A stretch of 64,000 bases of DNA from Desulfovulcanus ferrireducens (GTDB taxonomy: Bacteria > Desulfobacterota > Desulfovibrionia > Desulfovibrionales > Desulfonatronovibrionaceae): positions 1-64,000 of the forward strand of contig NZ_JAGUQP010000015.1 in the NCBI RefSeq assembly GCF_018704065.1, in the 5' to 3' direction. A model generated the notes under the pieces. It ran no database searches, was not told the origin of the DNA, and was given only the letters and a program-made list of their open reading frames with translations. A program made the position numbers and the translations under genes. Shown one piece after another: positions 1 through 64,000 of this stretch (position 1 is its first letter; the number at the start of each line of letters is the position of its first letter).

Positions 1-170
1 GACCAAAAGCTGAGTTACGGTGTCTTGATGCACCAGAAAGTTGAACGGTCTGTCACGCCTAAATTCTTATTTCTTTATCTCTTAAATTTGAAAACAGGTG
101 ATGTAAACATACGAGAAAGTTGAGTATTTAATATTTAAAAAAAACAACGAGAACATAAGGATAGCTAAAA

Positions 171-1115
171 ATGGCTCATGATCACCATCATCATTTGGAA
201 GAAGCAACAGGTAAAGTCCTGCTTTGGAGCATGGCTATTAATTTGCTTATTCCTATTTTGCAGATCATTGGTGGAATGTTGGCCCAGAGTATGGCGGTTG
301 TCTCTGATGCCATACACAACTTCAGCGACTGTACTGGTCTGCTAGTTGCCTATATTGCCTACCGGATTAGCCAAAAAAGACCTTCGCCAAAATTTTCCTT
401 TGGATTTCGCCGCGCGGAAATCTTTGCTGCAGTGATTAATACCTCCCTTATCTTTGGCGCATGTTTATTCATCCTCTGGGAAGCCTTCAACCGCATCAAA
501 AATCCTGAGCCAATATCGGGATTTTTAGTGGCTGCCATGGCCCTGGTAGGCGTTTTTGGCAATGGCTTTACGGTTTTGCTCCTGTCTAAAGGCGCCAAAG
601 AAAATATCAATCTCCGCGGGGCCTTTCTACACATGCTCGGAGATATGCTCGTTTCCGTGGTCGTACTCATAAGCGGCGTGATCATCCTTTTTAAACCCTG
701 GTATTGGCTGGATCCGCTTTTATCCATAGGCATTGTTCTGTTCATTCTTAAAAGTTCCTGCTCTCTCCTCAAGGAAGCTGTACATATTTTGATGGAAGGA
801 GTCCCCCATCACCTTGAGCTTGAAGCAATTCAAGAGGCCCTGGAACAAGTCCCCGGGGTTCTCGGCGTGCACCATTTGCATGTGTGGACCGTGGGGCCGA
901 AACTTTTGGCCTTTACCGGCCATGTTCAGGTACAGGACCAGGAATTATCTCGGCTAACTCCTTTAAAGGAAAAGATTAAGCACATCTTACACGAAAAATT
1001 TGGCATCGAGCATGCGGTCCTTGAATTTGAACACCAATCCTGCGACCCAAAAGCTCTACTCTGCCCCATACACAGGCCCAAAAGAGAAACACACGGTAAA
1101 CATGATCATGTCTAA
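171..1115 (+). CDS. Cation diffusion facilitator (CDF) family metal efflux transporter
   Basis: Inner-membrane antiporter that exports divalent metals (Zn2+, Co2+, Cd2+ or Fe2+) in exchange for protons. The 314-residue protein opens with a His-rich tail (MAHDHHHHLEE), a likely metal-binding leader, followed by about six hydrophobic segments between residues 15 and 205. Transmembrane metal-site residues typical of the family are visible (SDAIHNFSD near residue 45 and HMLGDMLVS near 153). A cytoplasmic C-terminal domain carries the HHLHVWT stretch. The N-terminal His run and HxxxD motifs resemble the CzcD/ZitB branch. Start chosen at the first ATG, about 9 nt after AAGGA. An arsC-type gene follows within 15 nt, so the two are probably cotranscribed as a metal/metalloid resistance pair. 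The exact metal is not deducible. Confidence 0.93.
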   Translation: MAHDHHHHLEEATGKVLLWSMAINLLIPILQIIGGMLAQSMAVVSDAIHNFSDCTGLLVAYIAYRISQKRPSPKFSFGFRRAEIFAAVINTSLIFGACLFILWEAFNRIKNPEPISGFLVAAMALVGVFGNGFTVLLLSKGAKENINLRGAFLHMLGDMLVSVVVLISGVIILFKPWYWLDPLLSIGIVLFILKSSCSLLKEAVHILMEGVPHHLELEAIQEALEQVPGVLGVHHLHVWTVGPKLLAFTGHVQVQDQELSRLTPLKEKIKHILHEKFGIEHAVLEFEHQSCDPKALLCPIHRPKRETHGKHDHV

Positions 1116-1129
1116 ATTTTGAGGTGACA

Positions 1130-1564
1130 ATGAATAAAAAAATAAAAATCCTTTTCTTATGCACCGGCAATTCCTGCCGCAGTCAAATGGCCGAAGGATG
1201 GGCGAAAAGGCTAAAGGCAGATGTGCTTGAGGCCTATTCTGCTGGAGTGGAAAAACACGGCCTGAATCCATTGGCTGTAAAGGTGATGTCTGAGGCTGGA
1301 GTGGATATAAGCGGGCATAAATCAAAACTGGTAGAGGAACTGGACTGCCAAGACTTCGATTATGTCATTACCTTGTGCTCACATGCCCATGAAACCTGTC
1401 CGGTTTTCCCCGGCCAGGCTAAAATGATCCACCGCGCATTTGACGACCCGCCAAGGCTGGCCAGGAATGCCTGTAATGAAGAAGATGCGCTAAAATATTA
1501 TCGCAAGGTCAGAGATGAAATAAAGCAATTTATCCAGGAAATGCCCGAATCTCTTGAGCTTTAG
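1130..1564 (+). CDS. arsC: Arsenate reductase, low-molecular-weight tyrosine phosphatase (ArsC) type
   Basis: Reduces arsenate to arsenite in the cytoplasm, in this family usually with thioredoxin as electron donor. The P-loop LCTGNSCRS sits within the first 20 residues and supplies the nucleophilic Cys and the Arg. Two further cysteines (TLCSHAHETC) lie where the thioredoxin-coupled relay cysteines occur, and the general-acid region FDDPPR follows. This fits the S. aureus pI258-type enzyme rather than the glutaredoxin-dependent E. coli type. I placed the start at the ATG at 1130, because GAGGTG at 1121-1126 is its ribosome binding site; a GTG at 1124 lies inside that site. Adjacent to the CDF exporter. 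No arsenite pump or ArsR is in the window, so arsenic resistance here is incomplete or completed elsewhere. Confidence 0.9.
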   Translation: MNKKIKILFLCTGNSCRSQMAEGWAKRLKADVLEAYSAGVEKHGLNPLAVKVMSEAGVDISGHKSKLVEELDCQDFDYVITLCSHAHETCPVFPGQAKMIHRAFDDPPRLARNACNEEDALKYYRKVRDEIKQFIQEMPESLEL

Positions 1565-1698
1565 TCTTCTGTTTCCTTCACCTTATTTTTATTTGACACT
1601 GAACCAGAACACTGCGAAGTTTTAAACAGGGCTATTTACTCAACTCACCCAACTTACTCAACGTACCCGACTTAAAACTCACAAAGGGAGTTACTCTG

Positions 1699-3435
1699 AT
1701 GAAACCCAAACAAGCCTCTCATCTGCAAGACATCCTGGCCCGCATTGATGGTCGGGGATACAAGGCCTACAAGGATATTCAAGGCCATTATGACCTGAAC
1801 AGATTTACTCTGCATATCGACCATGTCCAGAGTGATCCCTTTGCCCCTCCAAGCAGGATGCGCATAGAATTAAACCAACAAATCGCAGGTTTTCCGGAAA
1901 AATTCTTTAATACGAAGCCAAGGCGCATTGCCCTGGAGGACTTTCTAGCCCGCGCTTTTGCAATTGCAGCCCATAAACTTTCTCAAAGTTCAGGTACAGG
2001 GAAAAGTGGACTGATTCTCATTGATAGGCCCGGGCAGGAGATTTTAGAACGCACATCCATGCGAGTGGACAAAGATACAGTAGAGGCCAGGTTTACGGTC
2101 GGCCTGCCGGCCAGAGGCAGAAAAATTCTTGCCAGGCAGGCAGAAAAAATATTCTTTGCCCTTTTACCTAAAATCGTTGAAAACTCCCTCATCTACACAA
2201 ATCTTAACGCCCAGAAACTTGCCCGGCATATTCAGATAGCAGAAGACCAGGAAGTTTTAAGGGCGGGCCTAAAAGAGAAAAACCTGGTCGCATTTATTGG
2301 CAACGGTTCTATCTTACCCCGCGAAAGCGGCATAAGTGATCGCCCGCTTCCCAGAGAAAAAGCCGTCCCCTTTATCTCTCCGAAGGAACTGGAAGTATGC
2401 TTTAATCTTCCCAATCAGGGCCAGGTAAAGGGTATGGGCATCCCCGCCGGGGTGACTTTAATCGTTGGCGGGGGATACCACGGCAAATCCACCTTGCTAA
2501 AGGCTATTGAAAGGGGTGTTTACAATCATATCCCGGACGATGGCCGGGAACTGGTCGTCACTGTGCCAGACGCCATGAAAATTCGGGCCGAAGACGGACG
2601 CAGCGTAATCAAGACAGACATAAGCCCTTTTATCTCCAACCTTCCGGGCGGCCAGAGCACTGAATCATTCTCTACTTCCAATGCCAGCGGAAGCACCTCC
2701 CAGGCGGCAAACATTGTCGAGGCCCTGGAAGCCGGAAGCAGCCTCCTGCTCTTGGATGAAGATACAAGCGCAACCAACTTCATGATCAGAGATGGGCGCA
2801 TGCAAATGCTCGTGGCCAAAGAATTTGAGCCAATTACTCCCTTTGTTGACCGAGTACGTGAACTTTTGACCAGATTTTCCGTATCAACCATCCTGGTCCT
2901 GGGAGGCTCAGGAGACTATTTTGACGTGGCTGACCAAGTCATTATGATGCAAAACTATGAAGCCCTGGACGTGACGAAAAAAGCCAAAGAAATCGCTGAC
3001 AGGTATAAAAATTTTCGCAGGCAGGAGCAAAAAAAGCCCTTAAAAGAGATTACGCAGCGAATTTTGTTAAAGGATTCCTTTAAACTTGGACCTAGAGATA
3101 AAATCAAAGCCAAAGGTTTAACCACCATCATTGTTGGCCGGCAAAGCATCAAACTAGATTTTATCGAACAGCTCATCCACCCCAGCCAGACCAATGCCAT
3201 AGCTGAAATTATCCGCTACATGGACAGGCATTATATAGACGACAAGAAAACACTGAGTCAGGTCATTGATCAGGTCTTAAATGATATTTCCAGGCAGGGG
3301 CTGGATGTAATCTCTTCTTTTCACGGTCAGCATCCCGGCAACCTGGCTCTGCCCAGAAAACAAGAAATCCTGGCCGCCATAAACCGATATCGGAACCTGA
3401 AAGTAGAACAGACAAAGACCCCTTCATCTTCATAA
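1699..3435 (+). CDS. ABC-class ATPase of unknown function (PF09818-like)
   Basis: A 578-residue soluble protein matching the 'predicted ATPase of the ABC class' family (COG3044). Seen directly: a glycine-rich Walker A loop GGGYHGKST near residue 258, a signature-like region (LPGGQSTESFSTSNASGS) near 317, and a Walker B stretch SLLLLDEDTSATN near 350. No membrane segments and no permease gene adjacent, so it is not an ordinary importer or exporter. The N-terminal 230 residues precede the nucleotide-binding part and carry no motif I recognise. RBS GGGAG about 8 nt before the ATG. Homologues are widespread in bacteria and archaea, but to my knowledge the physiological role is not established. 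Probably monocistronic; no terminator hairpin was found in the 389-bp gap that follows. Confidence 0.85.
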   Translation: MKPKQASHLQDILARIDGRGYKAYKDIQGHYDLNRFTLHIDHVQSDPFAPPSRMRIELNQQIAGFPEKFFNTKPRRIALEDFLARAFAIAAHKLSQSSGTGKSGLILIDRPGQEILERTSMRVDKDTVEARFTVGLPARGRKILARQAEKIFFALLPKIVENSLIYTNLNAQKLARHIQIAEDQEVLRAGLKEKNLVAFIGNGSILPRESGISDRPLPREKAVPFISPKELEVCFNLPNQGQVKGMGIPAGVTLIVGGGYHGKSTLLKAIERGVYNHIPDDGRELVVTVPDAMKIRAEDGRSVIKTDISPFISNLPGGQSTESFSTSNASGSTSQAANIVEALEAGSSLLLLDEDTSATNFMIRDGRMQMLVAKEFEPITPFVDRVRELLTRFSVSTILVLGGSGDYFDVADQVIMMQNYEALDVTKKAKEIADRYKNFRRQEQKKPLKEITQRILLKDSFKLGPRDKIKAKGLTTIIVGRQSIKLDFIEQLIHPSQTNAIAEIIRYMDRHYIDDKKTLSQVIDQVLNDISRQGLDVISSFHGQHPGNLALPRKQEILAAINRYRNLKVEQTKTPSSS

Positions 3436-3824
3436 TCGAAGAGCTGGAAATGAAGATTTGCGAGCTTAGGAAGCTTAATTCTAGAAAAAATATCTGATGA
3501 ATAACACTTCCATCAACTATCTCTATTGATATTTCTCTGCTTAAGAGACTGTTGATTAAATTTTGGATAGTATTCTTCGCAACTTATCATCTTATTTAAT
3601 TCCTTGACTTCCTGTCTTCTTACCTTATTTAAAAAAATTTACTTTCAACCCAACAGGTAAGCGAAGGGGAGCAACCCTTTGTTCTATCAAAAATTTAAAT
3701 TTTATAGATAAAGGCTCAATCTTGACTAAGTGAGTGCCAGCAAGTTACTAGCTGGCTATCAACGAACAAGGCTAACAAAATAGACAATAATCGTATAACT
3801 TCTTTATAACAACGGGGCAAAAAG
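3436..3824. other. Intergenic region, 389 bp, no gene seen
   Basis: AT-rich spacer between the ABC-class ATPase and hisD. Stop codons interrupt all frames. The only structure I see is a short 6-bp inverted repeat (GCCAGC...GCTGGC) around 3737-3757 and a TTGACT at 3722-3727 without a convincing -10 partner. It presumably contains the hisD promoter, but I cannot place it. Confidence 0.4.
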
Positions 3825-5132
3825 GTGATTAAGAACCATTTTCAGTTCAAAGACAAAGGCGACTGGGCCAAAATCAAGGCATGGCTCCAAAAAAGAGCCA
3901 GGCCAGACTACTCAGTCGACCAGCAGGTACGCGAAATTCTGGATAAGGTTGAAGATAAAGGCGATGCAGCCCTTATTGAATATACCAGGAAGTTTGACTC
4001 CCCTGAGTTCGGTCCTGAAGATTTAAAGGTTGACGATAAAGAGATAGAAAATGCCGTGGCCGAAGTTCCGGAAAATGACCTGACCATCATCAGGGAAGCA
4101 GCTGACCGAATCAGGGCTTTTCACGAAAAACAAAAACAAAAATCATGGTATGATCTGGCAGAAGATGGCACAATACTGGGCCAGATTTACACCCCGGTTG
4201 AACGAGCCGGCCTGTATGTTCCTGGCGGAATGGGCGGAGAAACACCGCTTGTCTCATCTCTTTTAATGAATGCCATTCCAGCTCAAGTTGCAGGAGTAAA
4301 GGAGATTGTTCTTGTCTCCCCACCGAGAAAAGATGGCTCGTTAAATCCATACATTCTGGCCACTGCTCATATCTTGGGTCTGAATAAAATCTATAAAGCA
4401 GGGTCTGCCTGGGCCATTGCTGCTTTAGCCTTTGGCACCCAGTCTGTCCCTGCCGTGGATGTGATTGCCGGCCCTGGAAATATCTATGTTACCACAGCCA
4501 AACGGTTAGTCGCTGGCTTGGTGGGTATAGATATGATTGCCGGGCCTAGCGAAATCACCATCCTGGCAGATGATTCTGCCCGTCCGGATTTTCTGGCTGC
4601 TGACCTGTTATCCCAGGCTGAGCACGATCCTTTGGCGGCATGTATCCTGGTCACTCCCAGCCAGGAACTTATAGCCAAAGTTGCTTCAGCACTGGAAGAG
4701 CAGCTTCCGGCCCTGCCCCGCAACGAGATTGCCGGCACTTCCTTAAAGGACTGGGGCGCCTTTATCCTGGTCGACGATATTTCTAAAGGACTAGAAGTCG
4801 TCAATCTGATTGCGCCTGAACATTTTGAATTATGTATTGCTGAGCCCTGGTCTGTTTTGGGACAGGTGAAAAATGCCGGGGCCATCTTCATGGGCCACTT
4901 TTGTCCGGAGCCTGTGGGAGACTATTTTGCCGGCCCCAACCATGTACTTCCAACCATGTCCACCGCCAGATTCTCCTCTGCTCTGTCCGTGGACACCTTT
5001 TACAAAAAATCAAGTGTCATCTATACAAACCAGGATTATATTCAACAACACGGTTCGAAAATTGCCCGCCTGGCCAGGCTTGAAGGACTGGAAGCCCATG
5101 CCAGGAGTGTAGAAAAAAGGTTCAAGGGTTAG
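3825..5132 (+). CDS. hisD: Histidinol dehydrogenase
   Basis: Catalyses the last two steps of histidine synthesis, oxidising L-histidinol to L-histidine with two NAD+ and a bound Zn2+. The 435-residue length and motifs match HisD: VDVIAGPGNIYVTTAKR and DMIAGPSEI in the central nucleotide-binding region, LLSQAEHDP carrying the Gln and His zinc ligands, IAPEHFEL carrying the catalytic Glu-His pair, and the C-terminal SVDTFYKKSS. The start is a GTG at 3825; the next in-frame ATG is far inside the conserved region. It heads a same-strand series hisD-purC-fabI (gaps 62 and 9 nt). I recall the same order in Desulfovibrio vulgaris, which supports a Desulfovibrionales origin. The rest of the histidine pathway is not here except a partial hisC at the far end. 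Confidence 0.97.
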   Translation: MIKNHFQFKDKGDWAKIKAWLQKRARPDYSVDQQVREILDKVEDKGDAALIEYTRKFDSPEFGPEDLKVDDKEIENAVAEVPENDLTIIREAADRIRAFHEKQKQKSWYDLAEDGTILGQIYTPVERAGLYVPGGMGGETPLVSSLLMNAIPAQVAGVKEIVLVSPPRKDGSLNPYILATAHILGLNKIYKAGSAWAIAALAFGTQSVPAVDVIAGPGNIYVTTAKRLVAGLVGIDMIAGPSEITILADDSARPDFLAADLLSQAEHDPLAACILVTPSQELIAKVASALEEQLPALPRNEIAGTSLKDWGAFILVDDISKGLEVVNLIAPEHFELCIAEPWSVLGQVKNAGAIFMGHFCPEPVGDYFAGPNHVLPTMSTARFSSALSVDTFYKKSSVIYTNQDYIQQHGSKIARLARLEGLEAHARSVEKRFKG

Positions 5133-5194
5133 AAGATAAAATTTTAACCAGGTTTCAACTCAACAACAGAAACAGAAAAGGATAAAAAATAAAA

Positions 5195-6088
5195 ATGAAA
5201 GTTGTCACCAAAACAAATATTCGAGAATTCCCTTTAGTTTCTCGAGGCAAAGTCCGTGATATTTATGAAGTAGACCAGAAAACCCTGCTCATTGTGACCA
5301 CAGACCGCATGAGTGCCTTTGACGTGGTCTTGCCTGATCCCATACCATTTAAAGGAGTGGTTCTGAATCAAATCACCTTGTTTTGGATGGAGATGATGCA
5401 GGATATCGTCCCTAACCACCTTATTTCCGCCGAAGTGGGAGATTTCCCTGCGGCTTTGCAAAATTACAAAGATGAGTTAGAAGGCAGAACAGTCTTGGTC
5501 AAAAAGGCTAACCCCCTGCCCATCGAGTGCATTGTTCGCGGCTACATTACAGGTTCTGGCTGGCGGGACTATGAACAAACCGGCCAACTCTGCGGGTATA
5601 AACTCCCACCTGGCCTTTTAAAATCACAACAGCTTGAAAGGCCCCTGTTCACGCCATCCACCAAAGCAGATATTGGCGAACATGATGAAAATATTACCCT
5701 GGCACAGGCCAAGGCCAGGGTTGGCGAAGGCCTGGTTAAAAAAGTGGAGGAAATTTCACTCTCCATTTACGAACGGGCCAGAGATTATGCCCTGGAAAAG
5801 GGAATTATTATTGCCGATACCAAATTTGAGTTTGGCCTAAGTAGCAATAAACTCCTGCTCATTGATGAAGTTTTGACCCCTGACTCCTCTCGGTTCTGGC
5901 CAAAAGAAGAATATAAACCGGGCCGAGAGCAACCAAGTTTTGACAAACAATACCTGCGTGACTGGCTGAGCAACAGTGGATGGGATAAACAACCACCAGC
6001 ACCCAGCCTGCCCCAGAAAATAATTGAGCAGACTCAGGCCAGGTATTTCCAAGCCTATAAATTACTAACCGGAAAAGAACTTTTTTAG
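5195..6088 (+). CDS. purC: SAICAR synthase (phosphoribosylaminoimidazole-succinocarboxamide synthase)
   Basis: ATP-dependent ligase of de novo purine synthesis, joining CAIR and aspartate to give SAICAR. The 297-residue protein has the family signatures: SRGKVRDIYE near residue 16 (nucleotide-binding loop), TDRMSAFD, PIECIVRGYITGSGWRDY in the middle, DTKFEFGL and LLIDEVLTPDSSRFWP near residue 215-235. It is of the longer, about 300-residue type rather than the 237-residue E. coli type. The ATG follows AAAGGATAAAAAATAAAA. It lies 62 nt after hisD and 9 nt before fabI, probably in one transcript. Histidine and purine synthesis share AICAR, a plausible but unproven reason for the pairing with hisD. 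Confidence 0.97.
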   Translation: MKVVTKTNIREFPLVSRGKVRDIYEVDQKTLLIVTTDRMSAFDVVLPDPIPFKGVVLNQITLFWMEMMQDIVPNHLISAEVGDFPAALQNYKDELEGRTVLVKKANPLPIECIVRGYITGSGWRDYEQTGQLCGYKLPPGLLKSQQLERPLFTPSTKADIGEHDENITLAQAKARVGEGLVKKVEEISLSIYERARDYALEKGIIIADTKFEFGLSSNKLLLIDEVLTPDSSRFWPKEEYKPGREQPSFDKQYLRDWLSNSGWDKQPPAPSLPQKIIEQTQARYFQAYKLLTGKELF

Positions 6089-6097
6089 GAGAAAAGC

Positions 6098-6862
6098 ATG
6101 CTCTTAAAAGACAAAAAGGTACTTATCTTTGGTGTTGCCAATAATCGAAGTATTGCTTACGGCATTGCCAAAGTTTTTAAAGAAAATGGAGCCAGGTTGG
6201 CTTTCAACTACCTGGGCGAGGCCCTGAAAAAAAGAGTTGAGCCCATCAGTGAGGAACTTCAAAGCGAATTTATTTTCGACTGCGATGTAAGTAGAGATGA
6301 CCAAATCCAGGCCGCAGCCGAACTGGTTCAAGAAAAGTGGGGAAAAGTTGACGTTCTGGTTCATTCTGTTGCCTACGCGCAACGCGAAGACCTCCAAGGA
6401 CGCTTTATAGATACATCACGTAAGGGATTCCAGATTGCCATGGATATCTCTGCTTACTCTCTTGTCAGACTCTGCCAGGCCTTTGAGCCTATGTTCTCCG
6501 ATGATGCTTCAGTGATGACCATAACCTATTATGGTTCCCAGAAGGTTATCAAGAACTACAATGTCATGGGCGTGGCCAAAGCCGCCTTGGAAGCTTCTGT
6601 ACGCTATCTGGCTGTGGACCTCGGTCAAAAAGGCGTGCGCATCAATGCCATTAGTGCCGGCCCAATCAAAACCTTGGCCGCATCAGGCATTTCCGGCTTT
6701 AAAACCATCCTTAAAACCATTGAAGAAAAGGCACCATTGCACCGCAATGTTACTCAGGAAGATGTCGGCAAAACCGCCCTCTATCTTGCATCAAACCTCT
6801 CTACAGGGATGACAGGCGAGGTTCTTTACGTAGACTCAGGTTACAATATCTTGGGAATTTAA
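6098..6862 (+). CDS. fabI: Enoyl-[acyl-carrier-protein] reductase (NADH)
   Basis: Reduces the trans-2-enoyl-ACP intermediate in the last step of each fatty acid elongation cycle. The 254-residue SDR-fold protein has the divergent FabI cofactor motif GVANNRSIAYGIA near residue 13. The catalytic Tyr and Lys are found as YNVMGVAKAALE near residue 151-161, after TITYYGSQ. The substrate-loop region IKTLAASGISGF and the C-terminal YVDSGYNILGI also fit. RBS TAGGAG about 6 nt before the ATG. It follows purC by 9 nt. Its TAA stop abuts the ATG of the candidate selenoprotein ORF, so the two are likely translationally coupled. Confidence 0.95.
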   Translation: MLLKDKKVLIFGVANNRSIAYGIAKVFKENGARLAFNYLGEALKKRVEPISEELQSEFIFDCDVSRDDQIQAAAELVQEKWGKVDVLVHSVAYAQREDLQGRFIDTSRKGFQIAMDISAYSLVRLCQAFEPMFSDDASVMTITYYGSQKVIKNYNVMGVAKAALEASVRYLAVDLGQKGVRINAISAGPIKTLAASGISGFKTILKTIEEKAPLHRNVTQEDVGKTALYLASNLSTGMTGEVLYVDSGYNILGI

Positions 6863-7003
6863 ATGGAAGATTTATTAGTATTAGGACTTGTTTTTGTTGT
6901 CTGGATAATAGTAGTTAAATTTGTTTTCCCCAAACTTGGGATTCACGGCTGAGGCCCAAGTTCCAAGTCCTGCAGTTGGCAGGATAAAAAACGCGGTCAT
7001 TAA
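6863..7003 (+). CDS. Candidate small membrane selenoprotein (in-frame TGA at 6950-6952 read as Sec)
   Basis: Seen: an ATG immediately after the fabI stop opens a frame with one hydrophobic helix (about residues 4-22) and a short basic stretch ending PKLGIHG. It then meets TGA at 6950-6952, continues for 16 sense codons including a Cys, and ends at TAA 7001-7003. Read through, it is 46 residues with U30 and C37 after the membrane helix. Downstream, TCCTGC (6968-6973) and GCAGGA (6979-6984) form a perfect 6-bp stem with loop AGTTG, with G at the second loop position. The loop begins 21 nt after the TGA. Known: bacterial SECIS elements have a short apical stem, a loop with a G in its first two bases, and a loop 16-37 nt from UGA. 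selA is in this window. If TGA is a true stop, the product is a 29-residue membrane peptide. Function unknown; a redox role is inference. Confidence 0.6.
6953..6985 (+). promoter_or_regulatory. Bacterial SECIS-like hairpin after TGA
   Basis: A 6-bp perfect stem (6968-6973 with 6979-6984), extendable by one G-U pair (6967-6985), closes a 5-nt loop AGTTG 21 nt downstream of the in-frame TGA. The apical part (TGCAG...GCA) resembles my memory of the E. coli fdhF SECIS apex. It has no T-tract immediately after the stem typical of a terminator, and it lies inside an open frame. Its role is inferred from geometry only. Confidence 0.55.
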
Positions 7004-7106
7004 AAAAACTAAATTCCAAATCCGGGGAACTCTACTTTTCTGCTGTTTACAGCAATAAATCTCTTGCCAGACAAGCTCTTTTTAGTTAAAAAACTCACCT
7101 TCTTGC

Positions 7107-7200
<94 letters not shown>

Positions 7201-7223
7201 AAAAATGAAGAAGAGAAGATAAG

Positions 7224-7323
7224 AAAATAAGAAGTTAGTAAAATACGCAGGTGGCATAAAAAAATAGCTGAAAAGGTGTAAATATTTACTATGAAATTAC
7301 TATTTCACCTAACTTCTTATTTT
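7224..7323. repeat. Inverted repeat with 15-bp perfect arms
   Basis: AAAATAAGAAGTTAG at 7224-7238 is the exact reverse complement of 7309-7323; the arms are separated by about 70 nt. It lies between tRNA-Ser and the SRP RNA gene. No coding potential in the loop. A similar arm-loop arrangement with a related GAAGTT sequence lies at 42,568-42,658. Nature unknown; possibly a decayed palindromic element or a long-loop terminator for the tRNA. Confidence 0.5.
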
Positions 7324-7358
7324 CCAACAATTTCTTAACTTCATTCCTTAAAAAAACA

Positions 7359-7445
7359 GGGGAGCCAGGTGGCAAGGGCGCTGCTAACCCCGTCAGGCCC
7401 GAGAGGGAGCAGCGGTAACAGTTGCCCTTGGGTGCCTGGTTTCCC
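7359..7445 (+). ncRNA. ffs: 4.5S signal recognition particle RNA (bacterial small type)
   Basis: RNA component of the signal recognition particle, which with Ffh targets nascent membrane proteins to SecYEG. The conserved domain IV is visible: CCGTCAGGCCCGAGAGGGAGCAGCGG around 7389-7414 (internal loop GTCAGG, a GGNA-type tetraloop region and AGCAGC on the return side). The 5' GGGGA and 3' TTTCCC ends pair to close an approximately 87-nt hairpin, and the arms GCCAGGTGGCAAGGGC and GTTGCCCTTGGGTGCCTGGT are complementary. A strong terminator follows directly. Ends are estimated from the terminal pairing. Confidence 0.95.
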
Positions 7446-7446
7446 T

Positions 7447-7482
7447 AATAGGCACGACACATATGTCGTGCCTATTTTTTTG
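7447..7482 (+). terminator. Rho-independent terminator after ffs
   Basis: The perfect 13-bp stem AATAGGCACGACA / TGTCGTGCCTATT (7447-7459, 7464-7476), with a 4-nt loop, runs into a T-tract ending at 7481. Immediately downstream of the SRP RNA. It may also serve the convergent pseudouridine synthase gene on the minus strand, as the left arm begins with an A-rich stretch. Confidence 0.9.
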
Positions 7483-7488
7483 CCCCAT

Positions 7489-8346
7489 TCAACCCTCTTC
7501 TTCGGGTAAAATATCCTCTAATTCCACTCCACACCACTCAGGCCATTTAGAGGCCTGGAAGCCAGGCATGCTGATTTTATAATGGTGCAAGTACATTCTG
7601 GCTTCGGAGTCGACCGCGTGTCCGTACAATGGGTCTCCAACAATGGGGTGGCCCAAGAAACTTAAGTGCGCCCGAATTTGATGCCTCTGACCTTTAAGTA
7701 TCCTGACTCTAACCAAGGTCTGATTTTTTGTTGAAAAATAATTCAATGGATAAATCCAGGTAAATCGTAAAAAACTTTCTGACTCCCTGGCTAAAACCTT
7801 AACTTTTTTTCTTTTAGCCGCGTCAATAGCCTTTTTGACTACAACAGGCTCTACTAATTTCCCCCGGACCAGAGCCAGATAAAATTTATCCACTTTGCCC
7901 TCTTCCTGGGCCTGCTTATAGATATTACGGCCCTTTTCGGTTAAGGCGACCATCAAAATTCCACTGGTCAAATAATCCAGACGATTTAAGAGGCAGGCTT
8001 CACTTTGAGGAAAAATGGAAGGAAGCAAACCCCGGACACTAAACCTTTCCCTGCCTGTGTCCGAATGCATAAACGGGGGCTTGTTCAGGGCCGCCAGATG
8101 GGTAGCTGAGGATACAACTTCGATTTTTGTTTTATAATTAATTTTATCATCTTTAAGTGGCTTTTCCTTGATTATTATTTCCTGGCCCGGCAACAACTTA
8201 TATCCTTTTGGTCTTTGTGAGCCATCAACAAGCACCCTGCCAACTTTAATAAGTTTCCTGGCCTGGCGCAGGCCTATATGCAAAAATTCTGCTATTAATG
8301 CATCAAGACGCTTACCAGAATTTTCAGGGAAAATTTTTATACGCAT
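7489..8346 (-). CDS. RluA-family 23S rRNA/tRNA pseudouridine synthase
   Basis: Converts specific uridines in structured RNA to pseudouridine. An N-terminal S4-like RNA-binding domain occupies about residues 10-65 (RLDALIAEF...RKLIKVGRVLVDG). The RluA catalytic domain contains NRLDYLTSGI with the invariant nucleophilic Asp near residue 130, and GQRHQIRAHLSFLGHPIVGDPLYG near 235. I place the start at the ATG at 8346. The frame stays open 14 codons further to 8388, but those codons are made of the upstream gene's GC-rich terminator hairpin, and conservation begins at MRIKIFPENSGKRLD. The RBS upstream of 8346 is weak. Which uridine is modified (RluC, RluD or TruC type) cannot be told from sequence alone. 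Confidence 0.88.
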   Translation of the reverse strand: MRIKIFPENSGKRLDALIAEFLHIGLRQARKLIKVGRVLVDGSQRPKGYKLLPGQEIIIKEKPLKDDKINYKTKIEVVSSATHLAALNKPPFMHSDTGRERFSVRGLLPSIFPQSEACLLNRLDYLTSGILMVALTEKGRNIYKQAQEEGKVDKFYLALVRGKLVEPVVVKKAIDAAKRKKVKVLARESESFLRFTWIYPLNYFSTKNQTLVRVRILKGQRHQIRAHLSFLGHPIVGDPLYGHAVDSEARMYLHHYKISMPGFQASKWPEWCGVELEDILPEEEG

Positions 8347-8349
8347 AAA

Positions 8350-8375
8350 AAATAAAGCCCCGCCAAGGCGGGGCA
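8350..8375 (-). terminator. Rho-independent terminator of the CDP-alcohol phosphatidyltransferase gene
   Basis: The inverted repeat GCCCCGCC-AA-GGCGGGGC at 8358-8375 is followed, reading the minus strand, by TTTATTTTTT. A second hairpin (GGCACGGA...TCCGTGCC, about 8385-8403) lies between it and the stop codon of the gene at 8407. The GC hairpin is nearly identical in its core to the terminator at 15,987-16,003. Confidence 0.8.
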
Positions 8376-8406
8376 AAGCATCGGGCACGGATACTCCGTG
8401 CCTATA

Positions 8407-9021
8407 TTATTTTAATTTGTTATAAACTTCTGCTGCACGTTGAACAACAGTCAAAAAACACAGGGCAATGAACAAAACCAAGCCAATCCAGAGTAAACCT
8501 TCTCTGGCGCCAGGCAGAATAAGTAATAAAAATGCCCAACCAAGCTGATACACTACTCTACTGGTCCTATCCATGATTCCGACATCACATTTTACCCCCA
8601 GGCATTCGGCTCTTGCCTTTATATAGCTTACTAAAACACAAAGAAGAATAGCAATAAACATGGCCATGCTTGCCTGGGCTAACCATTTTCCTTGTTGCCA
8701 GAAAAGGACCCAGAAGCCCATCAAATAAAAGACATCACTTACCCGATCAAAAGCAGAGTCCCACAACGCACCGATTTTGGTTTGGTTGCCATTTTCGCGG
8801 GCCAGAAAGCCATCCAGACTATCGGCCATGCCAGATAAAAGCAAAAGCAATAAGCCCCAAAAAGGATGGGCATAGAAACCAAGGGGAACAATAAGAGAAA
8901 AAATTAGTCCTGAGACTGTAACCCTATTTGGAGTAAAACCATTTTTTTCCAGCCAGGGAAGAACCAGACTATCCATCCACTCATAATAGGTTTTAGCTAA
9001 TGAACAATTTTTCCAGTCCAT
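8407..9021 (-). CDS. CDP-alcohol phosphatidyltransferase family protein
   Basis: Integral membrane enzyme transferring a phosphatidyl (or related) group from a CDP-linked lipid or alcohol to an acceptor hydroxyl in phospholipid synthesis. The full family signature D-x2-DG-x2-AR-x8-G-x3-D-x3-D is visible around residues 66-93 (SLDGFLAR, then GALWDSAFD), so all catalytic and metal-binding residues are present. The 204-residue chain has about six hydrophobic segments. Strong RBS (AGGAGG) precedes the ATG. Candidates are phosphatidylglycerophosphate, phosphatidylinositol-phosphate or CDP-archaeol-like synthases; the acceptor cannot be assigned. It ends with its own terminator before the pseudouridine synthase gene, so the two neighbours are separate units. 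Confidence 0.9.
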   Translation of the reverse strand: MDWKNCSLAKTYYEWMDSLVLPWLEKNGFTPNRVTVSGLIFSLIVPLGFYAHPFWGLLLLLLSGMADSLDGFLARENGNQTKIGALWDSAFDRVSDVFYLMGFWVLFWQQGKWLAQASMAMFIAILLCVLVSYIKARAECLGVKCDVGIMDRTSRVVYQLGWAFLLLILPGAREGLLWIGLVLFIALCFLTVVQRAAEVYNKLK

Positions 9022-9134
9022 TCCTTCCTCCTGTTAACATCGCAGTTCCTTTTCGTGAACAATAATTGGAATGAATACAATAAACAAACTACTATTATAA
9101 CTCCTATCTGTACTGTTATGTACTTTTAGCTACA

Positions 9135-10478
9135 TTACTTTAAAAGCAACGCTGCCAGTCCTAAAAAAGTAAAAAACCCAGCACTGTCAGTCAAGGTTGT
9201 TAGAAAGATACTAGAGGCCTGAGCCGGGTCACGACCAATTTCTTTAAGCAACAATGGTATCGAGGCTCCGGCTATTGCACCCAAAAACATATCCAGAAAA
9301 AGGGCCATGGCCATAACCATGGCTAAACTGACATTCTTAGTCAAAATTACAATAGCCAAAAATATAAGAAAAGCAATAACCGACCCATTGACCAGACCAA
9401 TACGTGCTTCTCTCAAAACAGCCTTCCAAACTTTACGGCGTTCAAAAGGCTCCAGGGCAAGTTGCCTGATCATGACTGCAAGGGATTGCTGACCGGTATT
9501 TCCAGCCTGATTTGCCACTACGGGCATAAGCACAGCCAACATGGCCATCTGAGAAATAGTTCCTTCGAACAGGTGAACAACCCAGGCGGAGATTGCAGAG
9601 TTAAAGAGGTTTATTATCAACCAGGGGATTCTCTTTTTAACCGAGTATTGCCAGGGAGAATCAACAGTTTCATCCGAGCCGGCACCGACCATGGTTTGCA
9701 TATCTTCACTGGCTTCTTCTTGAATGATATCAATAACATCATCGACAGTGACAATACCGAGTATGCGTTGATCATGGTCCACGACTGGAATAGCCAGCAA
9801 GTTATAGCGACTCAAGAGCCTGGCTACTTCTTCCTTATCTTCATTATAAGGAACATAAATAAGGTGTTGCTCATGTAACAGCTCTTTGAGTTTCTTTCCC
9901 GGAGGACTAAGCAGCAAGTCCCGCAAGGACAGAACTCCCTTTAAATGCCTGTATTCATCAACCACATAGGCATAATATGGGACTTCAATCTCTTCTACGC
10001 CCGAACGAATAAGTTTAATAGCCTGGTCAACAGTCAGATCTTGATCCAGAACAAGGATCTCGGTGTTCATTACACCGCCGGCCGTGTCCGGATCAAACTT
10101 TAAAAGATCATTAATCAGAGCCGCGTCTTCGCGGTTCATCCTTCTCAGAATGATCGACCGTACTTCATCTCCCAGTTCATCCAGGATATCGGCCGCGTCA
10201 TCAGGAGACATCTCTTCCAGAATGTCAGCGGCAAGCTCAGGAGGCAACTTGCTCAAGAGCGGGGTGCGATCATGCTTTTCCATCTCCACGATAGACGCCG
10301 CCGCATCTTCAGGAGACTGCCCCTTGATCAACTCAAGCTGCTCCTCCAGAGAAAGATTCTCCAGACGGTCGGCTGCATCTGCCGGGTGGAGATTATCAAA
10401 GCTGGCCGATGGCCAATCTACCTTTTGATAATCAACGCCCTTAGCGCGTGGAGATAAGTCCTGGTCCTGCTTCTTCAT
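9135..10478 (-). CDS. mgtE: Magnesium transporter MgtE
   Basis: Mg2+-gated channel of the inner membrane. The 447-residue chain follows MgtE order: an N-terminal acidic superhelical domain (about 30-130, e.g. LPPELAADILEEMSPDDAADI), two CBS domains (about 135-260, ending VTVDDVIDIIQEE), a plug helix, and five transmembrane helices in the last 170 residues. The pore signature is VANQAGNTGQQS near 323. MgtE senses cytosolic Mg2+ through the N and CBS domains and closes when Mg2+ is high. It is divergent from nadC with only 118 bp between, too short for an M-box riboswitch, and none was seen. Confidence 0.95.
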   Translation of the reverse strand: MKKQDQDLSPRAKGVDYQKVDWPSASFDNLHPADAADRLENLSLEEQLELIKGQSPEDAAASIVEMEKHDRTPLLSKLPPELAADILEEMSPDDAADILDELGDEVRSIILRRMNREDAALINDLLKFDPDTAGGVMNTEILVLDQDLTVDQAIKLIRSGVEEIEVPYYAYVVDEYRHLKGVLSLRDLLLSPPGKKLKELLHEQHLIYVPYNEDKEEVARLLSRYNLLAIPVVDHDQRILGIVTVDDVIDIIQEEASEDMQTMVGAGSDETVDSPWQYSVKKRIPWLIINLFNSAISAWVVHLFEGTISQMAMLAVLMPVVANQAGNTGQQSLAVMIRQLALEPFERRKVWKAVLREARIGLVNGSVIAFLIFLAIVILTKNVSLAMVMAMALFLDMFLGAIAGASIPLLLKEIGRDPAQASSIFLTTLTDSAGFFTFLGLAALLLK

Positions 10479-10596
10479 AACTGAATTGAGTTATATCAAA
10501 AAAGCCTGACCGTCAAAGAAAATAAACCAATATCAACTGCTTAACTTGACGAAAACGCACCCCTCCCTTAACAAAAAAATTTAGGGAGAATATATT

Positions 10597-11454
10597 ATGG
10601 AGATATTTAATTCTTTTTTTAAGGGAGAAGCCCTTAGTTTTTTAAGAAAAATCATTGCTCTAAGCCTGGAGGAAGATGGAGAAGATCTAACATCCAAAAA
10701 TTTGTTCGGAGCGGATAACCATTTAACAGCCAAAATAGTGGCCAAACAGGATACTATAGTAGTTGGCCTACCCATTATACCTTTAATTCTTGACCATATT
10801 CCAGGCCCTGCAAAATATTCTTTCGTCGTCCGAGAAGGTCAATTTGTGCCAAAAGGGACAATTATTGCCACCATGCATGGTTTGGCATATAAACTGTTAA
10901 AAGGAGAAAGAGTAATTTTAAACTTTATCTGTCACCTATCAGGAATAGCCAATTTAACCCATAAGTTTTGTCAAAAAATTGCTGGTAGCGGAGTGACCTT
11001 GCTGGATACCCGCAAAACTTTGCCAGGCTTGCGCTATCCAGAAAAATACGCAGTCCTGAGAGGAGGAGGTCAGAACCACCGCCTCAACCTGTCTGAAATG
11101 CTCATGCTCAAGGACAATCACATTGACCAGGCCGGCAGTATCCTTCAAGCCGTACAAAAACTAAGACAAACCCTTACCCCCTGCCCCCCGATAGAAGTAG
11201 AATGCCGCACACTAGCCGAGGTCAAAGAGGCAGTTCAGGCCGAGGCCAACAGGATAATGCTCGATAATATGTCAGAAAAAGAAATGAAGGAAGCCTTAAA
11301 ACTTATTCCTGAACATATTGAATCGGAAATAAGCGGTGGAGTTACTTTGGATAATATTTCCAGAATAGCAAGCTTAAAACCAACTTATATTTCTACGGGG
11401 GCCATTACCCTTTCCGCACCGGCTGCAGACTTCAGTATGCAAATTGAGTCTTGA
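10597..11454 (+). CDS. nadC: Nicotinate-nucleotide pyrophosphorylase (quinolinate phosphoribosyltransferase)
   Basis: Condenses quinolinate with PRPP to form nicotinate mononucleotide and CO2, the third step of de novo NAD synthesis. The 285-residue protein shows LDTRKTLPGLRYPEKYAVLRGGGQNHR with the Arg/Lys/His substrate-binding residues, LSEMLMLKDNHI, IEVECRT and IMLDNMS, all standard for NadC. The sheet at the C-terminus (EISGGVTLDNI, YISTGAIT) completes the barrel. AGGGAG about 8 nt before the ATG. It opens the nadC-nadA-nadB operon; the nadA start is 66 nt downstream. The enzyme order in the operon is the reverse of the pathway order. Confidence 0.96.
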   Translation: MEIFNSFFKGEALSFLRKIIALSLEEDGEDLTSKNLFGADNHLTAKIVAKQDTIVVGLPIIPLILDHIPGPAKYSFVVREGQFVPKGTIIATMHGLAYKLLKGERVILNFICHLSGIANLTHKFCQKIAGSGVTLLDTRKTLPGLRYPEKYAVLRGGGQNHRLNLSEMLMLKDNHIDQAGSILQAVQKLRQTLTPCPPIEVECRTLAEVKEAVQAEANRIMLDNMSEKEMKEALKLIPEHIESEISGGVTLDNISRIASLKPTYISTGAITLSAPAADFSMQIES

Positions 11455-11520
11455 TCCATGATCTATAACTCAGGGCGAACCCATAGAACCACGCCAACTC
11501 ATAAGGAGGAGCTACTACCT

Positions 11521-12537
11521 ATGAACCAAATTGAACAAATTAAAAAAAATTTAGGACCGGACCTGGCCATATTAGGACATCACTACCAAAACGATAATAT
11601 TATTGCGTACACTGACATTAAAGGAGATTCTCTGGAACTAGCCCGCAAGATTCCAGAACTTAAAGCAAAATATATTGTTTTCTGCGGTGTACATTTTATG
11701 GCAGAATCAGCAGCCATCCTGGCCCAAGAAAATCAAATGGTTTTCCTACCGGCTTTGGATGCCCGCTGTGTCATGGCTGATACTGCCCCCGCCAGCCTGG
11801 TAGAAAAAATCCTGATTAGCTTAAACCAGGAAGGGAAAAAAATAATACCTTTGGCCTATGTCAATTCTTCTGCCGAAGTGAAGGCGATTTGCGGAAAGTA
11901 CGATGGCTCAGTATGCACCTCGGCCAATGCCCCAAAAATGCTCGCCTGGGCATTAAATCAAGGGGATGGGGTGCTTTTTTTGCCGGATAAAAACCTGGGC
12001 CAAAACATGGCCAAAATCCTGGGTCTTTCTCCCGGTGAAATTGTCACCGTGGATATCCGCAGCCAGGGTAAGCATATAAACTTTGGAAAGATTAAAGACA
12101 AAAAACTCTTTTTGTGGCCTGGTGTATGCGCCATACACTTTCGCTTTAAAGCTGAGCAGCTTAACCACATAAGGAAAACCGACCCCAAGGCCAAAATAAT
12201 AGTCCACCCGGAATGCGATCCGGATGTTGTTGCCATTGCTGATGCCAGCGGCTCCACTTCATTCATTATCAAATACGTCCGGGAGGCAGAACCCGGGACA
12301 CGAATCTATGTAGGCACTGAGGACAACCTGGTCCACAGACTGGCTAACGAATATCGGGGACAAAAAGAAGTTTTGCCAATTACTCCCAGTTTATGTAGCA
12401 ACATGGCTAAAATTACCGAACAAAATCTCCTACATACCTTAAAGAACATGAAACCAGAAAATAAAATTACAGTTTCGGAAGATATAGCCGTTCTGGCTCG
12501 CAAAGCTTTAGAAAAAATGCTCGAGGTTTGTAGTTAA
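11521..12537 (+). CDS. nadA: Quinolinate synthase A
   Basis: [4Fe-4S] enzyme condensing iminoaspartate with dihydroxyacetone phosphate to quinolinate. Three cysteines in the expected contexts are the cluster ligands: the one in SVCTSANAP or the earlier FCGVHFMAE, HPECDPDV, and SLCSNMAKI. The start is the ATG at 11,521, preceded by a strong AAGGAGGAG at 11,503-11,511. The frame is open to an ATG at 11,458, but that segment is unlike NadA and lacks an RBS. 338 residues, normal for the long type. The stop overlaps the nadB start (TAATG), indicating translational coupling, which fits direct handover of unstable iminoaspartate. Confidence 0.96.
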   Translation: MNQIEQIKKNLGPDLAILGHHYQNDNIIAYTDIKGDSLELARKIPELKAKYIVFCGVHFMAESAAILAQENQMVFLPALDARCVMADTAPASLVEKILISLNQEGKKIIPLAYVNSSAEVKAICGKYDGSVCTSANAPKMLAWALNQGDGVLFLPDKNLGQNMAKILGLSPGEIVTVDIRSQGKHINFGKIKDKKLFLWPGVCAIHFRFKAEQLNHIRKTDPKAKIIVHPECDPDVVAIADASGSTSFIIKYVREAEPGTRIYVGTEDNLVHRLANEYRGQKEVLPITPSLCSNMAKITEQNLLHTLKNMKPENKITVSEDIAVLARKALEKMLEVCS

Positions 12538-14135
12538 TGTCCAGTAGATTAAAAACCCAAGTTCTCGTTATTGGCTCTGGCATTGCCGGATGTACTGCCG
12601 CCCTGACCCTAGCAGAATTCGGTGTGGAAGTACTGCTTGTTACTGCAGGCAAAAATCTTGACGATGGAAACACTGCCCTGGCCCAAGGTGGCATAGTTTA
12701 CCGCTCAGAAAACGATAACCCTAAACTTCTGGAAAAGGATATCCTCACTGCCGGATGGAATCACAACTATCTGCGGGCGGTACGTTATCTCTGCCGTAAA
12801 GGCCCGGAAGTGGTTAAGGAACTTCTCATTGAAAAATTTAATGTCCCTTTTGAACTTAATGATCCCAGCCGACATTATCTAACCAAAGAAGGTGGCCACA
12901 GTCAGGCCAGAATCCTCTTTTGTGCTGATTATACCGGCCGAGCCATAATGGATGTTCTGGCCCAAAGAGTTGTGGCCAATCCCCAAATCAAGGTCCTGAC
13001 CAACCGCACAGCCATAGATCTTCTGACCTCGCACCACCACAGTACCAGGCTGGAATTTAAATATCATCTGAAAAACCAGTGCGTTGGGGCCTATGTCCTA
13101 AATAACCAGACAAATACTGTTGAGACTATACTTGCTGACTTTACTGTCCTGGCCACCGGCGGCATTGGCCAGATTTATTTACATACGACCAATACGGCTT
13201 CATCCATTGGCTCATGCTTGGCAATGGCTCATAGGGCAGGAGCCAGGATAATGAATGTAGAATTTGTCCAATTCCATCCCACAGCCCTATTTCACCGCTC
13301 AGAAAGAAAATTTCTCATTTCCGAGGCAGTACGCGGCGAGGGCGCAAAGTTAATTAACAGCCAAGGCAAACCATTCATGTCCATCTATGACCCCAGAGGC
13401 GATCTGGCTCCGAGAGATATTGTTACCAGGGCTATAATTGAAGAAATGCTTAAACGAGGTGAGGATTGTGTATATCTGGATGCTGCTTCGCACATCAGTA
13501 AAGACTTAAAGGAACGCTTCCCCACTATTTATAAAAAATGTTTGGAAATAGGTATTGATATTACCAAGGAGCCAATACCGGTCGTCCCCGCTGCCCATTA
13601 TTTTTGTGGCGGTATATTAGTAGATCTGCACGGCCGGACAACAATTGACCGCTTATATGCTGGTGGCGAGTGCTCTTGCACTGGAGTACATGGAGCCAAT
13701 AGGCTCGCCAGCACCTCACTGTTAGAGGGCTTGTTATGGGGCTATAGTATTGGCCAAGATATTGGCCAAAGATACCGTCAGAGAACAAGGTTAAGTCAAA
13801 GAATTCAGGAATCTATACCTGATTGGCGTTTTTCAGGCAATGAGCAAAACGAAGACCCTGCTCTCATAGCCCAAGACTGGGCTACTATCAAACATACCAT
13901 GTGGAACTATGTGGGCATAGTACGCACTTCATCCAGGCTAAAACGAGCTTTTGAAGACCTGCGTAACTTAAATAAACGGCTGCATGATTTTTACCGTGAA
14001 ACCCCCATATCCAAACCTCTTGTTGATCTTTTCCACGGCTGTCAGGCAGCTTATATCATTACCACTGCAGCAATGCGGAATGAGCAAAGCACAGGTTGTC
14101 ACTTCCGCCAAGACAGGCCTTATAAGAAAAAATAG
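12537..14135 (+). CDS. nadB: L-aspartate oxidase
   Basis: FAD enzyme oxidising L-aspartate to iminoaspartate, the first NAD-specific step; in anaerobes fumarate is the likely electron acceptor. The N-terminal dinucleotide-binding motif VIGSGIAGCTAAL is near residue 10. Other family marks are NTALAQGGIVYR, EGGHSQARI, ATGGIGQIY, FVQFHPTA, and GEVSCTG-like GGECSCTGVHGANRLASTSLLEGL near 380 (FAD- and substrate-binding). The C-terminal helical domain contains the TSSRLKRA stretch. 532 residues, normal length. Start overlaps the nadA stop by one base. The C-terminus ends in a basic tail (RPYKKK). Confidence 0.96.
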   Translation: MSSRLKTQVLVIGSGIAGCTAALTLAEFGVEVLLVTAGKNLDDGNTALAQGGIVYRSENDNPKLLEKDILTAGWNHNYLRAVRYLCRKGPEVVKELLIEKFNVPFELNDPSRHYLTKEGGHSQARILFCADYTGRAIMDVLAQRVVANPQIKVLTNRTAIDLLTSHHHSTRLEFKYHLKNQCVGAYVLNNQTNTVETILADFTVLATGGIGQIYLHTTNTASSIGSCLAMAHRAGARIMNVEFVQFHPTALFHRSERKFLISEAVRGEGAKLINSQGKPFMSIYDPRGDLAPRDIVTRAIIEEMLKRGEDCVYLDAASHISKDLKERFPTIYKKCLEIGIDITKEPIPVVPAAHYFCGGILVDLHGRTTIDRLYAGGECSCTGVHGANRLASTSLLEGLLWGYSIGQDIGQRYRQRTRLSQRIQESIPDWRFSGNEQNEDPALIAQDWATIKHTMWNYVGIVRTSSRLKRAFEDLRNLNKRLHDFYRETPISKPLVDLFHGCQAAYIITTAAMRNEQSTGCHFRQDRPYKKK

Positions 14136-14268
14136 TTCAAAATCATAATAACGGCACAAACCCTGAAAACCAGACCATGAAGCTTAAAAAGAAATGAAAA
14201 ACATAACAGTTTATAACTACCTTAATCCATAGAAAATTTTTCAAACTCATACATCATGTATTAGTAAT

Positions 14269-15297
14269 ATGGTAGCAAATAAAATACCGGCCATTGTTTG
14301 TACTGCATCAGATCTAAACTTTGAAAATGATAAACATAATCTCGAATGTTTAGGCATTCGTATCACCAATAGATTTTCTTCGGGTATCGCAGTCATAGAC
14401 TATGCTAAATTTAATAAACTTTGCCTGGTTATCGCTGATAATCAACTGAGTGACATGAGCGTCATTGACCTCGTACATAAATTACAAAATAAATTACAAA
14501 ATAAATTTATTCCTATCGTTGTGATCTCTGATCGGTCAGAGCGTGATTTTGTCTTAGACATTATTGCAGCCGGCTGTACAGGTTTTGTCATTCGACCTTA
14601 TCATTTAAAAACTTTACAAGAACATATAAAAAATTCACTAAGTTTGTTTTACTTTAATGAAATCGATGATGAGTTGCTAAAAAACGCAATGAACGACATC
14701 ACTAAGGGTAATTATGACCATGCCATAGAAAGCTTAAATGAAATTATTGATGTTGAAAAAAAAGATGCTCAATATTATTTTGATCTTGGAAACTCATACT
14801 TGCTAGAAGAAAAATTTACAAAAGCAATAATCGCCTTTAATAAGGCCTTAAAAATAAACAATCTTTTCATAAAGGCATACAAAGGGCTTGCAGAAGCATA
14901 TAAAGGCAAAAATAACATAAAAAAATACAAGTATTACTTAAGTAAATGCGCTGAAGAATATGCAAAAAGAGATAATTTTGAGGAAGTAAAAAAATTATTT
15001 ATTGAAATTTTAAAAGTAGATCCATATTCTCCTAATCCTTATAATAATTTAGGGATAAATCTTAGAAAAAAAGGTCAATACAACTTGGCAATCGATGCAT
15101 ACCGCAAGGCTTTGGCTCTGGATCCAAAGGATGAGAACATCTATTTTAATATGGCAAAAGCTTATTTTTTTATGAAGCAGTATGCCGATGCAAAAAAATT
15201 CACTTTAAAAGCATTAAATTTAAACCCTAATTTCGCCGTTGCTGAAACTCTTTTAAAAAATCTTAACAAAAAATTGAAAAAATATGCTCAAAGTTAA
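14269..15297 (+). CDS. Receiver-like domain fused to TPR repeats
   Basis: Residues 1-125 look like a response-regulator receiver fold: a central Asp in VIADNQLSDMS near residue 57 sits where phosphorylation occurs, and GFVIRPYH near 110 corresponds to the usual KPF segment but has Arg instead of the conserved Lys. The acidic pocket near the N-terminus is not clearly present, so the domain may be unphosphorylated or degenerate. From about residue 130 the chain is tetratricopeptide repeats (e.g. YYFDLGNSYLLEEKFTKAII, PYNNLGINLRKKGQYNLAID, NPNFAVA). No output domain is seen, suggesting protein-protein signalling. Noticeably more AT-rich than its neighbours. SD weak. Partner unknown. Confidence 0.75.
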   Translation: MVANKIPAIVCTASDLNFENDKHNLECLGIRITNRFSSGIAVIDYAKFNKLCLVIADNQLSDMSVIDLVHKLQNKLQNKFIPIVVISDRSERDFVLDIIAAGCTGFVIRPYHLKTLQEHIKNSLSLFYFNEIDDELLKNAMNDITKGNYDHAIESLNEIIDVEKKDAQYYFDLGNSYLLEEKFTKAIIAFNKALKINNLFIKAYKGLAEAYKGKNNIKKYKYYLSKCAEEYAKRDNFEEVKKLFIEILKVDPYSPNPYNNLGINLRKKGQYNLAIDAYRKALALDPKDENIYFNMAKAYFFMKQYADAKKFTLKALNLNPNFAVAETLLKNLNKKLKKYAQS

Positions 15298-15450
15298 AGA
15301 CTGAAGTTTCAGAAAAGCTCTGCAAAATTCATCATTTTTTTAATAACACACTAAAATTACTTAATATTCAAAAAAAATCCACTCCACCCCGCCAAAGCGG
15401 ATGTGTATGTGGCCATCTAGCCTGGCTACTCTGAACGAAGGTGATATTTT

Positions 15451-15657
15451 ATGGCAACAAAATTTCGAGGATGTCCTATATGCGGTAAAATTGTGGACAC
15501 AGAAAATGAACCACACACTTTATATGACTGCCGCAACTTCATCCTTAAAAGACTGTATAGCAAGGACTATCAATTTAAGCGGATAGAGCTCGAAAAATTG
15601 TTGGATAAGGTAAATAAAAAATTAAAAACAAGCAGCAGGAACCTTGTAGATACTTAA
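15451..15657 (+). CDS. Small Cys/His-rich protein (putative zinc-binding), unknown function
   Basis: A 68-residue ORF preceded by GAAGGTGA about 7 nt before the ATG. It starts with a knuckle-like CPIC at residues 8-11, followed by His22 and Cys27, spacing that could hold one metal ion, and ends with a Lys-rich helical stretch (residues 32-60). I do not recognise a family. It sits alone between the TPR protein and a dispersed repeat element. Coding is supported by the RBS and the Cys pattern only. Confidence 0.5.
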   Translation: MATKFRGCPICGKIVDTENEPHTLYDCRNFILKRLYSKDYQFKRIELEKLLDKVNKKLKTSSRNLVDT

Positions 15658-16008
15658 GTCGACCATAATATAGGCCTTCAGAAAAGACTTATTGCGGCAA
15701 CAGACAAATTGCTAAAGTCTGCATTCGAAAGAAATTTGAGCGGTTTAATATATGCGTCTGCAAAAAGGGACTTTTTGCAGGCAATGTTGAATCTTGAATG
15801 ATGAATGTTGAATTATTTGAATAGGTTACAAGATAAAGATGTTTGTCAAAACTGTAAAATTTAATTATTGCATCCAAAGACAAAATATAACGCCTTCAGG
15901 CAATATATAAATAACGACCACTTGATAAATCTAATACTAACTCAACTCAACCCAGATAAAACGCAGGTAGACTGTGCATAAAAAAAGCCCCGCTAAGCGG
16001 GGCTTTTT
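15658..16008. other. Intergenic region, 351 bp, holding a repeat element and a terminator
   Basis: No gene is visible. The stretch contains copy A of a MITE-like repeat (15,752-15,874) and the shared terminator at 15,981-16,010; the remainder is AT-rich. Confidence 0.5.
15752..15874 (+). repeat. MITE-like dispersed repeat, copy A
   Basis: About 123 bp. It begins with an internal palindrome (CTGCAAAAAG...CTTTTTGCAG) and continues with TTGAAT-type short repeats. The whole segment is repeated in inverted orientation at 54,808-54,938 with only scattered substitutions and a 6-nt deletion near this copy's right end (GCATC arm). Ends carry a GATGC/GCATC-type inverted repeat, degenerate on the left here (TATGC). 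No ORF inside, so it is non-coding and probably non-autonomous. Confidence 0.8.
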
Positions 16009-16010
16009 TT
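15981..16010. terminator. Bidirectional rho-independent terminator
   Basis: The stem GCCCCGC-TAA-GCGGGGC (15,987-16,003) is flanked by an A-run on the left and a T-run on the right, so it works in both directions. It ends secF on the minus strand (the secF stop codon overlaps the T-run) and can stop transcripts coming from 15,451-15,657. Confidence 0.9.
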
Positions 16011-17061
16011 ATGCCTCTTCTTCAACTTTGGGTTTAAATCCCAATAATATCGGGCTGGCCACATAAATAGATGAATATGTTCCGACCAACACTCCAACTA
16101 AAAGAGCGAAGGCAAAGTCATGTATCACTCCACCTCCAAATAAAAACAAGCAGACTACAACAATTAATGTTGTTCCGGAGGTAAGTATGGTTCTACTCAA
16201 GGTCTGATTAATGCTTACATTAATAGTTCTGGCCAGCGAAGGAGATATTTTTGCCCGCAAATTTTCCCGTATCCGGTCAAAAACAATAATTGTATCGTTT
16301 AAAGAATAACCGACGATTGTCAAAAGAGCAGCAACGATTGTTAAATCAAACTCTTTATCCAGTAAAGAAAATATGCCCACCGTAATAAAAACATCATGAA
16401 TCAAGGCCAAAACCGCGCCAAGTGCATAATTTAACTTTAAGTACCAACACAGGCCCAAAGTTATAAGCATAGCAGCTACAATCAACACACTCATGGGCAT
16501 GGTCAAAAGCTTTAACACATACACACCCAATGCTAATCCAGCAGCCATTACACCGGCAGTCATCCAGCGTTGCTCAAAACGCCCCGAAATATAAATAGCT
16601 ATCAACAACACTGCATAAAATAATGCTTCCAAGGCTTTGGACCTGAGATCTGCCCCTACTTTGGGACCAACCATTTCAAGCCTTTGGATTTCAAATTTTT
16701 TGCCGGGTAAATTCTTTTTTAAATTTTCCTCTACCAAAGACCTGATTTTTTCTGGAGAAAATTTGTCGGCTGAGGTTCGCAAAAGATATTCATTGTCTTC
16801 TTTATCCCCGAAACGTTGGACCACCAAGCTCGGAAGGCTGGCCTCTTTTAATGCCTGTTTTAATTCTTTGACATCAACACTCTGATCAAACTTGACCTGA
16901 ACTATTACCCCGCCGGCAAAATCTATCCCGTATTTGGGCCCGCCTTTAACGATCAAGGATAAGACCCCGACCAGGATAAGCAGTCCAGATAATAAAAAGG
17001 CCCATTTACGCAGGCCTATAAAATCGATATCTGTATCCGGTCTAATAATTTGTAAACCCAT
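16009..17061 (-). CDS. secF: Protein translocase subunit SecF
   Basis: Inner-membrane RND-family partner of SecD that uses the proton (or sodium) gradient to help pull preproteins through SecYEG. 350 residues: the first TM segment near 20-38, the periplasmic P4-type domain (about 45-140, starting YGIDFAGGVIVQVKF), then five TM helices including the VGYSLNDTIIVFDRIREN motif near 245-262 shared with SecD. Strong RBS AAAGGAGGAG. Located 78 nt after secD on the same strand, giving the usual order yajC-secD-secF, although a terminator separates yajC. Ends at the bidirectional terminator. Confidence 0.97.
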   Translation of the reverse strand: MGLQIIRPDTDIDFIGLRKWAFLLSGLLILVGVLSLIVKGGPKYGIDFAGGVIVQVKFDQSVDVKELKQALKEASLPSLVVQRFGDKEDNEYLLRTSADKFSPEKIRSLVEENLKKNLPGKKFEIQRLEMVGPKVGADLRSKALEALFYAVLLIAIYISGRFEQRWMTAGVMAAGLALGVYVLKLLTMPMSVLIVAAMLITLGLCWYLKLNYALGAVLALIHDVFITVGIFSLLDKEFDLTIVAALLTIVGYSLNDTIIVFDRIRENLRAKISPSLARTINVSINQTLSRTILTSGTTLIVVVCLFLFGGGVIHDFAFALLVGVLVGTYSSIYVASPILLGFKPKVEEEA

Positions 17062-17139
17062 TATCCAGGCTCCTCCTTTTATAGCTCAAAGCTCGTAGTA
17101 TAATTATAGCTGATAGCTGGAGTTAGAATGTCCAACTTC

Positions 17140-18741
17140 CTAGATACTTAATGCTGTCCCCGCCTTTCTTCTGGTCAACCATAAGTCAAAAATGACCCGG
17201 GAGACAAAAATTGCTGTAAACATTGAGGCCAAAATACCCAAGGTCAGGGTAACAGCAAAACCACGAATAGGGCCTGTCCCGAATTGATATAAAATAATAG
17301 CCGCAATTATGGTCGTCACATTGGCATCCAAAATGGTCAAAGTAGCCCGGCCAAAACCCTCGTCAATGGCTGCCCGCGGAGATAATCCCCGTCGCAATTC
17401 TTCTCTGATCCTCTCAAAAATAAGCACATTGGCATCTACAGCCATACCAATGGTCAAAATTATACCGGCAATACCAGGCAAGGTCAGAGTAGCCCCAAAA
17501 CCGGCCAAACCAGCCATGATCAATAAAATATTAAAAAGAAGAGCAATGTCGGCAACAATACCGGCAAAGCCATAATAAACAACCATAAAAACCAAGACGA
17601 CAGCCCCGCCTATGAGAGCTGAAAAAATACCCTTCTCAATAGATTCCTGACCTAATGATGGTCCCACGCTTCTTTCTTCCATAACATGAACTGGTGCGGG
17701 CAAAGAACCAGCTCTGAGAACAATGGCCAAATCATGGGCCTCTTCAGTGGTAAACCGCCCGGTAATACTGGCCCGACCACCACTAATCTTCTCCTGGATC
17801 ACCGGCGCTGAATAAACCTTACCGTCTAAAACAATGGCCAATCTCTTCTTTACATTTTCCCCTGTGACCCGCTCAAAAATCCTGGAACCACGCTTATTGA
17901 AGCTTAAAGAGACATACGGTTGGCCATAGGAGTCAAAGGCAGTATTGGCATCAGTAATATATTCACCCGTGAGCACAGCTTCTTTTCTAAGCACGATAGG
18001 CTGTTTGGACGTACTTCCATCAGGCAATTTTTTATATATAAAGGCAAGCTCCCTTCCAGGCGGAAGGATCCCCTTCAATGCTTTCTTAATATCGGCTTCG
18101 TCATCCACAAGTTTAAATTCGAGATGCGCGGTTTTGCCAATCACCTTAATCGCCCGTTGGGGATCATCCAATCCTGGCAACTGCACCTGGATTCGATTGC
18201 CCTCTTGTTTTCGGATGTCTGGTTCGGCAACCCCAAATTGATCTATACGGTTTCGAATAGTTTTAATGGCCTGATCAATAGTTAATTTGGTCAAATGTTC
18301 CTTATATTTTGGAGTCATGCCCAGCACGTACCTAACCTTGCCCTGCTCCAGTGGCTCCCGAGACACAATTTTTAGTTGGCTGAACTTTTGCTCCAGCATG
18401 TCTTCCAAGGCTTCTTGCTGGTCGCTCTTAAGAAGCACAAACTCCAACTTCCCACCTTGAACAACCCTGGGCCTTAGCACAAGAATACTTTCTTCTCTGG
18501 CTTCAGAACGAATGTCCTGTCCCATCTGCGCCAATGAGTTCTCGATGGCTTTTTGTACATCCACTCCCAGAGTTAAGTGAATACCACCTTTAAGATCCAG
18601 GCCCAAATTTATTTCATTATCAGGCAGAATCTTGGTTAAAGCTGATTTTTTGATTCCGGGAACAGACGGCAAGGCGTATATCAGGCCCAAGCCTAAAACA
18701 AAAATGATAAGGATTATTCTCCAGCGCAAACTCCCCTGCAT
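17140..18741 (-). CDS. secD: Protein translocase subunit SecD
   Basis: Larger RND-type accessory subunit of the Sec translocon, acting from the periplasmic side late in translocation. The 533-residue chain has an N-terminal TM helix, the LGLDLKGGIHLTLGVD motif near 48-62, the large P1 domain (about 65-340, with RNRIDQFGVAEPDI), and five TM helices in the last 170 residues. These carry IGMAVDANVLIFERIREE, the conserved Asp/Arg membrane motif. Only the short AAAGGGAAAGC precedes its ATG. The 245-bp region upstream presumably holds its promoter, because a terminator follows yajC. Confidence 0.97.
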   Translation of the reverse strand: MQGSLRWRIILIIFVLGLGLIYALPSVPGIKKSALTKILPDNEINLGLDLKGGIHLTLGVDVQKAIENSLAQMGQDIRSEAREESILVLRPRVVQGGKLEFVLLKSDQQEALEDMLEQKFSQLKIVSREPLEQGKVRYVLGMTPKYKEHLTKLTIDQAIKTIRNRIDQFGVAEPDIRKQEGNRIQVQLPGLDDPQRAIKVIGKTAHLEFKLVDDEADIKKALKGILPPGRELAFIYKKLPDGSTSKQPIVLRKEAVLTGEYITDANTAFDSYGQPYVSLSFNKRGSRIFERVTGENVKKRLAIVLDGKVYSAPVIQEKISGGRASITGRFTTEEAHDLAIVLRAGSLPAPVHVMEERSVGPSLGQESIEKGIFSALIGGAVVLVFMVVYYGFAGIVADIALLFNILLIMAGLAGFGATLTLPGIAGIILTIGMAVDANVLIFERIREELRRGLSPRAAIDEGFGRATLTILDANVTTIIAAIILYQFGTGPIRGFAVTLTLGILASMFTAIFVSRVIFDLWLTRRKAGTALSI

Positions 18742-19051
18742 ATGCTTTCCCTTTATTTATGTTTAGAATTAAATGTTTAATTTTGTGAACCAATACATGA
18801 TTCTGCTATGCCAGAACCTACCCTTCACAAGAAAGCTGACGTTGCGGACTATTCAAAAGTTAACCCGTAAAATTATTTTAGTGTATAAAAACATTTAAAT
18901 AAGTGGAATAAAAAGTTTAAACTTTGAAATAAAAAAGTTTTATTTTACATATTCCACGACTTGAACATTAATAAAATACAATCCAAAATAAAAAAGACCT
19001 GGAAACCAACTTGGCAACCAGGTCTTCAATATTAAAAAATTAGTCAATTGG
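18742..19051. other. Intergenic region between secD and yajC, 310 bp
   Basis: AT-rich, no ORF. It contains the yajC terminator (18,986-19,026) and, downstream of that on the minus strand, the likely but unlocated secD promoter. Confidence 0.4.
18986..19026 (-). terminator. Rho-independent terminator after yajC
   Basis: AAGACCTGG (18,994-19,002) pairs with CCAGGTCTT (19,018-19,026), with a 15-nt loop. On the minus strand the stem is followed by TTTTATTTTGG. It lies 25 nt beyond the yajC stop codon and so separates yajC from secD-secF. Confidence 0.8.
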
Positions 19052-19408
19052 CTACTTTTTTTCTTTGCTTTTTGGCTTATCTTTTTGACCTGAATCTGCA
19101 AGTCCGGCAACATAGCCACGGTTGACCTTAATCTGGACATTGTCTGCCAGTTCAATGGTCAACACTTCGCCATCAATGCCAACGATACGCCCGTAAATAC
19201 CTCCATTGGTCAAAATATAATCGCCTTTTTTCAGGTTAGCCAAAAGTTTTTGATGTTCTTTGGCCTTTTTTTGCTGGGGTCTGATTAGCAAAAAATAAAA
19301 AATGGCGAACATCAACAGCAAAGGCACGAATGCTGTTAATGGGTTGCCTTCCCCTGCCTGAGCTCCTCCTGCCTGCCCCATGGCATAGGCCATCTGGGTA
19401 AAAAACAT
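19052..19408 (-). CDS. yajC: Sec translocon accessory protein YajC
   Basis: Small single-span inner-membrane protein of the SecDF-YajC holocomplex. 118 residues: a Gly/Ala-rich N-terminus, one TM helix (about residues 24-42, FVPLLLMFAIFYFLLIRPQQ) with the diagnostic IRPQQKKAKEH after it, and a small beta domain (LKKGDYILTNGGIYGRIVGI). The start at 19,408 is chosen because GGAGG lies 5 nt upstream. The open frame extends to 19,513, but those 35 codons are not YajC-like and cover the ribosome binding site. C-terminus is Lys-rich. Downstream of the glutamate synthase cluster by 105 nt. Confidence 0.93.
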   Translation of the reverse strand: MFFTQMAYAMGQAGGAQAGEGNPLTAFVPLLLMFAIFYFLLIRPQQKKAKEHQKLLANLKKGDYILTNGGIYGRIVGIDGEVLTIELADNVQIKVNRGYVAGLADSGQKDKPKSKEKK

Positions 19409-19513
19409 AAATCCTCCGTCTTTAATTTTTACAAGGTCAATATTTTTGACATGCCATAAATACGTAATATCATAGATAAAAGACCAGATTAAGTTTGTAA
19501 ACAACAAACTCAA

Positions 19514-20263
19514 TCACCCAATATATAACTTACCATAAGGTCTGTGCGATTTTGGCTTTATGCGCACAAAATCAGTACCAAGAATCTCATCTTCTTTCTC
19601 ATCAAATTCCTGACAAAACGTGCGTACATACTTTTCAATTATCTTTCTATCTTCAGCATCCGCATCTTCTACAATCAGGTTATCAGCCAACTGATATTCT
19701 GGCACATGGCCACGCACGTAGATAACACCTCCATGCATACCAGTAGCCAGACTACGACCGGCTATAGGTGTATCTTTATGCTGACTAAAAAGGCCCAGGA
19801 GAATTATCACCCCCCCGGCCATGTATTCGCCAAGAAAATCACCGGCTTTGCCACCTATAACTATAATCGGCAGCTTATCCTTGTAGGCCTTCATATGAAT
19901 GCCTACCCTGTAACCAACATCTCCATGAATATGGACCTGGCCACCACGCATGGCATAACCCAAAACATCTCCGGCCATGCCCGTACAGCTGACAAAGCCA
20001 TCGTCCATGGTATTGGCAAGTCCGTCCTGGGCATTACCCTCAATGCGCATATACGGGCCACGCATAAACGCAGCCGTATCCTGGCCAGCTACTCCGTGAA
20101 TCAGAAATTTAAGTTCGCCCTCCAGCGCTGTGCCAATATATCTTTGCCCACTTACATTTAAGAGTTCAAACTCCTTTACACCCTCTTTCACAGCCTGCCT
20201 GATGCGCTCATTCAGGTCTCTATAATATAGTCCTTTGGCATCAATGACTAGTTTTGACTTCAT
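19514..20263 (-). CDS. Glutamate synthase, GXGXG (domain 3) subunit
   Basis: Corresponds to the C-terminal beta-helix domain of large-subunit glutamate synthase, here a separate 249-residue protein. Its repeated Gly-rich turns (e.g. GPYMRIEGNAQDGLANTM, GEYMAGGVIILLG, GMHGGVIYVRGHVP) form the right-handed helix that holds the amidotransferase and FMN domains in contact and lines the ammonia path. It begins 2 nt after the amidotransferase gene stop (20,266). Last of five minus-strand genes whose products together make one glutamate synthase. Resembles stand-alone GXGXG proteins such as FwdC/FmdC, but the neighbours settle the assignment. Confidence 0.9.
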   Translation of the reverse strand: MKSKLVIDAKGLYYRDLNERIRQAVKEGVKEFELLNVSGQRYIGTALEGELKFLIHGVAGQDTAAFMRGPYMRIEGNAQDGLANTMDDGFVSCTGMAGDVLGYAMRGGQVHIHGDVGYRVGIHMKAYKDKLPIIVIGGKAGDFLGEYMAGGVIILLGLFSQHKDTPIAGRSLATGMHGGVIYVRGHVPEYQLADNLIVEDADAEDRKIIEKYVRTFCQEFDEKEDEILGTDFVRIKPKSHRPYGKLYIG

Positions 20264-20265
20264 CT

Positions 20266-21399
20266 TTATTCCTCAACCTCCACGATAACAGGTTCTCCAG
20301 CTTTTGGGGCCCATAACTTATCTGGATCCGGACATACACTTCTTATGGAACAATCTTCACTGGCCATATAGACTAACTCATCTTTTTCAGCCACGATCAA
20401 AGGCCTGAGCTTTATTCGGTCATTTAAGCCGGTTAAACTTTTACCGTCAGAATATAGTATAGCAAAGGGGCCATTGAGCAGGGCTGAACCATAAACCATC
20501 CTTAGTGCAGTGTAAGCTGCTTTCTCTTCCTCATCCATACGTTCGATTTCGTCCCAGAACGGAGGCGCAAAGACTTTTGAGGCCATTTTTTTACTCAGGC
20601 CGTGTTTTCGGATAAGGAGGTCCAATAAATAAGCAACGACTTCCGTATCGGTCATCAGGGTACACTCGTAGTCGTGCTGGCATAAGTAGCGCTTATTTAT
20701 ACCGTAAGAAGAAATCTCACCATTATGCACTATGGACCAGTCCAGGAGAGTAAAAGGATGGGCTCCGCCCCACCATCCAGGGGTGTTGGTGGGAAAACGG
20801 TTGTGAGCAGTCCAGATATAACCTTTATATTCGTCCAGGCGGAAGAATTCACCAATATCTTCGGGAAATCCTACTCCTTTAAAAGCTCCCATATTTTTGC
20901 CACTGGAAAAGATATACGCTCCAGGGACCTTTTTATTCACCAACATTACTACTGAAACAACATAGTCATTTTCACTCAAATGTACCCAGGCTGGCCTGTC
21001 TATTCGCACCTGCACAAAAAAACGCCACAAGACAGGCGGATTAATTACACCCAAGGTCTTGCGTACTGGTATGGGTTCAGAAAGATGAATGACAAAATAT
21101 TTTCTAATAATATCCTCGGCTCTCTCCAAAGCAGCCTGGTCATCACACATCAAATGCAATGCATATTTGTCAGCTAACTCCGGGTAAATACCATATGCGG
21201 CAAAACCGCCACCAAGACCATTACCACGGTCATGCTGTACAGCGATGGCATCAATAGCCACATTTCCTGGCAAGGTTTTTTTGTGCCTATGAATTACACC
21301 AAAGAGACCGCATCCTGAAATATCTTTTTCGCGTAAATATTCCTTCGTCGCAAAAATCTTTCTCTTATACTCTGTAATGGACAAACAGGGATTATTCAT
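20266..21399 (-). CDS. Glutamate synthase, class II glutamine amidotransferase subunit
   Basis: Hydrolyses glutamine to glutamate and channels NH3 to the FMN subunit. Class II (Ntn) fold: the catalytic Cys is in SGCGLFGVIHRH near residue 30, so about 29 residues must be removed to expose it as the N-terminus; this is inferred from the family mechanism. Other marks are HNRFPTNTPGWWGGAHPF (Arg and Asn/Gly of the glutamine site), DWSIVHNGEISSYG, and MTDTEVVAYLLDLL. 377 residues. RBS AAAGGAG about 9 nt before the ATG. Equivalent to domain 1 of classical GltB. Confidence 0.92.
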   Translation of the reverse strand: MNNPCLSITEYKRKIFATKEYLREKDISGCGLFGVIHRHKKTLPGNVAIDAIAVQHDRGNGLGGGFAAYGIYPELADKYALHLMCDDQAALERAEDIIRKYFVIHLSEPIPVRKTLGVINPPVLWRFFVQVRIDRPAWVHLSENDYVVSVVMLVNKKVPGAYIFSSGKNMGAFKGVGFPEDIGEFFRLDEYKGYIWTAHNRFPTNTPGWWGGAHPFTLLDWSIVHNGEISSYGINKRYLCQHDYECTLMTDTEVVAYLLDLLIRKHGLSKKMASKVFAPPFWDEIERMDEEEKAAYTALRMVYGSALLNGPFAILYSDGKSLTGLNDRIKLRPLIVAEKDELVYMASEDCSIRSVCPDPDKLWAPKAGEPVIVEVEE

Positions 21400-21417
21400 G
21401 AACTAAATCTCCTTTAC

Positions 21418-22698
21418 TTAGCGTAGTCTGGCCTGCGGATTCCACTTTTGCTGGAAAATACCTTCTGGCCACTCAAGGGGCGTGGGTTCATTGTTCTGTA
21501 AATGAAACTTTATTTTTTGAGTCACAGGAATCTGAAGTCGTATGTATCCTGTATATCGCCCCGCTTTGTCCACATCACCAACTAAAACACATCCAACCAA
21601 TTTATCGTCTTTAAACACCAACTTGCGGTAAACTTCCTTTTCTTCATCAACAAAGGTGAGCACTTCATAGCCCTGTTCCTCTGGAGGGTTGGCAATACCA
21701 ACAGAGATGGTTGGTAACCCGTAAAAACCAATGGAATTCATGGCCAGACCACCTGCATATTCTCTATCTACTCCAGCCATATTCTGTCCGGCTATAAATC
21801 CTTGTGCATAAGCATTGGGCCAAATAGGAGTGACTCTGGGCTCTTTCCATAAAAAATCCAGGGCTTCCGCCACATCACCGGCAGCGTAAACATCCGGGGC
21901 ACTGGTCATTAACTTCTCATCCACCACAATCCCACGGTTTACGTTTATTCCTGCTTCCTTGGCCAAGGATACATTGGGCACGACACCAATGGCGATAACC
22001 ACGGCATCAGCTTCCAAAAACTCACCGTCCTGAAGAAGAACTCCCTTTACCCGACCATCTGTTTCTCGCTTGATCTCCTTGGCCGTAGTATTGCAAAAAA
22101 TATTAAAACCTAACTTCTTTAGCCGGTTTGCTACGATATTTCCTGCCACATCATCAAAGGCCGCGCTTAAAATCCTGGGAGCCAGTTCAACAATGCTCAC
22201 CTCAACTCCCCGGTCAAAGAGACTCTCAGCAGCTTTTAAACCAATCAGTCCACCGCCAATGACCACAACCCTTTTCAGTTTCTTACAAATCCCATCCAGA
22301 GTTTGGGCATGCTCGAGCGTAGTGAAAAAATAAATATCCTGACCATCAGCACCCGGAATAGGTGGACAAAAAGGCGCCCCCCCCGTAGCAAGGAGTAGTT
22401 TGTCAAAATCTATCTTCTCTTCATTTTCCAGGTAAATAGTTTTCTTCTCCGGATCAACGCGCGAAACTCTTTGGCCCAGCTTCAAATCTACTTTATTATC
22501 CTGGTAAAAAGAGTCGTCTCTTAAATTGACACGTTCACCAGTAACTTTACCGGCCAAAAAGTAAGAAATAAGAGGTCGTCCATATGTCTTAAATTCTTCT
22601 TCTGATATAACAGTGATTGGACCTTCAGGATCTACCCGGCGAATACCCTCAATGGCTCCAATTGAAGCCACACCATTGCCCACTATAACATATTTCAT
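21418..22698 (-). CDS. FAD-dependent pyridine nucleotide oxidoreductase of the glutamate synthase complex
   Basis: Flavoprotein with two Rossmann folds: the FAD site YVIVGNGVASIGAIEG at the N-terminus and the NAD(P)H site VVVIGGGLIGLKAAESL near residue 150. The FAD-sealing motif VYAAGDVAEA is near 295. It resembles NADH-dependent nitrite reductase/rubredoxin reductase type proteins, and stands in the place of the GltD-like small subunit, feeding electrons from NAD(P)H to the Fe-S protein. The start at the ATG 22,698 is preferred because GGGGTG (22,705-22,710) is its RBS; a GTG at 22,707 is part of that site. Gap to the next gene is 18 nt. Confidence 0.88.
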   Translation of the reverse strand: MKYVIVGNGVASIGAIEGIRRVDPEGPITVISEEEFKTYGRPLISYFLAGKVTGERVNLRDDSFYQDNKVDLKLGQRVSRVDPEKKTIYLENEEKIDFDKLLLATGGAPFCPPIPGADGQDIYFFTTLEHAQTLDGICKKLKRVVVIGGGLIGLKAAESLFDRGVEVSIVELAPRILSAAFDDVAGNIVANRLKKLGFNIFCNTTAKEIKRETDGRVKGVLLQDGEFLEADAVVIAIGVVPNVSLAKEAGINVNRGIVVDEKLMTSAPDVYAAGDVAEALDFLWKEPRVTPIWPNAYAQGFIAGQNMAGVDREYAGGLAMNSIGFYGLPTISVGIANPPEEQGYEVLTFVDEEKEVYRKLVFKDDKLVGCVLVGDVDKAGRYTGYIRLQIPVTQKIKFHLQNNEPTPLEWPEGIFQQKWNPQARLR

Positions 22699-22719
22699 AT
22701 TTAACACCCCGGATAAGTT

Positions 22720-23160
22720 CTATTTTTCTGCAAATTCCAGAGCCTCGTTTGGACAGGCCGCAACACAGGCTGGGACATCTCTGCCTGGACACAAATCGCA
22801 TTTGACGATCTTTTCTTTGATGGGATGACGTTTAATAGCCCCAAAAGAACAGGCCATAAGACATGACCAGCATCCTACGCATTGCTCTTCATCATAGACT
22901 ACCCGTCCACTTTCCTTATCTTTGGTCAGGGCTCCTGAAATACACGCCTGCACGCAAGCAGGCTCGTCACAATGCCGACAGCTCAAGGAGGCCGAGATCC
23001 AGCCTGCATGGTCAACTGTATTGCGCGGGATCAAACCCTGTGCCTGCTCGTCCCGGAAAGCAATAATCAAATCTTTACTTTGAGAATGCCCTGTCATACA
23101 GGCCAGCTCACAAATATGGCAGCCTATGCAAACTTCTGGATTTACGTATACGCGCTTCAT
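22720..23160 (-). CDS. Four-cluster 4Fe-4S ferredoxin-type subunit
   Basis: 146-residue electron carrier. Four Cys-rich motifs give ligands for up to four [4Fe-4S] clusters: CIGCHICELAC at 11, CRHCDEPACVQAC near 61, CVGCWSCLMAC near 92, and CDLCPGRDVPACVAAC near 121, the layout of HycB/DmsB-like polyferredoxins. Inferred to carry electrons between the FAD oxidoreductase and the FMN subunit encoded on either side. RBS AGGAAGG. It begins 3 nt after the stop of the FMN subunit gene, so it is tightly coupled. Confidence 0.92.
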   Translation of the reverse strand: MKRVYVNPEVCIGCHICELACMTGHSQSKDLIIAFRDEQAQGLIPRNTVDHAGWISASLSCRHCDEPACVQACISGALTKDKESGRVVYDEEQCVGCWSCLMACSFGAIKRHPIKEKIVKCDLCPGRDVPACVAACPNEALEFAEK

Positions 23161-23163
23161 TTA

Positions 23164-24690
23164 CTACCTTCCTGCTGGTTTTACACCTAAGATATCCAGT
23201 TCAACCTGATTAAGGCCCACTGCCCTTAATTTTTCTCTGTTTCCACGCAGGCTTTCAATGGAATTTAAGCCCATACCACCTAACATTTCCTCAATCTCAT
23301 GGCCCCATCCCCGGACCAGATTGATTAATTTCTTGGTCGCAATTTCAGGGTTCTGCCTTCTGGCTAATGCTGGAACGTTGGTTGCAATTCCCCACGGGCA
23401 CTTTCCAGTATAACAACGCTGACACATGGTACAGCCTACGGCTATCAAGGCTGCCGAACCAATATAGACAGCGTCAGCCCCCAGTGCGATAGCCTTGACT
23501 ACATCAGCACTGCATCTGATTCCGCCAGCAACCACCAAAGAAGCATGGTTGCGGATGCCTTCATCCCTGAGTCTTTGATCGACAGAAGCCAGGGCCATTT
23601 CAATTGGAATACCTACATTATCGCGAATCATTGTCGGTGCTGCCCCGGTTCCGCCTCTAAACCCGTCAATGGCCACAATATCCGCACCAGCCCGAACAAT
23701 GCCCGAAGCAATAGCTGCGGAATTATGCACAGCAGCAATCTTAACCGAAACAGGAAGACGGTATTCTGTGGCCTCTTTCAATGCATAAATAAGCTGACGC
23801 AAATCCTCGATGGAATAAATATCATGATGCGGGGCCGGTGAAAGGGCGTCTGAACCCTCTGGAATCATCCTGGTCATGGATACTCCAGGGCCAATCTTTT
23901 CCCCTGGCAAATGGCCGCCAATACCAGGCTTTGCTCCCTGACCGATTTTAATTTCAATACCAGCACCGGCATTCAAGTAGTCCCTGTGGACCCCAAACCG
24001 GCCTGATGCCACCTGAACTATGGTGTTGGGCCCATACTGATATAAATCAGGGTGCAACCCACCCTCGCCAGTATTGTAAACAATGCCCAATTCTGTGGCC
24101 GCTCTGGCCATGGCTATATGCAGGTTAAAATTAATTGAGCCATAGGACATGGCCGAGAACATGATTGGGTAATTGAGCTTGATCTGCGGACTCAGCTTGG
24201 TTTTCAGACTAACTTTGCCCTCGCTGCTCTCTTCAAACTCGAGCTTATCCGGTTTGGAACCCAAGTAGGTCCTCAACTCCATGGGCTCACGCAAAGGGTC
24301 AATGGAAGGGTTGGTTACCTGGCTGGCATCCAGGAGAAGATGATCCCAAAAGATAGGATAAGGTGCAGGATTGCCCATGGCAGCCAGTAATACACCACCT
24401 GAGTCGGCCTGCTTGTAGATATTTTTTAAAAACCAGGGTTTCCAGAGAGAGTTTTCTCTGAATTCTGATCTGTTCCGCCTAATGGTCAGGGCCCCTGTAG
24501 GACAAAAGGCCTCACAGCGATGACACCCAACACACTTGGTATTGTCATGCATGACCTTCTGCCTGTTTTCATCCCAAAAATGAGCCAGATAAGAACATTG
24601 CCGTTCACACACCCGGCAGTTAATACAGAGTTCCTTATCGCGCTCAATTACAAAATCGTAGTAGTTCTGATTAATTGGCTTGTTAATCAA
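23164..24690 (-). CDS. Glutamate synthase, FMN-binding (domain 2) subunit with N-terminal ferredoxin domain
   Basis: Catalytic core that reductively aminates 2-oxoglutarate to glutamate. Residues about 18-80 hold two 4Fe-4S motifs (CINCRVCERQC, CVGCHRCEAFC). The remainder is the FMN barrel: MFSAMSYGSINFNLHIA, GEGGLHPD, AKPGIGGHLPG, VKIAAVHNSAAIASG, DGFRGGTGAAP, and a Cys-rich insertion CTMCQRCYTGKCPWGIAT near 432 that ligates another cluster in this family. The start is TTG at 24,690, preceded by GGGGAG with 7-nt spacing; no in-frame ATG fits. First gene of the five-gene unit (FMN, ferredoxin, FAD, amidotransferase, GXGXG) typical of archaeal and deltaproteobacterial split glutamate synthases. 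Confidence 0.92.
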   Translation of the reverse strand: MINKPINQNYYDFVIERDKELCINCRVCERQCSYLAHFWDENRQKVMHDNTKCVGCHRCEAFCPTGALTIRRNRSEFRENSLWKPWFLKNIYKQADSGGVLLAAMGNPAPYPIFWDHLLLDASQVTNPSIDPLREPMELRTYLGSKPDKLEFEESSEGKVSLKTKLSPQIKLNYPIMFSAMSYGSINFNLHIAMARAATELGIVYNTGEGGLHPDLYQYGPNTIVQVASGRFGVHRDYLNAGAGIEIKIGQGAKPGIGGHLPGEKIGPGVSMTRMIPEGSDALSPAPHHDIYSIEDLRQLIYALKEATEYRLPVSVKIAAVHNSAAIASGIVRAGADIVAIDGFRGGTGAAPTMIRDNVGIPIEMALASVDQRLRDEGIRNHASLVVAGGIRCSADVVKAIALGADAVYIGSAALIAVGCTMCQRCYTGKCPWGIATNVPALARRQNPEIATKKLINLVRGWGHEIEEMLGGMGLNSIESLRGNREKLRAVGLNQVELDILGVKPAGR

Positions 24691-24707
24691 GGCACTTCTC
24701 CCCGAGA

Positions 24708-24785
24708 TTATTTTCTTCGTAATTCCGTAATTCGCGGTTCCTTATTCAGCGACTCCCGCCAGTCACTTGGTCTTTGTCTTGCCAT
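24708..24785 (-). CDS. Short upstream ORF (25 codons), possible leader peptide
   Basis: An ATG at 24,785 (another in frame at 24,791) opens a 25-codon frame, rich in Arg, Lys and Glu, that stops at 24,708, 17 nt before the TTG start of the FMN subunit and just ahead of its RBS. The frame differs from that of the downstream gene. Its even codon composition and position suggest either a coupled small protein or a remnant of an N-terminal extension; no RBS is convincing. Low confidence. Confidence 0.25.
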   Translation of the reverse strand: MARQRPSDWRESLNKEPRITELRRK

Positions 24786-24900
24786 TTGCATTCTTTCTTG
24801 ATTTGTAGCAGGCGATCCCTTTATAAAAAATTTTTCCAAAAAGCAAATCCCTGGGTAAAATTTATTTGATCTCACCTACAGGGAGACCTTATTTTTAGTT

Positions 24901-26169
24901 ATGTATTCAAAATTTTTAAATTTTAGACAAGTTCAAGCATACTTGAAACAGCTTGGCCTATTTCGGATGGATCTGGGACTTGACCGGGTAGAAACCGGAC
25001 TTCAGGCCTTGAACCTGACTCATCACCATCCACCCGTGGTGCACATAGTGGGCACCAATGGCAAGGGTTCCACCGCAATTTTTTTAGATTTCCTGGCACG
25101 AGAATACGGGTTAAAAACAGGACTTTTTACCTCCCCGCACATGTTGACTGTCAGAGAAAGGATAAAGATAAATAGCCGATTTCTATCAACTTCTGAGTGG
25201 GTGAATCTAGCCAACAAGGTTTTAACCAACTGCTCAAACATCGCCCTAACCTACTTTGAATTTTTAACCCTTGTGGCAAGTCTGGCCTTTACCCGGGAAA
25301 AAGTTGACCTGGCAATTTTCGAGGCTGGCCTGGGAGGAACTTATGATTCAACTAATATCTTTGAATCTATACTGACTGTTTTAACCTCCATCGACCAAGA
25401 CCATATAGATGTCCTCGGCCAGAGCCTGGAGGAAATAGCCAAGGATAAAGCCGGGGCCATAAAAAGTGCAAGTGTTGTAAGCGCCCCCCAGAAACAAGAA
25501 GCCCTCAAGGCAATCAAACAAAGGGTAAAAGAAAAAGACGTCTCCTTCTTTTACGTCCCTTCCTTTTTTGACCACGATGAAAAAATCACCTTTAACAAGG
25601 CCCCCTATCTGGAATTCACTTCGGAGGATCTGGGATTAAAAGGAGAGTTTCAGACAATTAATGCCCAAACAGCTATTCTGGCCTGGTGGGTTTTGTGTCA
25701 AGAAAATAATTGGCCGTTTGATGATAAAAAAATAAAAAAAGCCTTAAAAAAAGCCTTCTTGTCCGGCCGGATGCAGCTCGTGAATAAAAAACCTCAAGTC
25801 ATCCTGGATGCAGCCCACAATCCAGCGGGCCTTATCTCTTTAAAAAACTCCCTGACCAAAATAAACAAACTGCCGCGGACAATCATCTTCACCTGTCTTA
25901 AAGACAAACAAACAGATAAAATGTTTGACCTTATCAACTCTTTCAAGGCGCGGGTTATTGTACCGGAACTTCAAAATAACCCCCGGTCCTTATCTAAAAA
26001 AGAAATAAAAAAATATTTGAAACAGAATATGGACTTTAGCCCCAACGTAGGCCAGGCTCTTGACCTGGCACTGACCATGCCCGGACCAATACTTATTTGC
26101 GGTTCAATTTATCTTCTGGCAGAAGTGTTTACGATTAAACCTGATTGGTTTAATAAGTCGCTTTGGTAA
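24901..26169 (+). CDS. folC: Folylpolyglutamate synthase / dihydrofolate synthase
   Basis: Mur-ligase-family enzyme adding glutamate to dihydropteroate and/or tetrahydrofolate with ATP. The 422-residue chain has the P-loop VGTNGKGSTAIFLD near residue 51, the TSPHMLTVRERI substrate loop near 79, FEAGLGGTYDSTN, the SIDQDHIDVLG motif, and in the C-terminal domain ILDAAHNPAGL near 301. GGGAGACC lies about 14 nt before the ATG, so initiation is weakly marked. Divergent from the glutamate synthase operon with about 115-210 bp between. Both pathways handle glutamate; any regulatory link is speculation. selA follows on the same strand after 92 nt. Confidence 0.94.
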   Translation: MYSKFLNFRQVQAYLKQLGLFRMDLGLDRVETGLQALNLTHHHPPVVHIVGTNGKGSTAIFLDFLAREYGLKTGLFTSPHMLTVRERIKINSRFLSTSEWVNLANKVLTNCSNIALTYFEFLTLVASLAFTREKVDLAIFEAGLGGTYDSTNIFESILTVLTSIDQDHIDVLGQSLEEIAKDKAGAIKSASVVSAPQKQEALKAIKQRVKEKDVSFFYVPSFFDHDEKITFNKAPYLEFTSEDLGLKGEFQTINAQTAILAWWVLCQENNWPFDDKKIKKALKKAFLSGRMQLVNKKPQVILDAAHNPAGLISLKNSLTKINKLPRTIIFTCLKDKQTDKMFDLINSFKARVIVPELQNNPRSLSKKEIKKYLKQNMDFSPNVGQALDLALTMPGPILICGSIYLLAEVFTIKPDWFNKSLW

Positions 26170-26261
26170 AAATCAAGGCAAAGGGATAAAAACCAAATAA
26201 GCGAAACAAATTTTTTAGAACCTAACACATAAAACTTAACTAAACAAACCCAAAGAACAAA

Positions 26262-27674
26262 ATGAACACAAAAAACCTATTCAAGCATCTTCCTTCTGTG
26301 GATGCAATTTTAAATGCCATAAGTAGCGAAAAGATAGTCGCCAATCTTCCCAGGCCACTTGTCCGGGATCTTGTCAATGATTTTTTGAATCTGTGCCGGG
26401 AAGAGATCCGCAGCCAGATCATTACCAATGGCGAGCAGTTGAAGCTAGAAAATTTGAAGCCAAAAATCATGGCCTATATCCGAGCCCACAGCCGCCCCCA
26501 TTTTCGCCGGGTAATTAATGGCACCGGGGTGGTTATTCATACCAATCTGGGACGTTCCATCCTGGCCGAATCAGCCATTGAGGCAGTTGTCCATGCCTGC
26601 AGGCATTATTCCAATCTGGAATTTTCCTTAAAGACCGGTAAACGGGGCAGCCGTTACAGCCATGTAGAAGAGCTTTTGTGCCGCCTGACCGGGGCCGAAG
26701 CCGGTCTTGTAGTAAACAATAATGCCTCGGCTGTACTCATTATCCTGGACACCCTGGCCAAAGGCAAGGAGGTAATCGTTTCACGCGGGCAACTGGTGGA
26801 AATCGGAGGATCTTTTCGTATCCCAGAGGTCATGGCCAAAAGCGGAGCCATCTTGCGCGAAGTCGGGGCGACCAACAGAACCCACCTGCGCGACTATGAA
26901 AAGGCCATTGGCCCGGAAACGGCGGCCTTGCTTAAAGTGCATACATCCAACTACCGCATCATCGGCTTTCACAAGGAAGTGCAATTAAAAGAATTGGTTG
27001 CCTTAGGCCAAAAATACGGGTTACCTGTTCTGGAGGATATGGGCAGCGGTAACCTCTTTGATTTTTCTGCTTCTGGCTATTCCTTTATGCATGAGCCCAC
27101 TGTTCAGCAGGTGATCAAGGCAGGTGTTTCGGTAGTCTCTTTTAGCGGAGACAAACTTCTGGGCGGGCCCCAGGCCGGAATTATCCTCGGTCAAAAAGAA
27201 GTCATTGATAAAATCAAGAAAAATCCCATGAACCGTGCCGTGCGCATAGATAAAATGACCCTAGCAGCTTTAGAAGCTACTTTGCGCCTGTATCTGGACA
27301 TGGACCTGGCCCGGGAAAAGATACCCACAGTAAACATGATTACTTTATCTGAACAGGAACTTAAGCAAAAAGCCCGGAGACTAAAAAACAGGCTGGCCCG
27401 ACGCCTAAAAGACCATCTGGAATTGAAACTTATTCCCAATCACTCCAGGGTCGGGGGCGGAGCTTTTCCAGAGCAGGACTTGCCTACGACTCTTGTGGCC
27501 ATAAGGCCCAGACAAATGAGTATCGAAGACTTAAAAAACAGACTCCTGCACACAGAACCACCCTTGGTGGGCAGACTGGAGGATGATTATTTTTGCCTGG
27601 ATCCGCGAACCATTGCCCTCTCAGAATATAACCTGGTCTGCGAGGCCATTGAACAGGCGGTCGTGGGTGGATGA
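26262..27674 (+). CDS. selA: L-seryl-tRNA(Sec) selenium transferase
   Basis: PLP enzyme converting Ser-tRNA(Sec) to Sec-tRNA(Sec) with selenophosphate, in a large cytoplasmic ring. 470 residues of normal length: N-terminal tRNA-contacting domain LPSVDAIL..., then FRRVINGTGVVIHTNLGRS near 85, the PLP-anchoring Lys in FSGDKLLGGPQAG near residue 300, and the C-terminal VGGGAFPEQDLPTT. Its presence shows this organism makes selenocysteine, which bears directly on the candidate selenoprotein at 6,863-7,003. selB and selC are not in the window; the gene immediately downstream is unrelated. Followed by a short tandem repeat. Confidence 0.97.
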   Translation: MNTKNLFKHLPSVDAILNAISSEKIVANLPRPLVRDLVNDFLNLCREEIRSQIITNGEQLKLENLKPKIMAYIRAHSRPHFRRVINGTGVVIHTNLGRSILAESAIEAVVHACRHYSNLEFSLKTGKRGSRYSHVEELLCRLTGAEAGLVVNNNASAVLIILDTLAKGKEVIVSRGQLVEIGGSFRIPEVMAKSGAILREVGATNRTHLRDYEKAIGPETAALLKVHTSNYRIIGFHKEVQLKELVALGQKYGLPVLEDMGSGNLFDFSASGYSFMHEPTVQQVIKAGVSVVSFSGDKLLGGPQAGIILGQKEVIDKIKKNPMNRAVRIDKMTLAALEATLRLYLDMDLAREKIPTVNMITLSEQELKQKARRLKNRLARRLKDHLELKLIPNHSRVGGGAFPEQDLPTTLVAIRPRQMSIEDLKNRLLHTEPPLVGRLEDDYFCLDPRTIALSEYNLVCEAIEQAVVGG

Positions 27675-27748
27675 GTAAATGGGTAAATGAGTAAATGGGT
27701 AAATGAGTAAATGGGGGATGGGTGGATGGGTAAATGGGGGATGGGAAA
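27671..27748. repeat. Short tandem repeat (GAGTAAATGGGTAAAT type)
   Basis: Right after the selA stop, the 14-16-nt unit (GRGTAAATG) recurs about five times, then continues more loosely as GGGGGATGG. It is a low-complexity array with no coding sense, likely prone to slippage. The selA TGA lies within its first unit. Confidence 0.7.
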
Positions 27749-27837
27749 CTAAATACAGACCGGTGTAGCTAATGCGAGACGAGTGAGGGTAAAAGCTAGA
27801 CGGGATTAACTAAGAACCATATTTCAAGGAGCAAGCA

Positions 27838-28818
27838 ATGCAAAAAGGCGAATTTAAGGGGCTGGTGCGAAAAAGGATATTAGTAACCGGAGGAGCAGGA
27901 TTTATCGGCTCGCATTTATGTCAGAAACTTCTGGAACTTGGGGCCGAAGTTCTTTGTTGCGACAATTATTTTACCGGCCAAAAAGACCATATTCGCCAAC
28001 TGCAGGATCATCCCAGGTTTGAACTCTTGCGTCACGACATTACCTTTCCACTATATGTAGAAGTGGATGAAATCTACAACCTGGCCTGCCCGGCATCGCC
28101 CATCCACTATCAATTCGACCCTGTACAGACCACAAAGACCTGTGTTCACGGAAGCATCAACATGCTGGGGCTGGCTAAAAGGGTTAAGGCAAAAATCTTT
28201 CAGGCCTCTACCAGCGAAGTCTATGGTGACCCGGAAGTACATCCGCAAACCGAGGACTACTGGGGACGGGTAAATCCCATTGGCCCCAGGTCATGCTATG
28301 ACGAAGGCAAAAGATGTGCCGAGACCCTGTTTTTTGACTACCACCGCCAGCATGGGGTGGAGATCAAGGTAGCCAGGATTTTTAACACTTACGGCCCGAA
28401 TATGCACCCCAATGACGGGCGGGTAGTAAGCAATTTTATTATCCAGGCCCTGCAAAATCTACCCATTACTGTCTACGGAAAAGGTGAACAGACCCGCTCT
28501 TTTTGCTATGTGGACGACCTTGTTGATGGTATCCTGAGGCTTATGCATACACCCAAGGACTTTACCGGCCCTGTCAATCTGGGTAACCCGGCAGAGATCA
28601 CTATCATGGAACTGGCGGAAAAGATTATTCATCTTACAGGCTCCAAGTCGGAAATCATTTTTAAACCACTTCCTGTTAATGACCCGCAAAAAAGAAAACC
28701 GGACATTACTCTTGCCAAGAAAGCTCTTTCCTGGGAACCTAAAATCCCCCTGGAAGAGGGGCTGAAAAAAACCATTGCCTACTTTGAAAACCTTTTGAGG
28801 AGGAAAAATGGATCTTGA
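27838..28818 (+). CDS. UDP-glucuronate decarboxylase (UDP-xylose synthase)-like SDR epimerase
   Basis: Extended short-chain dehydrogenase that decarboxylates UDP-glucuronate to UDP-xylose via a 4-keto intermediate, supplying sugar for surface polysaccharide. 326 residues: NAD-binding [12 protein letters not shown] near 17, [10 protein letters not shown] with the Pro-Ala-Ser-Pro typical of UXS near 84, the catalytic Tyr/Lys as SCYDEGKR near 155, and [11 protein letters not shown] and [16 protein letters not shown] further on, which are highly conserved in UXS. RBS CAAGGAG about 8 nt before ATG. Its end overlaps the M18 peptidase start by 11 nt. A related NAD-sugar epimerase with another C4/C5 specificity cannot be fully excluded. 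Confidence 0.9.
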
Positions 28819-30217
28819 ATTTGAACCTAAAAACTGCTGGCAGGTCTTTGACACCCCGGAACATTTAAGCCAGATGGAACAACTGGCCAAAGAGTATGTG
28901 CATTTTTTATCTGCCTGCAAAACAGAAAGAGAAACCATAGACTTTGTCCGCTCTGAAGGTTTAAAATATGGCTTTAAAGAAGACTTTGCACAGGACAAAG
29001 TCTTTAAGATCCATCGCGACAAAACTATCTTTTTAGCCCGCAAAGGAAAGCAACCCCTGGCCAATGGCGTCCGTCTTTTGGGCGCACACGCCGATTCCCC
29101 CAGATTGGATCTGAAACAGCGGCCATTATATGAAGAGTGCCAGGTAGCACTGGCCAAAACCCACTATTATGGCGGCATCCGCAAACATCAGTGGCTGGCC
29201 AGGCCTTTGGCACTGCACGGCGTGGTTATAAAAACCGACGGGACAAAAATAGATATTGTTCTGGGCGAAGACCCTGGTGACCCGGTTTTTACCATAGCGG
29301 ATCTTTTACCCCATCTGGCCCATAAACAAGTAACGAAAAAAGTTACCGAAGCGTTTGAGGCTGAAAAACTGAATGTAATCTTGGGCCATAGCCCGGCACT
29401 GGAAGAAGAGAAGTTGGGAAGTGTGGAAGAAACTGAGGAAGCAGGACATAAAAGTAAAGGGAAAAATCTCGTCAAACAAAAAATCATCAAGCTGCTGCAT
29501 CAAAAATTTGGACTGATAGAAGAAGACCTGTACTCGGCAGAACTCATGGCCGTACCTGCCGGTCCCGCCAGGTTTGTTGGCCTGGATGAGGCCTTAATCG
29601 GCGGTTACGGGCAGGATGACCGCGTCTGCGTATTTACAGGCTTAAAAGCCTTCCTGGCACAAGAAGAGCCGGAGTACACTCAGGTACTCATCTTCTGGGA
29701 CAAAGAGGAAATAGGTTCAGATGGTTCCACAGGAGCCAAGTCTTTATTTTTAGAGTACTGCTTTGAAGACCTGATTGAGTCCTGGGAGCCGAAAACCAAT
29801 TTACGGACACTGTTTCAAAACACCAAGGCCATTTCAGCTGATGTACATGCGGCCTTGGACCCGGATTATCAAGACGTGCATGAAAAGCTCAATGCATCTC
29901 TTCTGGGGCATGGACCGGTTTTTTGTAAATTTACCGGACACAGGGGTAAATACGGAGCCAACGATGCCCATGCCGAATATGTGGCCTGGCTGAGAAATAT
30001 TCTCAATAAAGCAGGGATTCCCTGGCAAATGGCCGAACTGGGCAAAGTGGACATTGGCGGGGGAGGCACCGTGGCCAAATTTCTGGCCATCTATGGTCTG
30101 GATATCATTGACTTTGGTCCCGGAGTACTGGCCATGCACAGCCCGTTTGAGATTACCAGCAAAGCCGACATCTATGCCACCTATCTGGCTTATAAAGAAT
30201 TCTTTCAGGCAAAATAA
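28808..30217 (+). CDS. M18 family aminopeptidase
   Basis: Cytoplasmic di-zinc exopeptidase removing N-terminal (often acidic) residues; members form dodecamers. The 469-residue chain has the metal ligands in [14 protein letters not shown] near 95, [15 protein letters not shown] near 300 (Glu-Glu pair), [10 protein letters not shown] near 342, and [16 protein letters not shown] near 445 (last His). Also [11 protein letters not shown] near 417. An acidic/Lys-rich insertion (about 197-225) departs from the usual length. AGGAGG 6 nt upstream of ATG lies in the end of the preceding gene, with which it overlaps by 11 nt; this suggests cotranscription without obvious functional link. Confidence 0.92.
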
Positions 30218-30223
30218 TAAAAC

Positions 30224-30258
30224 AAGGGCGCCAGGCGTTCAGAGCCGCCAGCGCCCTT
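30224..30258 (+). terminator. GC-rich hairpin after the M18 peptidase gene
   Basis: AAGGGCGC (30,224-30,231) pairs with GCGCCCTT (30,251-30,258), and inner GGCG/CGCC extend the stem. It begins 7 nt after the stop codon. No T-tract follows, so it is a terminator-like or mRNA 3'-stabilising hairpin rather than a classical intrinsic terminator. Confidence 0.5.
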
Positions 30259-30469
30259 ACCAACTCAACATGAACTTCCATGACAAAAGATTTTGTCATC
30301 CGCGTGCATGAAAAATCCTAATATCGAAATTCGCATTCCGAGACAACTTCGAATGACCAAAATCCAGAACTTCTTCTTCCAGTTCGAGACACAACTCAAG
30401 TTAATATTTTTGTCATTTGGTAATTTGAAAATTTAAAGTTGTTTCGAATTTATAAATTTTCACGGTAAT

Positions 30470-31342
30470 ATGAACATCCAGGCCCTGTTCTTCATTTTCA
30501 TCTCAGCCCTTTTTCACATGGGCTGGAACCTCTGCGTCAAAAACAGTCCTCAAAAACAAATATTCATCTGGTGGATGTTCGTCACCACTTTAATACTTTT
30601 TCTTCCCCTGGCCCTATGGCACTTGCCAATATGGAAAACCATGCCTCTTTCCTCTGTGTTTGCCTGTTTAGGAGCCAGCCTGATGTACTCTTTTTACCAG
30701 CTATGTACTGGCAAGGCATATCAAAAGGGAGAATTGTCCCTGGTCTATCCTTTAACCAATCTTACGCCCCTGTTTGTTCCCATCTGGGCAAGCTGGTTCC
30801 TGGGGGAATACTTAAGTCTTTCCGGAATAACAGGCATCTTTCTAACAACCTTTGGAGCTATCCTGCTCCAGTGGGAACGAAAGAGCACCTCTTCTTCAAA
30901 ACAGGTAAAAAAAGACAAAAAACCTGTTTTCTGGGCCCTTGCAGCCAGTCTCTTTGCATCTATTGGGTCAGTATTTGATAAAGCAGGAGTAGATAGACTG
31001 TCCGCTCCTCTTGTCTATCCTTACATCACTTTAATGATCTTTTTTATGCTCTCTTTTTTAAGTATCGTCGTATGGAAAAAATCTTCTTCTACTGCAATGT
31101 TAGCCGAAATAAAAAAACTTCCCGGGCAGATATTTTTAGGAGGAGTATTCCTTGCAGGCTCAGTGCTATTTTTCCGTTACGGAATGAAAGTCTGTCCTAT
31201 CAGCTATGCCGTTGCCCTGCGCAAAGCCGGTATTGTCTTGAGCGTCTGGCTGGGTGCAATAATCTACAGAGAATCCCAGATCGCACTGCGCACAGTGGCA
31301 TCCGTAATTATTGTCGTGGGGATACTTTTGCTGAGGATGTAA
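30470..31342 (+). CDS. DMT superfamily (EamA) permease
   Basis: Inner-membrane metabolite transporter of 290 residues with about ten hydrophobic segments arranged as two EamA repeats (roughly 1-135 and 150-290), separated by a Lys/Ser-rich cytoplasmic linker (SSSKQVKKDKK). First repeat ends LSGITGIFLTTFGAILL; second ends TVASVIIVVGILLLRM, the usual repeat terminus. The substrate is not inferable; relatives export amino acids, nucleotide sugars or other small molecules. SD is weak before the ATG at 30,470. Convergent with the deoxyhypusine-synthase-like gene; no clear terminator between them. Confidence 0.87.
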   Translation: MNIQALFFIFISALFHMGWNLCVKNSPQKQIFIWWMFVTTLILFLPLALWHLPIWKTMPLSSVFACLGASLMYSFYQLCTGKAYQKGELSLVYPLTNLTPLFVPIWASWFLGEYLSLSGITGIFLTTFGAILLQWERKSTSSSKQVKKDKKPVFWALAASLFASIGSVFDKAGVDRLSAPLVYPYITLMIFFMLSFLSIVVWKKSSSTAMLAEIKKLPGQIFLGGVFLAGSVLFFRYGMKVCPISYAVALRKAGIVLSVWLGAIIYRESQIALRTVASVIIVVGILLLRM

Positions 31343-31437
31343 GAGAGAAAAACGGCGAGTCGGAGACGGGGTGAAACGGAGAAAAATAATCACTCCCTCC
31401 CCGCTTCTCCCCTTGCCTTTCTCACCCTTTCATAAAT

Positions 31438-32409
31438 TTACTCCCCTAAAACATACATAAAAATAAGTGGGGCCACGATAGAAGCATCAGAGTTGATCAT
31501 AAACCGCGGGGTATCTGTATCCAGTTTATGCCAGGTAATTTTTTCATTGGGCACGGCCCCGGAGTACGAACCGTATGAGGTAGTACTGTCACCTATCTGG
31601 GCAAAGTAGGCCCAGTAGGGAGTATCCTTCTTCTTCACATCCTGAATGAGCATGGGTACCACGCATATGGCAAAATCGCCGGCAATACCTCCACCGATCT
31701 GGAAAAAGCCCACTGGAGCGCCATCCTCGACCTGCTTTTGATACCATTCGGCCAGGTGCTCCATTTGCTCGGTGCCGGTTCGCACGCCGTGGTGGCTGGG
31801 AATCTTGCCTCTCATCACATCAGCGCAATAGACATTGCCCAGAGTGGAGTCCTCAAAGCCAGGGGTATAGATCGGTATCCCCTTTTCCATGGCCGCATAG
31901 ACCCAGGAGTGCTCAGGCGGAATCTGAAAATATCTTTCAATGCCTGGGGTTTTCAGCAATTCATACATAAACTCCCAGGGAAATTTCGGCTTGCCTTTAG
32001 CAGCGGCCTCACGCCAATTATCCAGTAAAATCTTTTCAATATGTATCATAACTGATTCCGGGATGCAGGTGTCAGTGACCCGGTTAAAGCCCTGGTCTCG
32101 AAGTTCTCGTTCCTGCTCAGGAGTCAAATCCCTGTAATGGGGCACCATTTTATACTCTTTATTACTGAAAAGATTAAAAATATCTTCTTCCAAGTTGGCC
32201 GCGGTAGCGGAAATAGCATGGACTTTGTCCTCCCGGATCATCCTGGCCAGAGAGATGCCAATCTCTGCTGTACTCATTGCTCCGGCCATAGCCAAAAGCA
32301 TGCGCCCGCCCTTGTCCAGAAGCTCGCGCCAGGCCCTGGCCGCTTCCAGGGTTTCGCGGGCATTGAAGTGTTTGAAATTCTCTTCCATAAAAGCGCTTAT
32401 AGTTGTCAT
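31438..32409 (-). CDS. Deoxyhypusine synthase-like protein
   Basis: NAD-dependent aminobutyl-transfer fold (PF01916). Family motifs seen in the 323 residues: LLAMAGAMSTAEIGISLARMI near 38, a Rossmann-like core with FFQIGGGIAGDFAI near 236, YWAYFAQIGDSTTSYGS near 263, and ITWHKLDTDTPRFMIN near 295, where the Lys corresponds to the residue that forms the enzyme-imine intermediate in eukaryotic DHS. Bacteria lack eIF5A, so the true reaction must differ; bacterial homologues have been linked to polyamine synthesis such as homospermidine. Whether that holds here is inference. RBS AAGGAG 6 nt before ATG. No polyamine genes adjoin it. Confidence 0.85.
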   Translation of the reverse strand: MTTISAFMEENFKHFNARETLEAARAWRELLDKGGRMLLAMAGAMSTAEIGISLARMIREDKVHAISATAANLEEDIFNLFSNKEYKMVPHYRDLTPEQERELRDQGFNRVTDTCIPESVMIHIEKILLDNWREAAAKGKPKFPWEFMYELLKTPGIERYFQIPPEHSWVYAAMEKGIPIYTPGFEDSTLGNVYCADVMRGKIPSHHGVRTGTEQMEHLAEWYQKQVEDGAPVGFFQIGGGIAGDFAICVVPMLIQDVKKKDTPYWAYFAQIGDSTTSYGSYSGAVPNEKITWHKLDTDTPRFMINSDASIVAPLIFMYVLGE

Positions 32410-32562
32410 ATCTACTCCTTGTTATTTGATAGTAGTAGTTTGATAGGTTGTTGAGCATAAGTTTATAATTTAGTGATCCGTAGCCTTGTTTTCAGAGCAA
32501 AAATCACTTTCCGGCGATTAGCTGAGAGTATAACAGGAATCAAGTCTTGAATGGCTGTTTTT

Positions 32563-32588
32563 GAGTCTATGGCAAACCCCATTTTGAC
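32563..32588 (+). repeat. IS-end-like repeat, left of the island
   Basis: GAGTCTATGGC-AAACCCCATTTTGAC here matches 40,304-40,330 in the same orientation with two substitutions and one gap. A third, inverted relative is at 40,605-40,622. Possibly the remnant terminal sequence of an insertion element that once flanked the GC-rich block; no transposase is seen. Confidence 0.5.
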
Positions 32589-32996
32589 GGGTGCATCCGA
32601 TGGCTGTACTTGGGTTGAGTAGGTGAGTATAGGATTTTCAAGAACCCTGCCGCCCATAAAATCCAGCAATGTACACTGGCCTGTTTATAAATCGCAGGGC
32701 TAAATGACTAAATTTACTGCTTCGCTAGTTTTTTTTATTTAACCGCAGACATACGCAAATTTTTGAGGGTATAAGCTTTAATGCTGTCTAACTTAGACTT
32801 TAAAAAGAATGTTAAATATACGAGGGATAAGGGTAAATTGTTTGATCTTCTCTTTTAGAGTTGACAACATCCTATTTAGTCGACCTTTAAAAAATATTTA
32901 AATGAAAAATAACGCAAGCCAGGTTGAGACATCTCTCTAATATTTTAATCAATATTAATTTAGATGCTACTAACCTGCATAAATATAGAAAAGCGC

Positions 32997-33024
32997 TTGA
33001 CATCCATCTCCTAAGTTGTATGTT
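32997..33024 (+). promoter_or_regulatory. Candidate sigma-70 promoter for the glycosyltransferase island
   Basis: TTGACA at 32,997-33,002, a 16-nt spacer, then TATGTT at 33,019-33,024. It precedes the 51-codon ORF by about 210 nt and lies just upstream of the GC shift. A second TTGACA at 33,033-33,038 lacks a good -10. Unproven. Confidence 0.4.
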
Positions 33025-33235
33025 CAATTTTGTTGACAATTCTGGTGTTATTAAAAAGCGATAAATATCTATTCTATACTGCGAGTGCTCCGGGTTCATA
33101 CGGTGGTCTCGAGTCTAAGGCTCTGGTCAAGACCCTCTATGACAAATAGATACCCCGCGCAGGCAAAAAGAGTCGAATCTCAAAGGGTCGGAAAATATCT
33201 CCGACTAGAGGACAAGGCGACAGGAGGCGCAAAAA

Positions 33236-33391
33236 ATGAGTGGCCTAGACCCCAAAATATACGCTCTGCGGTATGCTGCCAAACATCTTCACTCGAAAAA
33301 GATCGTCGAGCACATACTGACCAATAATTTCTGGCAGACTAGCGGAAAAACTCCGGCTTACGCAGTCAGCTCCGGAGATGACGCGTCATGA
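33236..33391 (+). CDS. Small HARE-HTH-like protein heading the glycosyltransferase operon
   Basis: 51 codons with a strong RBS (AGGAGG at 33,222-33,227, 8-nt spacing). The stop overlaps the next gene's start in ATGA, so it is very likely translated. Residues about 10-43 (KKIVEHILTNNFWQTSGKTP) match the second half of HARE-HTH winged-helix domains, in which an Ile-rich helix, a Leu/Trp turn and the invariant SGKTP occur in this order. The domain is normally about 70 residues, so this copy is short at both ends. HARE-HTH modules are thought to bind DNA or act as adaptors. Here it could regulate the operon or be the truncated end of a larger ancestral gene. I cannot choose. Confidence 0.65.
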   Translation: MSGLDPKIYALRYAAKHLHSKKIVEHILTNNFWQTSGKTPAYAVSSGDDAS

Positions 33392-35661
33392 GTGCCAGGA
33401 GCTTGAAACCCCACAAAATTGCCTTTATCTCCTCTTTTTTGCCGCGGCAATGCGGCATTGCCACATTCACATCGGATCTCATCGCGCATGCCTCCGGGGC
33501 GTCTGCAGGCAAGCTGGATGCGGAAATCATCGCCATGGAGGCGGCTGATCACTTCAGCTACGACGACAAGGTCAAGCTCACCATTCGCAGGGATCAGCAG
33601 AGAGACTACCTGACTGCTGCCGACTACATCAACTACAGCGGCGTCAACCTGGTAAGCCTGCAGCACGAATATGGCCTGTTCGGCGGCAAGGCGGGAAGCT
33701 ACATCTGTGAACTCCTCGAGTGTCTTTCCATGCCGGTGGTTACAACCTTGCACACGGTATTGGAAAAGCCAGACCCTCAATATCGCGACGCCTTGGTCCG
33801 TATTGCAAGTGTCTCCAGCAAAATGGTGGTCATGAACCAACGCGGCATATCCATGCTGCGTGATAGCTACGGAGTGCCCGCGGACAAGATCGAGATGATC
33901 CCGCACGGCATCCCTGATCTGCCTTTTGAAGATTCCAGACCATATAAGCAGAGCCTAGGATTCAGGAACCGAAAGATCGCCCTGACCTTCGGCCTGCTAG
34001 GGCGCAACAAGGGTATCGAATGGACCATACGCGCACTTCCCGAGGTCGTTAAGCGAGATCCCTCCATCCTCTATCTTGTACTCGGGGCCACGCATCCGGA
34101 GGTAAAACGCAACGATGGCGAGGAATACCGCCTCTTTCTGCAACGGCTGGTGCATGATCTGGGCCTTGAACGCCACGTCGCATTCATTAATCGCTTCACC
34201 AACGATAATGAACTGCATCAGTTCCTGAATGCAGCCGACTATTATTTGACGCCATATTTGCACAAAGAACAGCTGACCAGCGGCACGCTGGCCTTCGCCG
34301 TCGGGATGGGCAAAGCAGTGATCTCCACCTCCTACTGGTATGCAGAGGAATTGCTGGACGACGGACGCGGCATACTGGTTCCATTCCGGGATTACGAGGC
34401 CATTGCCGCGGCCTTGATCAGCCTGATCGATAATCCGGCGGCATGTGATACTATGCGCAGGAGCGCCTTCGAGTATGGTCGTACCATGACCTGGACCAGG
34501 ACCGGTACGACCTACTGGCGTTTGTTCCAGCACCTGACGGCGCCGGCGGCTCCGTCTGCAGCCCTGGATATGGAAGCCGCGCCCACGAAACGAGTGACTC
34601 TCAAGGAACTTCCCGAGCTTCGCTTGGACCACTTCCTTCGCATGTCTGACGACACCGGCATCTTCCAGCATGCCATGCACACCATCCCGGACCGTGTCCA
34701 CGGCTACTGCACCGACGACAACGCCCGCGCTCTGGAGGTTATGGCCCGTTGTCATCACCAGTATCGGGATCAGGAGTCGCTCAGGCTGCTGGAAATCTAT
34801 TTTGCTTTTCTCCTCCATGCCAGGAAACCAGACGGGGGTTTTCACAATTTCATGTCCTATGAGCGGGAGTTTCTCCCACCAGTCCGGTCCGAGGACGCCA
34901 CTGCAAGGGCAGTCTGCGCCTTGGGAGCGCTCATCGCTCGTCCTCCAAGACCATCTCTGGCCGTCTTAGCTCAAGAGGCCTTCCTGGACGCCATGGCCAT
35001 AACAGATGACTTCAGCCTACGCGGCCGGGCCTACGAGATTTCCGGTCTTGCCGATTATCTCACGGGATTTCCCGATGATGTGCGCATGCGCCGGGAAATG
35101 GGCAAGGCCGCGAACTGTCTCATGCGGGCGTACCGACAATGCGCTACCCCTGATTGGGCATGGTTTGAAGACCTGTTGACCTACGACAACGCCGCGCTGC
35201 CACATGCCCTGTTTGTTGCCTCTGAAACGCTGGGGAACAAGATTTATCGTGAAACGGCCCTCGAGTCCTGCCGCTTCCTCATCGGGGCGACCTTCACCGG
35301 CAATCACTTTTCTTTCGTAGGTTGCAATGGCTGGTATCCCAAAGGTGCGGAAAAGGCCCGCTTTGATCAGCAACCCATTGAAGCGACATCCACTGTGCGC
35401 ATGTTGCGCGAGGCATTCGCGGCCACAGGGGACGTCTCCTTTATCAAGCTGATGCGCAAAGCGTTCAACTGGTTCTTTGGCCACAACGATGCGAGTGTCG
35501 CCCTGTTCGACTTCAGATCACGGGGTTGCTACGATGGCCTGACCCCGGACGGCGTCAACCTGAATCAGGGCGCGGAAAGCCTGATCAGCTACATGCTAGC
35601 GTACCTGAGCATAGAGGAAGAGCAGAACGCAGTCCCCGCCGTTAAGGCCGCAAATGTGTAA
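33388..35661 (+). CDS. GT4 glycosyltransferase fused to a helical (alpha/alpha-barrel-like) domain
   Basis: 757 residues. Residues 1-390 have the GT-B fold of family 4: IAFISSFLPRQCGIATFTSDL at the N-terminus, the LQHEYGLFGGK motif near 90, HTVLEKPDP, MIPHGIPDL near 171, and LGLLGRNKG-like FGLLGRNKGIEWTI. The usual EX7E motif is altered: the segment EQLTSGTLAFAVGMGKAVIS lacks the second Glu. After a Pro/Ala-rich linker (about 388-402), residues 405-745 are helical with repeated Trp/Tyr/Asp-rich turns (TDDNARAL, DWAWFEDLLTYDN, EATSTVRML), suggesting a toroidal glycan-active domain. Codon use is strongly GC-biased. It overlaps the HARE-HTH ORF by 4 nt. The sugar is probably mannose, judged from the GH130 neighbours. 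Confidence 0.85.
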   Translation: MSARSLKPHKIAFISSFLPRQCGIATFTSDLIAHASGASAGKLDAEIIAMEAADHFSYDDKVKLTIRRDQQRDYLTAADYINYSGVNLVSLQHEYGLFGGKAGSYICELLECLSMPVVTTLHTVLEKPDPQYRDALVRIASVSSKMVVMNQRGISMLRDSYGVPADKIEMIPHGIPDLPFEDSRPYKQSLGFRNRKIALTFGLLGRNKGIEWTIRALPEVVKRDPSILYLVLGATHPEVKRNDGEEYRLFLQRLVHDLGLERHVAFINRFTNDNELHQFLNAADYYLTPYLHKEQLTSGTLAFAVGMGKAVISTSYWYAEELLDDGRGILVPFRDYEAIAAALISLIDNPAACDTMRRSAFEYGRTMTWTRTGTTYWRLFQHLTAPAAPSAALDMEAAPTKRVTLKELPELRLDHFLRMSDDTGIFQHAMHTIPDRVHGYCTDDNARALEVMARCHHQYRDQESLRLLEIYFAFLLHARKPDGGFHNFMSYEREFLPPVRSEDATARAVCALGALIARPPRPSLAVLAQEAFLDAMAITDDFSLRGRAYEISGLADYLTGFPDDVRMRREMGKAANCLMRAYRQCATPDWAWFEDLLTYDNAALPHALFVASETLGNKIYRETALESCRFLIGATFTGNHFSFVGCNGWYPKGAEKARFDQQPIEATSTVRMLREAFAATGDVSFIKLMRKAFNWFFGHNDASVALFDFRSRGCYDGLTPDGVNLNQGAESLISYMLAYLSIEEEQNAVPAVKAANV

Positions 35662-35817
35662 CAGCGTCATCCATCAAGTCCTCCGAATTGCCCATTCTTG
35701 CAGCCGCATGACATCCTGGTGCCGGAGACGACGGCATTGCGAACATCCACTATTAAGCCCATGGACGGGCCTTTTGCGACTACATTATGAACAAATACGA
35801 CAAGAGGACCACAACCA

Positions 35818-37044
35818 ATGAAGCCAATCGTCATCATTTCCAGCTGGCCGCCGAGACTGTGCGGTATAGCCACCTTTGCCGAAGAGGCGCGTGAGTTCAT
35901 CCAAAAACATAATCCTACCCGCAAAGTGCTTGTGATCTGCCATACTGACGGCTCTGGTGACGGCGTCTTTCCCCTGATTGACATGACGCGGCACGGCTGG
36001 TGGAAGCCAGTGGTGAAAAAGATCAAGGAACTTGACCCCTCTGTCGTTCACATCGAGCATGAATATGGCCTCTATGAATTTTACGACGAACACGGCGCAG
36101 GCGACACAAACGCCGGTTTTCTGGCCTTGCTTAAGGCCATCCAGGACTATCCCATCGTGGTAGAACCGCACACGGTGCATGGCCGTTTGCGCGACGCAGA
36201 GGCCAATTTCATCTTTCAGTTGTGCAAGCTCGCTGATGTGGTGATGTTCAAGTGCGCCTACCAGAAATGGCGGCTCCATTGGACCTTCGATAGCTTCGAA
36301 TGGACGATGCCACGCAACATCATGATCGTGCCGCATGGCGCTCGACCCGATCGGCGCTGGCCGGTAGAAAAGGTACCTGAGCTGCGCGCCGAACTAGGGC
36401 TGGACCGAGCGTGCTGCCTCGGCCCCCACCTGGTTGGTCTGGTCGGGTGGATCCAAGCGAACAAGCGCTGGGACATCCTGATATCCATGTGGCGGGACAT
36501 CGCCATTGAAATCAAGCGCTGCACCGGCGAGGAGTGGGATCTACTGGCGGCCGGCGCCATGCGCGATCCCCGTGACCTGTCGAACTACGAAAAATACAAG
36601 AGCGAGGTAGAACTGCTGGAACGCGAGGGACTGGCGCACTACTACGAGTTTGTTCCGCGCGGAGATATCTACTACAAGGTGATGGCGGTCTGCGACTTCA
36701 TCGTACTGCCTTCCCAGGATGAAACACAATCCGGCACCCTGGCACGTATCATCGCCCTGAACAAGCCCTATATCACCACGGCACCGATGGAGGGGCTGAC
36801 CTCACAGACACTGGAAAGTGAAGGCGGCCTCATGTTTACCACGAAGAAGATGCTGAAGGAGAAGGTCATCCGCCTGGCCTGCTCCGAGGAACTGCGCATG
36901 AAGCTTGGCAGTAACCTCCGGCGCTACCTGGATGAGGTGGTATCATGGGACGTGGTGGTCAAACAGTACAACAAGGCCTACCGCCTAGCCCGCAAGGCGA
37001 AGCGAACAGGGAAAACGCCGGAACTGCCCATGGAGTTCGAATGA
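35818..37044 (+). CDS. GT4-type glycosyltransferase
   Basis: 408 residues, GT-B fold. The N-terminus IISSWPPRLCGIATFAEEAREF and the acceptor-domain IEHEYGLYEFYDE closely parallel the first glycosyltransferase, so the two are homologous. The C-terminal nucleotide-sugar domain has VPHGARPD near 178, LVGLVGWIQANKRWDILI, and PSQDETQSGTLARIIALNKPYITT near 304, again a variant motif without the second Glu of EX7E. RBS AGAGGA upstream of ATG. It is separated from the previous gene by 156 bp, the largest gap in the cluster. It overlaps the first GH130 gene by 4 nt (ATGA). Likely adds a sugar to the same glycan. Confidence 0.85.
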   Translation: MKPIVIISSWPPRLCGIATFAEEAREFIQKHNPTRKVLVICHTDGSGDGVFPLIDMTRHGWWKPVVKKIKELDPSVVHIEHEYGLYEFYDEHGAGDTNAGFLALLKAIQDYPIVVEPHTVHGRLRDAEANFIFQLCKLADVVMFKCAYQKWRLHWTFDSFEWTMPRNIMIVPHGARPDRRWPVEKVPELRAELGLDRACCLGPHLVGLVGWIQANKRWDILISMWRDIAIEIKRCTGEEWDLLAAGAMRDPRDLSNYEKYKSEVELLEREGLAHYYEFVPRGDIYYKVMAVCDFIVLPSQDETQSGTLARIIALNKPYITTAPMEGLTSQTLESEGGLMFTTKKMLKEKVIRLACSEELRMKLGSNLRRYLDEVVSWDVVVKQYNKAYRLARKAKRTGKTPELPMEFE

Positions 37045-38000
37045 TGGCCGGCACGATGGCTCTCTTCCAGCGCCACCCGGATAATCCGCTCCTGACCGTG
37101 CAGGCACTGCCCTATGCGGCCAACGCCGTGTTCAATCCCGGCGTAGCCGAGGTCGACGGCGAAACCCTGCTGCTCATGCGGGTCGAAGCCCTTTGCGGCC
37201 GATCTCACCTGACCTGCGCCCGCAGCCGCGACGGTATAGGAGACTGGCGGGTGGACAGCGCCCCCGTCCTGGCCCCCGGCTCCAAGAAATATCCAGAAGA
37301 GGCCTGGGGCGTGGAGGATCCCCGCATTACATTTATCGAGGACCTGGCGGAGTGGGTAATCGCCTACACGGCCTATTCAGAATGCGGACCACTCGTGTCC
37401 CTGGCCACGACCCGGGACTTTCTTTCCTTCCGGAGGTTGGGGCCGGCACTGCCGCCGGAAAACAAAGACGCCGCGCTCTTTCCCCGACGCATTGGCGACC
37501 GCTATTGCATGCTGCATCGCCCCGCTCCAGCCATGCCTGGCGTCTCCGCACACATCTGGATTTCCTATTCTCCCGACCTGCGTTCATGGGGCGGCCACCG
37601 GCTGTTGCTGCCGGCCCGGGTTCCGGGTTTCTGGGACAGCGCCAAGATCGGCATTGCCACGCCGCCCCTGGCCACATCCGAAGGCTGGGTGATCCTCTAC
37701 CACGGCGTGCGCCGCATGGGTGCGGCGTATATCTACCGTCTGGGGTTGGCGTTGCTCGATCTCGATGATCCGAGCCACGTGATCCGCCGTCTGGACAACT
37801 GGGTATTCGGCCCCGAGGCCCACTGTGAGCGGATAGGCGATACCCCCAACGTCGTCTTTCCCTGTGGATGGCTCCTCGACGGAGACGAAATCCGGCTGTA
37901 CTACGGCGCCGCCGACACCTGCATAGCGCTCGCCACTGCCAGTCTTGATAAATTGCTCGCCTGCCTTCTGGACCATCCATGCAAAGGAGGCATCAGATGA
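37041..38000 (+). CDS. GH130 family beta-mannoside phosphorylase/hydrolase, first copy
   Basis: Five-bladed beta-propeller enzyme; characterised GH130 members cleave beta-1,2- or beta-1,4-mannosides, mostly by phosphorolysis giving mannose-1-phosphate. Family marks in about 319 residues: NPLLT near the N-terminus, AWGVEDPRITFI near 88 (catalytic Asp in EDPR), an IWISYSPDLRSWGGH blade, DSAKIGIATPP, and LYHGVRRMGAAYIYRLGLALLDL. The start is the ATG at 37,041 (or 37,044), overlapping the GT4 stop, with GGAG just upstream. The open frame from 36,945 lies in the GT4 gene and is not GH130-like. Phosphate-binding residues cannot be judged by eye, so phosphorylase versus hydrolase is open. Confidence 0.9.
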   Translation: MMAGTMALFQRHPDNPLLTVQALPYAANAVFNPGVAEVDGETLLLMRVEALCGRSHLTCARSRDGIGDWRVDSAPVLAPGSKKYPEEAWGVEDPRITFIEDLAEWVIAYTAYSECGPLVSLATTRDFLSFRRLGPALPPENKDAALFPRRIGDRYCMLHRPAPAMPGVSAHIWISYSPDLRSWGGHRLLLPARVPGFWDSAKIGIATPPLATSEGWVILYHGVRRMGAAYIYRLGLALLDLDDPSHVIRRLDNWVFGPEAHCERIGDTPNVVFPCGWLLDGDEIRLYYGAADTCIALATASLDKLLACLLDHPCKGGIR

Positions 38001-39343
38001 GAATAGCACTGATCTCGCCCATTGCCTGGCGCACGCCGCCCAGGCATTACGGCCCATGGGAACAGGTGGTCGCCTTGCTGGCGGATGGTCTCGTGGCCAG
38101 GAGGCATGATGTCACCCTGTTCGCTACCGGTGATTCCTGCACCACCGCACGTCTGCGAACTATCTGCCCGCGTCCCTATGAGGAGGATAAATCGCTGGAT
38201 CCCAAAGTGTGGGAATGCATGCATATCGCAGAAGTGTTTGAAGACGCGGATGATTTCGATATCATCCACAATCACTTTGATTTCCTGCCATTGAGCTATA
38301 CTGGCTCGGTTTCCATTCCGATGGTGACAACGATTCACGGCTTTTCCTCCGAGGCCATCCTCCCGGCATACGAGCGATACAACGACAGAACAGCCTATGT
38401 ATCCATCAGCAACGCAGACCGGAGCGATCGGCTCGATTATGCCGCTACCGTCTATCACGGCATTGACCTGGCGCAATTTACCTTTCAACCCGAGGCCGGA
38501 AGCTACCTGCTATTCTTCGGACGCATCCACCCGGACAAGGGCGCGGCCGAAGCGATCGCTATCGCCCGGGCGGCGGGTATGCTGCTGGTCATGGCTGGCC
38601 CTGTCCAGGATAAATCTTACTTCGCAAGCCAGATCAAACCGCATGTTGACGGCCAGACGGTCCGCTATCTGGGTGCGGTCGGTCCAGTGGAACGCAACCG
38701 GCTGCTTGGCGGCGCCTATGCCCTGTTGCACCCCATCGCCTTTGCCGAGCCATTCGGTCTCTCCGTTGTGGAGGCCATGGCCTGCGGCGCACCGGTAGTG
38801 GCCTTCGCCAAAGGTTCAATGCCGGAGTTGATCAGGGATGGAGAAACCGGATTTCTCGTCCACAGCGTAGAAGAGGCCGTGCATGCCCTCAGGCTGATTC
38901 CGGAGATTTCGCGAACAAGGTGCCGTCGGGAGGCGGAGACGCGGTTTTCCGCCGAACGCATGGTGAAGGATTATATCGCCGTCTACAAACATATAATAGC
39001 CGACCAGGAAAACATACGGCCATGGGGCTATTACGAAGTGCTCTCCGACAGGCCTGGGCACAAGGTCAAGCGCATTACCGTGTATGCTGGCAAGCGTCTG
39101 TCACTGCAACGGCACCGACGACGTTCCGAACACTGGCACATCGTGCGGGGCGCGGCCGTGGCGCAGGTGGGAGATAAGAAGCATCGCCTGGGCATGCGGG
39201 ATTCCGTAGATATTCCGTGCGGCGCTGCCCATCGCATCGCCAACGTGGGCGAAGACGACATGGTATTTATCGAGGTGCAGCAAGGGGAGTATTTCGGCGA
39301 GGACGACATCGAGCGGTTAGAGGACGATTATGGCCGGACATAG
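37997..39343 (+). CDS. GT4 glycosyltransferase fused to a C-terminal ManC-type cupin
   Basis: 448 residues. Residues 1-340 are a canonical GT4: MRIALISPIAWRTPPRHYGPWE at the start, IHNHFDFLPL and TTIHGFSSEA, LFFGRIHPDKGA near 172, then the intact EX7E motif FAEPFGLSVVEAMACGAPVV near 247. Residues about 345-448 are the type II mannose-6-phosphate isomerase cupin usually found at the C-terminus of ManC: RPWGYYEVL, SLQRHRRRSEHWHIV with metal-binding His/Glu, and DSVDIPCGAAHRIAN. The start at 37,997 is chosen for AAAGGAGG 6 nt upstream; it overlaps the previous stop. The fusion couples fructose-6-P/mannose-6-P interconversion to glycosyl transfer, strengthening a mannose assignment. I know no described example of this exact fusion. 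Confidence 0.87.
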   Translation: MRIALISPIAWRTPPRHYGPWEQVVALLADGLVARRHDVTLFATGDSCTTARLRTICPRPYEEDKSLDPKVWECMHIAEVFEDADDFDIIHNHFDFLPLSYTGSVSIPMVTTIHGFSSEAILPAYERYNDRTAYVSISNADRSDRLDYAATVYHGIDLAQFTFQPEAGSYLLFFGRIHPDKGAAEAIAIARAAGMLLVMAGPVQDKSYFASQIKPHVDGQTVRYLGAVGPVERNRLLGGAYALLHPIAFAEPFGLSVVEAMACGAPVVAFAKGSMPELIRDGETGFLVHSVEEAVHALRLIPEISRTRCRREAETRFSAERMVKDYIAVYKHIIADQENIRPWGYYEVLSDRPGHKVKRITVYAGKRLSLQRHRRRSEHWHIVRGAAVAQVGDKKHRLGMRDSVDIPCGAAHRIANVGEDDMVFIEVQQGEYFGEDDIERLEDDYGRT

Positions 39344-40286
39344 ACTCGTCCGCCGTCACGAGCAAAATCCAATCCTGACGCCGGATAACGTGCCTTACCC
39401 GGTGGCCACCGTGCACAACGCTGCCGTGATACGGCATAACGACCGCTACGTGATGCTGTTCCGTGCCCATTTGCGCAACGGCCATTCGGTCATTGGCATG
39501 GCAGAAAGCGGAGACGGATTCCGCTTCAAGGTCCGGCCCGAACCCTGGCTAACGCCCGCTGGTGACGGCGTATTCGGCGAATACGAGGCCTTCGGAGTGG
39601 AGGATCCTCGCATCTGTCGGATCGATGGTGCATATTACATCACCTACAGCGCCTATTCAGCGCACGGCGTGCGCATCGCACTCGCCAGAACAGAGGATTT
39701 CCAGCACGTCGAGCGCATCGCACTAATCACGCAAGCGGATTATCGCAACGTCGTCCTCTTTCCACAACGTTTTAACGGCCGCTACGCGCGTTTGGACCGG
39801 CCACACACCGACAGCACCCCCTGGTCTATCTGGATTTCCTACTCTTCCGACCTCATCCATTGGGGTGAATCACGACGGCTGATGGCGTCCTTGCCGTACC
39901 ATTGGGATGAGCTAAAGATTGGGCCCGGCGCCACGCCGTTTGCCACGGACCGGGGCTGGCTGCACATCTTCCACGGTGTCTTCCAGACAATGAACGGAGC
40001 CGTCTATCGACTCGGCGCCGCCCTGCACGCCCTCCATGACCCGGCAAGGATCGTGGCGGTGACGGATGAGTGGATCCTCGAACCGGAAGAACCGTGGGAA
40101 CGTTCAGGCTATGTGCCCAACGTGGTGTTCTGCTGCGGCGCAGTCCCCGAAGCAGACGGAACCGTGAAAATCTACTGGGGCGGAGCTGATACCGTAATGT
40201 GCGCCGGCAGTGCAGATATTGAGGAACTCGTGGATGCGTGTCTGCAGCGGCCACGGCCGGCACTGCCAGATAGTAATGGAAAATGA
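39330..40286 (+). CDS. GH130 family beta-mannoside phosphorylase/hydrolase, second copy
   Basis: 318 residues, homologous to the first GH130: NPILTPDNVPYPVATVHNAA near 12, EAFGVEDPRICRIDG near 88 with the catalytic Asp, YYITYSAYS, SIWISYSSDLIHWGES, WDELKIGPGATPF, and HIFHGVFQTMNGAVYRLGAAL. Differences around the substrate loops (no -PP after KIG; GNGHSVIG-like segment) suggest a different chain-length or acceptor preference, as seen for the paired GH130 enzymes described in Thermoanaerobacter. Overlaps the GT4-cupin gene by 14 nt. Last gene of the island; its stop is 16 nt before an IS-end-like repeat. Confidence 0.9.
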   Translation: MAGHRLVRRHEQNPILTPDNVPYPVATVHNAAVIRHNDRYVMLFRAHLRNGHSVIGMAESGDGFRFKVRPEPWLTPAGDGVFGEYEAFGVEDPRICRIDGAYYITYSAYSAHGVRIALARTEDFQHVERIALITQADYRNVVLFPQRFNGRYARLDRPHTDSTPWSIWISYSSDLIHWGESRRLMASLPYHWDELKIGPGATPFATDRGWLHIFHGVFQTMNGAVYRLGAALHALHDPARIVAVTDEWILEPEEPWERSGYVPNVVFCCGAVPEADGTVKIYWGGADTVMCAGSADIEELVDACLQRPRPALPDSNGK

Positions 40287-40302
40287 CGGGAACAGGACTT
40301 TA

Positions 40303-40622
40303 AGAGTCTGTGGCCAAACCCCATTTTAACCGCTGATTGAAAATCTTGGTTTCTGAAATGCATTACAAATGGCTTGGGTAACCCAATCTTAGTGATGCTT
40401 GCGGAAAAACAGAGCATCGGGATGAATGGGCTAAACACTTTGCAATCTCCACCATAACTATCGATAATAAAAAGAATATTTGTTTACCCAAAGTATCCCA
40501 TTATGCTCTGTCCGCAGGCAAGTTTTGAGAACAGGTCCAAGTCTTTGTACCAGCATGAAAGAAACCAAAACTGAAATAAAACTTGGAAATTAAGTTGATA
40601 AAAAGGTTCGGCCACAGGCTCT
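40303..40622. mobile_element. Possible non-autonomous element with 18-bp terminal inverted repeats
   Basis: AGAGTCTGTGGCCAAACC at 40,303-40,320 is matched in inverted orientation by AGAGCCTGTGGCCGAACC (complement of 40,605-40,622), 16 of 18 identical. The 320-bp interior has no transposase. The left terminus is shared, in direct orientation, with 32,563-32,588 on the other side of the GC-rich block. Could be a MITE or the collapsed ends of an IS. No target-site duplication was convincingly seen. Confidence 0.45.
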
Positions 40623-41066
40623 AAAAGGTTAAGTTGGCAATAAAAGCAGAAGGTCGGAGCCCAGCCATACAAATACACAGCTGGGTCAATAATATCATCT
40701 ATAATCCTCTAACTTATCCCCTCAAACGACAACAGAATCCCAAAATATCATCAACATTTTAGGCATCTACAAACTAAGGTAATTTGTTGTAATAATTAAC
40801 AGATTAGCTTTTTTTTGCAAAACCACTTGATTATCAACTCAAATAAAGACTAATATTTAAGTTAAGCTTTATAACGAACTTTTTATGATTTCCGCCCAGG
40901 TGAAACGAAAAAATTAAGGGTTGCATCAACCTGTAACCTTAGTTAATAATTTTGTTTTTGCTTAAAAATAAGCAATTCTTCGACTCAAAAAATAGCTTCG
41001 GCCTTCTCTGGTGAAAGGCCATGGATGGATACAAAAAATTTGCTCAAAAAAACGAAATAATAATTG

Positions 41067-41096
41067 TCCTGTAGCAAAGCTACCTTTGCTACAGGA
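41067..41096 (+). promoter_or_regulatory. Perfect 13-bp hairpin upstream of queA
   Basis: TCCTGTAGCAAAG (41,067-41,079) and CTTTGCTACAGGA (41,084-41,096) form an uninterrupted stem with a CTAC loop, 21 nt before the queA ATG. No T-tract follows on the plus strand, so it is not a classical terminator. It would sequester the queA leader and could modulate initiation, or could be a short palindromic repeat. Confidence 0.5.
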
Positions 41097-41117
41097 ATCT
41101 ATTCAACATTAAACAAA

Positions 41118-42203
41118 ATGACAATTCCTCCTGACTTTGATTTAAAAAACTATACATTTGAGCTTCCAGCAGACAAAATTGCCCAGGTACCGGCCCAAAG
41201 CAGAGAGGCCTCCAACCTGCTCATCTTAAACAGGCAAGAGAAAACTCTGCACAAAAGCGCCTTTTCCAGTATCCATAAATTTATTCCGCATGGTTCACTC
41301 CTGGTGGTGAACAATACCCAGGTTCTTCCTGCCAGACTTATTGGACGCAAAAAAACCGGGGGCAAGGTAGAATTTCTACTTTTAACTCCACTACCTTTGA
41401 TAAAGGCCGAAAAAGAAGACAATGATTGGTTGAGCGCCTCAGCGGAAGGATTGCTAAAGGCATCTAAGGGCCCTCGCGTAGGTGAAGAGATCCATTTTCA
41501 AAAAGATTTAAAATTAACAGTGCTTGAACGAAAAGATTTTGGGAAATGTAGGGTAAAGCTTTTCTGGCAAGGAGACCTAGCCCAAAAATTCATTAGTTAC
41601 GGCAAGATGCCGCTTCCACCTTATATCCGCCGAGATGTCAGCGAACTGGATCGATACAGGTATCAAACTATCTATAGCCGAAAGGAAAAATTAGGGTCAG
41701 TTGCAGCTCCTACAGCGGGATTACATTTTACAGAGGAAGTAAAAAATAAGCTAACAGCATGCGGAGTCCGCTGGGCTGAAATAACCTTATATGTGGGGTA
41801 CGGCACATTTTCTCCAATCCGTTGTCAGGACATTCGTGAACATAAAATGCACGCAGAATACATTGAAATTCCTGAAGATACTGCCCAAAATATAGAGAGG
41901 GCCAAAAAAGAAAAAAGGCCCATAGTGGCTGTAGGCACAACCACAGTCAGGGCATTGGAGAGCATGGCCTGTCTCACGGGAGGCATCAACCCCTACCGGG
42001 GATGGACAGACCTGTTCATCAAGCCAGGCTTCAAGTTTCAGGTTATTGATCATTTAATCACCAACTTTCACCTGCCTGGCTCTTCACTTATTATTTTGGT
42101 TTCGGCCCTAGCTGGCAGAGAAAACATTTTAAGAGCCTATGAATTTGCAATAAAAAACGATTTCCGTTTTTTTTCTTACGGAGATGCAATGCTTATTCTC
42201 TAA
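41118..42203 (+). CDS. queA: S-adenosylmethionine:tRNA ribosyltransferase-isomerase
   Basis: Transfers and isomerises the ribosyl part of SAM onto 7-aminomethyl-7-deazaguanine in tRNA to form epoxyqueuosine. 361 residues from the ATG at 41,118: FDLKNYTFELPADKIAQVPAQSRE at the N-terminus, VVNNTQVLPARLIGRKKTGGKVEFLLL near 65-90, PLPPYIRR near 170, SVAAPTAGLHFTEE near 195, GYGTFSPIR, AVGTTTVRALE near 275, and LITNFHLPGSSLIILVSA. The frame is open upstream to 41,064, but those codons are the hairpin described above. No clear SD precedes 41,118, which fits control through that hairpin or weak expression. Confidence 0.95.
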   Translation: MTIPPDFDLKNYTFELPADKIAQVPAQSREASNLLILNRQEKTLHKSAFSSIHKFIPHGSLLVVNNTQVLPARLIGRKKTGGKVEFLLLTPLPLIKAEKEDNDWLSASAEGLLKASKGPRVGEEIHFQKDLKLTVLERKDFGKCRVKLFWQGDLAQKFISYGKMPLPPYIRRDVSELDRYRYQTIYSRKEKLGSVAAPTAGLHFTEEVKNKLTACGVRWAEITLYVGYGTFSPIRCQDIREHKMHAEYIEIPEDTAQNIERAKKEKRPIVAVGTTTVRALESMACLTGGINPYRGWTDLFIKPGFKFQVIDHLITNFHLPGSSLIILVSALAGRENILRAYEFAIKNDFRFFSYGDAMLIL

Positions 42204-42218
42204 CCGTGTTCTGTTACG

Positions 42219-42307
42219 TCATTCTTGTGGTCCCGCCAAAGGCAGGTGAAAGAAAGCCGTCCGCTTCGCCTGAGGACCATAAAGAAGCTTGGCTCTGTTC
42301 AGAATGA
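42219..42307. repeat. Imperfect long inverted repeat between queA and the ferredoxin gene
   Basis: TCATTCT (42,219-42,225) pairs with AGAATGA (42,301-42,307), TGTGGTCC with GGACCATA, and CAGGTGAAAG with CGCTTCGCCTG, giving an interrupted stem-loop of about 89 nt. Without coding potential. Looks like a dispersed palindromic intergenic element; no second full copy was found in the window. Confidence 0.4.
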
Positions 42308-42347
42308 TGGAGAGAAAGCAGTGCAGCACCTAAGCAAAGGAGGATTT

Positions 42348-42563
42348 ATGTCCAGAATTGAAGTACAGGATGAACGTTGCAAAGGCTGCCTCCTATGCAC
42401 CTTGGTTTGCCCAAAAAAAATTATTGTCCAGTCAAGCCGTTTTAACAAACAGGGCTACAAGGTGGTCGAGGTACGTTCAGAGGATGTGACCAAATGTACT
42501 GGTTGTGGTTTTTGTGGACACATCTGTCCTGATTCGGCCATTTTAGTTTATAAACCGGCATAG
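42348..42563 (+). CDS. korD: Ferredoxin-type delta subunit of 2-oxoacid:ferredoxin oxidoreductase
   Basis: 71-residue protein with two [4Fe-4S] motifs, CKGCLLCTLVC near residue 10 and CTGCGFCGHIC near 47, each followed by Pro. It is the electron-accepting subunit of the complex encoded downstream. The start is the ATG at 42,348 after AAAGGAGG; the frame is open from 42,225, but the upstream part lies in the inverted repeat. Alpha follows after 125 bp, beta and gamma after that. Whether the complex prefers 2-oxoglutarate (Kor) or branched-chain 2-oxoacids (Vor) is not settled by sequence reading. Confidence 0.9.
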   Translation: MSRIEVQDERCKGCLLCTLVCPKKIIVQSSRFNKQGYKVVEVRSEDVTKCTGCGFCGHICPDSAILVYKPA

Positions 42564-42567
42564 AAAA

Positions 42568-42658
42568 GAAGTTGAGAAGCTGGGAGGTTAAAGAAGTTTG
42601 GGGAATAAGTTTGAAATCAGCGAAACGGACCCTCGTATCTTCTTAACTTCTCAACTTC
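42568..42658. repeat. Inverted repeat with 12-bp perfect arms
   Basis: GAAGTTGAGAAG (42,568-42,579) is the reverse complement of 42,647-42,658, with about 67 nt between the arms. It lies between the ferredoxin and alpha subunit genes, so a transcript through it could fold. Similar in layout and GAAGTT core to the inverted repeat at 7,224-7,323. Confidence 0.45.
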
Positions 42659-42688
42659 CTTCCTTTAAAACACAAGGAGCCGCTTGAT

Positions 42689-43756
42689 ATGGAAAAGGAA
42701 AAAAAGATTTTTATCAAGGGGAACGAAGCCATATGCCATGGAGCTCTGGCTGCTGAATGTAGATGCTACTTTGGCTACCCCATTACACCTCAAAACGACA
42801 TTCCTGAGTTTATGTCCAGAGCTTTGCCAGAGGCTGGAGGAGAATTTGTCCAGGCCGAAAGCGAAATAGCAGCGGCCAACATGCTTCTTGGTGCTGCTGC
42901 CTGCGGTGTGCGGGCCATGACCTCTTCATCCAGCCCAGGCATTTCATTGAAACAGGAAGCCATTTCTTACATGGCAGGCAGTGAGCTACCGGCAGTCATT
43001 GTCAATATGAACAGAGGCGGACCTGGTCTTGGCGATATTGGACCCTCACAGGGAGATTATTTCCAGGCTACAAAAGGAGGGGGACATGGTGATTACAGAC
43101 TTTTAGTCCTTGCTCCAGGCACTGTGCAGGAAGCTTATGACCTGACTATCAAAGCCTTTGACCTGGCCTTTGCCTATCGCAATCCGGTCATGATTTTAGG
43201 AGATGCCATTCTAGGTCAAATGAAAGAGCCAATCACGCCTTGGAAACCAAGTCCTGTTGATCCCGGGGAAGGGCAAGAGTGGCGTTTGGAGGGAGCCAGG
43301 GGTAGAAAGCAGCGTATATTAAAGTCATTATATCTTGAGGACGGAGCTCTGGCCGGGCATAATCTAAACCTAAAAGAAAAATATGCCCGCATGGAAAAGG
43401 AGTGTGCCTGGGAAGAGTTTATGGCGGAAGATGCTGACTTAATTGTGGTTGCCTACGGGTCTATTGGCCGCATAGCCAAGTCCACTATTCGCAAGTTAAG
43501 GAAAGAAGGGCATAAGATTGGTCTAATCCGGCCCATCACATTGTTCCCTTTTCCCAAAAAACCTTTGCAGGAACTGGCCAGAGAAGGAAAAAGATTTTTG
43601 ACAATTGAACACAATTTGGGCCAAATGGTGGAGGATGTGCGCTTAAGCATCTGCGGTCTTGCCAAGTCAGATTTTTATGGTCATCTGCCAGGCAACCTGC
43701 CCACGCCAAATGATTTCGAACAACCCATTTTACAGGCCCTGAAGAATGAAAGTTAG
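42689..43756 (+). CDS. korA: 2-oxoacid:ferredoxin oxidoreductase, alpha subunit (KorA/VorB type)
   Basis: Part of the CoA-dependent, thiamine-diphosphate enzyme that oxidatively decarboxylates a 2-oxoacid to acyl-CoA and reduces ferredoxin, or runs in reverse for CO2 fixation. 355 residues: KGNEAICHGALAAECRCYFGYPITPQNDI at the N-terminus, MTSSSSPGISLKQEAISYMAGSELPAVIVN near 76-105, NRGGPGLGDIGPSQGDYFQ (CoA/TPP-side loop), and the transketolase-C-like end DLIVVAYGSIGRIAKS near 250 and LTIEHNLGQMVEDV near 310. RBS AAGGAG about 9 nt before ATG. The VorB-like opening suggests Vor or Kor rather than pyruvate-type. Confidence 0.93.
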   Translation: MEKEKKIFIKGNEAICHGALAAECRCYFGYPITPQNDIPEFMSRALPEAGGEFVQAESEIAAANMLLGAAACGVRAMTSSSSPGISLKQEAISYMAGSELPAVIVNMNRGGPGLGDIGPSQGDYFQATKGGGHGDYRLLVLAPGTVQEAYDLTIKAFDLAFAYRNPVMILGDAILGQMKEPITPWKPSPVDPGEGQEWRLEGARGRKQRILKSLYLEDGALAGHNLNLKEKYARMEKECAWEEFMAEDADLIVVAYGSIGRIAKSTIRKLRKEGHKIGLIRPITLFPFPKKPLQELAREGKRFLTIEHNLGQMVEDVRLSICGLAKSDFYGHLPGNLPTPNDFEQPILQALKNES

Positions 43757-43851
43757 CAAGTTAGAACTTGGTTAAATGGCTGAATGATTAAATGGCAAAC
43801 CAATAAACATTTAACCAAAAACGAGAGTGGACATTGCACGGAGAAATAATA

Positions 43852-44607
43852 ATGGAAGAAAAACTTATCAATCCTCGTCCAACAGTATTGGCTGACCGTC
43901 CTACCCACTATTGCCCCGGGTGTCACCATGGCACAGCACACAAACTGGTGGCTCAATGTCTGGAAGAAATGAATCTTGTCCAAGATACCATATGTATCGG
44001 CTCTATTGGCTGCTCTGTATTTATTTACAATTATATTCTGGTGGACACAGTGGAAGCTCCACATGGCCGGGCCCCAGCCGTAGCTACCGGGGTAAAAAGG
44101 GCCAGACCGGACAAATTCGTCTTTACCTATCAGGGAGATGGAGATCTGGCCTCTATTGGCCTGGCAGAAATCATGCATTGTGCCAACAGGGGAGAGCGAG
44201 TCTCTGTGGTATTTGTGAACAATACAGTCTACGGCATGACTGGAGGTCAGATGGCCCCAACCACCATGGTAGGCCAGAAAACCACCACCTGCCCCAAGGG
44301 CCGGAGTGCTGAAAAGGAAGGCATGCCAATCAAAATGGCCGAAATTATAGCAGGACTGGGCGGAACTGCCTACTCTGCCCGGGTGGCTGTAAACAATATC
44401 AAAAACTTAACCAAGGCCAAAAAGGCCTTAAAAAAGGCCTTTACTGCCCAGATCCAAGGTGTTGGTTTTGGGTTTGTGGAAATTCTGGCAGCCTGTCCGA
44501 CTAACTGGAAGATGTCCCCAATTCAAGCTAATGAACGGATAGAAAAGGAAATGATCCCTTACTTTCCCCTGGGAGAATTTAAAGATAGAGTTTCGGAGGC
44601 AAAATGA
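43852..44607 (+). CDS. korB: 2-oxoacid:ferredoxin oxidoreductase, beta subunit (TPP-binding)
   Basis: Binds thiamine diphosphate. 251 residues from the ATG at 43,852: HYCPGCHHGTAHK near 21 (CxxC-type start of the family), GSIGCSVFIYNY, the TPP motif QGDGDLASIGLAEIMHCANRG near 94 with VNNTVYGMTGGQMAPTT completing it near 126-142, and CPTNWKMSP near the end. A TTG six codons upstream is possible, but the ATG has GGAG 8 nt before it. The stop overlaps the gamma start by 4 nt, and the alpha stop is 95 nt upstream. Confidence 0.94.
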   Translation: MEEKLINPRPTVLADRPTHYCPGCHHGTAHKLVAQCLEEMNLVQDTICIGSIGCSVFIYNYILVDTVEAPHGRAPAVATGVKRARPDKFVFTYQGDGDLASIGLAEIMHCANRGERVSVVFVNNTVYGMTGGQMAPTTMVGQKTTTCPKGRSAEKEGMPIKMAEIIAGLGGTAYSARVAVNNIKNLTKAKKALKKAFTAQIQGVGFGFVEILAACPTNWKMSPIQANERIEKEMIPYFPLGEFKDRVSEAK

Positions 44608-45167
44608 GTATCTATAAAGATGTGATCATAGCTGGTTTTGGTGGTCAAGGGGTGATGCTCATTGGCAATTTATTAGCCTATGCAGCCATGGAGCAAGGCC
44701 TCAACGTAACCTATATCCCGGTCTATGGGCCGGAAATGCGTGGCGGAACAGCTAATTGTACTGTTGTCATTTCTGATGAGGAAATCGGCTCACCCATAAT
44801 TCACAACCCCATAAGCCTTATTGCCATGAACAGACCCTCTCTGGATAAATTCCAGCCGCGGGTTCAAGATAAAGGAATAGTGATTATCAACTCTTCTCTA
44901 GTGGATCAAAACCTGGCAGACAAACAAAGGATAACAGCCTACCCTGTGCCTGCCAATGAAATCGCTGATGGTATTGGTAACTCCCGTATGGCCAACATGG
45001 TTGCTTTAGGGGCTTATGTCCAGGTGACTGGCATTATTCCCTTAACCCAGGTACAGGAAAGCCTCAAAAGTGTAATCTCCAGCCATTACCAGCATCTGAT
45101 CCCCAAAAATGAGGAAGCGTTGCGGGCCGGGGCAGACTATGTTCAAAAAAACGGACCACTAAGCTGA
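44604..45167 (+). CDS. korC: 2-oxoacid:ferredoxin oxidoreductase, gamma subunit
   Basis: 187-residue small subunit. Starts KDVIIAGFGGQGVMLIGNLLAYAAMEQGLNVTYIPVYGPEMRGG, the standard gamma signature, and continues TANCTVVISDEEIGSPI and IAMNRPSLDKF; these form the CoA-binding side of the complex. The GTG/ATG choice is simple, as the ATG at 44,604 overlaps the beta stop (ATGA). GGAGG occurs just upstream inside korB. With korD, korA and korB it gives a complete four-subunit enzyme. Confidence 0.94.
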   Translation: MSIYKDVIIAGFGGQGVMLIGNLLAYAAMEQGLNVTYIPVYGPEMRGGTANCTVVISDEEIGSPIIHNPISLIAMNRPSLDKFQPRVQDKGIVIINSSLVDQNLADKQRITAYPVPANEIADGIGNSRMANMVALGAYVQVTGIIPLTQVQESLKSVISSHYQHLIPKNEEALRAGADYVQKNGPLS

Positions 45168-45258
45168 GCTCGTAGCTCGTAATCAACAATAATTGTTGGT
45201 AGATGCTAATTGACTTCAGTTTTCACCATGAGCTATAAACAACGAGCAAGGTATCAAC

Positions 45259-46071
45259 ATGTATCAAGCATATGGAGTTCTTGGCTACCCCATTAGCCAC
45301 TCCTTAAGCCCTCCACTACACAACTGGGCATTTAAGCAAAAAGGGCTGCCTAAAACCTATTTCCGTTGGTCCATACCGACGGAAAAATTACCGGAATTCA
45401 TGGTTGCCGTGCGCACTCTGCCCATTGCCGGGGTCAGTGTAACCATCCCACACAAACAAACCATCCTGCCCTATCTGGATATCTTGACTCCACGGGCGTT
45501 AAAAATTGGGGCGGTTAATACATTGTATTGGGAGGATGAAAAACTTGTCGGGGATAATACCGACATTATAGGTTTCACAACCCCTTTAACCCTCTCACAA
45601 GAAAAAATAAACTCCGCCCTTATCCTGGGTAGCGGCGGGGCAAGTAGAGCTGTAATCGTAGGGCTCAAAGACTTGTCTGTTTCTACAATTTACCTGACAA
45701 ACAGGACGGAAGAAAAGGCAAGAACCCTTGCACGTGAATTTGACCTGAAAACAATTGCCTGGGAAGAGAGATATGAGGTAGAGGCAGACCTTCTGGTCAA
45801 CACCACCCCTTTAGGTATGCACGGAAAATGGGAAAATCATTCGCCCTGGGACAAGAACTTAAGCCGGTTCAAAATTGTCTACGACCTGATTTATAACCCT
45901 TTGCAAACCAGGCTTCTTATTGATGCCCAAAAAGAAGGTTGCAAGACAATTTCTGGCCTGTCCATGTTTGTCTACCAGGCCCTGGAACAATTTCGCATAT
46001 GGACAGAGCAAGAGTTTTGCCCATCTGAAGCTATGAATTTCTTAAGGCAGCTTATGGAACATAGATCTTAA
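45259..46071 (+). CDS. aroE: Shikimate dehydrogenase
   Basis: NADP(H)-dependent reduction of 3-dehydroshikimate to shikimate in aromatic amino acid synthesis. 270 residues: AYGVLGYPISHSLSPPLHN at the N-terminus (Ser pair binding shikimate), SVTIPHKQTI with the catalytic Lys near 64, GAVNTLYW, GDNTDIIGF with the catalytic Asp, then the cofactor fold ALILGSGGASRAVI near 118, VNTTPLGMHG, and the C-terminal YNPLQTRLLIDAQKEGCKTISGLSMFVYQALEQF. AAGGT precedes ATG. Its last 20 bp overlap the convergent end of the lytic transglycosylase gene. Confidence 0.95.
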   Translation: MYQAYGVLGYPISHSLSPPLHNWAFKQKGLPKTYFRWSIPTEKLPEFMVAVRTLPIAGVSVTIPHKQTILPYLDILTPRALKIGAVNTLYWEDEKLVGDNTDIIGFTTPLTLSQEKINSALILGSGGASRAVIVGLKDLSVSTIYLTNRTEEKARTLAREFDLKTIAWEERYEVEADLLVNTTPLGMHGKWENHSPWDKNLSRFKIVYDLIYNPLQTRLLIDAQKEGCKTISGLSMFVYQALEQFRIWTEQEFCPSEAMNFLRQLMEHRS

Positions 46072-47716
46072 GCTTGTCCCCGGGACGAATAATCCCTCTT
46101 TTAGACAAACCATTCCATTCTACAAGGTCAGAAGTTCTCACAGCAAACTTTCTGGCGATATCCCACAGGGTATCGCCTTTGCGCACACGATATTCGACCA
46201 ACCGGGCATGAACACTCTCTGCCTGGCGCCGAGCCAACTGAGTTTGTTTATAACTTACATCAGGTATATATAGTTTCTGGCCAGGCCTGAGAGATTTGGC
46301 AGAGGTAATTCCATTGGCCCTGATAAGAGTTTTCAGACTAATACCAAAATGCCTGGAGATATCCCACAGGGTATCGCCCTTTTGTACTATATAATTGGCC
46401 CGCTTCTTTGCCAACGCCCTGATCCTGTCAGCATTATAAATAGCAATATCCGACCCTTTAGCCGGGACCATAATCCATGAGCCGGGCCTTAGCAGATTAC
46501 TTCTTCTATTATTCACCTTTTTCAACACGGCAATAGGTACACCAAATCGCCTGGAAATGCGCCACCATGAATCTCCCCGACGAATCTTGTATCTCTTGTA
46601 GCCGGCATAAGGCCTGGACCGAGGATTATCCAGATAGGCCTTGGCCAACTGTAACTTTTCCTTGGGGATATAAACAAAACAATCCTTGTCCGGCGGGCTG
46701 ACTTGACGACGAAAGGCCGGATTCAATTTCCTGAATTCCTTCCACTTTACACCAGCGGCACCAGCCAAAGCCAAAAGGTCTGTTCCGCCTTTTATCTTTA
46801 ACTTCTCAACCTGCGTATCCCTATCCCAATCAATGGGTTCAAAGCCTAGTTCTTCCAGGTTCTGTACAATTTTTAAAATGGCTAGAAATTTGGGGACATA
46901 ATACTTGGTTTCTTTCCTTAAGTAGCGTCGCTTTTTGGCCAAATCAAAAAAATTATCGCAACCGCTACGCCTAAGGGCCCAGGAAATTCTCCCTTCCCCC
47001 GCATTGTACGCAGCCAGGGCCAGGTACCAATCTCCAAAATCATTATATAATTTCTTTAAATAACTGGCTGCTGCATAGGTAGATAAATATGGATCCCGGC
47101 GCTCATCTATCCACCAATCCACCTTTAGACCATACTTTCGTCCTGTTGATGGCATAAACTGCCACATACCTGCAGCTCCAGCCCTGGAATAGGCCCAAGG
47201 GTTGAACCCACTTTCCGCAAAGGGCAGAAAAATCAAATCCTGGGGTAATCCCTGAGCTGTGAAGACTTCTTTAATAAAAGGTAAAAAGTCCTGCGCCCTT
47301 TTCAGCCATCTAGCAAAGGTCTTGCGGTACTTGTGGGTATAGAGTTTAAAATAGAGCTGCATCTCCTTGGTTTCATATACATCGAGATCAAATTGTATGG
47401 CTGTTTTTGTCTGTAGGACCTTTTCCTCTTCAGGAGTAAGCTGGACCTGCTCTTGAACAAGTTCTTGCTCAATTTCCGGAGCAAGCTCCTGCTCAATTTC
47501 CGGTTCTAAATCTTTCTCCTCCAAAACATCGCTACTAAAATCTTCACTTGTAACAAGAGGCTCCTCATTGGATGGGCTTTCCAGGGTTGATGATTCCTCT
47601 TTAACATCATTGGTCATTGCTACAGGTTGTTCCACAACCTGCTCCCTTTGAGTAGTCGTCTTAAGTGGTGCACAGGCGAATAAAAAAATGGTTATTAACA
47701 ATGCCCAAAAGCGCAT
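46052..47716 (-). CDS. mltD: Membrane-bound lytic murein transglycosylase with LysM repeats (MltD type)
   Basis: Outer-membrane lipoprotein cutting peptidoglycan to 1,6-anhydromuropeptides. It starts with a lipoprotein signal MRFWALLITIFLFACAP (lipobox LFAC), then a long acidic Glu-rich linker with EPEIEQEL repeats (residues 40-100). The SLT domain follows at about 120-260, with the catalytic Glu in LPFAESGFNPWAYS and AAGMWQFMPSTGRKYGLK, and YNAGEGRI. Three LysM modules follow in the last 210 residues, each with the xRRGDSWWxISRRF or KGDTLWDIARKF pattern. I start at 47,716, because AGGAGAG upstream sits inside the first codons of the longer frame to 47,731. 3' overlap with aroE. Confidence 0.92.
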   Translation of the reverse strand: MRFWALLITIFLFACAPLKTTTQREQVVEQPVAMTNDVKEESSTLESPSNEEPLVTSEDFSSDVLEEKDLEPEIEQELAPEIEQELVQEQVQLTPEEEKVLQTKTAIQFDLDVYETKEMQLYFKLYTHKYRKTFARWLKRAQDFLPFIKEVFTAQGLPQDLIFLPFAESGFNPWAYSRAGAAGMWQFMPSTGRKYGLKVDWWIDERRDPYLSTYAAASYLKKLYNDFGDWYLALAAYNAGEGRISWALRRSGCDNFFDLAKKRRYLRKETKYYVPKFLAILKIVQNLEELGFEPIDWDRDTQVEKLKIKGGTDLLALAGAAGVKWKEFRKLNPAFRRQVSPPDKDCFVYIPKEKLQLAKAYLDNPRSRPYAGYKRYKIRRGDSWWRISRRFGVPIAVLKKVNNRRSNLLRPGSWIMVPAKGSDIAIYNADRIRALAKKRANYIVQKGDTLWDISRHFGISLKTLIRANGITSAKSLRPGQKLYIPDVSYKQTQLARRQAESVHARLVEYRVRKGDTLWDIARKFAVRTSDLVEWNGLSKRGIIRPGDKLKIYVP

Positions 47717-47866
47717 AGAGTCTCTCCTCATTGATGCAGATTAGTTAAACTTCGGAGCTACCTGAAACTTATCTACTTGGCAATAACAAATCTGCCTGTT
47801 ATCAGGGTAAAATCATACTTTCGGATATCAAGCCAGATTAAATCAATTCAATTTTAACCTGAATTT

Positions 47867-48616
47867 ATGAGTAAAATGATTAATTACATCCCCGGGCGCA
47901 AACCGGTAATAGAACTTATCCAAAACGAACCGGAAAAAATTGACCTTGTATACTTCCAACACCATAAGGGTGGAGCATTGGCCAAAATAGTCAACCAGTG
48001 CAGACATAACCGTATCCGTTATAAATTTCTAAACAGAGCTGACCTTGACCGCATTTATAGCGGCAACCATCAAGGTGTGATAGCCCGTACTAGCGCCCAA
48101 AAAACTATCCCCCTGGGCGAAATTCTGGCAAAGGCCCAAAAAGCTTATCTTCCCGTTCTGTTAGCCTTAGATCAAATTCAAGACCCCGGCAACGTTGGTA
48201 CTCTGGCCAGGACCGCGCTTGCCCTGGGTACAGGCGGCTTTATCGTGCCTAAAGACCGTAGTGCTTATTTAGGCGCAGGTGCATACAAAGCCTCTGCCGG
48301 GGCCATCCAGCAAATAAATATTTCCCGTGTAACCAACCTTGCCCGGGCTCTGGATGAAGCTAGGGATAGTGGTTTCTGGATCTATGCAGCCAGATATGAT
48401 TTAGAAGCAGAAAATATTTTTGATTTCAGGATCAAATTTCCAGCAATTCTAGTACTGGGAAATGAAGAGAAGGGGATAAGACCCAATGTGCTCAAACGCT
48501 GTCACCACAGCCTTTATATCCCTATGCCCGGAGGATTTGATTCATTGAACGTAGCACAGGCCGGTGCGATCATGCTCGGCCAATTTCTGGGTAAAAAGGA
48601 AAGGAAAAGTGACTGA
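47867..48616 (+). CDS. rlmB: SpoU/TrmH-family 23S rRNA 2'-O-methyltransferase (RlmB-like)
   Basis: SAM-dependent ribose methyltransferase, a trefoil-knot SPOUT protein. 249 residues: an N-terminal L30e-like substrate-binding part (INYIPGRKPVIELI, KFLNRADLDRI, HQGVIA), then the three SPOUT motifs: LALDQIQDPGNVGTLARTA near 105, LVLGNEEKGIRPNVLKRC near 194, and YIPMPGGFDSLNVAQAGAIML near 214. RlmB modifies G2251 of 23S rRNA in E. coli; that target is inferred by family. SD weak. Convergent with fliQ, stop to stop about 5 nt apart, with no visible terminator. Confidence 0.85.
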   Translation: MSKMINYIPGRKPVIELIQNEPEKIDLVYFQHHKGGALAKIVNQCRHNRIRYKFLNRADLDRIYSGNHQGVIARTSAQKTIPLGEILAKAQKAYLPVLLALDQIQDPGNVGTLARTALALGTGGFIVPKDRSAYLGAGAYKASAGAIQQINISRVTNLARALDEARDSGFWIYAARYDLEAENIFDFRIKFPAILVLGNEEKGIRPNVLKRCHHSLYIPMPGGFDSLNVAQAGAIMLGQFLGKKERKSD

Positions 48617-48621
48617 ATAGC

Positions 48622-48891
48622 TCAGCGAATATAATTGGGTAAATTAAGCAAGAGTTCCCGAGTATAGGTGATCATCTTGTCCATGATCCATGGAAATGCA
48701 ATTAAGAGGACGATAAAGATGGAAATAATCTTGGGGACCAGAGTCAGTGTCATCTCCTGAAGCTGGGTTGCAGCCTGAATAATGCTGACCAGCACCCCAA
48801 CTACCAGCCCAACACCCAGCATGGGCAAGGATATCATCAAAGTCAATTCAATGGCCTCCCTGGCAAAACCAACCACAAATTCTGGAGTCAT
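48622..48891 (-). CDS. fliQ: Flagellar export apparatus protein FliQ
   Basis: Small two-helix membrane subunit of the flagellar type III export gate (FliP5-FliQ4-FliR). 89 residues with two long hydrophobic segments, about 14-38 and 52-75; the sequence VVGVLVSIIQAATQLQEMTLTLVPKII is diagnostic. Last gene of the minus-strand flagellar block. It follows fliP by 78 nt; fliR is not adjacent within the window. Confidence 0.95.
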   Translation of the reverse strand: MTPEFVVGFAREAIELTLMISLPMLGVGLVVGVLVSIIQAATQLQEMTLTLVPKIISIFIVLLIAFPWIMDKMITYTRELLLNLPNYIR

Positions 48892-48969
48892 TAATCTCCC
48901 CCCCTACTAAACTTTAGCCACTAAAGAAGTCATCTTGGGCCTTGTAACTATAATGAAAAAAATGACCTA

Positions 48970-49770
48970 TTAAGCAAAACTATTTACCAAAGAACCAACA
49001 AGTAAATTCCAGCCATCTACCATAACAAAAAGTAAAATCTTAAACGGCATCGAGATCATTATTGGTGGGAGCATCATCATACCCATAGACAAAAGGATGC
49101 TGGCCACGACCATGTCCAGAATCAAAAAAGGAATGTAAATTAAAAAGCCTATCTGAAAGCCGGTTTTCAGTTCACTGATCATATAGGCAGGCACCAGAAT
49201 CATGGTCGGCACATCTTCCTTGCTCTTGGGCCGCTCCATTTTCGTAATGGAAAAAAAGATTGAAAGATCCTTTTCCCGAGTATGTTTGAATAAAAATTGT
49301 CGCACTGGCTGTTCAGCTAATTTCAGAGCCTCTTTATAACCGATTTCTTCATTAAGATAAGGCTGTAGAGCTTGATCATTGATTTGTTTGCCAACGGGAG
49401 CCATGATTGCCACCGTCATAAAAATGGCCAAACCCGCCAAAACCTGGTTGGGAGGCATCTGCTGCGTTCCCATGGCATGACGCAAAAAAGAAAAAACAAT
49501 AATAATTCTCGTAAAGGAAGTTATAGTGAGCACAATGGCCGGAGCCACCGAAAGAACAGTGAGTAAAAAAAGGATCTCTAAAAGCACAGAGACCTTTTCC
49601 GGCTCTGTCTGGCCTGCAGCTAGCTGGAGAGAAATGGAAGGTAAAACGGGCTCATCAACCCCAAAAACCAGGGAAGGTAGGAAAACAAGCAGGCTAAGGT
49701 TTACGAGAATGAGAATTCTTTTCCTGGGCCAAAATACTGGAAAAGTCCTGTTCGGTTTCATGGTCCGCAT
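48970..49770 (-). CDS. fliP: Flagellar export apparatus protein FliP
   Basis: Core pore subunit of the flagellar export gate. 266 residues: an N-terminal cleavable signal (RILILVNLSLLVFLPSLVFG) and then four TM helices, with APAIVLTITSFTRIIIVFSFLRHAMGTQQMPPNQVL near 78-110 and the C-terminal LDMVVASILLSMGMMMLPPIMISMPFKILLFV, both hallmark FliP stretches. The start overlaps fliO by up to 77 bp. An ATG at 49,761 is an alternative, and the 49,770 ATG has GGAG upstream. The long overlap is unusual and could reflect start uncertainty. Confidence 0.95.
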   Translation of the reverse strand: MRTMKPNRTFPVFWPRKRILILVNLSLLVFLPSLVFGVDEPVLPSISLQLAAGQTEPEKVSVLLEILFLLTVLSVAPAIVLTITSFTRIIIVFSFLRHAMGTQQMPPNQVLAGLAIFMTVAIMAPVGKQINDQALQPYLNEEIGYKEALKLAEQPVRQFLFKHTREKDLSIFFSITKMERPKSKEDVPTMILVPAYMISELKTGFQIGFLIYIPFLILDMVVASILLSMGMMMLPPIMISMPFKILLFVMVDGWNLLVGSLVNSFA

Positions 49771-50053
49771 CCATCTCCATTAACTTGTTGATTTGGGTTT
49801 CAGTAACCCCAAGTACAAGATATTTATTCAAAAAGCGGACCACAACCACGTTCTTCTTCGGGCCTAGCCCCAGGCTGGCCACCATATTTAGTTTCCCTCT
49901 GCCAAAAGGCAGACCTGCCTTGGACCCAAAACGGCGCAATAGATAAAAACCAATGAAAATAAGGGCTAGAATTATAAACAGGGCCGCGGCCATCTTAATA
50001 CCGGCCAGCCCCACATCCAGATTGGGTGCAGCAATATTGGTTGCGTTAGCCAA
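49694..50053 (-). CDS. fliO: Flagellar biosynthesis protein FliO
   Basis: Bitopic membrane protein assisting FliP assembly. 119 residues: an N-terminal periplasmic tail, one TM helix about residues 20-40 (MAAALFIILALIFIGFYLLRRF), then a cytoplasmic domain with the KLNMVASLGLGPKKNVVVVRF and YLVLGVTETQINKL pattern typical of FliO. Its low similarity between species makes position important: it lies between fliN (8-nt overlap) and fliP as in most bacteria. The C-terminal tail overlaps fliP. Confidence 0.88.
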   Translation of the reverse strand: MANATNIAAPNLDVGLAGIKMAAALFIILALIFIGFYLLRRFGSKAGLPFGRGKLNMVASLGLGPKKNVVVVRFLNKYLVLGVTETQINKLMEMDADHETEQDFSSILAQEKNSHSRKP

Positions 50054-50597
50054 GTTGCTTGATCCTCTCGATAGGGCTTATAATATCTGTAAGCCTAACG
50101 CCAAATTTTTCATTAATGACCACTGCTTCACCTCTGGCTACCAATTTCCCATTAACCAAAACTTCCAAAGGTTCTCCGGCCAATTTATTCAATTCTATGA
50201 CTGAACCCTGACCTAGTTGCAGTAGTTCGTTTATTAAAAGCTGCGTACTGCCAAGTTGTGCCGTTACTGTCAAAGGAATGTCCAGAATAAATTCCAAATC
50301 CCTTTTTGGTCTCTCTTTTTTGGCTCTGGCTTCAGCTGTCAAATCTTTGAACTGGGCCTCTTTTGACTGAGCAGCCAGAGATTTACGCTTTTCTTCATCT
50401 TTAATCTTTTCCTCTTCTTCGGAAGCCAAGGCCTTGGCCCACTCTTCTGCCAAATCCTCTTGCTCAGAAGAACTTGTTTCTTCCCCTGCTTCCTGGTCTT
50501 CACCAGCAAGATCAATGTTTTCTTCACCCAAAGCAGCAGCCCACTCTTCAGCTAGTTTCTCCTGATCGGTCATTTCTTTTTTTTCTTCGTCTGCCAT
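50046..50597 (-). CDS. fliN: Flagellar motor switch protein FliN (extended N-terminus)
   Basis: C-ring component that, with FliM and FliG, sets rotation direction; also helps dock export cargo. The C-terminal SpoA domain, about residues 104-178, reads DIPLTVTAQLGSTQLLINELLQLGQGSVIELNKLAGEPLEVLVNGKLVARGEAVVINEKFGVRLTDI, a complete FliN. Shown here in part only: ELLQLGQGSVIELNKLAGEP and VVINEKFGVRLTDII. The first 100 residues are highly acidic with repeated LAEEWAxAL units, longer than the about 137-residue E. coli protein. RBS AAGGTGA. In the same operon as fliM and fliO. Confidence 0.94.
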   Translation of the reverse strand: MADEEKKEMTDQEKLAEEWAAALGEENIDLAGEDQEAGEETSSSEQEDLAEEWAKALASEEEEKIKDEEKRKSLAAQSKEAQFKDLTAEARAKKERPKRDLEFILDIPLTVTAQLGSTQLLINELLQLGQGSVIELNKLAGEPLEVLVNGKLVARGEAVVINEKFGVRLTDIISPIERIKQLG

Positions 50598-50643
50598 TTT
50601 TTCACCTTTTAAAAATATAATGTTTAATTATACTTTACCCAAA

Positions 50644-51621
50644 TTAAAAATGAGTTTCTTCTTCTTTTATTACTTGAAAGGCCTTATTGCCTTTTACAAA
50701 ACCTGGTAGTCCGTAAAATTTCGTAACGCCCTCCACTTCAGCCCTTAACAAATCATCCTCATCTGTGTCTAAAAGGAGAATATCCCCCACATCCAGGTTC
50801 AAAAGCTGCCGACCGGTAATCTGAGTCTGCCCTAAAATAACCTCCACCTTCACCGGCACCTCCATAAGACGCTCTTTAAATCTTGATATCCACGCATGGT
50901 CCACCTCAAGACGCTCTGATTGAAAGGCAGCATAAAGCTTAGAGCGTATAGGCTCAATAGTAGCATAAGGCAGACTGATCACTAAAGAACCAATGGCATT
51001 CTCTAACTCCACCTCAAAAGATACAACAACAACCACGTCACTGGGCGGAACAATGGCCGCAAATTGAGGGTTAATTTCCGAACGAACCAGTTCTATTTTT
51101 ACTTCGTGCACTGGATTCCAAGCACTTTCTAAATTGGATAGTAATATTTTCACAACTCGGGTAATAATTGTCTGTTCAATGGGCGTAAAATCACGCCCCT
51201 CCACTTTGGGCACGGAACCTGACCCCCCAAAAAAATTTTCCACCAAGGCAAACACCAGCCTGGTATCCACAACCATCAAAGCATTTCCTCGCAATGGGTC
51301 CATTTTAAAGATATTTATACTGGTGGGCACAGGTAAAGAGCGCATAAAATCACCGAACTTGCTCATGTCAATGGACACGGGATTGACATCTACCCTTTTG
51401 CGCATAGCATTGGCCATGGCATTGCTGGCAAGGCGGGCAAAACGATCATTGATAATCTCTAAAACAGGCATCCGTCCCCGAATGATCCGATCCTGATTGG
51501 AAAGATCAAAAGGAACTATCCCGGAGTCATCTTCAGGGATATCAGTTTCTGCCTCTATTTCACCTCCGGTTAGACCCCGAAGTAACGCATCAACTTCGTC
51601 CTGATTTAAAATTTTGTTCAT
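50644..51621 (-). CDS. fliM: Flagellar motor switch protein FliM
   Basis: C-ring protein that binds CheY-P and transmits the switch signal. 325 residues: the short N-terminal CheY-binding-like peptide is KILNQDEVDALLRGL, followed by the CheC-like middle domain (about 40-240, starting RIIRGRMPVLEIINDRFARLASNAM) and the C-terminal SpoA domain ending DLLRAEVEGVTKFYGLPGFVKGNKAFQVI. Conserved GGSG in FFGGSGSVPKVEGRDFTPIE. RBS AGGATTAGAG is modest. Separated from fliN by 46 nt and fliL by 9 nt. Confidence 0.96.
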   Translation of the reverse strand: MNKILNQDEVDALLRGLTGGEIEAETDIPEDDSGIVPFDLSNQDRIIRGRMPVLEIINDRFARLASNAMANAMRKRVDVNPVSIDMSKFGDFMRSLPVPTSINIFKMDPLRGNALMVVDTRLVFALVENFFGGSGSVPKVEGRDFTPIEQTIITRVVKILLSNLESAWNPVHEVKIELVRSEINPQFAAIVPPSDVVVVVSFEVELENAIGSLVISLPYATIEPIRSKLYAAFQSERLEVDHAWISRFKERLMEVPVKVEVILGQTQITGRQLLNLDVGDILLLDTDEDDLLRAEVEGVTKFYGLPGFVKGNKAFQVIKEEETHF

Positions 51622-51630
51622 CTCTAATCC

Positions 51631-52158
51631 TTATTGTACAACAAATTCAGTAAAATATACTCTTACTACCTTAGCCTTGCCCAAAATTTGATTTAACCGC
51701 TCCACAATCTCATTTTTGAGCTGAATCTTCTCTTCCATAGAATCAATATCTGCAAAACTCTTACTGGACAGTAAAAGCAAAATGGTATCTTTTACTTTGG
51801 GCAACTTTTTTTCCAAGACCTCGACTGTTTTTTTATCTATCAGTTCCACATCCAGAGAAAGCTTCAAATATCTACGCCCTAAAGGATCGGCCAGGTTAAC
51901 CACAAAGGGGGGCAAAGAATACATTTCTGTCGGCCCCTGCTCTGCGGGCTGTTTCTCTTGTTGGGCCTGCTGTTCGCCCTGGGGTTGGGCTCCGCCTTCT
52001 GCCTCAACCTTGTCTTTAGGGCCGGCAAAAAAGTACTTATAGCCAAAGAATCCACCCACTCCTAGGATTATCAAAAGTACCAGTAAAATTATCCACTTTA
52101 AAATGCCACCCTTTTTCTTTTCCTCTGTTTGCTCCTGGTCCTTTTTTTTCTTGGCCAT
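51631..52158 (-). CDS. fliL: Flagellar basal-body-associated protein FliL
   Basis: Single-span membrane protein that associates with the stator and modulates torque. 175 residues: a Lys/Glu-rich cytoplasmic start (KKKKDQEQTEEKKKG), one TM helix (about 21-41, ILKWIILLVLLIILGVGGFFG), a Pro/Gln/Ala-rich linker, and a stomatin-like periplasmic domain beginning MYSLPPFVVNLADPLGRRYLKLS and ending VVRVYFTEFVVQ, which is typical. Next to the two MotB-type genes, matching its stator link. Confidence 0.93.
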   Translation of the reverse strand: MAKKKKDQEQTEEKKKGGILKWIILLVLLIILGVGGFFGYKYFFAGPKDKVEAEGGAQPQGEQQAQQEKQPAEQGPTEMYSLPPFVVNLADPLGRRYLKLSLDVELIDKKTVEVLEKKLPKVKDTILLLLSSKSFADIDSMEEKIQLKNEIVERLNQILGKAKVVRVYFTEFVVQ

Positions 52159-52245
52159 GTTTGCTCCCTTTGAAAAATTTATGTTGGATACTGATTTTTC
52201 TCCGTATAGCGCAAATCAATCGAGTTCAAGTCGACACTCTAAACT

Positions 52246-52974
52246 TTACAAATAGCTATAATTATATGTTTTAAATAAAATCTCCACTCTTCTATTTTGC
52301 GCCCGACCCAACTCTGTATTGTTATCAGCCACAGGGAAATTCGGACCATAGGCAGAAATGGAGAGCCTTGAACTTTCAAGACCTTGTTTTAAAAAAAAAG
52401 TTAACACAGCCAAAGCCCTTTCCCCGGAAATATCATAATTATCTCTAATTCTGGCCGGGATATTATCTGTGTAGCCAGCAATATTGACAGGAGCTGGCCA
52501 GATGGAAACCAATGTGGCAACTTCCTTCAATATTTTCCTGGCAGCAGGAGTCAATTTAGTCCCTCCTAATGGGAACAACAACTTATCAGTCAGGACAAGA
52601 GCCACTCCTTCTGGCCTGACTAATAGACGCAAATTTTTCTCCAGAGTACTCCTCGAAATCTCTTTGGGCAAAACCTCATCAGGGAAAAGCAAGTCCTTGA
52701 TTCTTTGCTCATTTTCCAAAATTTCCCATTTCTTTGCCACCAACTTCTGCAAGACTTTAAAGCGATGGGCAACCTTACCCGCTGATTTTTCAGACAAAAA
52801 AGCTGTTCTTTCTGTAAAAATAGAAACAACTTCCTGGACCACACTTTTATCAAGACTAGACATGCTCAAAAGGAGAACAAAAAAGGTCAACAAAAGAGTG
52901 ACCAAATCTGAAAATGTCACCAGCCAACCATCACTGGCTGCGCCGCCTCCCCCCTTTTTCTTCTTTCTAGCCAC
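52246..52974 (-). CDS. motB: Second MotB-like stator protein (OmpA/MotB domain)
   Basis: Peptidoglycan-anchored stator subunit, 242 residues. Short Lys/Gly-rich cytoplasmic tail, one TM helix with the proton-binding Asp23 (VTFSDLVTLLLTFFVLLLSM), a periplasmic linker, and a C-terminal OmpA-like domain (about 125-235, NIAGYTDNIPARIRDNYDISGERALAV...GRAQNRRVEILF) that contacts peptidoglycan. It starts with GTG 10 nt after the upstream motB. Two MotB-type genes behind a single motA suggest a heteromeric or alternative stator. Which is the main MotB cannot be told; both keep the Asp. Confidence 0.88.
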   Translation of the reverse strand: MARKKKKGGGGAASDGWLVTFSDLVTLLLTFFVLLLSMSSLDKSVVQEVVSIFTERTAFLSEKSAGKVAHRFKVLQKLVAKKWEILENEQRIKDLLFPDEVLPKEISRSTLEKNLRLLVRPEGVALVLTDKLLFPLGGTKLTPAARKILKEVATLVSIWPAPVNIAGYTDNIPARIRDNYDISGERALAVLTFFLKQGLESSRLSISAYGPNFPVADNNTELGRAQNRRVEILFKTYNYSYL

Positions 52975-52984
52975 GGTTTAATTC

Positions 52985-53809
52985 TCATCTTGTGGAGTTT
53001 AATTCAAAAATAAAATCCTTATATATATACCTGTTTCGATCAATTTTTTGGCGCACCTTAACTTTACTTAAAGCAGTATGTGCCCAAGACTGATTACGCT
53101 TGTCCAAAACAATTTCCACTCGTCGATTCTTTTTTCGACCTGATGCCCTTTGATTACTGTAGCGTGGTCGATATTTGCCAAAAGCCTCAACACGCACCTT
53201 TTCCGGTTCAATCCCCTGACTCAAAAAATAACGGTATACATTTAAAACTCTTAGTAATGATAACTTCCAGGAAGGATCAATCTCCCCCGTTTTCATTACC
53301 TTCAAATAGTCCGGACCGATTTCATCTCTTAAAGTAGAAGTATGTCCTGTCAAAAGAAGTGGATATTGTATTTTTTTGAGCACAGGTATCATCTTGTCTA
53401 AAAGCCTTTTTCCCTGGGCTGTTAATTGAACCTGCCCAGGCTCAAAGAGCATATCTGTATTAATAGTCAAAACCTGAATAAACCTGTTGGCTATAAAGTT
53501 TAAATCCTCGTTTTTGTCATCCCAGAGTAAAGGCTTTAGCGCCTCCAGGTCGTCATAATCCTCCATCGCGCCTGGCTCAACCATTTTAGGACCTTGCTTT
53601 GTGCCCAGTACATCCAAAGCTCTCTTTCCCAACCCAAAAGAACCGACCAGTGAGCCCAAGGCTACTTTTTTTTTCCGTTCATCAGTAAGTGAGGCCATGC
53701 TCAAAAGCAAAACAAAAAAAGTCAAAAGCAAAGTCATCATATCAGAGAAGGTGACCAACCAGGCAGGCATACCTTCGCCATCTTTTTGTTTTTCTTTTTT
53801 TTTTGCCAT
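52985..53809 (-). CDS. motB: Flagellar stator protein MotB
   Basis: 274 residues with a Lys-rich cytoplasmic N-terminus and a TM helix carrying the essential Asp23 (VTFSDMMTLLLTFFVLLLSM). A plug/linker follows, then the OmpA-family peptidoglycan-binding domain (about 130-250) containing LLLTGHTSTLRDE, SLLRVLNVYRYFLSQGI, and RASGRKKNRRVEIVL. It forms the ion channel with MotA and anchors it to the cell wall. Only 4 nt from motA, on which it probably depends for translation. Whether H+ or Na+ drives it is not decided by inspection. Confidence 0.93.
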   Translation of the reverse strand: MAKKKEKQKDGEGMPAWLVTFSDMMTLLLTFFVLLLSMASLTDERKKKVALGSLVGSFGLGKRALDVLGTKQGPKMVEPGAMEDYDDLEALKPLLWDDKNEDLNFIANRFIQVLTINTDMLFEPGQVQLTAQGKRLLDKMIPVLKKIQYPLLLTGHTSTLRDEIGPDYLKVMKTGEIDPSWKLSLLRVLNVYRYFLSQGIEPEKVRVEAFGKYRPRYSNQRASGRKKNRRVEIVLDKRNQSWAHTALSKVKVRQKIDRNRYIYKDFIFELNSTR

Positions 53810-53813
53810 AAAC

Positions 53814-54575
53814 TTATTCAGAACTCTTGCGCAACTTGGGAGGCAGATAACTATTTAACTTTTCTTCAACAATCCTGGGATTTTCCCCTTTTGAAATAGA
53901 CAGGATACCCTCTAACATCATCTCTTTGATCAACACCTCCTCTTTACTTCTGGTTTTAAGCTTACCAGCCATTGGGTTAAATACCAGGTTGGACAAAATA
54001 GCTCCGTAAAATGTGGTAATAAGGGCTACAGCCATAGAAGGCCCAATTGTACTGGGATCATTCATGGTCTGAAGCATCTGAACCAACCCGATAACCGTTC
54101 CAATCATTCCCATGGCCGGGGCAAATCCTCCCATAATGGCCAAAATCTCTGCACCTGTCTCGTGTCTCTCCTCCAGATAAGAAATCTCTGTCTCCATTAT
54201 TTCTTGAATGGTCTGCGGCTCTAAACCATCAACCGTCAACTGCAGGCCTTTACGTAAATATCCATCTTTAATATCTTTTATAAGCGGTTCCAAAGACAAA
54301 ATGCCTTCCCGCCGGGCCTTATTGGCATAGTCAATAAATTGTTCAATAACCTTGGTTGGGCTATCCAGTTTATTAAAAAAAGTGTTTTTTATTACCCCAA
54401 CAACCCCTAGAACATGACCCAAAGGATAATTGACCAATGTCGCCCCGATGGTTCCGCCAACAACTATAAGCATAGAAGGCACGTTGACAAAAATCATGGG
54501 GCTGCCCCCGACCACAATAGCAGCAACAACTAAGCCAAAAGAAAGAACAATACCAATTATGGTGGCCAGATCCAT
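53814..54575 (-). CDS. motA: Flagellar stator protein MotA
   Basis: Ion-conducting stator ring subunit, five copies around two MotB. 253 residues with four TM helices (roughly 3-20, 30-48, 148-168, 182-202), a large cytoplasmic loop with the charged torque-generating segment (IEQFIDYANKARREGILSLEPLI, EISYLEERHETGAEIL), and the GGFAPAMGMIGTVIGLVQML motif near 150 whose residues line the channel. Preceded by AAAGGG. First gene of the minus-strand flagellar unit motA-motB-motB2-fliLMNOPQ; a promoter candidate is about 30-55 bp upstream. Confidence 0.95.
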   Translation of the reverse strand: MDLATIIGIVLSFGLVVAAIVVGGSPMIFVNVPSMLIVVGGTIGATLVNYPLGHVLGVVGVIKNTFFNKLDSPTKVIEQFIDYANKARREGILSLEPLIKDIKDGYLRKGLQLTVDGLEPQTIQEIMETEISYLEERHETGAEILAIMGGFAPAMGMIGTVIGLVQMLQTMNDPSTIGPSMAVALITTFYGAILSNLVFNPMAGKLKTRSKEEVLIKEMMLEGILSISKGENPRIVEEKLNSYLPPKLRKSSE

Positions 54576-54602
54576 AGTCTACCCTTTCTTCGAGTTTATT
54601 GA

Positions 54603-54631
54603 GTTCTATGCCTGTAAGTACCGAGTGTAAA
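54603..54631 (-). promoter_or_regulatory. Candidate sigma-70 promoter for motA
   Basis: On the minus strand TTTACA (54,626-54,631) is followed by a 17-nt spacer and TAGAAC (54,603-54,608), ending about 28 nt before the motA ATG. It fits five and four of six consensus bases. No sigma-28 (TAAA-N15-GCCGATAA) or sigma-54 (GG-N10-GC) motif was found there. Confidence 0.35.
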
Positions 54632-54807
54632 ATGAACCTGCAAAGAATAAATTTATTTCCTGCCTCTCGTCCGCCAAAATCTGTATTACAGTATGTATTC
54701 AGAACACGAGGTACAATACACCATTTAAACCGAAGCGAAGCTACGTCAGTTCGCGACCGTTCTACTATGATTCTATGCTTTTAATTTTTTCCGTTTTTTC
54801 ATTAAAA

Positions 54808-54938
54808 GATGCAACTGCAATAATTAAAATTTTACAGTTCTGACAAACATCTTTGTCTTGTAACCTATTCAAATAATTCAACATTTATCATTCAAAATTC
54901 AACATTGCCTGCAAAAAGGGACTTTTTGCAGGCGCATC
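54808..54938 (-). repeat. MITE-like dispersed repeat, copy B (inverted relative to copy A)
   Basis: 131 bp, read on the minus strand: GATGCGCCTGCAAAAAG, its palindromic mate CTTTTTGCAGG, TTGAAT-type repeats, a common middle GAATAGGTTACAAGA and AAAGATGTTTGTCA, then ...ATTGCAGTTGCATC. The ends form an imperfect terminal inverted repeat (GATGCnnCTGCAA). About 95% like copy A over 120 bp. It lies 16 bp before the YggS gene stop. Confidence 0.8.
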
Positions 54939-54954
54939 TTAAAAATCAGTCCGC

Positions 54955-55650
54955 CTAGCGCGGCCCAAAAATTCTGGTACCTATTCTGACAAGGGTTGCT
55001 CCTTCCGCTATAGCCTGAACAAAATCATTAGTCATACCCATAGATAAATGTGGGAGTCTAAGCTCAAATCTTCGTTCCACTTCTTCTTTCAATTTCCTTA
55101 AACGCACAAAATAAGGTCTGACCCTCTCTGCTTGTTCAAAAAAAGGAGGTAAAGCCATTAACCCCTGTAGTTTAAGGTTATCTAAAGCCAACACCCGTTC
55201 CACTAAAGGAAAAAGATTGTCTTCACTAACACCGGATTTTTGCGCTTCCTGACCAATATTTACTTGAATAAGAACCGGCTGCATTACACCGAGGGACTCA
55301 GCTTTTCTATGCAACACTTGCGCCAACTTTTCCGAATCCAAAGTATGAATGAGTACGAATTTGCCCAAAACATACTTAACCTTGTTAGTCTGTAAACGAC
55401 CAATAAAATGCCACCTTAATTGTAAAGGACTTAACTCCTCTATTTTGGCCAGGGCCTCCTGGACATAATTTTCCCCGAAATCTACCTGTCCCTCCCTCGC
55501 CAAAGTAGATATAGCTTGCGCAGTGTGTTTCTTAGAAACCGCGATCAATGTCACTTCTTCTGGCCTGCGGCCACTTTTTACACACGCCTCACTAACTTCC
55601 TGGACAACCTTCTTCCATCTGCTAATCAATTCCGTGTTTGTAGAGTTCAT
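54955..55650 (-). CDS. YggS/PLPBP family pyridoxal-phosphate homeostasis protein
   Basis: Single-domain TIM-barrel PLP protein of the alanine-racemase-like fold, linked in other bacteria to PLP homeostasis rather than a defined catalytic reaction. 231 residues. The PLP Lys is in VTLIAVSKKHTAQAI near residue 37; further motifs are VDFGENYVQEALAKI, LRWHFIGRLQTNKVKYVL, and LPHLSMGMTNDFVQAIAEGATLVRIGTRIFG at the C-terminus. Upstream by 59 nt and on the same strand lies era; a MITE-like repeat is just downstream. Confidence 0.94.
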   Translation of the reverse strand: MNSTNTELISRWKKVVQEVSEACVKSGRRPEEVTLIAVSKKHTAQAISTLAREGQVDFGENYVQEALAKIEELSPLQLRWHFIGRLQTNKVKYVLGKFVLIHTLDSEKLAQVLHRKAESLGVMQPVLIQVNIGQEAQKSGVSEDNLFPLVERVLALDNLKLQGLMALPPFFEQAERVRPYFVRLRKLKEEVERRFELRLPHLSMGMTNDFVQAIAEGATLVRIGTRIFGPR

Positions 55651-55708
55651 TGCATTATAGATTTTGTTTTAAATGTTGTGTGTTATGGTTTGGATAAACT
55701 TCTTGGGC

Positions 55709-56626
55709 TTACCCCAGTCCCAATGAAAACAAAAAAGATGTATTCTCGGTCCACTTAGGTTTAATCTTCACCCACAATTCTAAGTAAACTTTTTTACCGA
55801 CTATTTCTTCAATTTCCACCCGGGCCTCCTGCCCTACTTTTTTCAATAATTGCCCCCTATGGCCAATGACTATGGGTTTGTGTGAAGAACGGGAAACATA
55901 GATAGTAGCCATGATTTTGACCAAAGTTTCTGTTTCCTCCCAATGCTCTACCTGTACAGCTAAATTGTAAGGTAACTCTTTATGCAAAGACAAGAATAAT
56001 TTTTCTCTGATTATCTCCGCAGCCATAAACCTTAAAGGAAGTGTCGATATCTGGTCCTCTGGATAAAGGGGCGGTCCATAAGGCAAAACAGGAATAATCT
56101 TGGCAAGCAGTTCCTGAACCCCATCTCCATTCCGAGCAGAAATAAAGAAAATTTCAACATCTGGCATAAGTTCATTTAAACGTGCGGATAAAGGCAAAAG
56201 AAGCTTTTTATCTTTTACCCGGTCAACTTTATTTACCGCTATAAACAAGGGATTCCTGACTTTTTTTAACCTCTCCGCCAGAGGTACAAGTTCGCGCTCC
56301 ATAAGTTGTGGTTTTTGCAAATAAAGATGGCCATCTAGCAAAAACACAATCACGTCAGCAGAAGCCAGGCCATCCCAGGCTGATTTTAGCAAAAACGAGT
56401 TCAACTTGCCTTTGCGCTGATGTATTCCGGGTGTGTCCAGAAAAACTATCTGCACATCTTCCCGTGTCAATATTCCGGTTATCTGGTTTCTGGTGGTCTG
56501 CGGTTTTGGACTGACAATAGCGACTTTCTCGCCAATAATCTGATTTAACAGTGTTGACTTGCCAGCATTTGGCGGTCCAATCAAAGCAACGATGCCAGAA
56601 CGAAAATCGGATGTTATCTCTGTCAT
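55709..56626 (-). CDS. era: GTPase Era
   Basis: Essential GTPase that binds the 3' end of 16S rRNA and helps mature the 30S subunit. G1 VALIGPPNAGKSTLLNQ near 15, G3 FLDTPGIHQ, G4 VNKVDR near 120, then a C-terminal KH domain (about 195-290) with the VIGHRGQLLKKVGQEARVEIEEI loop binding GAUCACCUCC-type RNA. 305 residues from the ATG at 56,626, which has GGTGA upstream. A GTG four codons earlier at 56,638 is part of that SD. On the same strand as the YggS gene. Confidence 0.95.
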   Translation of the reverse strand: MTEITSDFRSGIVALIGPPNAGKSTLLNQIIGEKVAIVSPKPQTTRNQITGILTREDVQIVFLDTPGIHQRKGKLNSFLLKSAWDGLASADVIVFLLDGHLYLQKPQLMERELVPLAERLKKVRNPLFIAVNKVDRVKDKKLLLPLSARLNELMPDVEIFFISARNGDGVQELLAKIIPVLPYGPPLYPEDQISTLPLRFMAAEIIREKLFLSLHKELPYNLAVQVEHWEETETLVKIMATIYVSRSSHKPIVIGHRGQLLKKVGQEARVEIEEIVGKKVYLELWVKIKPKWTENTSFLFSLGLG

Positions 56627-56649
56627 TTTTTTCACCACGACTTATGCTG

Positions 56650-56715
56650 TTGCGCCTGCAAGTACTAGCGCTTACGCTGTTTTTGCAGGCAGTGTTGGAT
56701 TTGGAATTATTTAAA
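56650..56715 (+). repeat. Degenerate relative of the MITE-like repeat, copy C
   Basis: GCGCCTGCAA, then TTTTTGCAGGCAGTGTTGGAT and GGAATTATTT correspond to the left end of copies A and B, but the loop of the palindrome is longer and the right two thirds are missing. Located between era and the radical SAM gene. Confidence 0.5.
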
Positions 56716-56783
56716 GTTGTAGCTGCTCCAACTCTTTGTTAAGATTGAAGAAAACGAACCCGTAAAGAAACCCGAAAGTCGAG

Positions 56784-59318
56784 TTAACTAAATAATTGCC
56801 TTGTCTTGACCATTTGAAATTGGTTCGGTTCAAGTTCCGGAAAAATGCAGTCTACAATAAACAAAGGGTTCAAGTATATTTCCTGCCATGAAAACCTCAC
56901 TTTAAGCACATCCTGCTCAAAGCTACCTGACTCCACCAAAGCTCGAAGATCAATCTTTTTGCTCTTCTTTTTTCCCTTTTTCTCCCGAATAAATTCTTTT
57001 GAGCTTACAAACTCATTCCATTTCTCTTGTAAGCTCTTTATCCAATCTGCAGGCCCCAAGAAAGTAATCTCGAAATCTTCCCACAAGGCTTGAGCCTGTT
57101 TTTTAGCCAAAGACAAGTCCTCGATGTAAAGCGCCTTCATTCCTTCAGGCAACTCAGCATTCAAACTTTGAAGCAATCTATCCTTGTCTATTAGCTGGCG
57201 CAGATAAACATTGACCCATTCGGCTTTGCTGCCAATACCAACGGGCAAAGCCCTGCCAAAAGAAAGCAACGGTAAAGGGTGAAATCCTGAAGAAAAGCTA
57301 AGTGGCCATTTTGCCCGGCGCATAGCCCGCTCCAGGACTTTTTGTACTTCCAGTTGACTCAAGTATACACTTAGTCCCAACTTCTCATACCAAAGTCTTA
57401 TATGGGCTTTCTTCAACCCCAAGTCTTCTTTATCGCCCGGACTAAAATCCCTTTTCTGGTCCTGATCCGGCTTGCACAAATTCAAAATAGGCTTAATTTC
57501 TTTTTTTGCAGCCTGCACGCTCAAGCTGCTTTTGTGCGCATCAAAATTGCACACACCACAACACCGGCATGGATGGTAACGGCAGTCCTTGGTAATTTTC
57601 CCCTGCTTGGCCCTATTTAGTTCCTTGAGTAAAAACCTCTTATCCACCCCACTTAAAATATGGTCCCAGGGCAGGGGCTGGTCATATTCTCTCGGGCCAA
57701 GATACTTATGGATATCTATTCCCTTCTCTTGAAAAATTTTCTGCCAGAGAGGATAATTTACATGGTCAGCCCAACTGGTAAAAATTGCGCCGCGCCTATA
57801 AGCCTCTTCCAGGGAGTCAGCCAGTTCCCGTCCGCCTCGAGAAAACACTCCCTCCAAAACGCTCATTTCGGGTTTATGCCATTTCAAGTTGAGTTTATTA
57901 AACAACCTGAAAATTTTCTGCAAAAATTTAATACGCTTGTGGATCTCCTCAAGCCCAATCTGTTCCTCCCATTGAAAGGGAGTATGTGGTTTGGGCACGA
58001 AGGGAGATATAGAAGCCGTAACCTGAATTCTCTTTTTTGTTTTCGCAGTGCCCAAAACTTTCAGGCATAAATCCAGTATTCCTTCCAGATCCTCTTCTGT
58101 CTCTGTGGGGAGACCAATCATGAAATAGAGTTTGATTGAACTCCAGCCCAAATCAAACAATTTCCGACAATGGTCCAAAAGCTCTGCTTCCGTGATCCCC
58201 TTATTAATGACGTCCCTCAGACGCTGTGTACCGGCTTCCGGGGCGAGGGTAGCTCCTGTTCTCCTGATCCTGGCCATAAGTTGCATCATATTTTCACTGA
58301 CAGACCCGACCCTTAAAGAGGGCAGGGATATGGCTACCTGTTCCTGAGCACACCTTGCATAGGTCTTTACAAAAAGATGTTCTAAGGCGGAAAAGTCTCC
58401 TGTGCTCAAAGACAAGAAAGAAAGATCCTCAAAACCAGTCTGGTCCAACCCCTCATCAATAAGCCGGGCAATATTTTCCACACCTCTTTCTCTTACTGGC
58501 CGATAAACCACACCCGCCTGGCAAAATCTGCACCCCCTGGTACACCCTCTGGCTATTTCCACTGCAAAGCGATCATGCACCACCTTTCCATAAGGTATTA
58601 TCTGCTTCGTTGGAAAGATGACCTTATTTAAATCTGAGACGATACATTTTTCAACCCGTGTATAATCCGAATAAACAGGGACCAAAATATGAGGGCTTTC
58701 TGCTGAAGTATCAAAGTATGCCGGGATGTACACTCCTGGATAAGTTCTTAACTGGTACAAAATCTCGCCCTTGGATAATCCGGCCGCTTTTCCCTCTTTT
58801 ATTACCTCCAAAATCTGGACCAGAATCTCCTCTCCATCCCCAACGACAATAAGGTCCAGGAAGGGAGCCATGGGTTCCGCATTAAAAGTCCCTCCGCCGC
58901 CAGCAATCACCAGAGGAAAATTCTGGCCTCGCTCACTGGCCCGAAAGGGTATCCCTGCTAGATCAAGCATATAAAGCACATTGGTGTATGCCAGTTCATG
59001 GGTAAGGCTAAAGGACAGGCAATCCAGTTCCTTTAGAGGGGTGTCTGATTCCAAAGTAGACAAGGGAACGTTCCTGGATTGTAAAACCTCTGCTACTTCC
59101 CTTGATGGGGCAAAGACCCTTTCCGCCCAAAACTCTGGTCGAGCATTGACCACTTCGTACAAAATCCTCTGCCCCATATAGGCCATGCCTACTTCATATA
59201 AGTCAGGAAAGGCCAAGGCCATATGCACCTGGACATCACGTTTATCCTTGTGCACACTGTTAATTTCATTACCTAAATAGTGACTCGGACGGATAAAAAA
59301 GGGAAGCAATTCTTTCAT
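56784..59318 (-). CDS. B12-binding-type radical SAM protein fused to a DUF2344 domain
   Basis: 844 residues corresponding to the TIGR03960/TIGR03936 pair. The N-terminal 240 residues are Rossmann/B12-binding-like (IAGGGGTFNAEPMAPFLD, VVGDGEEILVQI). The radical SAM core follows, with the cluster motif EIARGCTRGCRFCQAG near 260 and a barrel through about 520 (SLSTGDFSALE, APEAGTQRLRDVINKG, IKLYFMIGLPTETEEDL). A Cys cluster near 590 (CRYHPCRCCGVC) may hold a second Fe-S centre. Residues 640-840 are a DUF2344 domain, often found separately (LSFSSGFHPLPLLSFGRALPVG). Function unknown; a role in tRNA or translation has been suggested for relatives. Its start lies about 20 nt from a terminator, so it is transcribed separately. 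Confidence 0.88.
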   Translation of the reverse strand: MKELLPFFIRPSHYLGNEINSVHKDKRDVQVHMALAFPDLYEVGMAYMGQRILYEVVNARPEFWAERVFAPSREVAEVLQSRNVPLSTLESDTPLKELDCLSFSLTHELAYTNVLYMLDLAGIPFRASERGQNFPLVIAGGGGTFNAEPMAPFLDLIVVGDGEEILVQILEVIKEGKAAGLSKGEILYQLRTYPGVYIPAYFDTSAESPHILVPVYSDYTRVEKCIVSDLNKVIFPTKQIIPYGKVVHDRFAVEIARGCTRGCRFCQAGVVYRPVRERGVENIARLIDEGLDQTGFEDLSFLSLSTGDFSALEHLFVKTYARCAQEQVAISLPSLRVGSVSENMMQLMARIRRTGATLAPEAGTQRLRDVINKGITEAELLDHCRKLFDLGWSSIKLYFMIGLPTETEEDLEGILDLCLKVLGTAKTKKRIQVTASISPFVPKPHTPFQWEEQIGLEEIHKRIKFLQKIFRLFNKLNLKWHKPEMSVLEGVFSRGGRELADSLEEAYRRGAIFTSWADHVNYPLWQKIFQEKGIDIHKYLGPREYDQPLPWDHILSGVDKRFLLKELNRAKQGKITKDCRYHPCRCCGVCNFDAHKSSLSVQAAKKEIKPILNLCKPDQDQKRDFSPGDKEDLGLKKAHIRLWYEKLGLSVYLSQLEVQKVLERAMRRAKWPLSFSSGFHPLPLLSFGRALPVGIGSKAEWVNVYLRQLIDKDRLLQSLNAELPEGMKALYIEDLSLAKKQAQALWEDFEITFLGPADWIKSLQEKWNEFVSSKEFIREKKGKKKSKKIDLRALVESGSFEQDVLKVRFSWQEIYLNPLFIVDCIFPELEPNQFQMVKTRQLFS

Positions 59319-59339
59319 GGATGAACTCTCTACAAAATT

Positions 59340-59371
59340 AAAGGGCAGACTTTTGGTCTGCCCTTTAAAAC
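59340..59371 (-). terminator. Rho-independent terminator after the Sm-like gene
   Basis: AAAGGGCAGAC (59,340-59,350) pairs perfectly with GTCTGCCCTTT (59,356-59,366) over an 11-bp stem with a 5-nt loop. On the minus strand it is followed by AATTTTG and preceded by an A-run. It terminates the gene at 59,408 and precedes the radical SAM gene. Confidence 0.85.
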
Positions 59372-59407
59372 TTTTTTATAAATTATCGCAAAATATACAC
59401 ATTAAAA

Positions 59408-59767
59408 CTATTTCTTAAACAAAGAGCCAAGGTCCGTAACCTTCCCTCCGGGTCCAGTCAAATTCCCCAAATTTTTCAAATCAGAAGGCGTAGAGATAGT
59501 TAAATTACTTGATGCTTCCAGATATTTAGTTTTAAGGTCTTCCGGCACAGTTTTATACTCATACAGAATATGCGCGCCATCAATTTCTCCGGTAATTTCC
59601 GTATCAAAGGGATAACCAAAAGGCAAAAGGAGCATCTGTACTCCGCCTTGCTGGGTAGGCAACATCTGCAACAACGCCGGATCTTTGATCTTTTCCTCTT
59701 GGGCGTCCCATTTTCCCAAGACCATATCACCATTAATCAACTTCACCAATCGAATATCATAGGCCAT
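59408..59767 (-). CDS. Small conserved protein with a probable Sm-like (LSm) domain
   Basis: 119 residues, no signal or TM segment. Residues 3-95 (IRLVKLINGDMVLGKWD, KDPALLQM, LPFGYPFDTEITGEI, VPEDLKTKYLEASSNLTI) look like the Sm-like beta-barrel proteins found in some bacteria and phages, where GxxVxGxxx and a Pro-rich turn are conserved. The Gly/Leu tail (DLGSLFKK) is short. RBS AAGGAG about 8 nt before ATG. Own transcription unit with a terminator. Could bind RNA or be structural; no partner is near. Confidence 0.65.
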   Translation of the reverse strand: MAYDIRLVKLINGDMVLGKWDAQEEKIKDPALLQMLPTQQGGVQMLLLPFGYPFDTEITGEIDGAHILYEYKTVPEDLKTKYLEASSNLTISTPSDLKNLGNLTGPGGKVTDLGSLFKK

Positions 59768-60105
59768 TACTCTTCTCCTTGGTACTAAAATTTGTTCCTT
59801 TAAACAGTTGAACTTAATTTCTGAATTCTATACTGTCAAGGAAGCCTTGAGCAAATCCATAAGTAACTAACCCGCCATTTTTTGTAAACGGATGCACTGA
59901 CTACTTTGAAACAGGGCTACCTGTAAAAGCGGCGATCATAATATACTTAAATCTGCCTCATGCTCTTTTAAGATCCTTCTCTCCGTCCACCAAAGGCGGG
60001 CTCCCGAGTGGCGGTCATTTTTAAATCATTCTAAAGCGCAACCCAAGAATCCTTGTTGTATCGTATGCGCCTCAAACGGGCTTTTTTCAACAGGGAGAGA
60101 TAAAA
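59768..60105. other. Intergenic region, 338 bp, divergent promoters
   Basis: Between the minus-strand Sm-like gene and cvpA. No ORF with an RBS and no clear structured RNA. Presumably carries promoters in both directions; none is distinct by eye. Confidence 0.4.
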
Positions 60106-60678
60106 ATGAACTCTTTGGACATCTTTTTTATAATTGTCCTGGCTTTCTTTTTGCTGAGAGGAATATTTCGCGGACTTGTTCAGGAAATTTCTTCCGTAGT
60201 TGGCCTTTTACTAGGATTTTTTCTGGCCAATAAATACTACAGCCAGATTCTTCCCTATGTGACCAAAATTATTCCTGATAAAAGCTGGGCTCAAATTGCA
60301 AGCTACCTGGGTATATTTTTGGGGGTCATGGCTCTGGTCGTTATCCTGTCCATAGGCTTAAAAAGCCTTCTCAGATGTGCCATGCTCGGCTGGCTGGACC
60401 GGATAGGAGGAGGGGGCCTGGGGTTGATTAAAGCCAGCCTGATTTGCAGTATAACTCTTTTAGTTTTGACTTCGTTTTTGCCAACCAATACCCAATTTAT
60501 TCACGAGTCAAAACTAGCCCCTTATGTCCATAATGTGACCAAGATATTGGGAAACTTTCTACCCCAGGAACTCAAAGAAAAATTCAATGACCAGGATAGC
60601 TCTATACAATTTTTTTGGAAAGAAGATTGGATTGAAAAATTAAAAAAAGAAAAGGAAAGGTTCAGTGAGTCAAGGTAA
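60106..60678 (+). CDS. cvpA: CvpA family membrane protein
   Basis: 190-residue inner-membrane protein with four hydrophobic helices (about 2-20, 28-45, 62-82, 105-125) and the family start NSLDIFFIIVLAFFLLRGIFRGLVQEISSVVGLLLGF. Central WLDRIGGGGLGLIKAS is typical. CvpA was first tied to colicin V production in E. coli and is now connected to envelope homeostasis; the molecular activity is unclear. RBS GGGAGAG. It overlaps mazG by 14 nt, so the two are probably cotranslated. Confidence 0.88.
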   Translation: MNSLDIFFIIVLAFFLLRGIFRGLVQEISSVVGLLLGFFLANKYYSQILPYVTKIIPDKSWAQIASYLGIFLGVMALVVILSIGLKSLLRCAMLGWLDRIGGGGLGLIKASLICSITLLVLTSFLPTNTQFIHESKLAPYVHNVTKILGNFLPQELKEKFNDQDSSIQFFWKEDWIEKLKKEKERFSESR

Positions 60679-61447
60679 AGCATTACAAGAAATTCTTGAA
60701 GTTATTGACACTCTCTTGGGGCCAAACGGCTGCCCCTGGGACAAAAAACAAACACCGGATAGTCTTTGTGACTATCTTATTGAGGAGACCTTTGAACTGG
60801 TTACGGCCATTCGCAATAAGGACCTGGATGAAATCCAGGAGGAACTAGGCGATGTTTTCTTTCTGCTCTTTTTTATTGCCCGTTTGTATCAAGACAAGTT
60901 TTCTCTGGAACAAACCTTTAAACTTAATGCAGCTAAAATGATCAAGCGGCACCCTCATGTCTTTGGAGACAAAAAAATTGAGGATATAGAAGAGCTCTTA
61001 GTGACCTGGGAAAAGATTAAAAAAGAAGAAAAAGAACAAAAAGACAAACAAGAATCTGTTTTTGCCTCTATTCCTCCTACCCTTCCTCCTCTGCTTCGTG
61101 CATATCGAATTAATTCCAAGGCCGCGCGCATTGGCTTTACCTGGCCCAAAGACGTTGACCAGGAACATAAATTGCTTGAAGAATGGCAGGAATGGCTCAA
61201 AGCCAAGGCATCAAAAGACCAAGACAAGATGGAAGAAGAGTTTGGGGATTATCTGTTTAGCCTTACTGAATATGCCCGCAGAAACAGCATAAAACCCAAT
61301 AGTGCTCTGGACAAGGCGAACAACAAATTCCTGCACAGGTTTCAGGCCATGGAAGAATTGGCGACCCAAAAAGGCATAGACCTTTCACAAGCCTCAATAG
61401 AGGAAATGGATAGACTATGGGAAGAAGTGAAGAAAATATGTGGTTAA
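60665..61447 (+). CDS. mazG: Nucleoside triphosphate pyrophosphohydrolase MazG
   Basis: Hydrolyses NTPs and dNTPs to monophosphates and PPi, cleaning damaged nucleotides and lowering (p)ppGpp in E. coli. 260 residues with two MazG domains: the first carries GPNGCPWDKKQTPDSLCDYLIEETFELVTAIRNKDLDEIQEELGDVFF (Mg-binding EExxE...ExxD), shown partly as EETFELVTAI and EELGDVFF. The second carries EEWQEWLKAKASKD and MEEEFGDYLFSL near 180. GTG start at 60,665 within the end of cvpA, with GGAAAGG just upstream. Confidence 0.94.
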   Translation: MSQGKALQEILEVIDTLLGPNGCPWDKKQTPDSLCDYLIEETFELVTAIRNKDLDEIQEELGDVFFLLFFIARLYQDKFSLEQTFKLNAAKMIKRHPHVFGDKKIEDIEELLVTWEKIKKEEKEQKDKQESVFASIPPTLPPLLRAYRINSKAARIGFTWPKDVDQEHKLLEEWQEWLKAKASKDQDKMEEEFGDYLFSLTEYARRNSIKPNSALDKANNKFLHRFQAMEELATQKGIDLSQASIEEMDRLWEEVKKICG

Positions 61448-61641
61448 CCTTATTTCTGAAATGCCCAAGTAGAAAACAAATATATCCCTAGTTCTACAAC
61501 CTAATAATTTATTATAATCTTTTTGACCTTGAATGTTAATTTGGTATTCATATCAAAAGACTGTTTGCTCTATCCGGAAAATAGGAATGACAATATAACG
61601 ATATTATCGTTATCAATCTAAGCGGATACGACTATAGTAAG

Positions 61642-62916
61642 ATGATAAAAGAACCCCAGATTGATCTATTCGATTTGATTATAAGCCTATCAAAAGCAAT
61701 GGATTTGGTTAGTCCAGCTGTGGTCAATCACCATATGCAGGTAGCTTATATCGCTGTTAATATAGCTACAGAAATGAACCTGCCCCCTGAAGAACAGAGG
61801 AATCTGATGTTGGCGGGAGCATTACATGATAGCGGCGCTATCTCGATGAAAGACAAAATGGACGCCCTGCACTTTGAGTTTGAAAATCCTCACCAACACG
61901 CTGAGCTAGGTTATCTGCTTCTCAAAAAGTTTACACCCCTTTCCCAAACAGCCAACCTCGTACGATTCCATCATGTTCCTTGGAATTATGGCGGAGGTGC
62001 TGAGTTTAACGGAATAGAGGTGCCTATAGGCAGCCATATTATCCACCTGGCCGATCGGGTTGCCGTGACTGTAAACAAAGAACAAGAAATCCTCGGACAA
62101 GTTGAGCGGATTACTAAGCTAATCAAAAAACACTCCGGGAAACTGTTTGCTCCGGACACTGTAGATGCTTTTGAAAGCTTGAGTGCCAAAGAGTATTTCT
62201 GGCTGGATATCACGTCATCTTCTATAAGTACGACTTTACGTCGCCAGGTAAAAACGGACCCGGTTAGCCTGGGACCAGAGTTGCTCCTGGGCTTAAGCAA
62301 GCTGTTTTCTAGGATTATCGATTTTAGAAGTCGATTCACAGCTACTCACTCCAGCGGAGTGGCAGCCAGTGCAGAAGCATTGGCCAGACTCGCAGGATTC
62401 TCTAAGCGTGAATGCCTAATGATGCGGGTGGCTGGCTATCTGCATGACTTAGGAAAACTGGCTGTACCTCCAGAAATATTGGAAAAGCCTGGAAAATTAA
62501 CAAAAGAAGAGTTTGCTATAATTCGTAGCCATACCTTCTACACTTACCGGTGTCTCGAGCCAATAACCGAACTCGAAATTATCAATAGTTGGGCTTCCTT
62601 TCACCACGAACGTCTAGACGGTAAAGGCTACCCTTTTCATCACAAAGGGGAAGATTTGTCGTTAGGTGCCAGGATTATGGCGGTTGCGGATGTATTTACT
62701 GCCATTACAGAGGATCGGCCCTATAGGAAAGGAATGAGTATAGACAGAGCTTTGCAAATCCTTGACCAGATGGCGAACAGCTCGATTCTGGACCCCTATA
62801 TCGTCTCGCTGTTGAAAGCCCATTGCGATGAGGTTAATGATTTGCGTAAAACTGCTCAAATAAAGGCAATAGAAGAATATCAAAGATTTTCTGCAACTTC
62901 GAAAGCCTTGGTTTAA
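61642..62916 (+). CDS. Two-domain HD / HD-GYP phosphodiesterase
   Basis: 424-residue cytoplasmic protein without receiver domain or TM segment. An N-terminal HD-type domain (about 25-165: NHHMQVAYIAV, GALHDSGAIS, LVRFHHVPWNYGG, HIIHLADRV) is followed by a full HD-GYP domain (about 210-400). The latter contains the metal HD in VAGYLHDLGKLAVPPEIL near 272, HTFYTYRC, the diagnostic HHERLDGKGYP near 322, and RIMAVADVFTAITEDRPYR. HD-GYP proteins cleave cyclic di-GMP to pGpG/GMP, so it may lower c-di-GMP. Whether the first domain is catalytic or sensory is unknown. SD weak; a single gene. Confidence 0.88.
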   Translation: MIKEPQIDLFDLIISLSKAMDLVSPAVVNHHMQVAYIAVNIATEMNLPPEEQRNLMLAGALHDSGAISMKDKMDALHFEFENPHQHAELGYLLLKKFTPLSQTANLVRFHHVPWNYGGGAEFNGIEVPIGSHIIHLADRVAVTVNKEQEILGQVERITKLIKKHSGKLFAPDTVDAFESLSAKEYFWLDITSSSISTTLRRQVKTDPVSLGPELLLGLSKLFSRIIDFRSRFTATHSSGVAASAEALARLAGFSKRECLMMRVAGYLHDLGKLAVPPEILEKPGKLTKEEFAIIRSHTFYTYRCLEPITELEIINSWASFHHERLDGKGYPFHHKGEDLSLGARIMAVADVFTAITEDRPYRKGMSIDRALQILDQMANSSILDPYIVSLLKAHCDEVNDLRKTAQIKAIEEYQRFSATSKALV

Positions 62917-63006
62917 CCTCAGTAATCACGGAGAATTAAAAGAGCGGTTTGTCTCGGCCAAAATTCTGCCGAGCCAGCACCACCTGTTAACTTTTTTAAG
63001 CTTTTA

Positions 63007-63681
63007 CTAAACGATTGCTGGTTTCAGATGTTGAAGTAAACACGCCAAAACATCTTCCAAGCTGAGTTCGCTGGTATCAATGACTATGGCATCGTCTGCC
63101 GGACGAAGAGGGGCGATGGCCCTGTTTCTGTCCTGGTCATCTCTTCGTTTTATCTGCTTTAATATAGCCTCAATATCTGCTTCTTGCCCCATGTCTTTAA
63201 GTTGTAAATAACGCCTCTTTGCTCTGACCTCAGGACTTGCATCCAAAAAAAACTTGTACCGGGCATGAGGGAAAACTACCGTGCCCATATCCCGCCCTTC
63301 AGCAACCAACGAAGTTTGTTGCCCTATTTCCTGCTGGGCCTTTTTTAAAAAATCTCGGACTACTTTCAGTTTAGCTATGTTTGAAGCCCATAACCCAATA
63401 GTCTCAGTACGAATTTCCGGGCCCAAGGGCACTGAATTCAAACACATCTCGCTTCTCTCACCTTGGCCGCGCAAGGTAAAACTCATCTTTTTCAGCTCAT
63501 CTGCCAGGCTTTGCTCATCTTTTAACCAGGCATCCTGTCCCAGTTTCCAGGCCACCCCCCGAAACATGGCCCCGGTATCCAAATAAGCAACACTTAAATG
63601 CTTGGCCAATTTCCTGGCCATAGTTGTTTTACCCACGCCTGCCGGACCATCAATGGTGATGATAAGCTTATTTTGATCCAT
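63007..63681 (-). CDS. cmk: Cytidylate kinase
   Basis: Phosphorylates CMP and dCMP with ATP. 224 residues: P-loop TIDGPAGVGKTTMARKLA near 9, YLDTGAMFRGVAWKL near 33 (substrate helix), the CMP-specific insert about 65-105, VAEGRDMGTVVFPHARYKFFLDAS near 127-150, and the LID region RRDDQDRNRAIAPLRPADDAIVIDTS near 175-200. Standard Cmk length. Its start overlaps the 3' end of hisC by 14 nt, so hisC and cmk probably share a transcript. Confidence 0.95.
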   Translation of the reverse strand: MDQNKLIITIDGPAGVGKTTMARKLAKHLSVAYLDTGAMFRGVAWKLGQDAWLKDEQSLADELKKMSFTLRGQGERSEMCLNSVPLGPEIRTETIGLWASNIAKLKVVRDFLKKAQQEIGQQTSLVAEGRDMGTVVFPHARYKFFLDASPEVRAKRRYLQLKDMGQEADIEAILKQIKRRDDQDRNRAIAPLRPADDAIVIDTSELSLEDVLACLLQHLKPAIV

Positions 63682-64000
63682 TAAGGACCTCTTCTAGTTC
63701 TTTGATAAACAATTTATTTTCTTCTTTCGTGCCAATACTTACTCGCAAATATTCTTCCAGGCCATAACTTTTGAGAGGTCTGATGATGATACCTTTCTTA
63801 AGTAAGCCCTCAAAGACTTCGGAAGCATCCACCGGCGGTAAAAACATCAAGAAATTGGCTTGAGAAGGAAAAGTCTTGCACCCGAGCCTCTCAAGCTCCA
63901 TGCTTAAAAATTCACGGCCAGCGCGAACGGTTTCTAAGGTCTGATCATAAAAAAACTTGTCATTTAAAGCGGCAATGCCTGCCTTTTCTGCCAGGATATT
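63668..64000 (-). CDS. hisC: Histidinol-phosphate aminotransferase, C-terminal part (cut by window edge)
   Basis: The frame is open from the window end at 64,000 through 110 codons to the stop at 63,668, so the 5' part lies outside. Visible: the helix LETVRAGREFLSMELERLGCK, then SQANFLMFLPP, the domain crossing KGIIIRPLKSYGLEEYLRVSIGTKEEN (Arg binding the substrate carboxylate/phosphate) and the C-terminal helix IKELEEVLNG. This matches the C-terminal domain of fold-type I PLP aminotransferases, most closely HisC; threonine-phosphate decarboxylase-like relatives are less likely. It overlaps cmk by 14 nt. The PLP Lys is not in the window. Confidence 0.85.
   Translation of the reverse strand, partial: NILAEKAGIAALNDKFFYDQTLETVRAGREFLSMELERLGCKTFPSQANFLMFLPPVDASEVFEGLLKKGIIIRPLKSYGLEEYLRVSIGTKEENKLFIKELEEVLNGSK

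Follow-up and report, generated by a model that had tools for sequence, protein, structure and literature searches.

The eukaryotic selenoproteins K and S are small, single-span proteins whose selenocysteine (Sec) lies in a C-terminal tail that is flexible, basic and exposed to the cytosol. The gene analyzed here, for which the working name smsU is used, lies within a 64,000-nucleotide stretch of Desulfovulcanus ferrireducens DNA (the window). Its predicted family would give bacteria a small, single-span membrane protein with a tail Sec resembling these two, the likeness being one of architecture only. The differences are that in smsU the Sec is close to the membrane and not C-terminal, that the SECIS element is bacterial and in frame, and that the members have 44-66 residues.

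For prokaryotes, 119 selenoprotein families and subfamilies were tabulated in 2026 (PMC13188914). These families, and the NCBIfam models that underlie many of them, share with smsU a UGA-encoded Sec, a bacterial SECIS (bSECIS) and, often, a nearby Cys, but none of the 119 has the smsU architecture, and the deep-Sep set holds no such family. Scanning 47 members against Pfam and NCBIfam returned no credible match (stray matches, with E above 0.001), and the PDB yielded no credible family match for the smsU protein. The FeoB-associated Cys-rich membrane protein (PF12669) is also tiny and consists of a single helix with a tail that contains Cys, but a single one of the 47 members matches it, weakly, and in smsU Sec replaces Cys. 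A literature search that left aside supplementary tables, preprints and GenBank annotation found no description of the family. The smsU family is absent from current family libraries, which does not prove priority.

The smsU gene and its predicted selenocysteine codon

The features considered are the following, all on the forward strand of the window:

6098..6862, +, fabI, enoyl-ACP reductase (best NCBIfam matches are FabI models; its stop abuts the smsU ATG)
6863..7003, +, smsU, open reading frame (from the read-through translation and from homologues in the order and the phylum sample)
6872..6930, +, codons of a predicted transmembrane helix, about residues 4-22 (from the translation; hydrophobic stretch kept in all members)
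6950..6952, +, UGA codon predicted to be read as Sec (from codon identity across homologous loci)
6967..6985, +, bacterial SECIS-like hairpin, stem GTCCTGC/GCAGGAT, loop AGTTG at 6974-6978 (fits the bSECIS model)
26262..27674, +, selA, L-seryl-tRNA(Sec) selenium transferase (TIGR00474, 632 bits, cut-off 268)

The preliminary description had proposed a frame opening right after the fabI stop and encoding one membrane helix, a TGA and a Cys seven residues on, with an AGTTG-loop hairpin 21 nt past the TGA, and all of this is borne out. The fabI TAA occupies 6860-6862 and the smsU ATG starts at 6863; the TGA is codon 30, the Cys codon 37, and a TAA at 7001-7003 closes the frame, which runs from the hydrophobic helix through the turn FPKLGIHG and the TGA to the tail. 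Read through, the product would be a single-span membrane protein of 46 residues, MEDLLVLGLVFVVWIIVVKFVFPKLGIHG-U-GPSSKSCSWQDKKRGH, with Sec as residue 30.

The same description had located selA in the window, as is indeed the case, and had made the Sec reading depend on selB and selC, which lay outside its view. The genome contains both: one further contig carries selB (409.8 bits) and a third carries tRNA-Sec (83.1 bits). Given that selB scores above cut-off in 284 of 348 genomes of the order, its presence does not discriminate within the order. The smsU members without a full selB are, with few exceptions, in fragmented or incomplete genomes.

When the order loci were read codon by codon, the Sec position was TGA in 79 of 80 and TGC in one (L091), and TAA or TAG occurred in none; one of these loci, L079, failed the motif filter yet reads QKLGIGGUG. 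In both profiles used for the searches the Sec column was entered as Cys, so that they favour Cys over a stop. Named genomes were searched on the basis of a narrower alignment whose Sec column was set to X, using only the pattern [LI]NR[WF][VI][FL]PK[LM], which stops upstream of the Sec codon; all 35 loci confirmed from this pattern have TGA. A further 21 copies, weak matches and a tandem pair included, have TGA as well. The Cys homologue that the preliminary description had suggested looking for thus exists in L091 alone, and the rarity of Cys forms makes the family close to Sec-only. Genome-wide recoding of TGA was considered and rejected, since other genes at the smsU loci terminate at TGA.

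Taken singly, the window's own hairpin is only suggestive. Its 7-pair stem starts 14 nt and its loop 21 nt after the TGA, and it is statistically weak (fold z = -1.57; p = 0.064 under a synonymous-codon null). Across the family, the hairpin is far beyond chance: a threshold is passed by 83% of 138 members versus 7-12% of controls (ordinary stops and random TGAs from the same DNA), and the stems score 14.7 on average, compared with 8.8 under synonymous recoding. Among 110 distinct hairpins, the loop mostly starts 18-24 nt past the UGA (most commonly 18, 21, 22 or 24 nt), with G at loop position 2 in 99 and U or G at position 3 in 100, i.e., NG[U/G]NN. This matches the published bSECIS model, which has G[G/U] at the first loop positions and a spacing of 16-37 nt (PMC13188914). 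The stem covaries: each of its positions is filled by more than two or three fixed bases, in several types of pair, and compensatory variants occur, such as GGGGUGC/GCACCCC, UCGGAUC/GAUCUGA, GGGAUCC/GGAUUCC and CGGCAGU/ACUGCAG. Stem pairs 1-4 are canonical through the selection of the sample; pair 5, which is outside that selection, is canonical in 94% of cases versus 65% when shuffled. In a simple scan, some members (e.g., L059, L060, L206 and L211) present weak hairpins only.

If the TGA were instead an ordinary stop, smsU would encode a membrane peptide of only 29 residues, and both the hairpin and the similarity past the codon would reflect chance or a terminator. Such a reading would account for a conserved membrane helix that ends at the TGA and for conservation that is weaker after the codon than before it. 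It is nevertheless extremely improbable: neither the 80 order loci nor the 35 pattern-search loci substitute TAA or TAG at this codon, the one Cys replacement has lost the SECIS-like hairpin too, the hairpin geometry is of SECIS type, and a motif past the TGA is kept across the phylum. On comparative-genomic grounds we therefore consider it almost certain that the smsU TGA is read as Sec and that smsU belongs to a widespread, unannotated selenoprotein family of sulfate reducers and related bacteria. This confidence extends to Sec coding and the family claim only, separately from function.

Distribution and anatomy of the family

A six-frame search reading through stops was first applied to the genomes of the host's taxonomic family, nearly all of which have a homologue, in most cases by far interrupted by a single TGA in frame. 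In the order, a first profile found homologues in 111 of 348 genomes, and an improved profile found homologues spanning the TGA in 147. In an even sample of the phylum, the profile found a homologue in 169 of 395 genomes and 113 of 246 genera, which would make smsU a selenoprotein of nearly half the sampled genera of a major anaerobic phylum. The members from named genomes are mostly Desulfobacterota (Desulfarculaceae, Syntrophobacteraceae, Desulfomonile, Desulfuromonas, Desulforhabdus), and the pattern search of these genomes also returned three Spirochaetota genomes and one KSB1 genome. A search of plasmids gave no match. The family exposes a blind spot: genes that are very short and whose Cys homologues are extremely few are missed by gene callers and also by selenoprotein finders built around Cys homologues.

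The family anatomy can be written M-x-[DE]-LL-helix-[KR]-x-[VI]-[FL]-PK-[LI]-G-I-x-G-U-G-P-x(3-5)-SC-basic tail, and LNRWVFPKLGVxTUMSxSC is the common form outside the order. Similarity had been expected to cross the TGA, with the codons beyond it conserved; the homologues do run through it, none was found ending there, and the motif UGPxxxSCSWQPK is conserved. The membrane helix followed by PKLG..U, which the preliminary description offered tentatively for short deltaproteobacterial proteins, does exist and serves as the signature of the family. Purifying selection acts both before and after the Sec but is weaker after it, with pN/pS of 0.31 before versus 0.60 after, the latter value being inflated by indels.

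A Cys lies 6-8 residues past the Sec in 71 of 79 order loci and is missing from this position in eight. In one subgroup (L049-L053), Cys precedes the Sec (PSCGFQGGU or PRCGFDGU) and none follows closely behind, as though the redox partner had changed sides. One locus (L366, G225 contig 17:87381-87728) has two diverged tandem copies, both of which keep the TGA, and tandem copies were likewise reported in G215 and G217.

Gene neighbourhood and an FmdB-family gene with a C-terminal UGA

The neighbours of smsU differ widely between lineages; in high-GC genomes, spurious ORFs make their clustering noisy. The arrangement hisD-purC-fabI is found upstream of smsU in 30-odd of 79 order loci, and the adjacency to fabI holds in part of the order. 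As a functional clue this context was rejected, given about half of the order members are located elsewhere; with a position that varies in this way, the neighbourhood evidence does not make fabI the functional partner of smsU. Just downstream of smsU, the window has a tRNA-Ser(GGA) and a small SRP RNA (7107-7451). A ccdA-like membrane thiol-redox gene is directly upstream of smsU in L156 and L171, and in L156 an FmdB-Sec gene is downstream.

The neighbourhood also bears on whether smsU encodes a selenium-responsive regulatory peptide, in which read-through of the UGA would act as a selenium sensor and the Sec residue would not be catalytic. The very short product, the ATG abutting the fabI stop in the host genus and the relaxed selection past the Sec are in keeping with this proposal. 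Since neighbours vary, however, no conserved regulated gene is seen, and the Sec, the PKLG turn and the basic tail with its Cys are conserved as protein features. We consider such a role very improbable.

The FmdB family (TIGR02605) provides the recurrent neighbour. In 32 of 139 loci, smsU has a zinc-ribbon gene of this family on the same strand, either upstream or downstream, at a distance of no more than about 450 nt. Of these loci, 25 are distinct, six in one genus of the order and nineteen outside the order (the FmdB-adjacent loci are L104-L110, L154-L178, L186, L201, L209, L215 and L216). The N-terminal CxxC...CPxC domain of the neighbour exceeds the curated cut-off of the family, but the protein would differ from it in carrying a Sec beside the C-terminus, CGSSGFSU[GA]. 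FmdB proteins with Sec are known from marine metagenomes, with a CxxU motif, unlike the C-terminal Sec proposed here.

The 25 distinct frames close with GFS, GFK, GFG, AFT or a comparable ending, after which come TGA and then G or A (C in one), and a second stop mostly follows. A SECIS-like hairpin is found 16-20 nt past this TGA, mostly 3' of the stop codon. Ordinary FmdB paralogues of the same genomes end in CxGCSGGxCxxC, with mixed stops and mostly without such a hairpin. The FmdB gene with the C-terminal UGA thus probably encodes a second selenoprotein, to which the smsU family points. In the host genome, the Sec-type gene (L226) does not adjoin smsU; it is at 70803-71006 of contig 15, about 6.8 kb beyond the window end.

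In a small genome test, the Sec-type FmdB was not found in every genome carrying smsU: it was present in about 12 of 20 smsU genomes, in 3 of 14 without smsU but with selB, and in none of six without selB, a count made partly by eye and of moderate support. From the recurrent gene adjacency, the smsU protein appears to work with the C-terminal-Sec FmdB in many lineages, and since the two are so often adjacent, a shared function can be tested directly. That the two form a membrane-tethered, two-selenoprotein redox couple, widespread in Desulfobacterota, is a proposal we judge evenly balanced between being right and wrong. The couple would have stayed unannotated because the smsU gene is too short and the FmdB gene looks complete at its UGA.

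Topology and possible function

The mean net charge of the members is -0.66 at residues 2-5 and +3.3 in the tail. By the positive-inside rule, this slightly acidic N-terminus and strongly basic tail suggest that the helix should be oriented N-out/C-in, which would bring the Sec to the cytoplasmic surface of the membrane. In the mechanism we envisage, ribosomes would read the UGA at 6950-6952 as Sec by means of SelB, tRNA-Sec and the SECIS hairpin inside the coding region, and the Sec, a few residues past the conserved PKLG turn, would face the cytoplasm at the membrane. The Cys that in this order is usually 6-8 residues further on could serve as its thiol partner, and the Se-S bond would cycle, passing electrons or reducing a substrate near the membrane. 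As some members lack the partner Cys, the Se-S pair would not be universal. The smsU product is therefore only tentatively assigned as a membrane-tethered selenol/thiol redox protein, an assignment we place a little short of an even chance. The preliminary description had suggested a thiol/selenol redox role as well, and this proposal stays plausible.

The main rival to a redox function accepts smsU as a real selenoprotein and has the selenol/thiol pair binding a soft metal or metalloid (Hg, As, Cu or Zn) at the membrane. The weak match to PF12669 (E = 0.004), the zinc ribbon of the FmdB partner and the ArsR-like regulator genes found downstream of smsU in a few loci all point in this direction. 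On the other hand, one Sec and usually one Cys, itself absent in some members, provide few ligands, and metal transporters were not among the recurrent neighbours. Metal binding is accordingly regarded as unlikely, with redox activity remaining the preferred function.

Two further observations concern the rest of the window. A protein resembling deoxyhypusine synthase or homospermidine synthase, scoring under every family cut-off, is encoded on the minus strand at 31438-32409. The region 33400-40300 has 57-60% G+C versus a background of 45%, contains glycosyltransferase-like and glycosidase-like genes, and was probably acquired.
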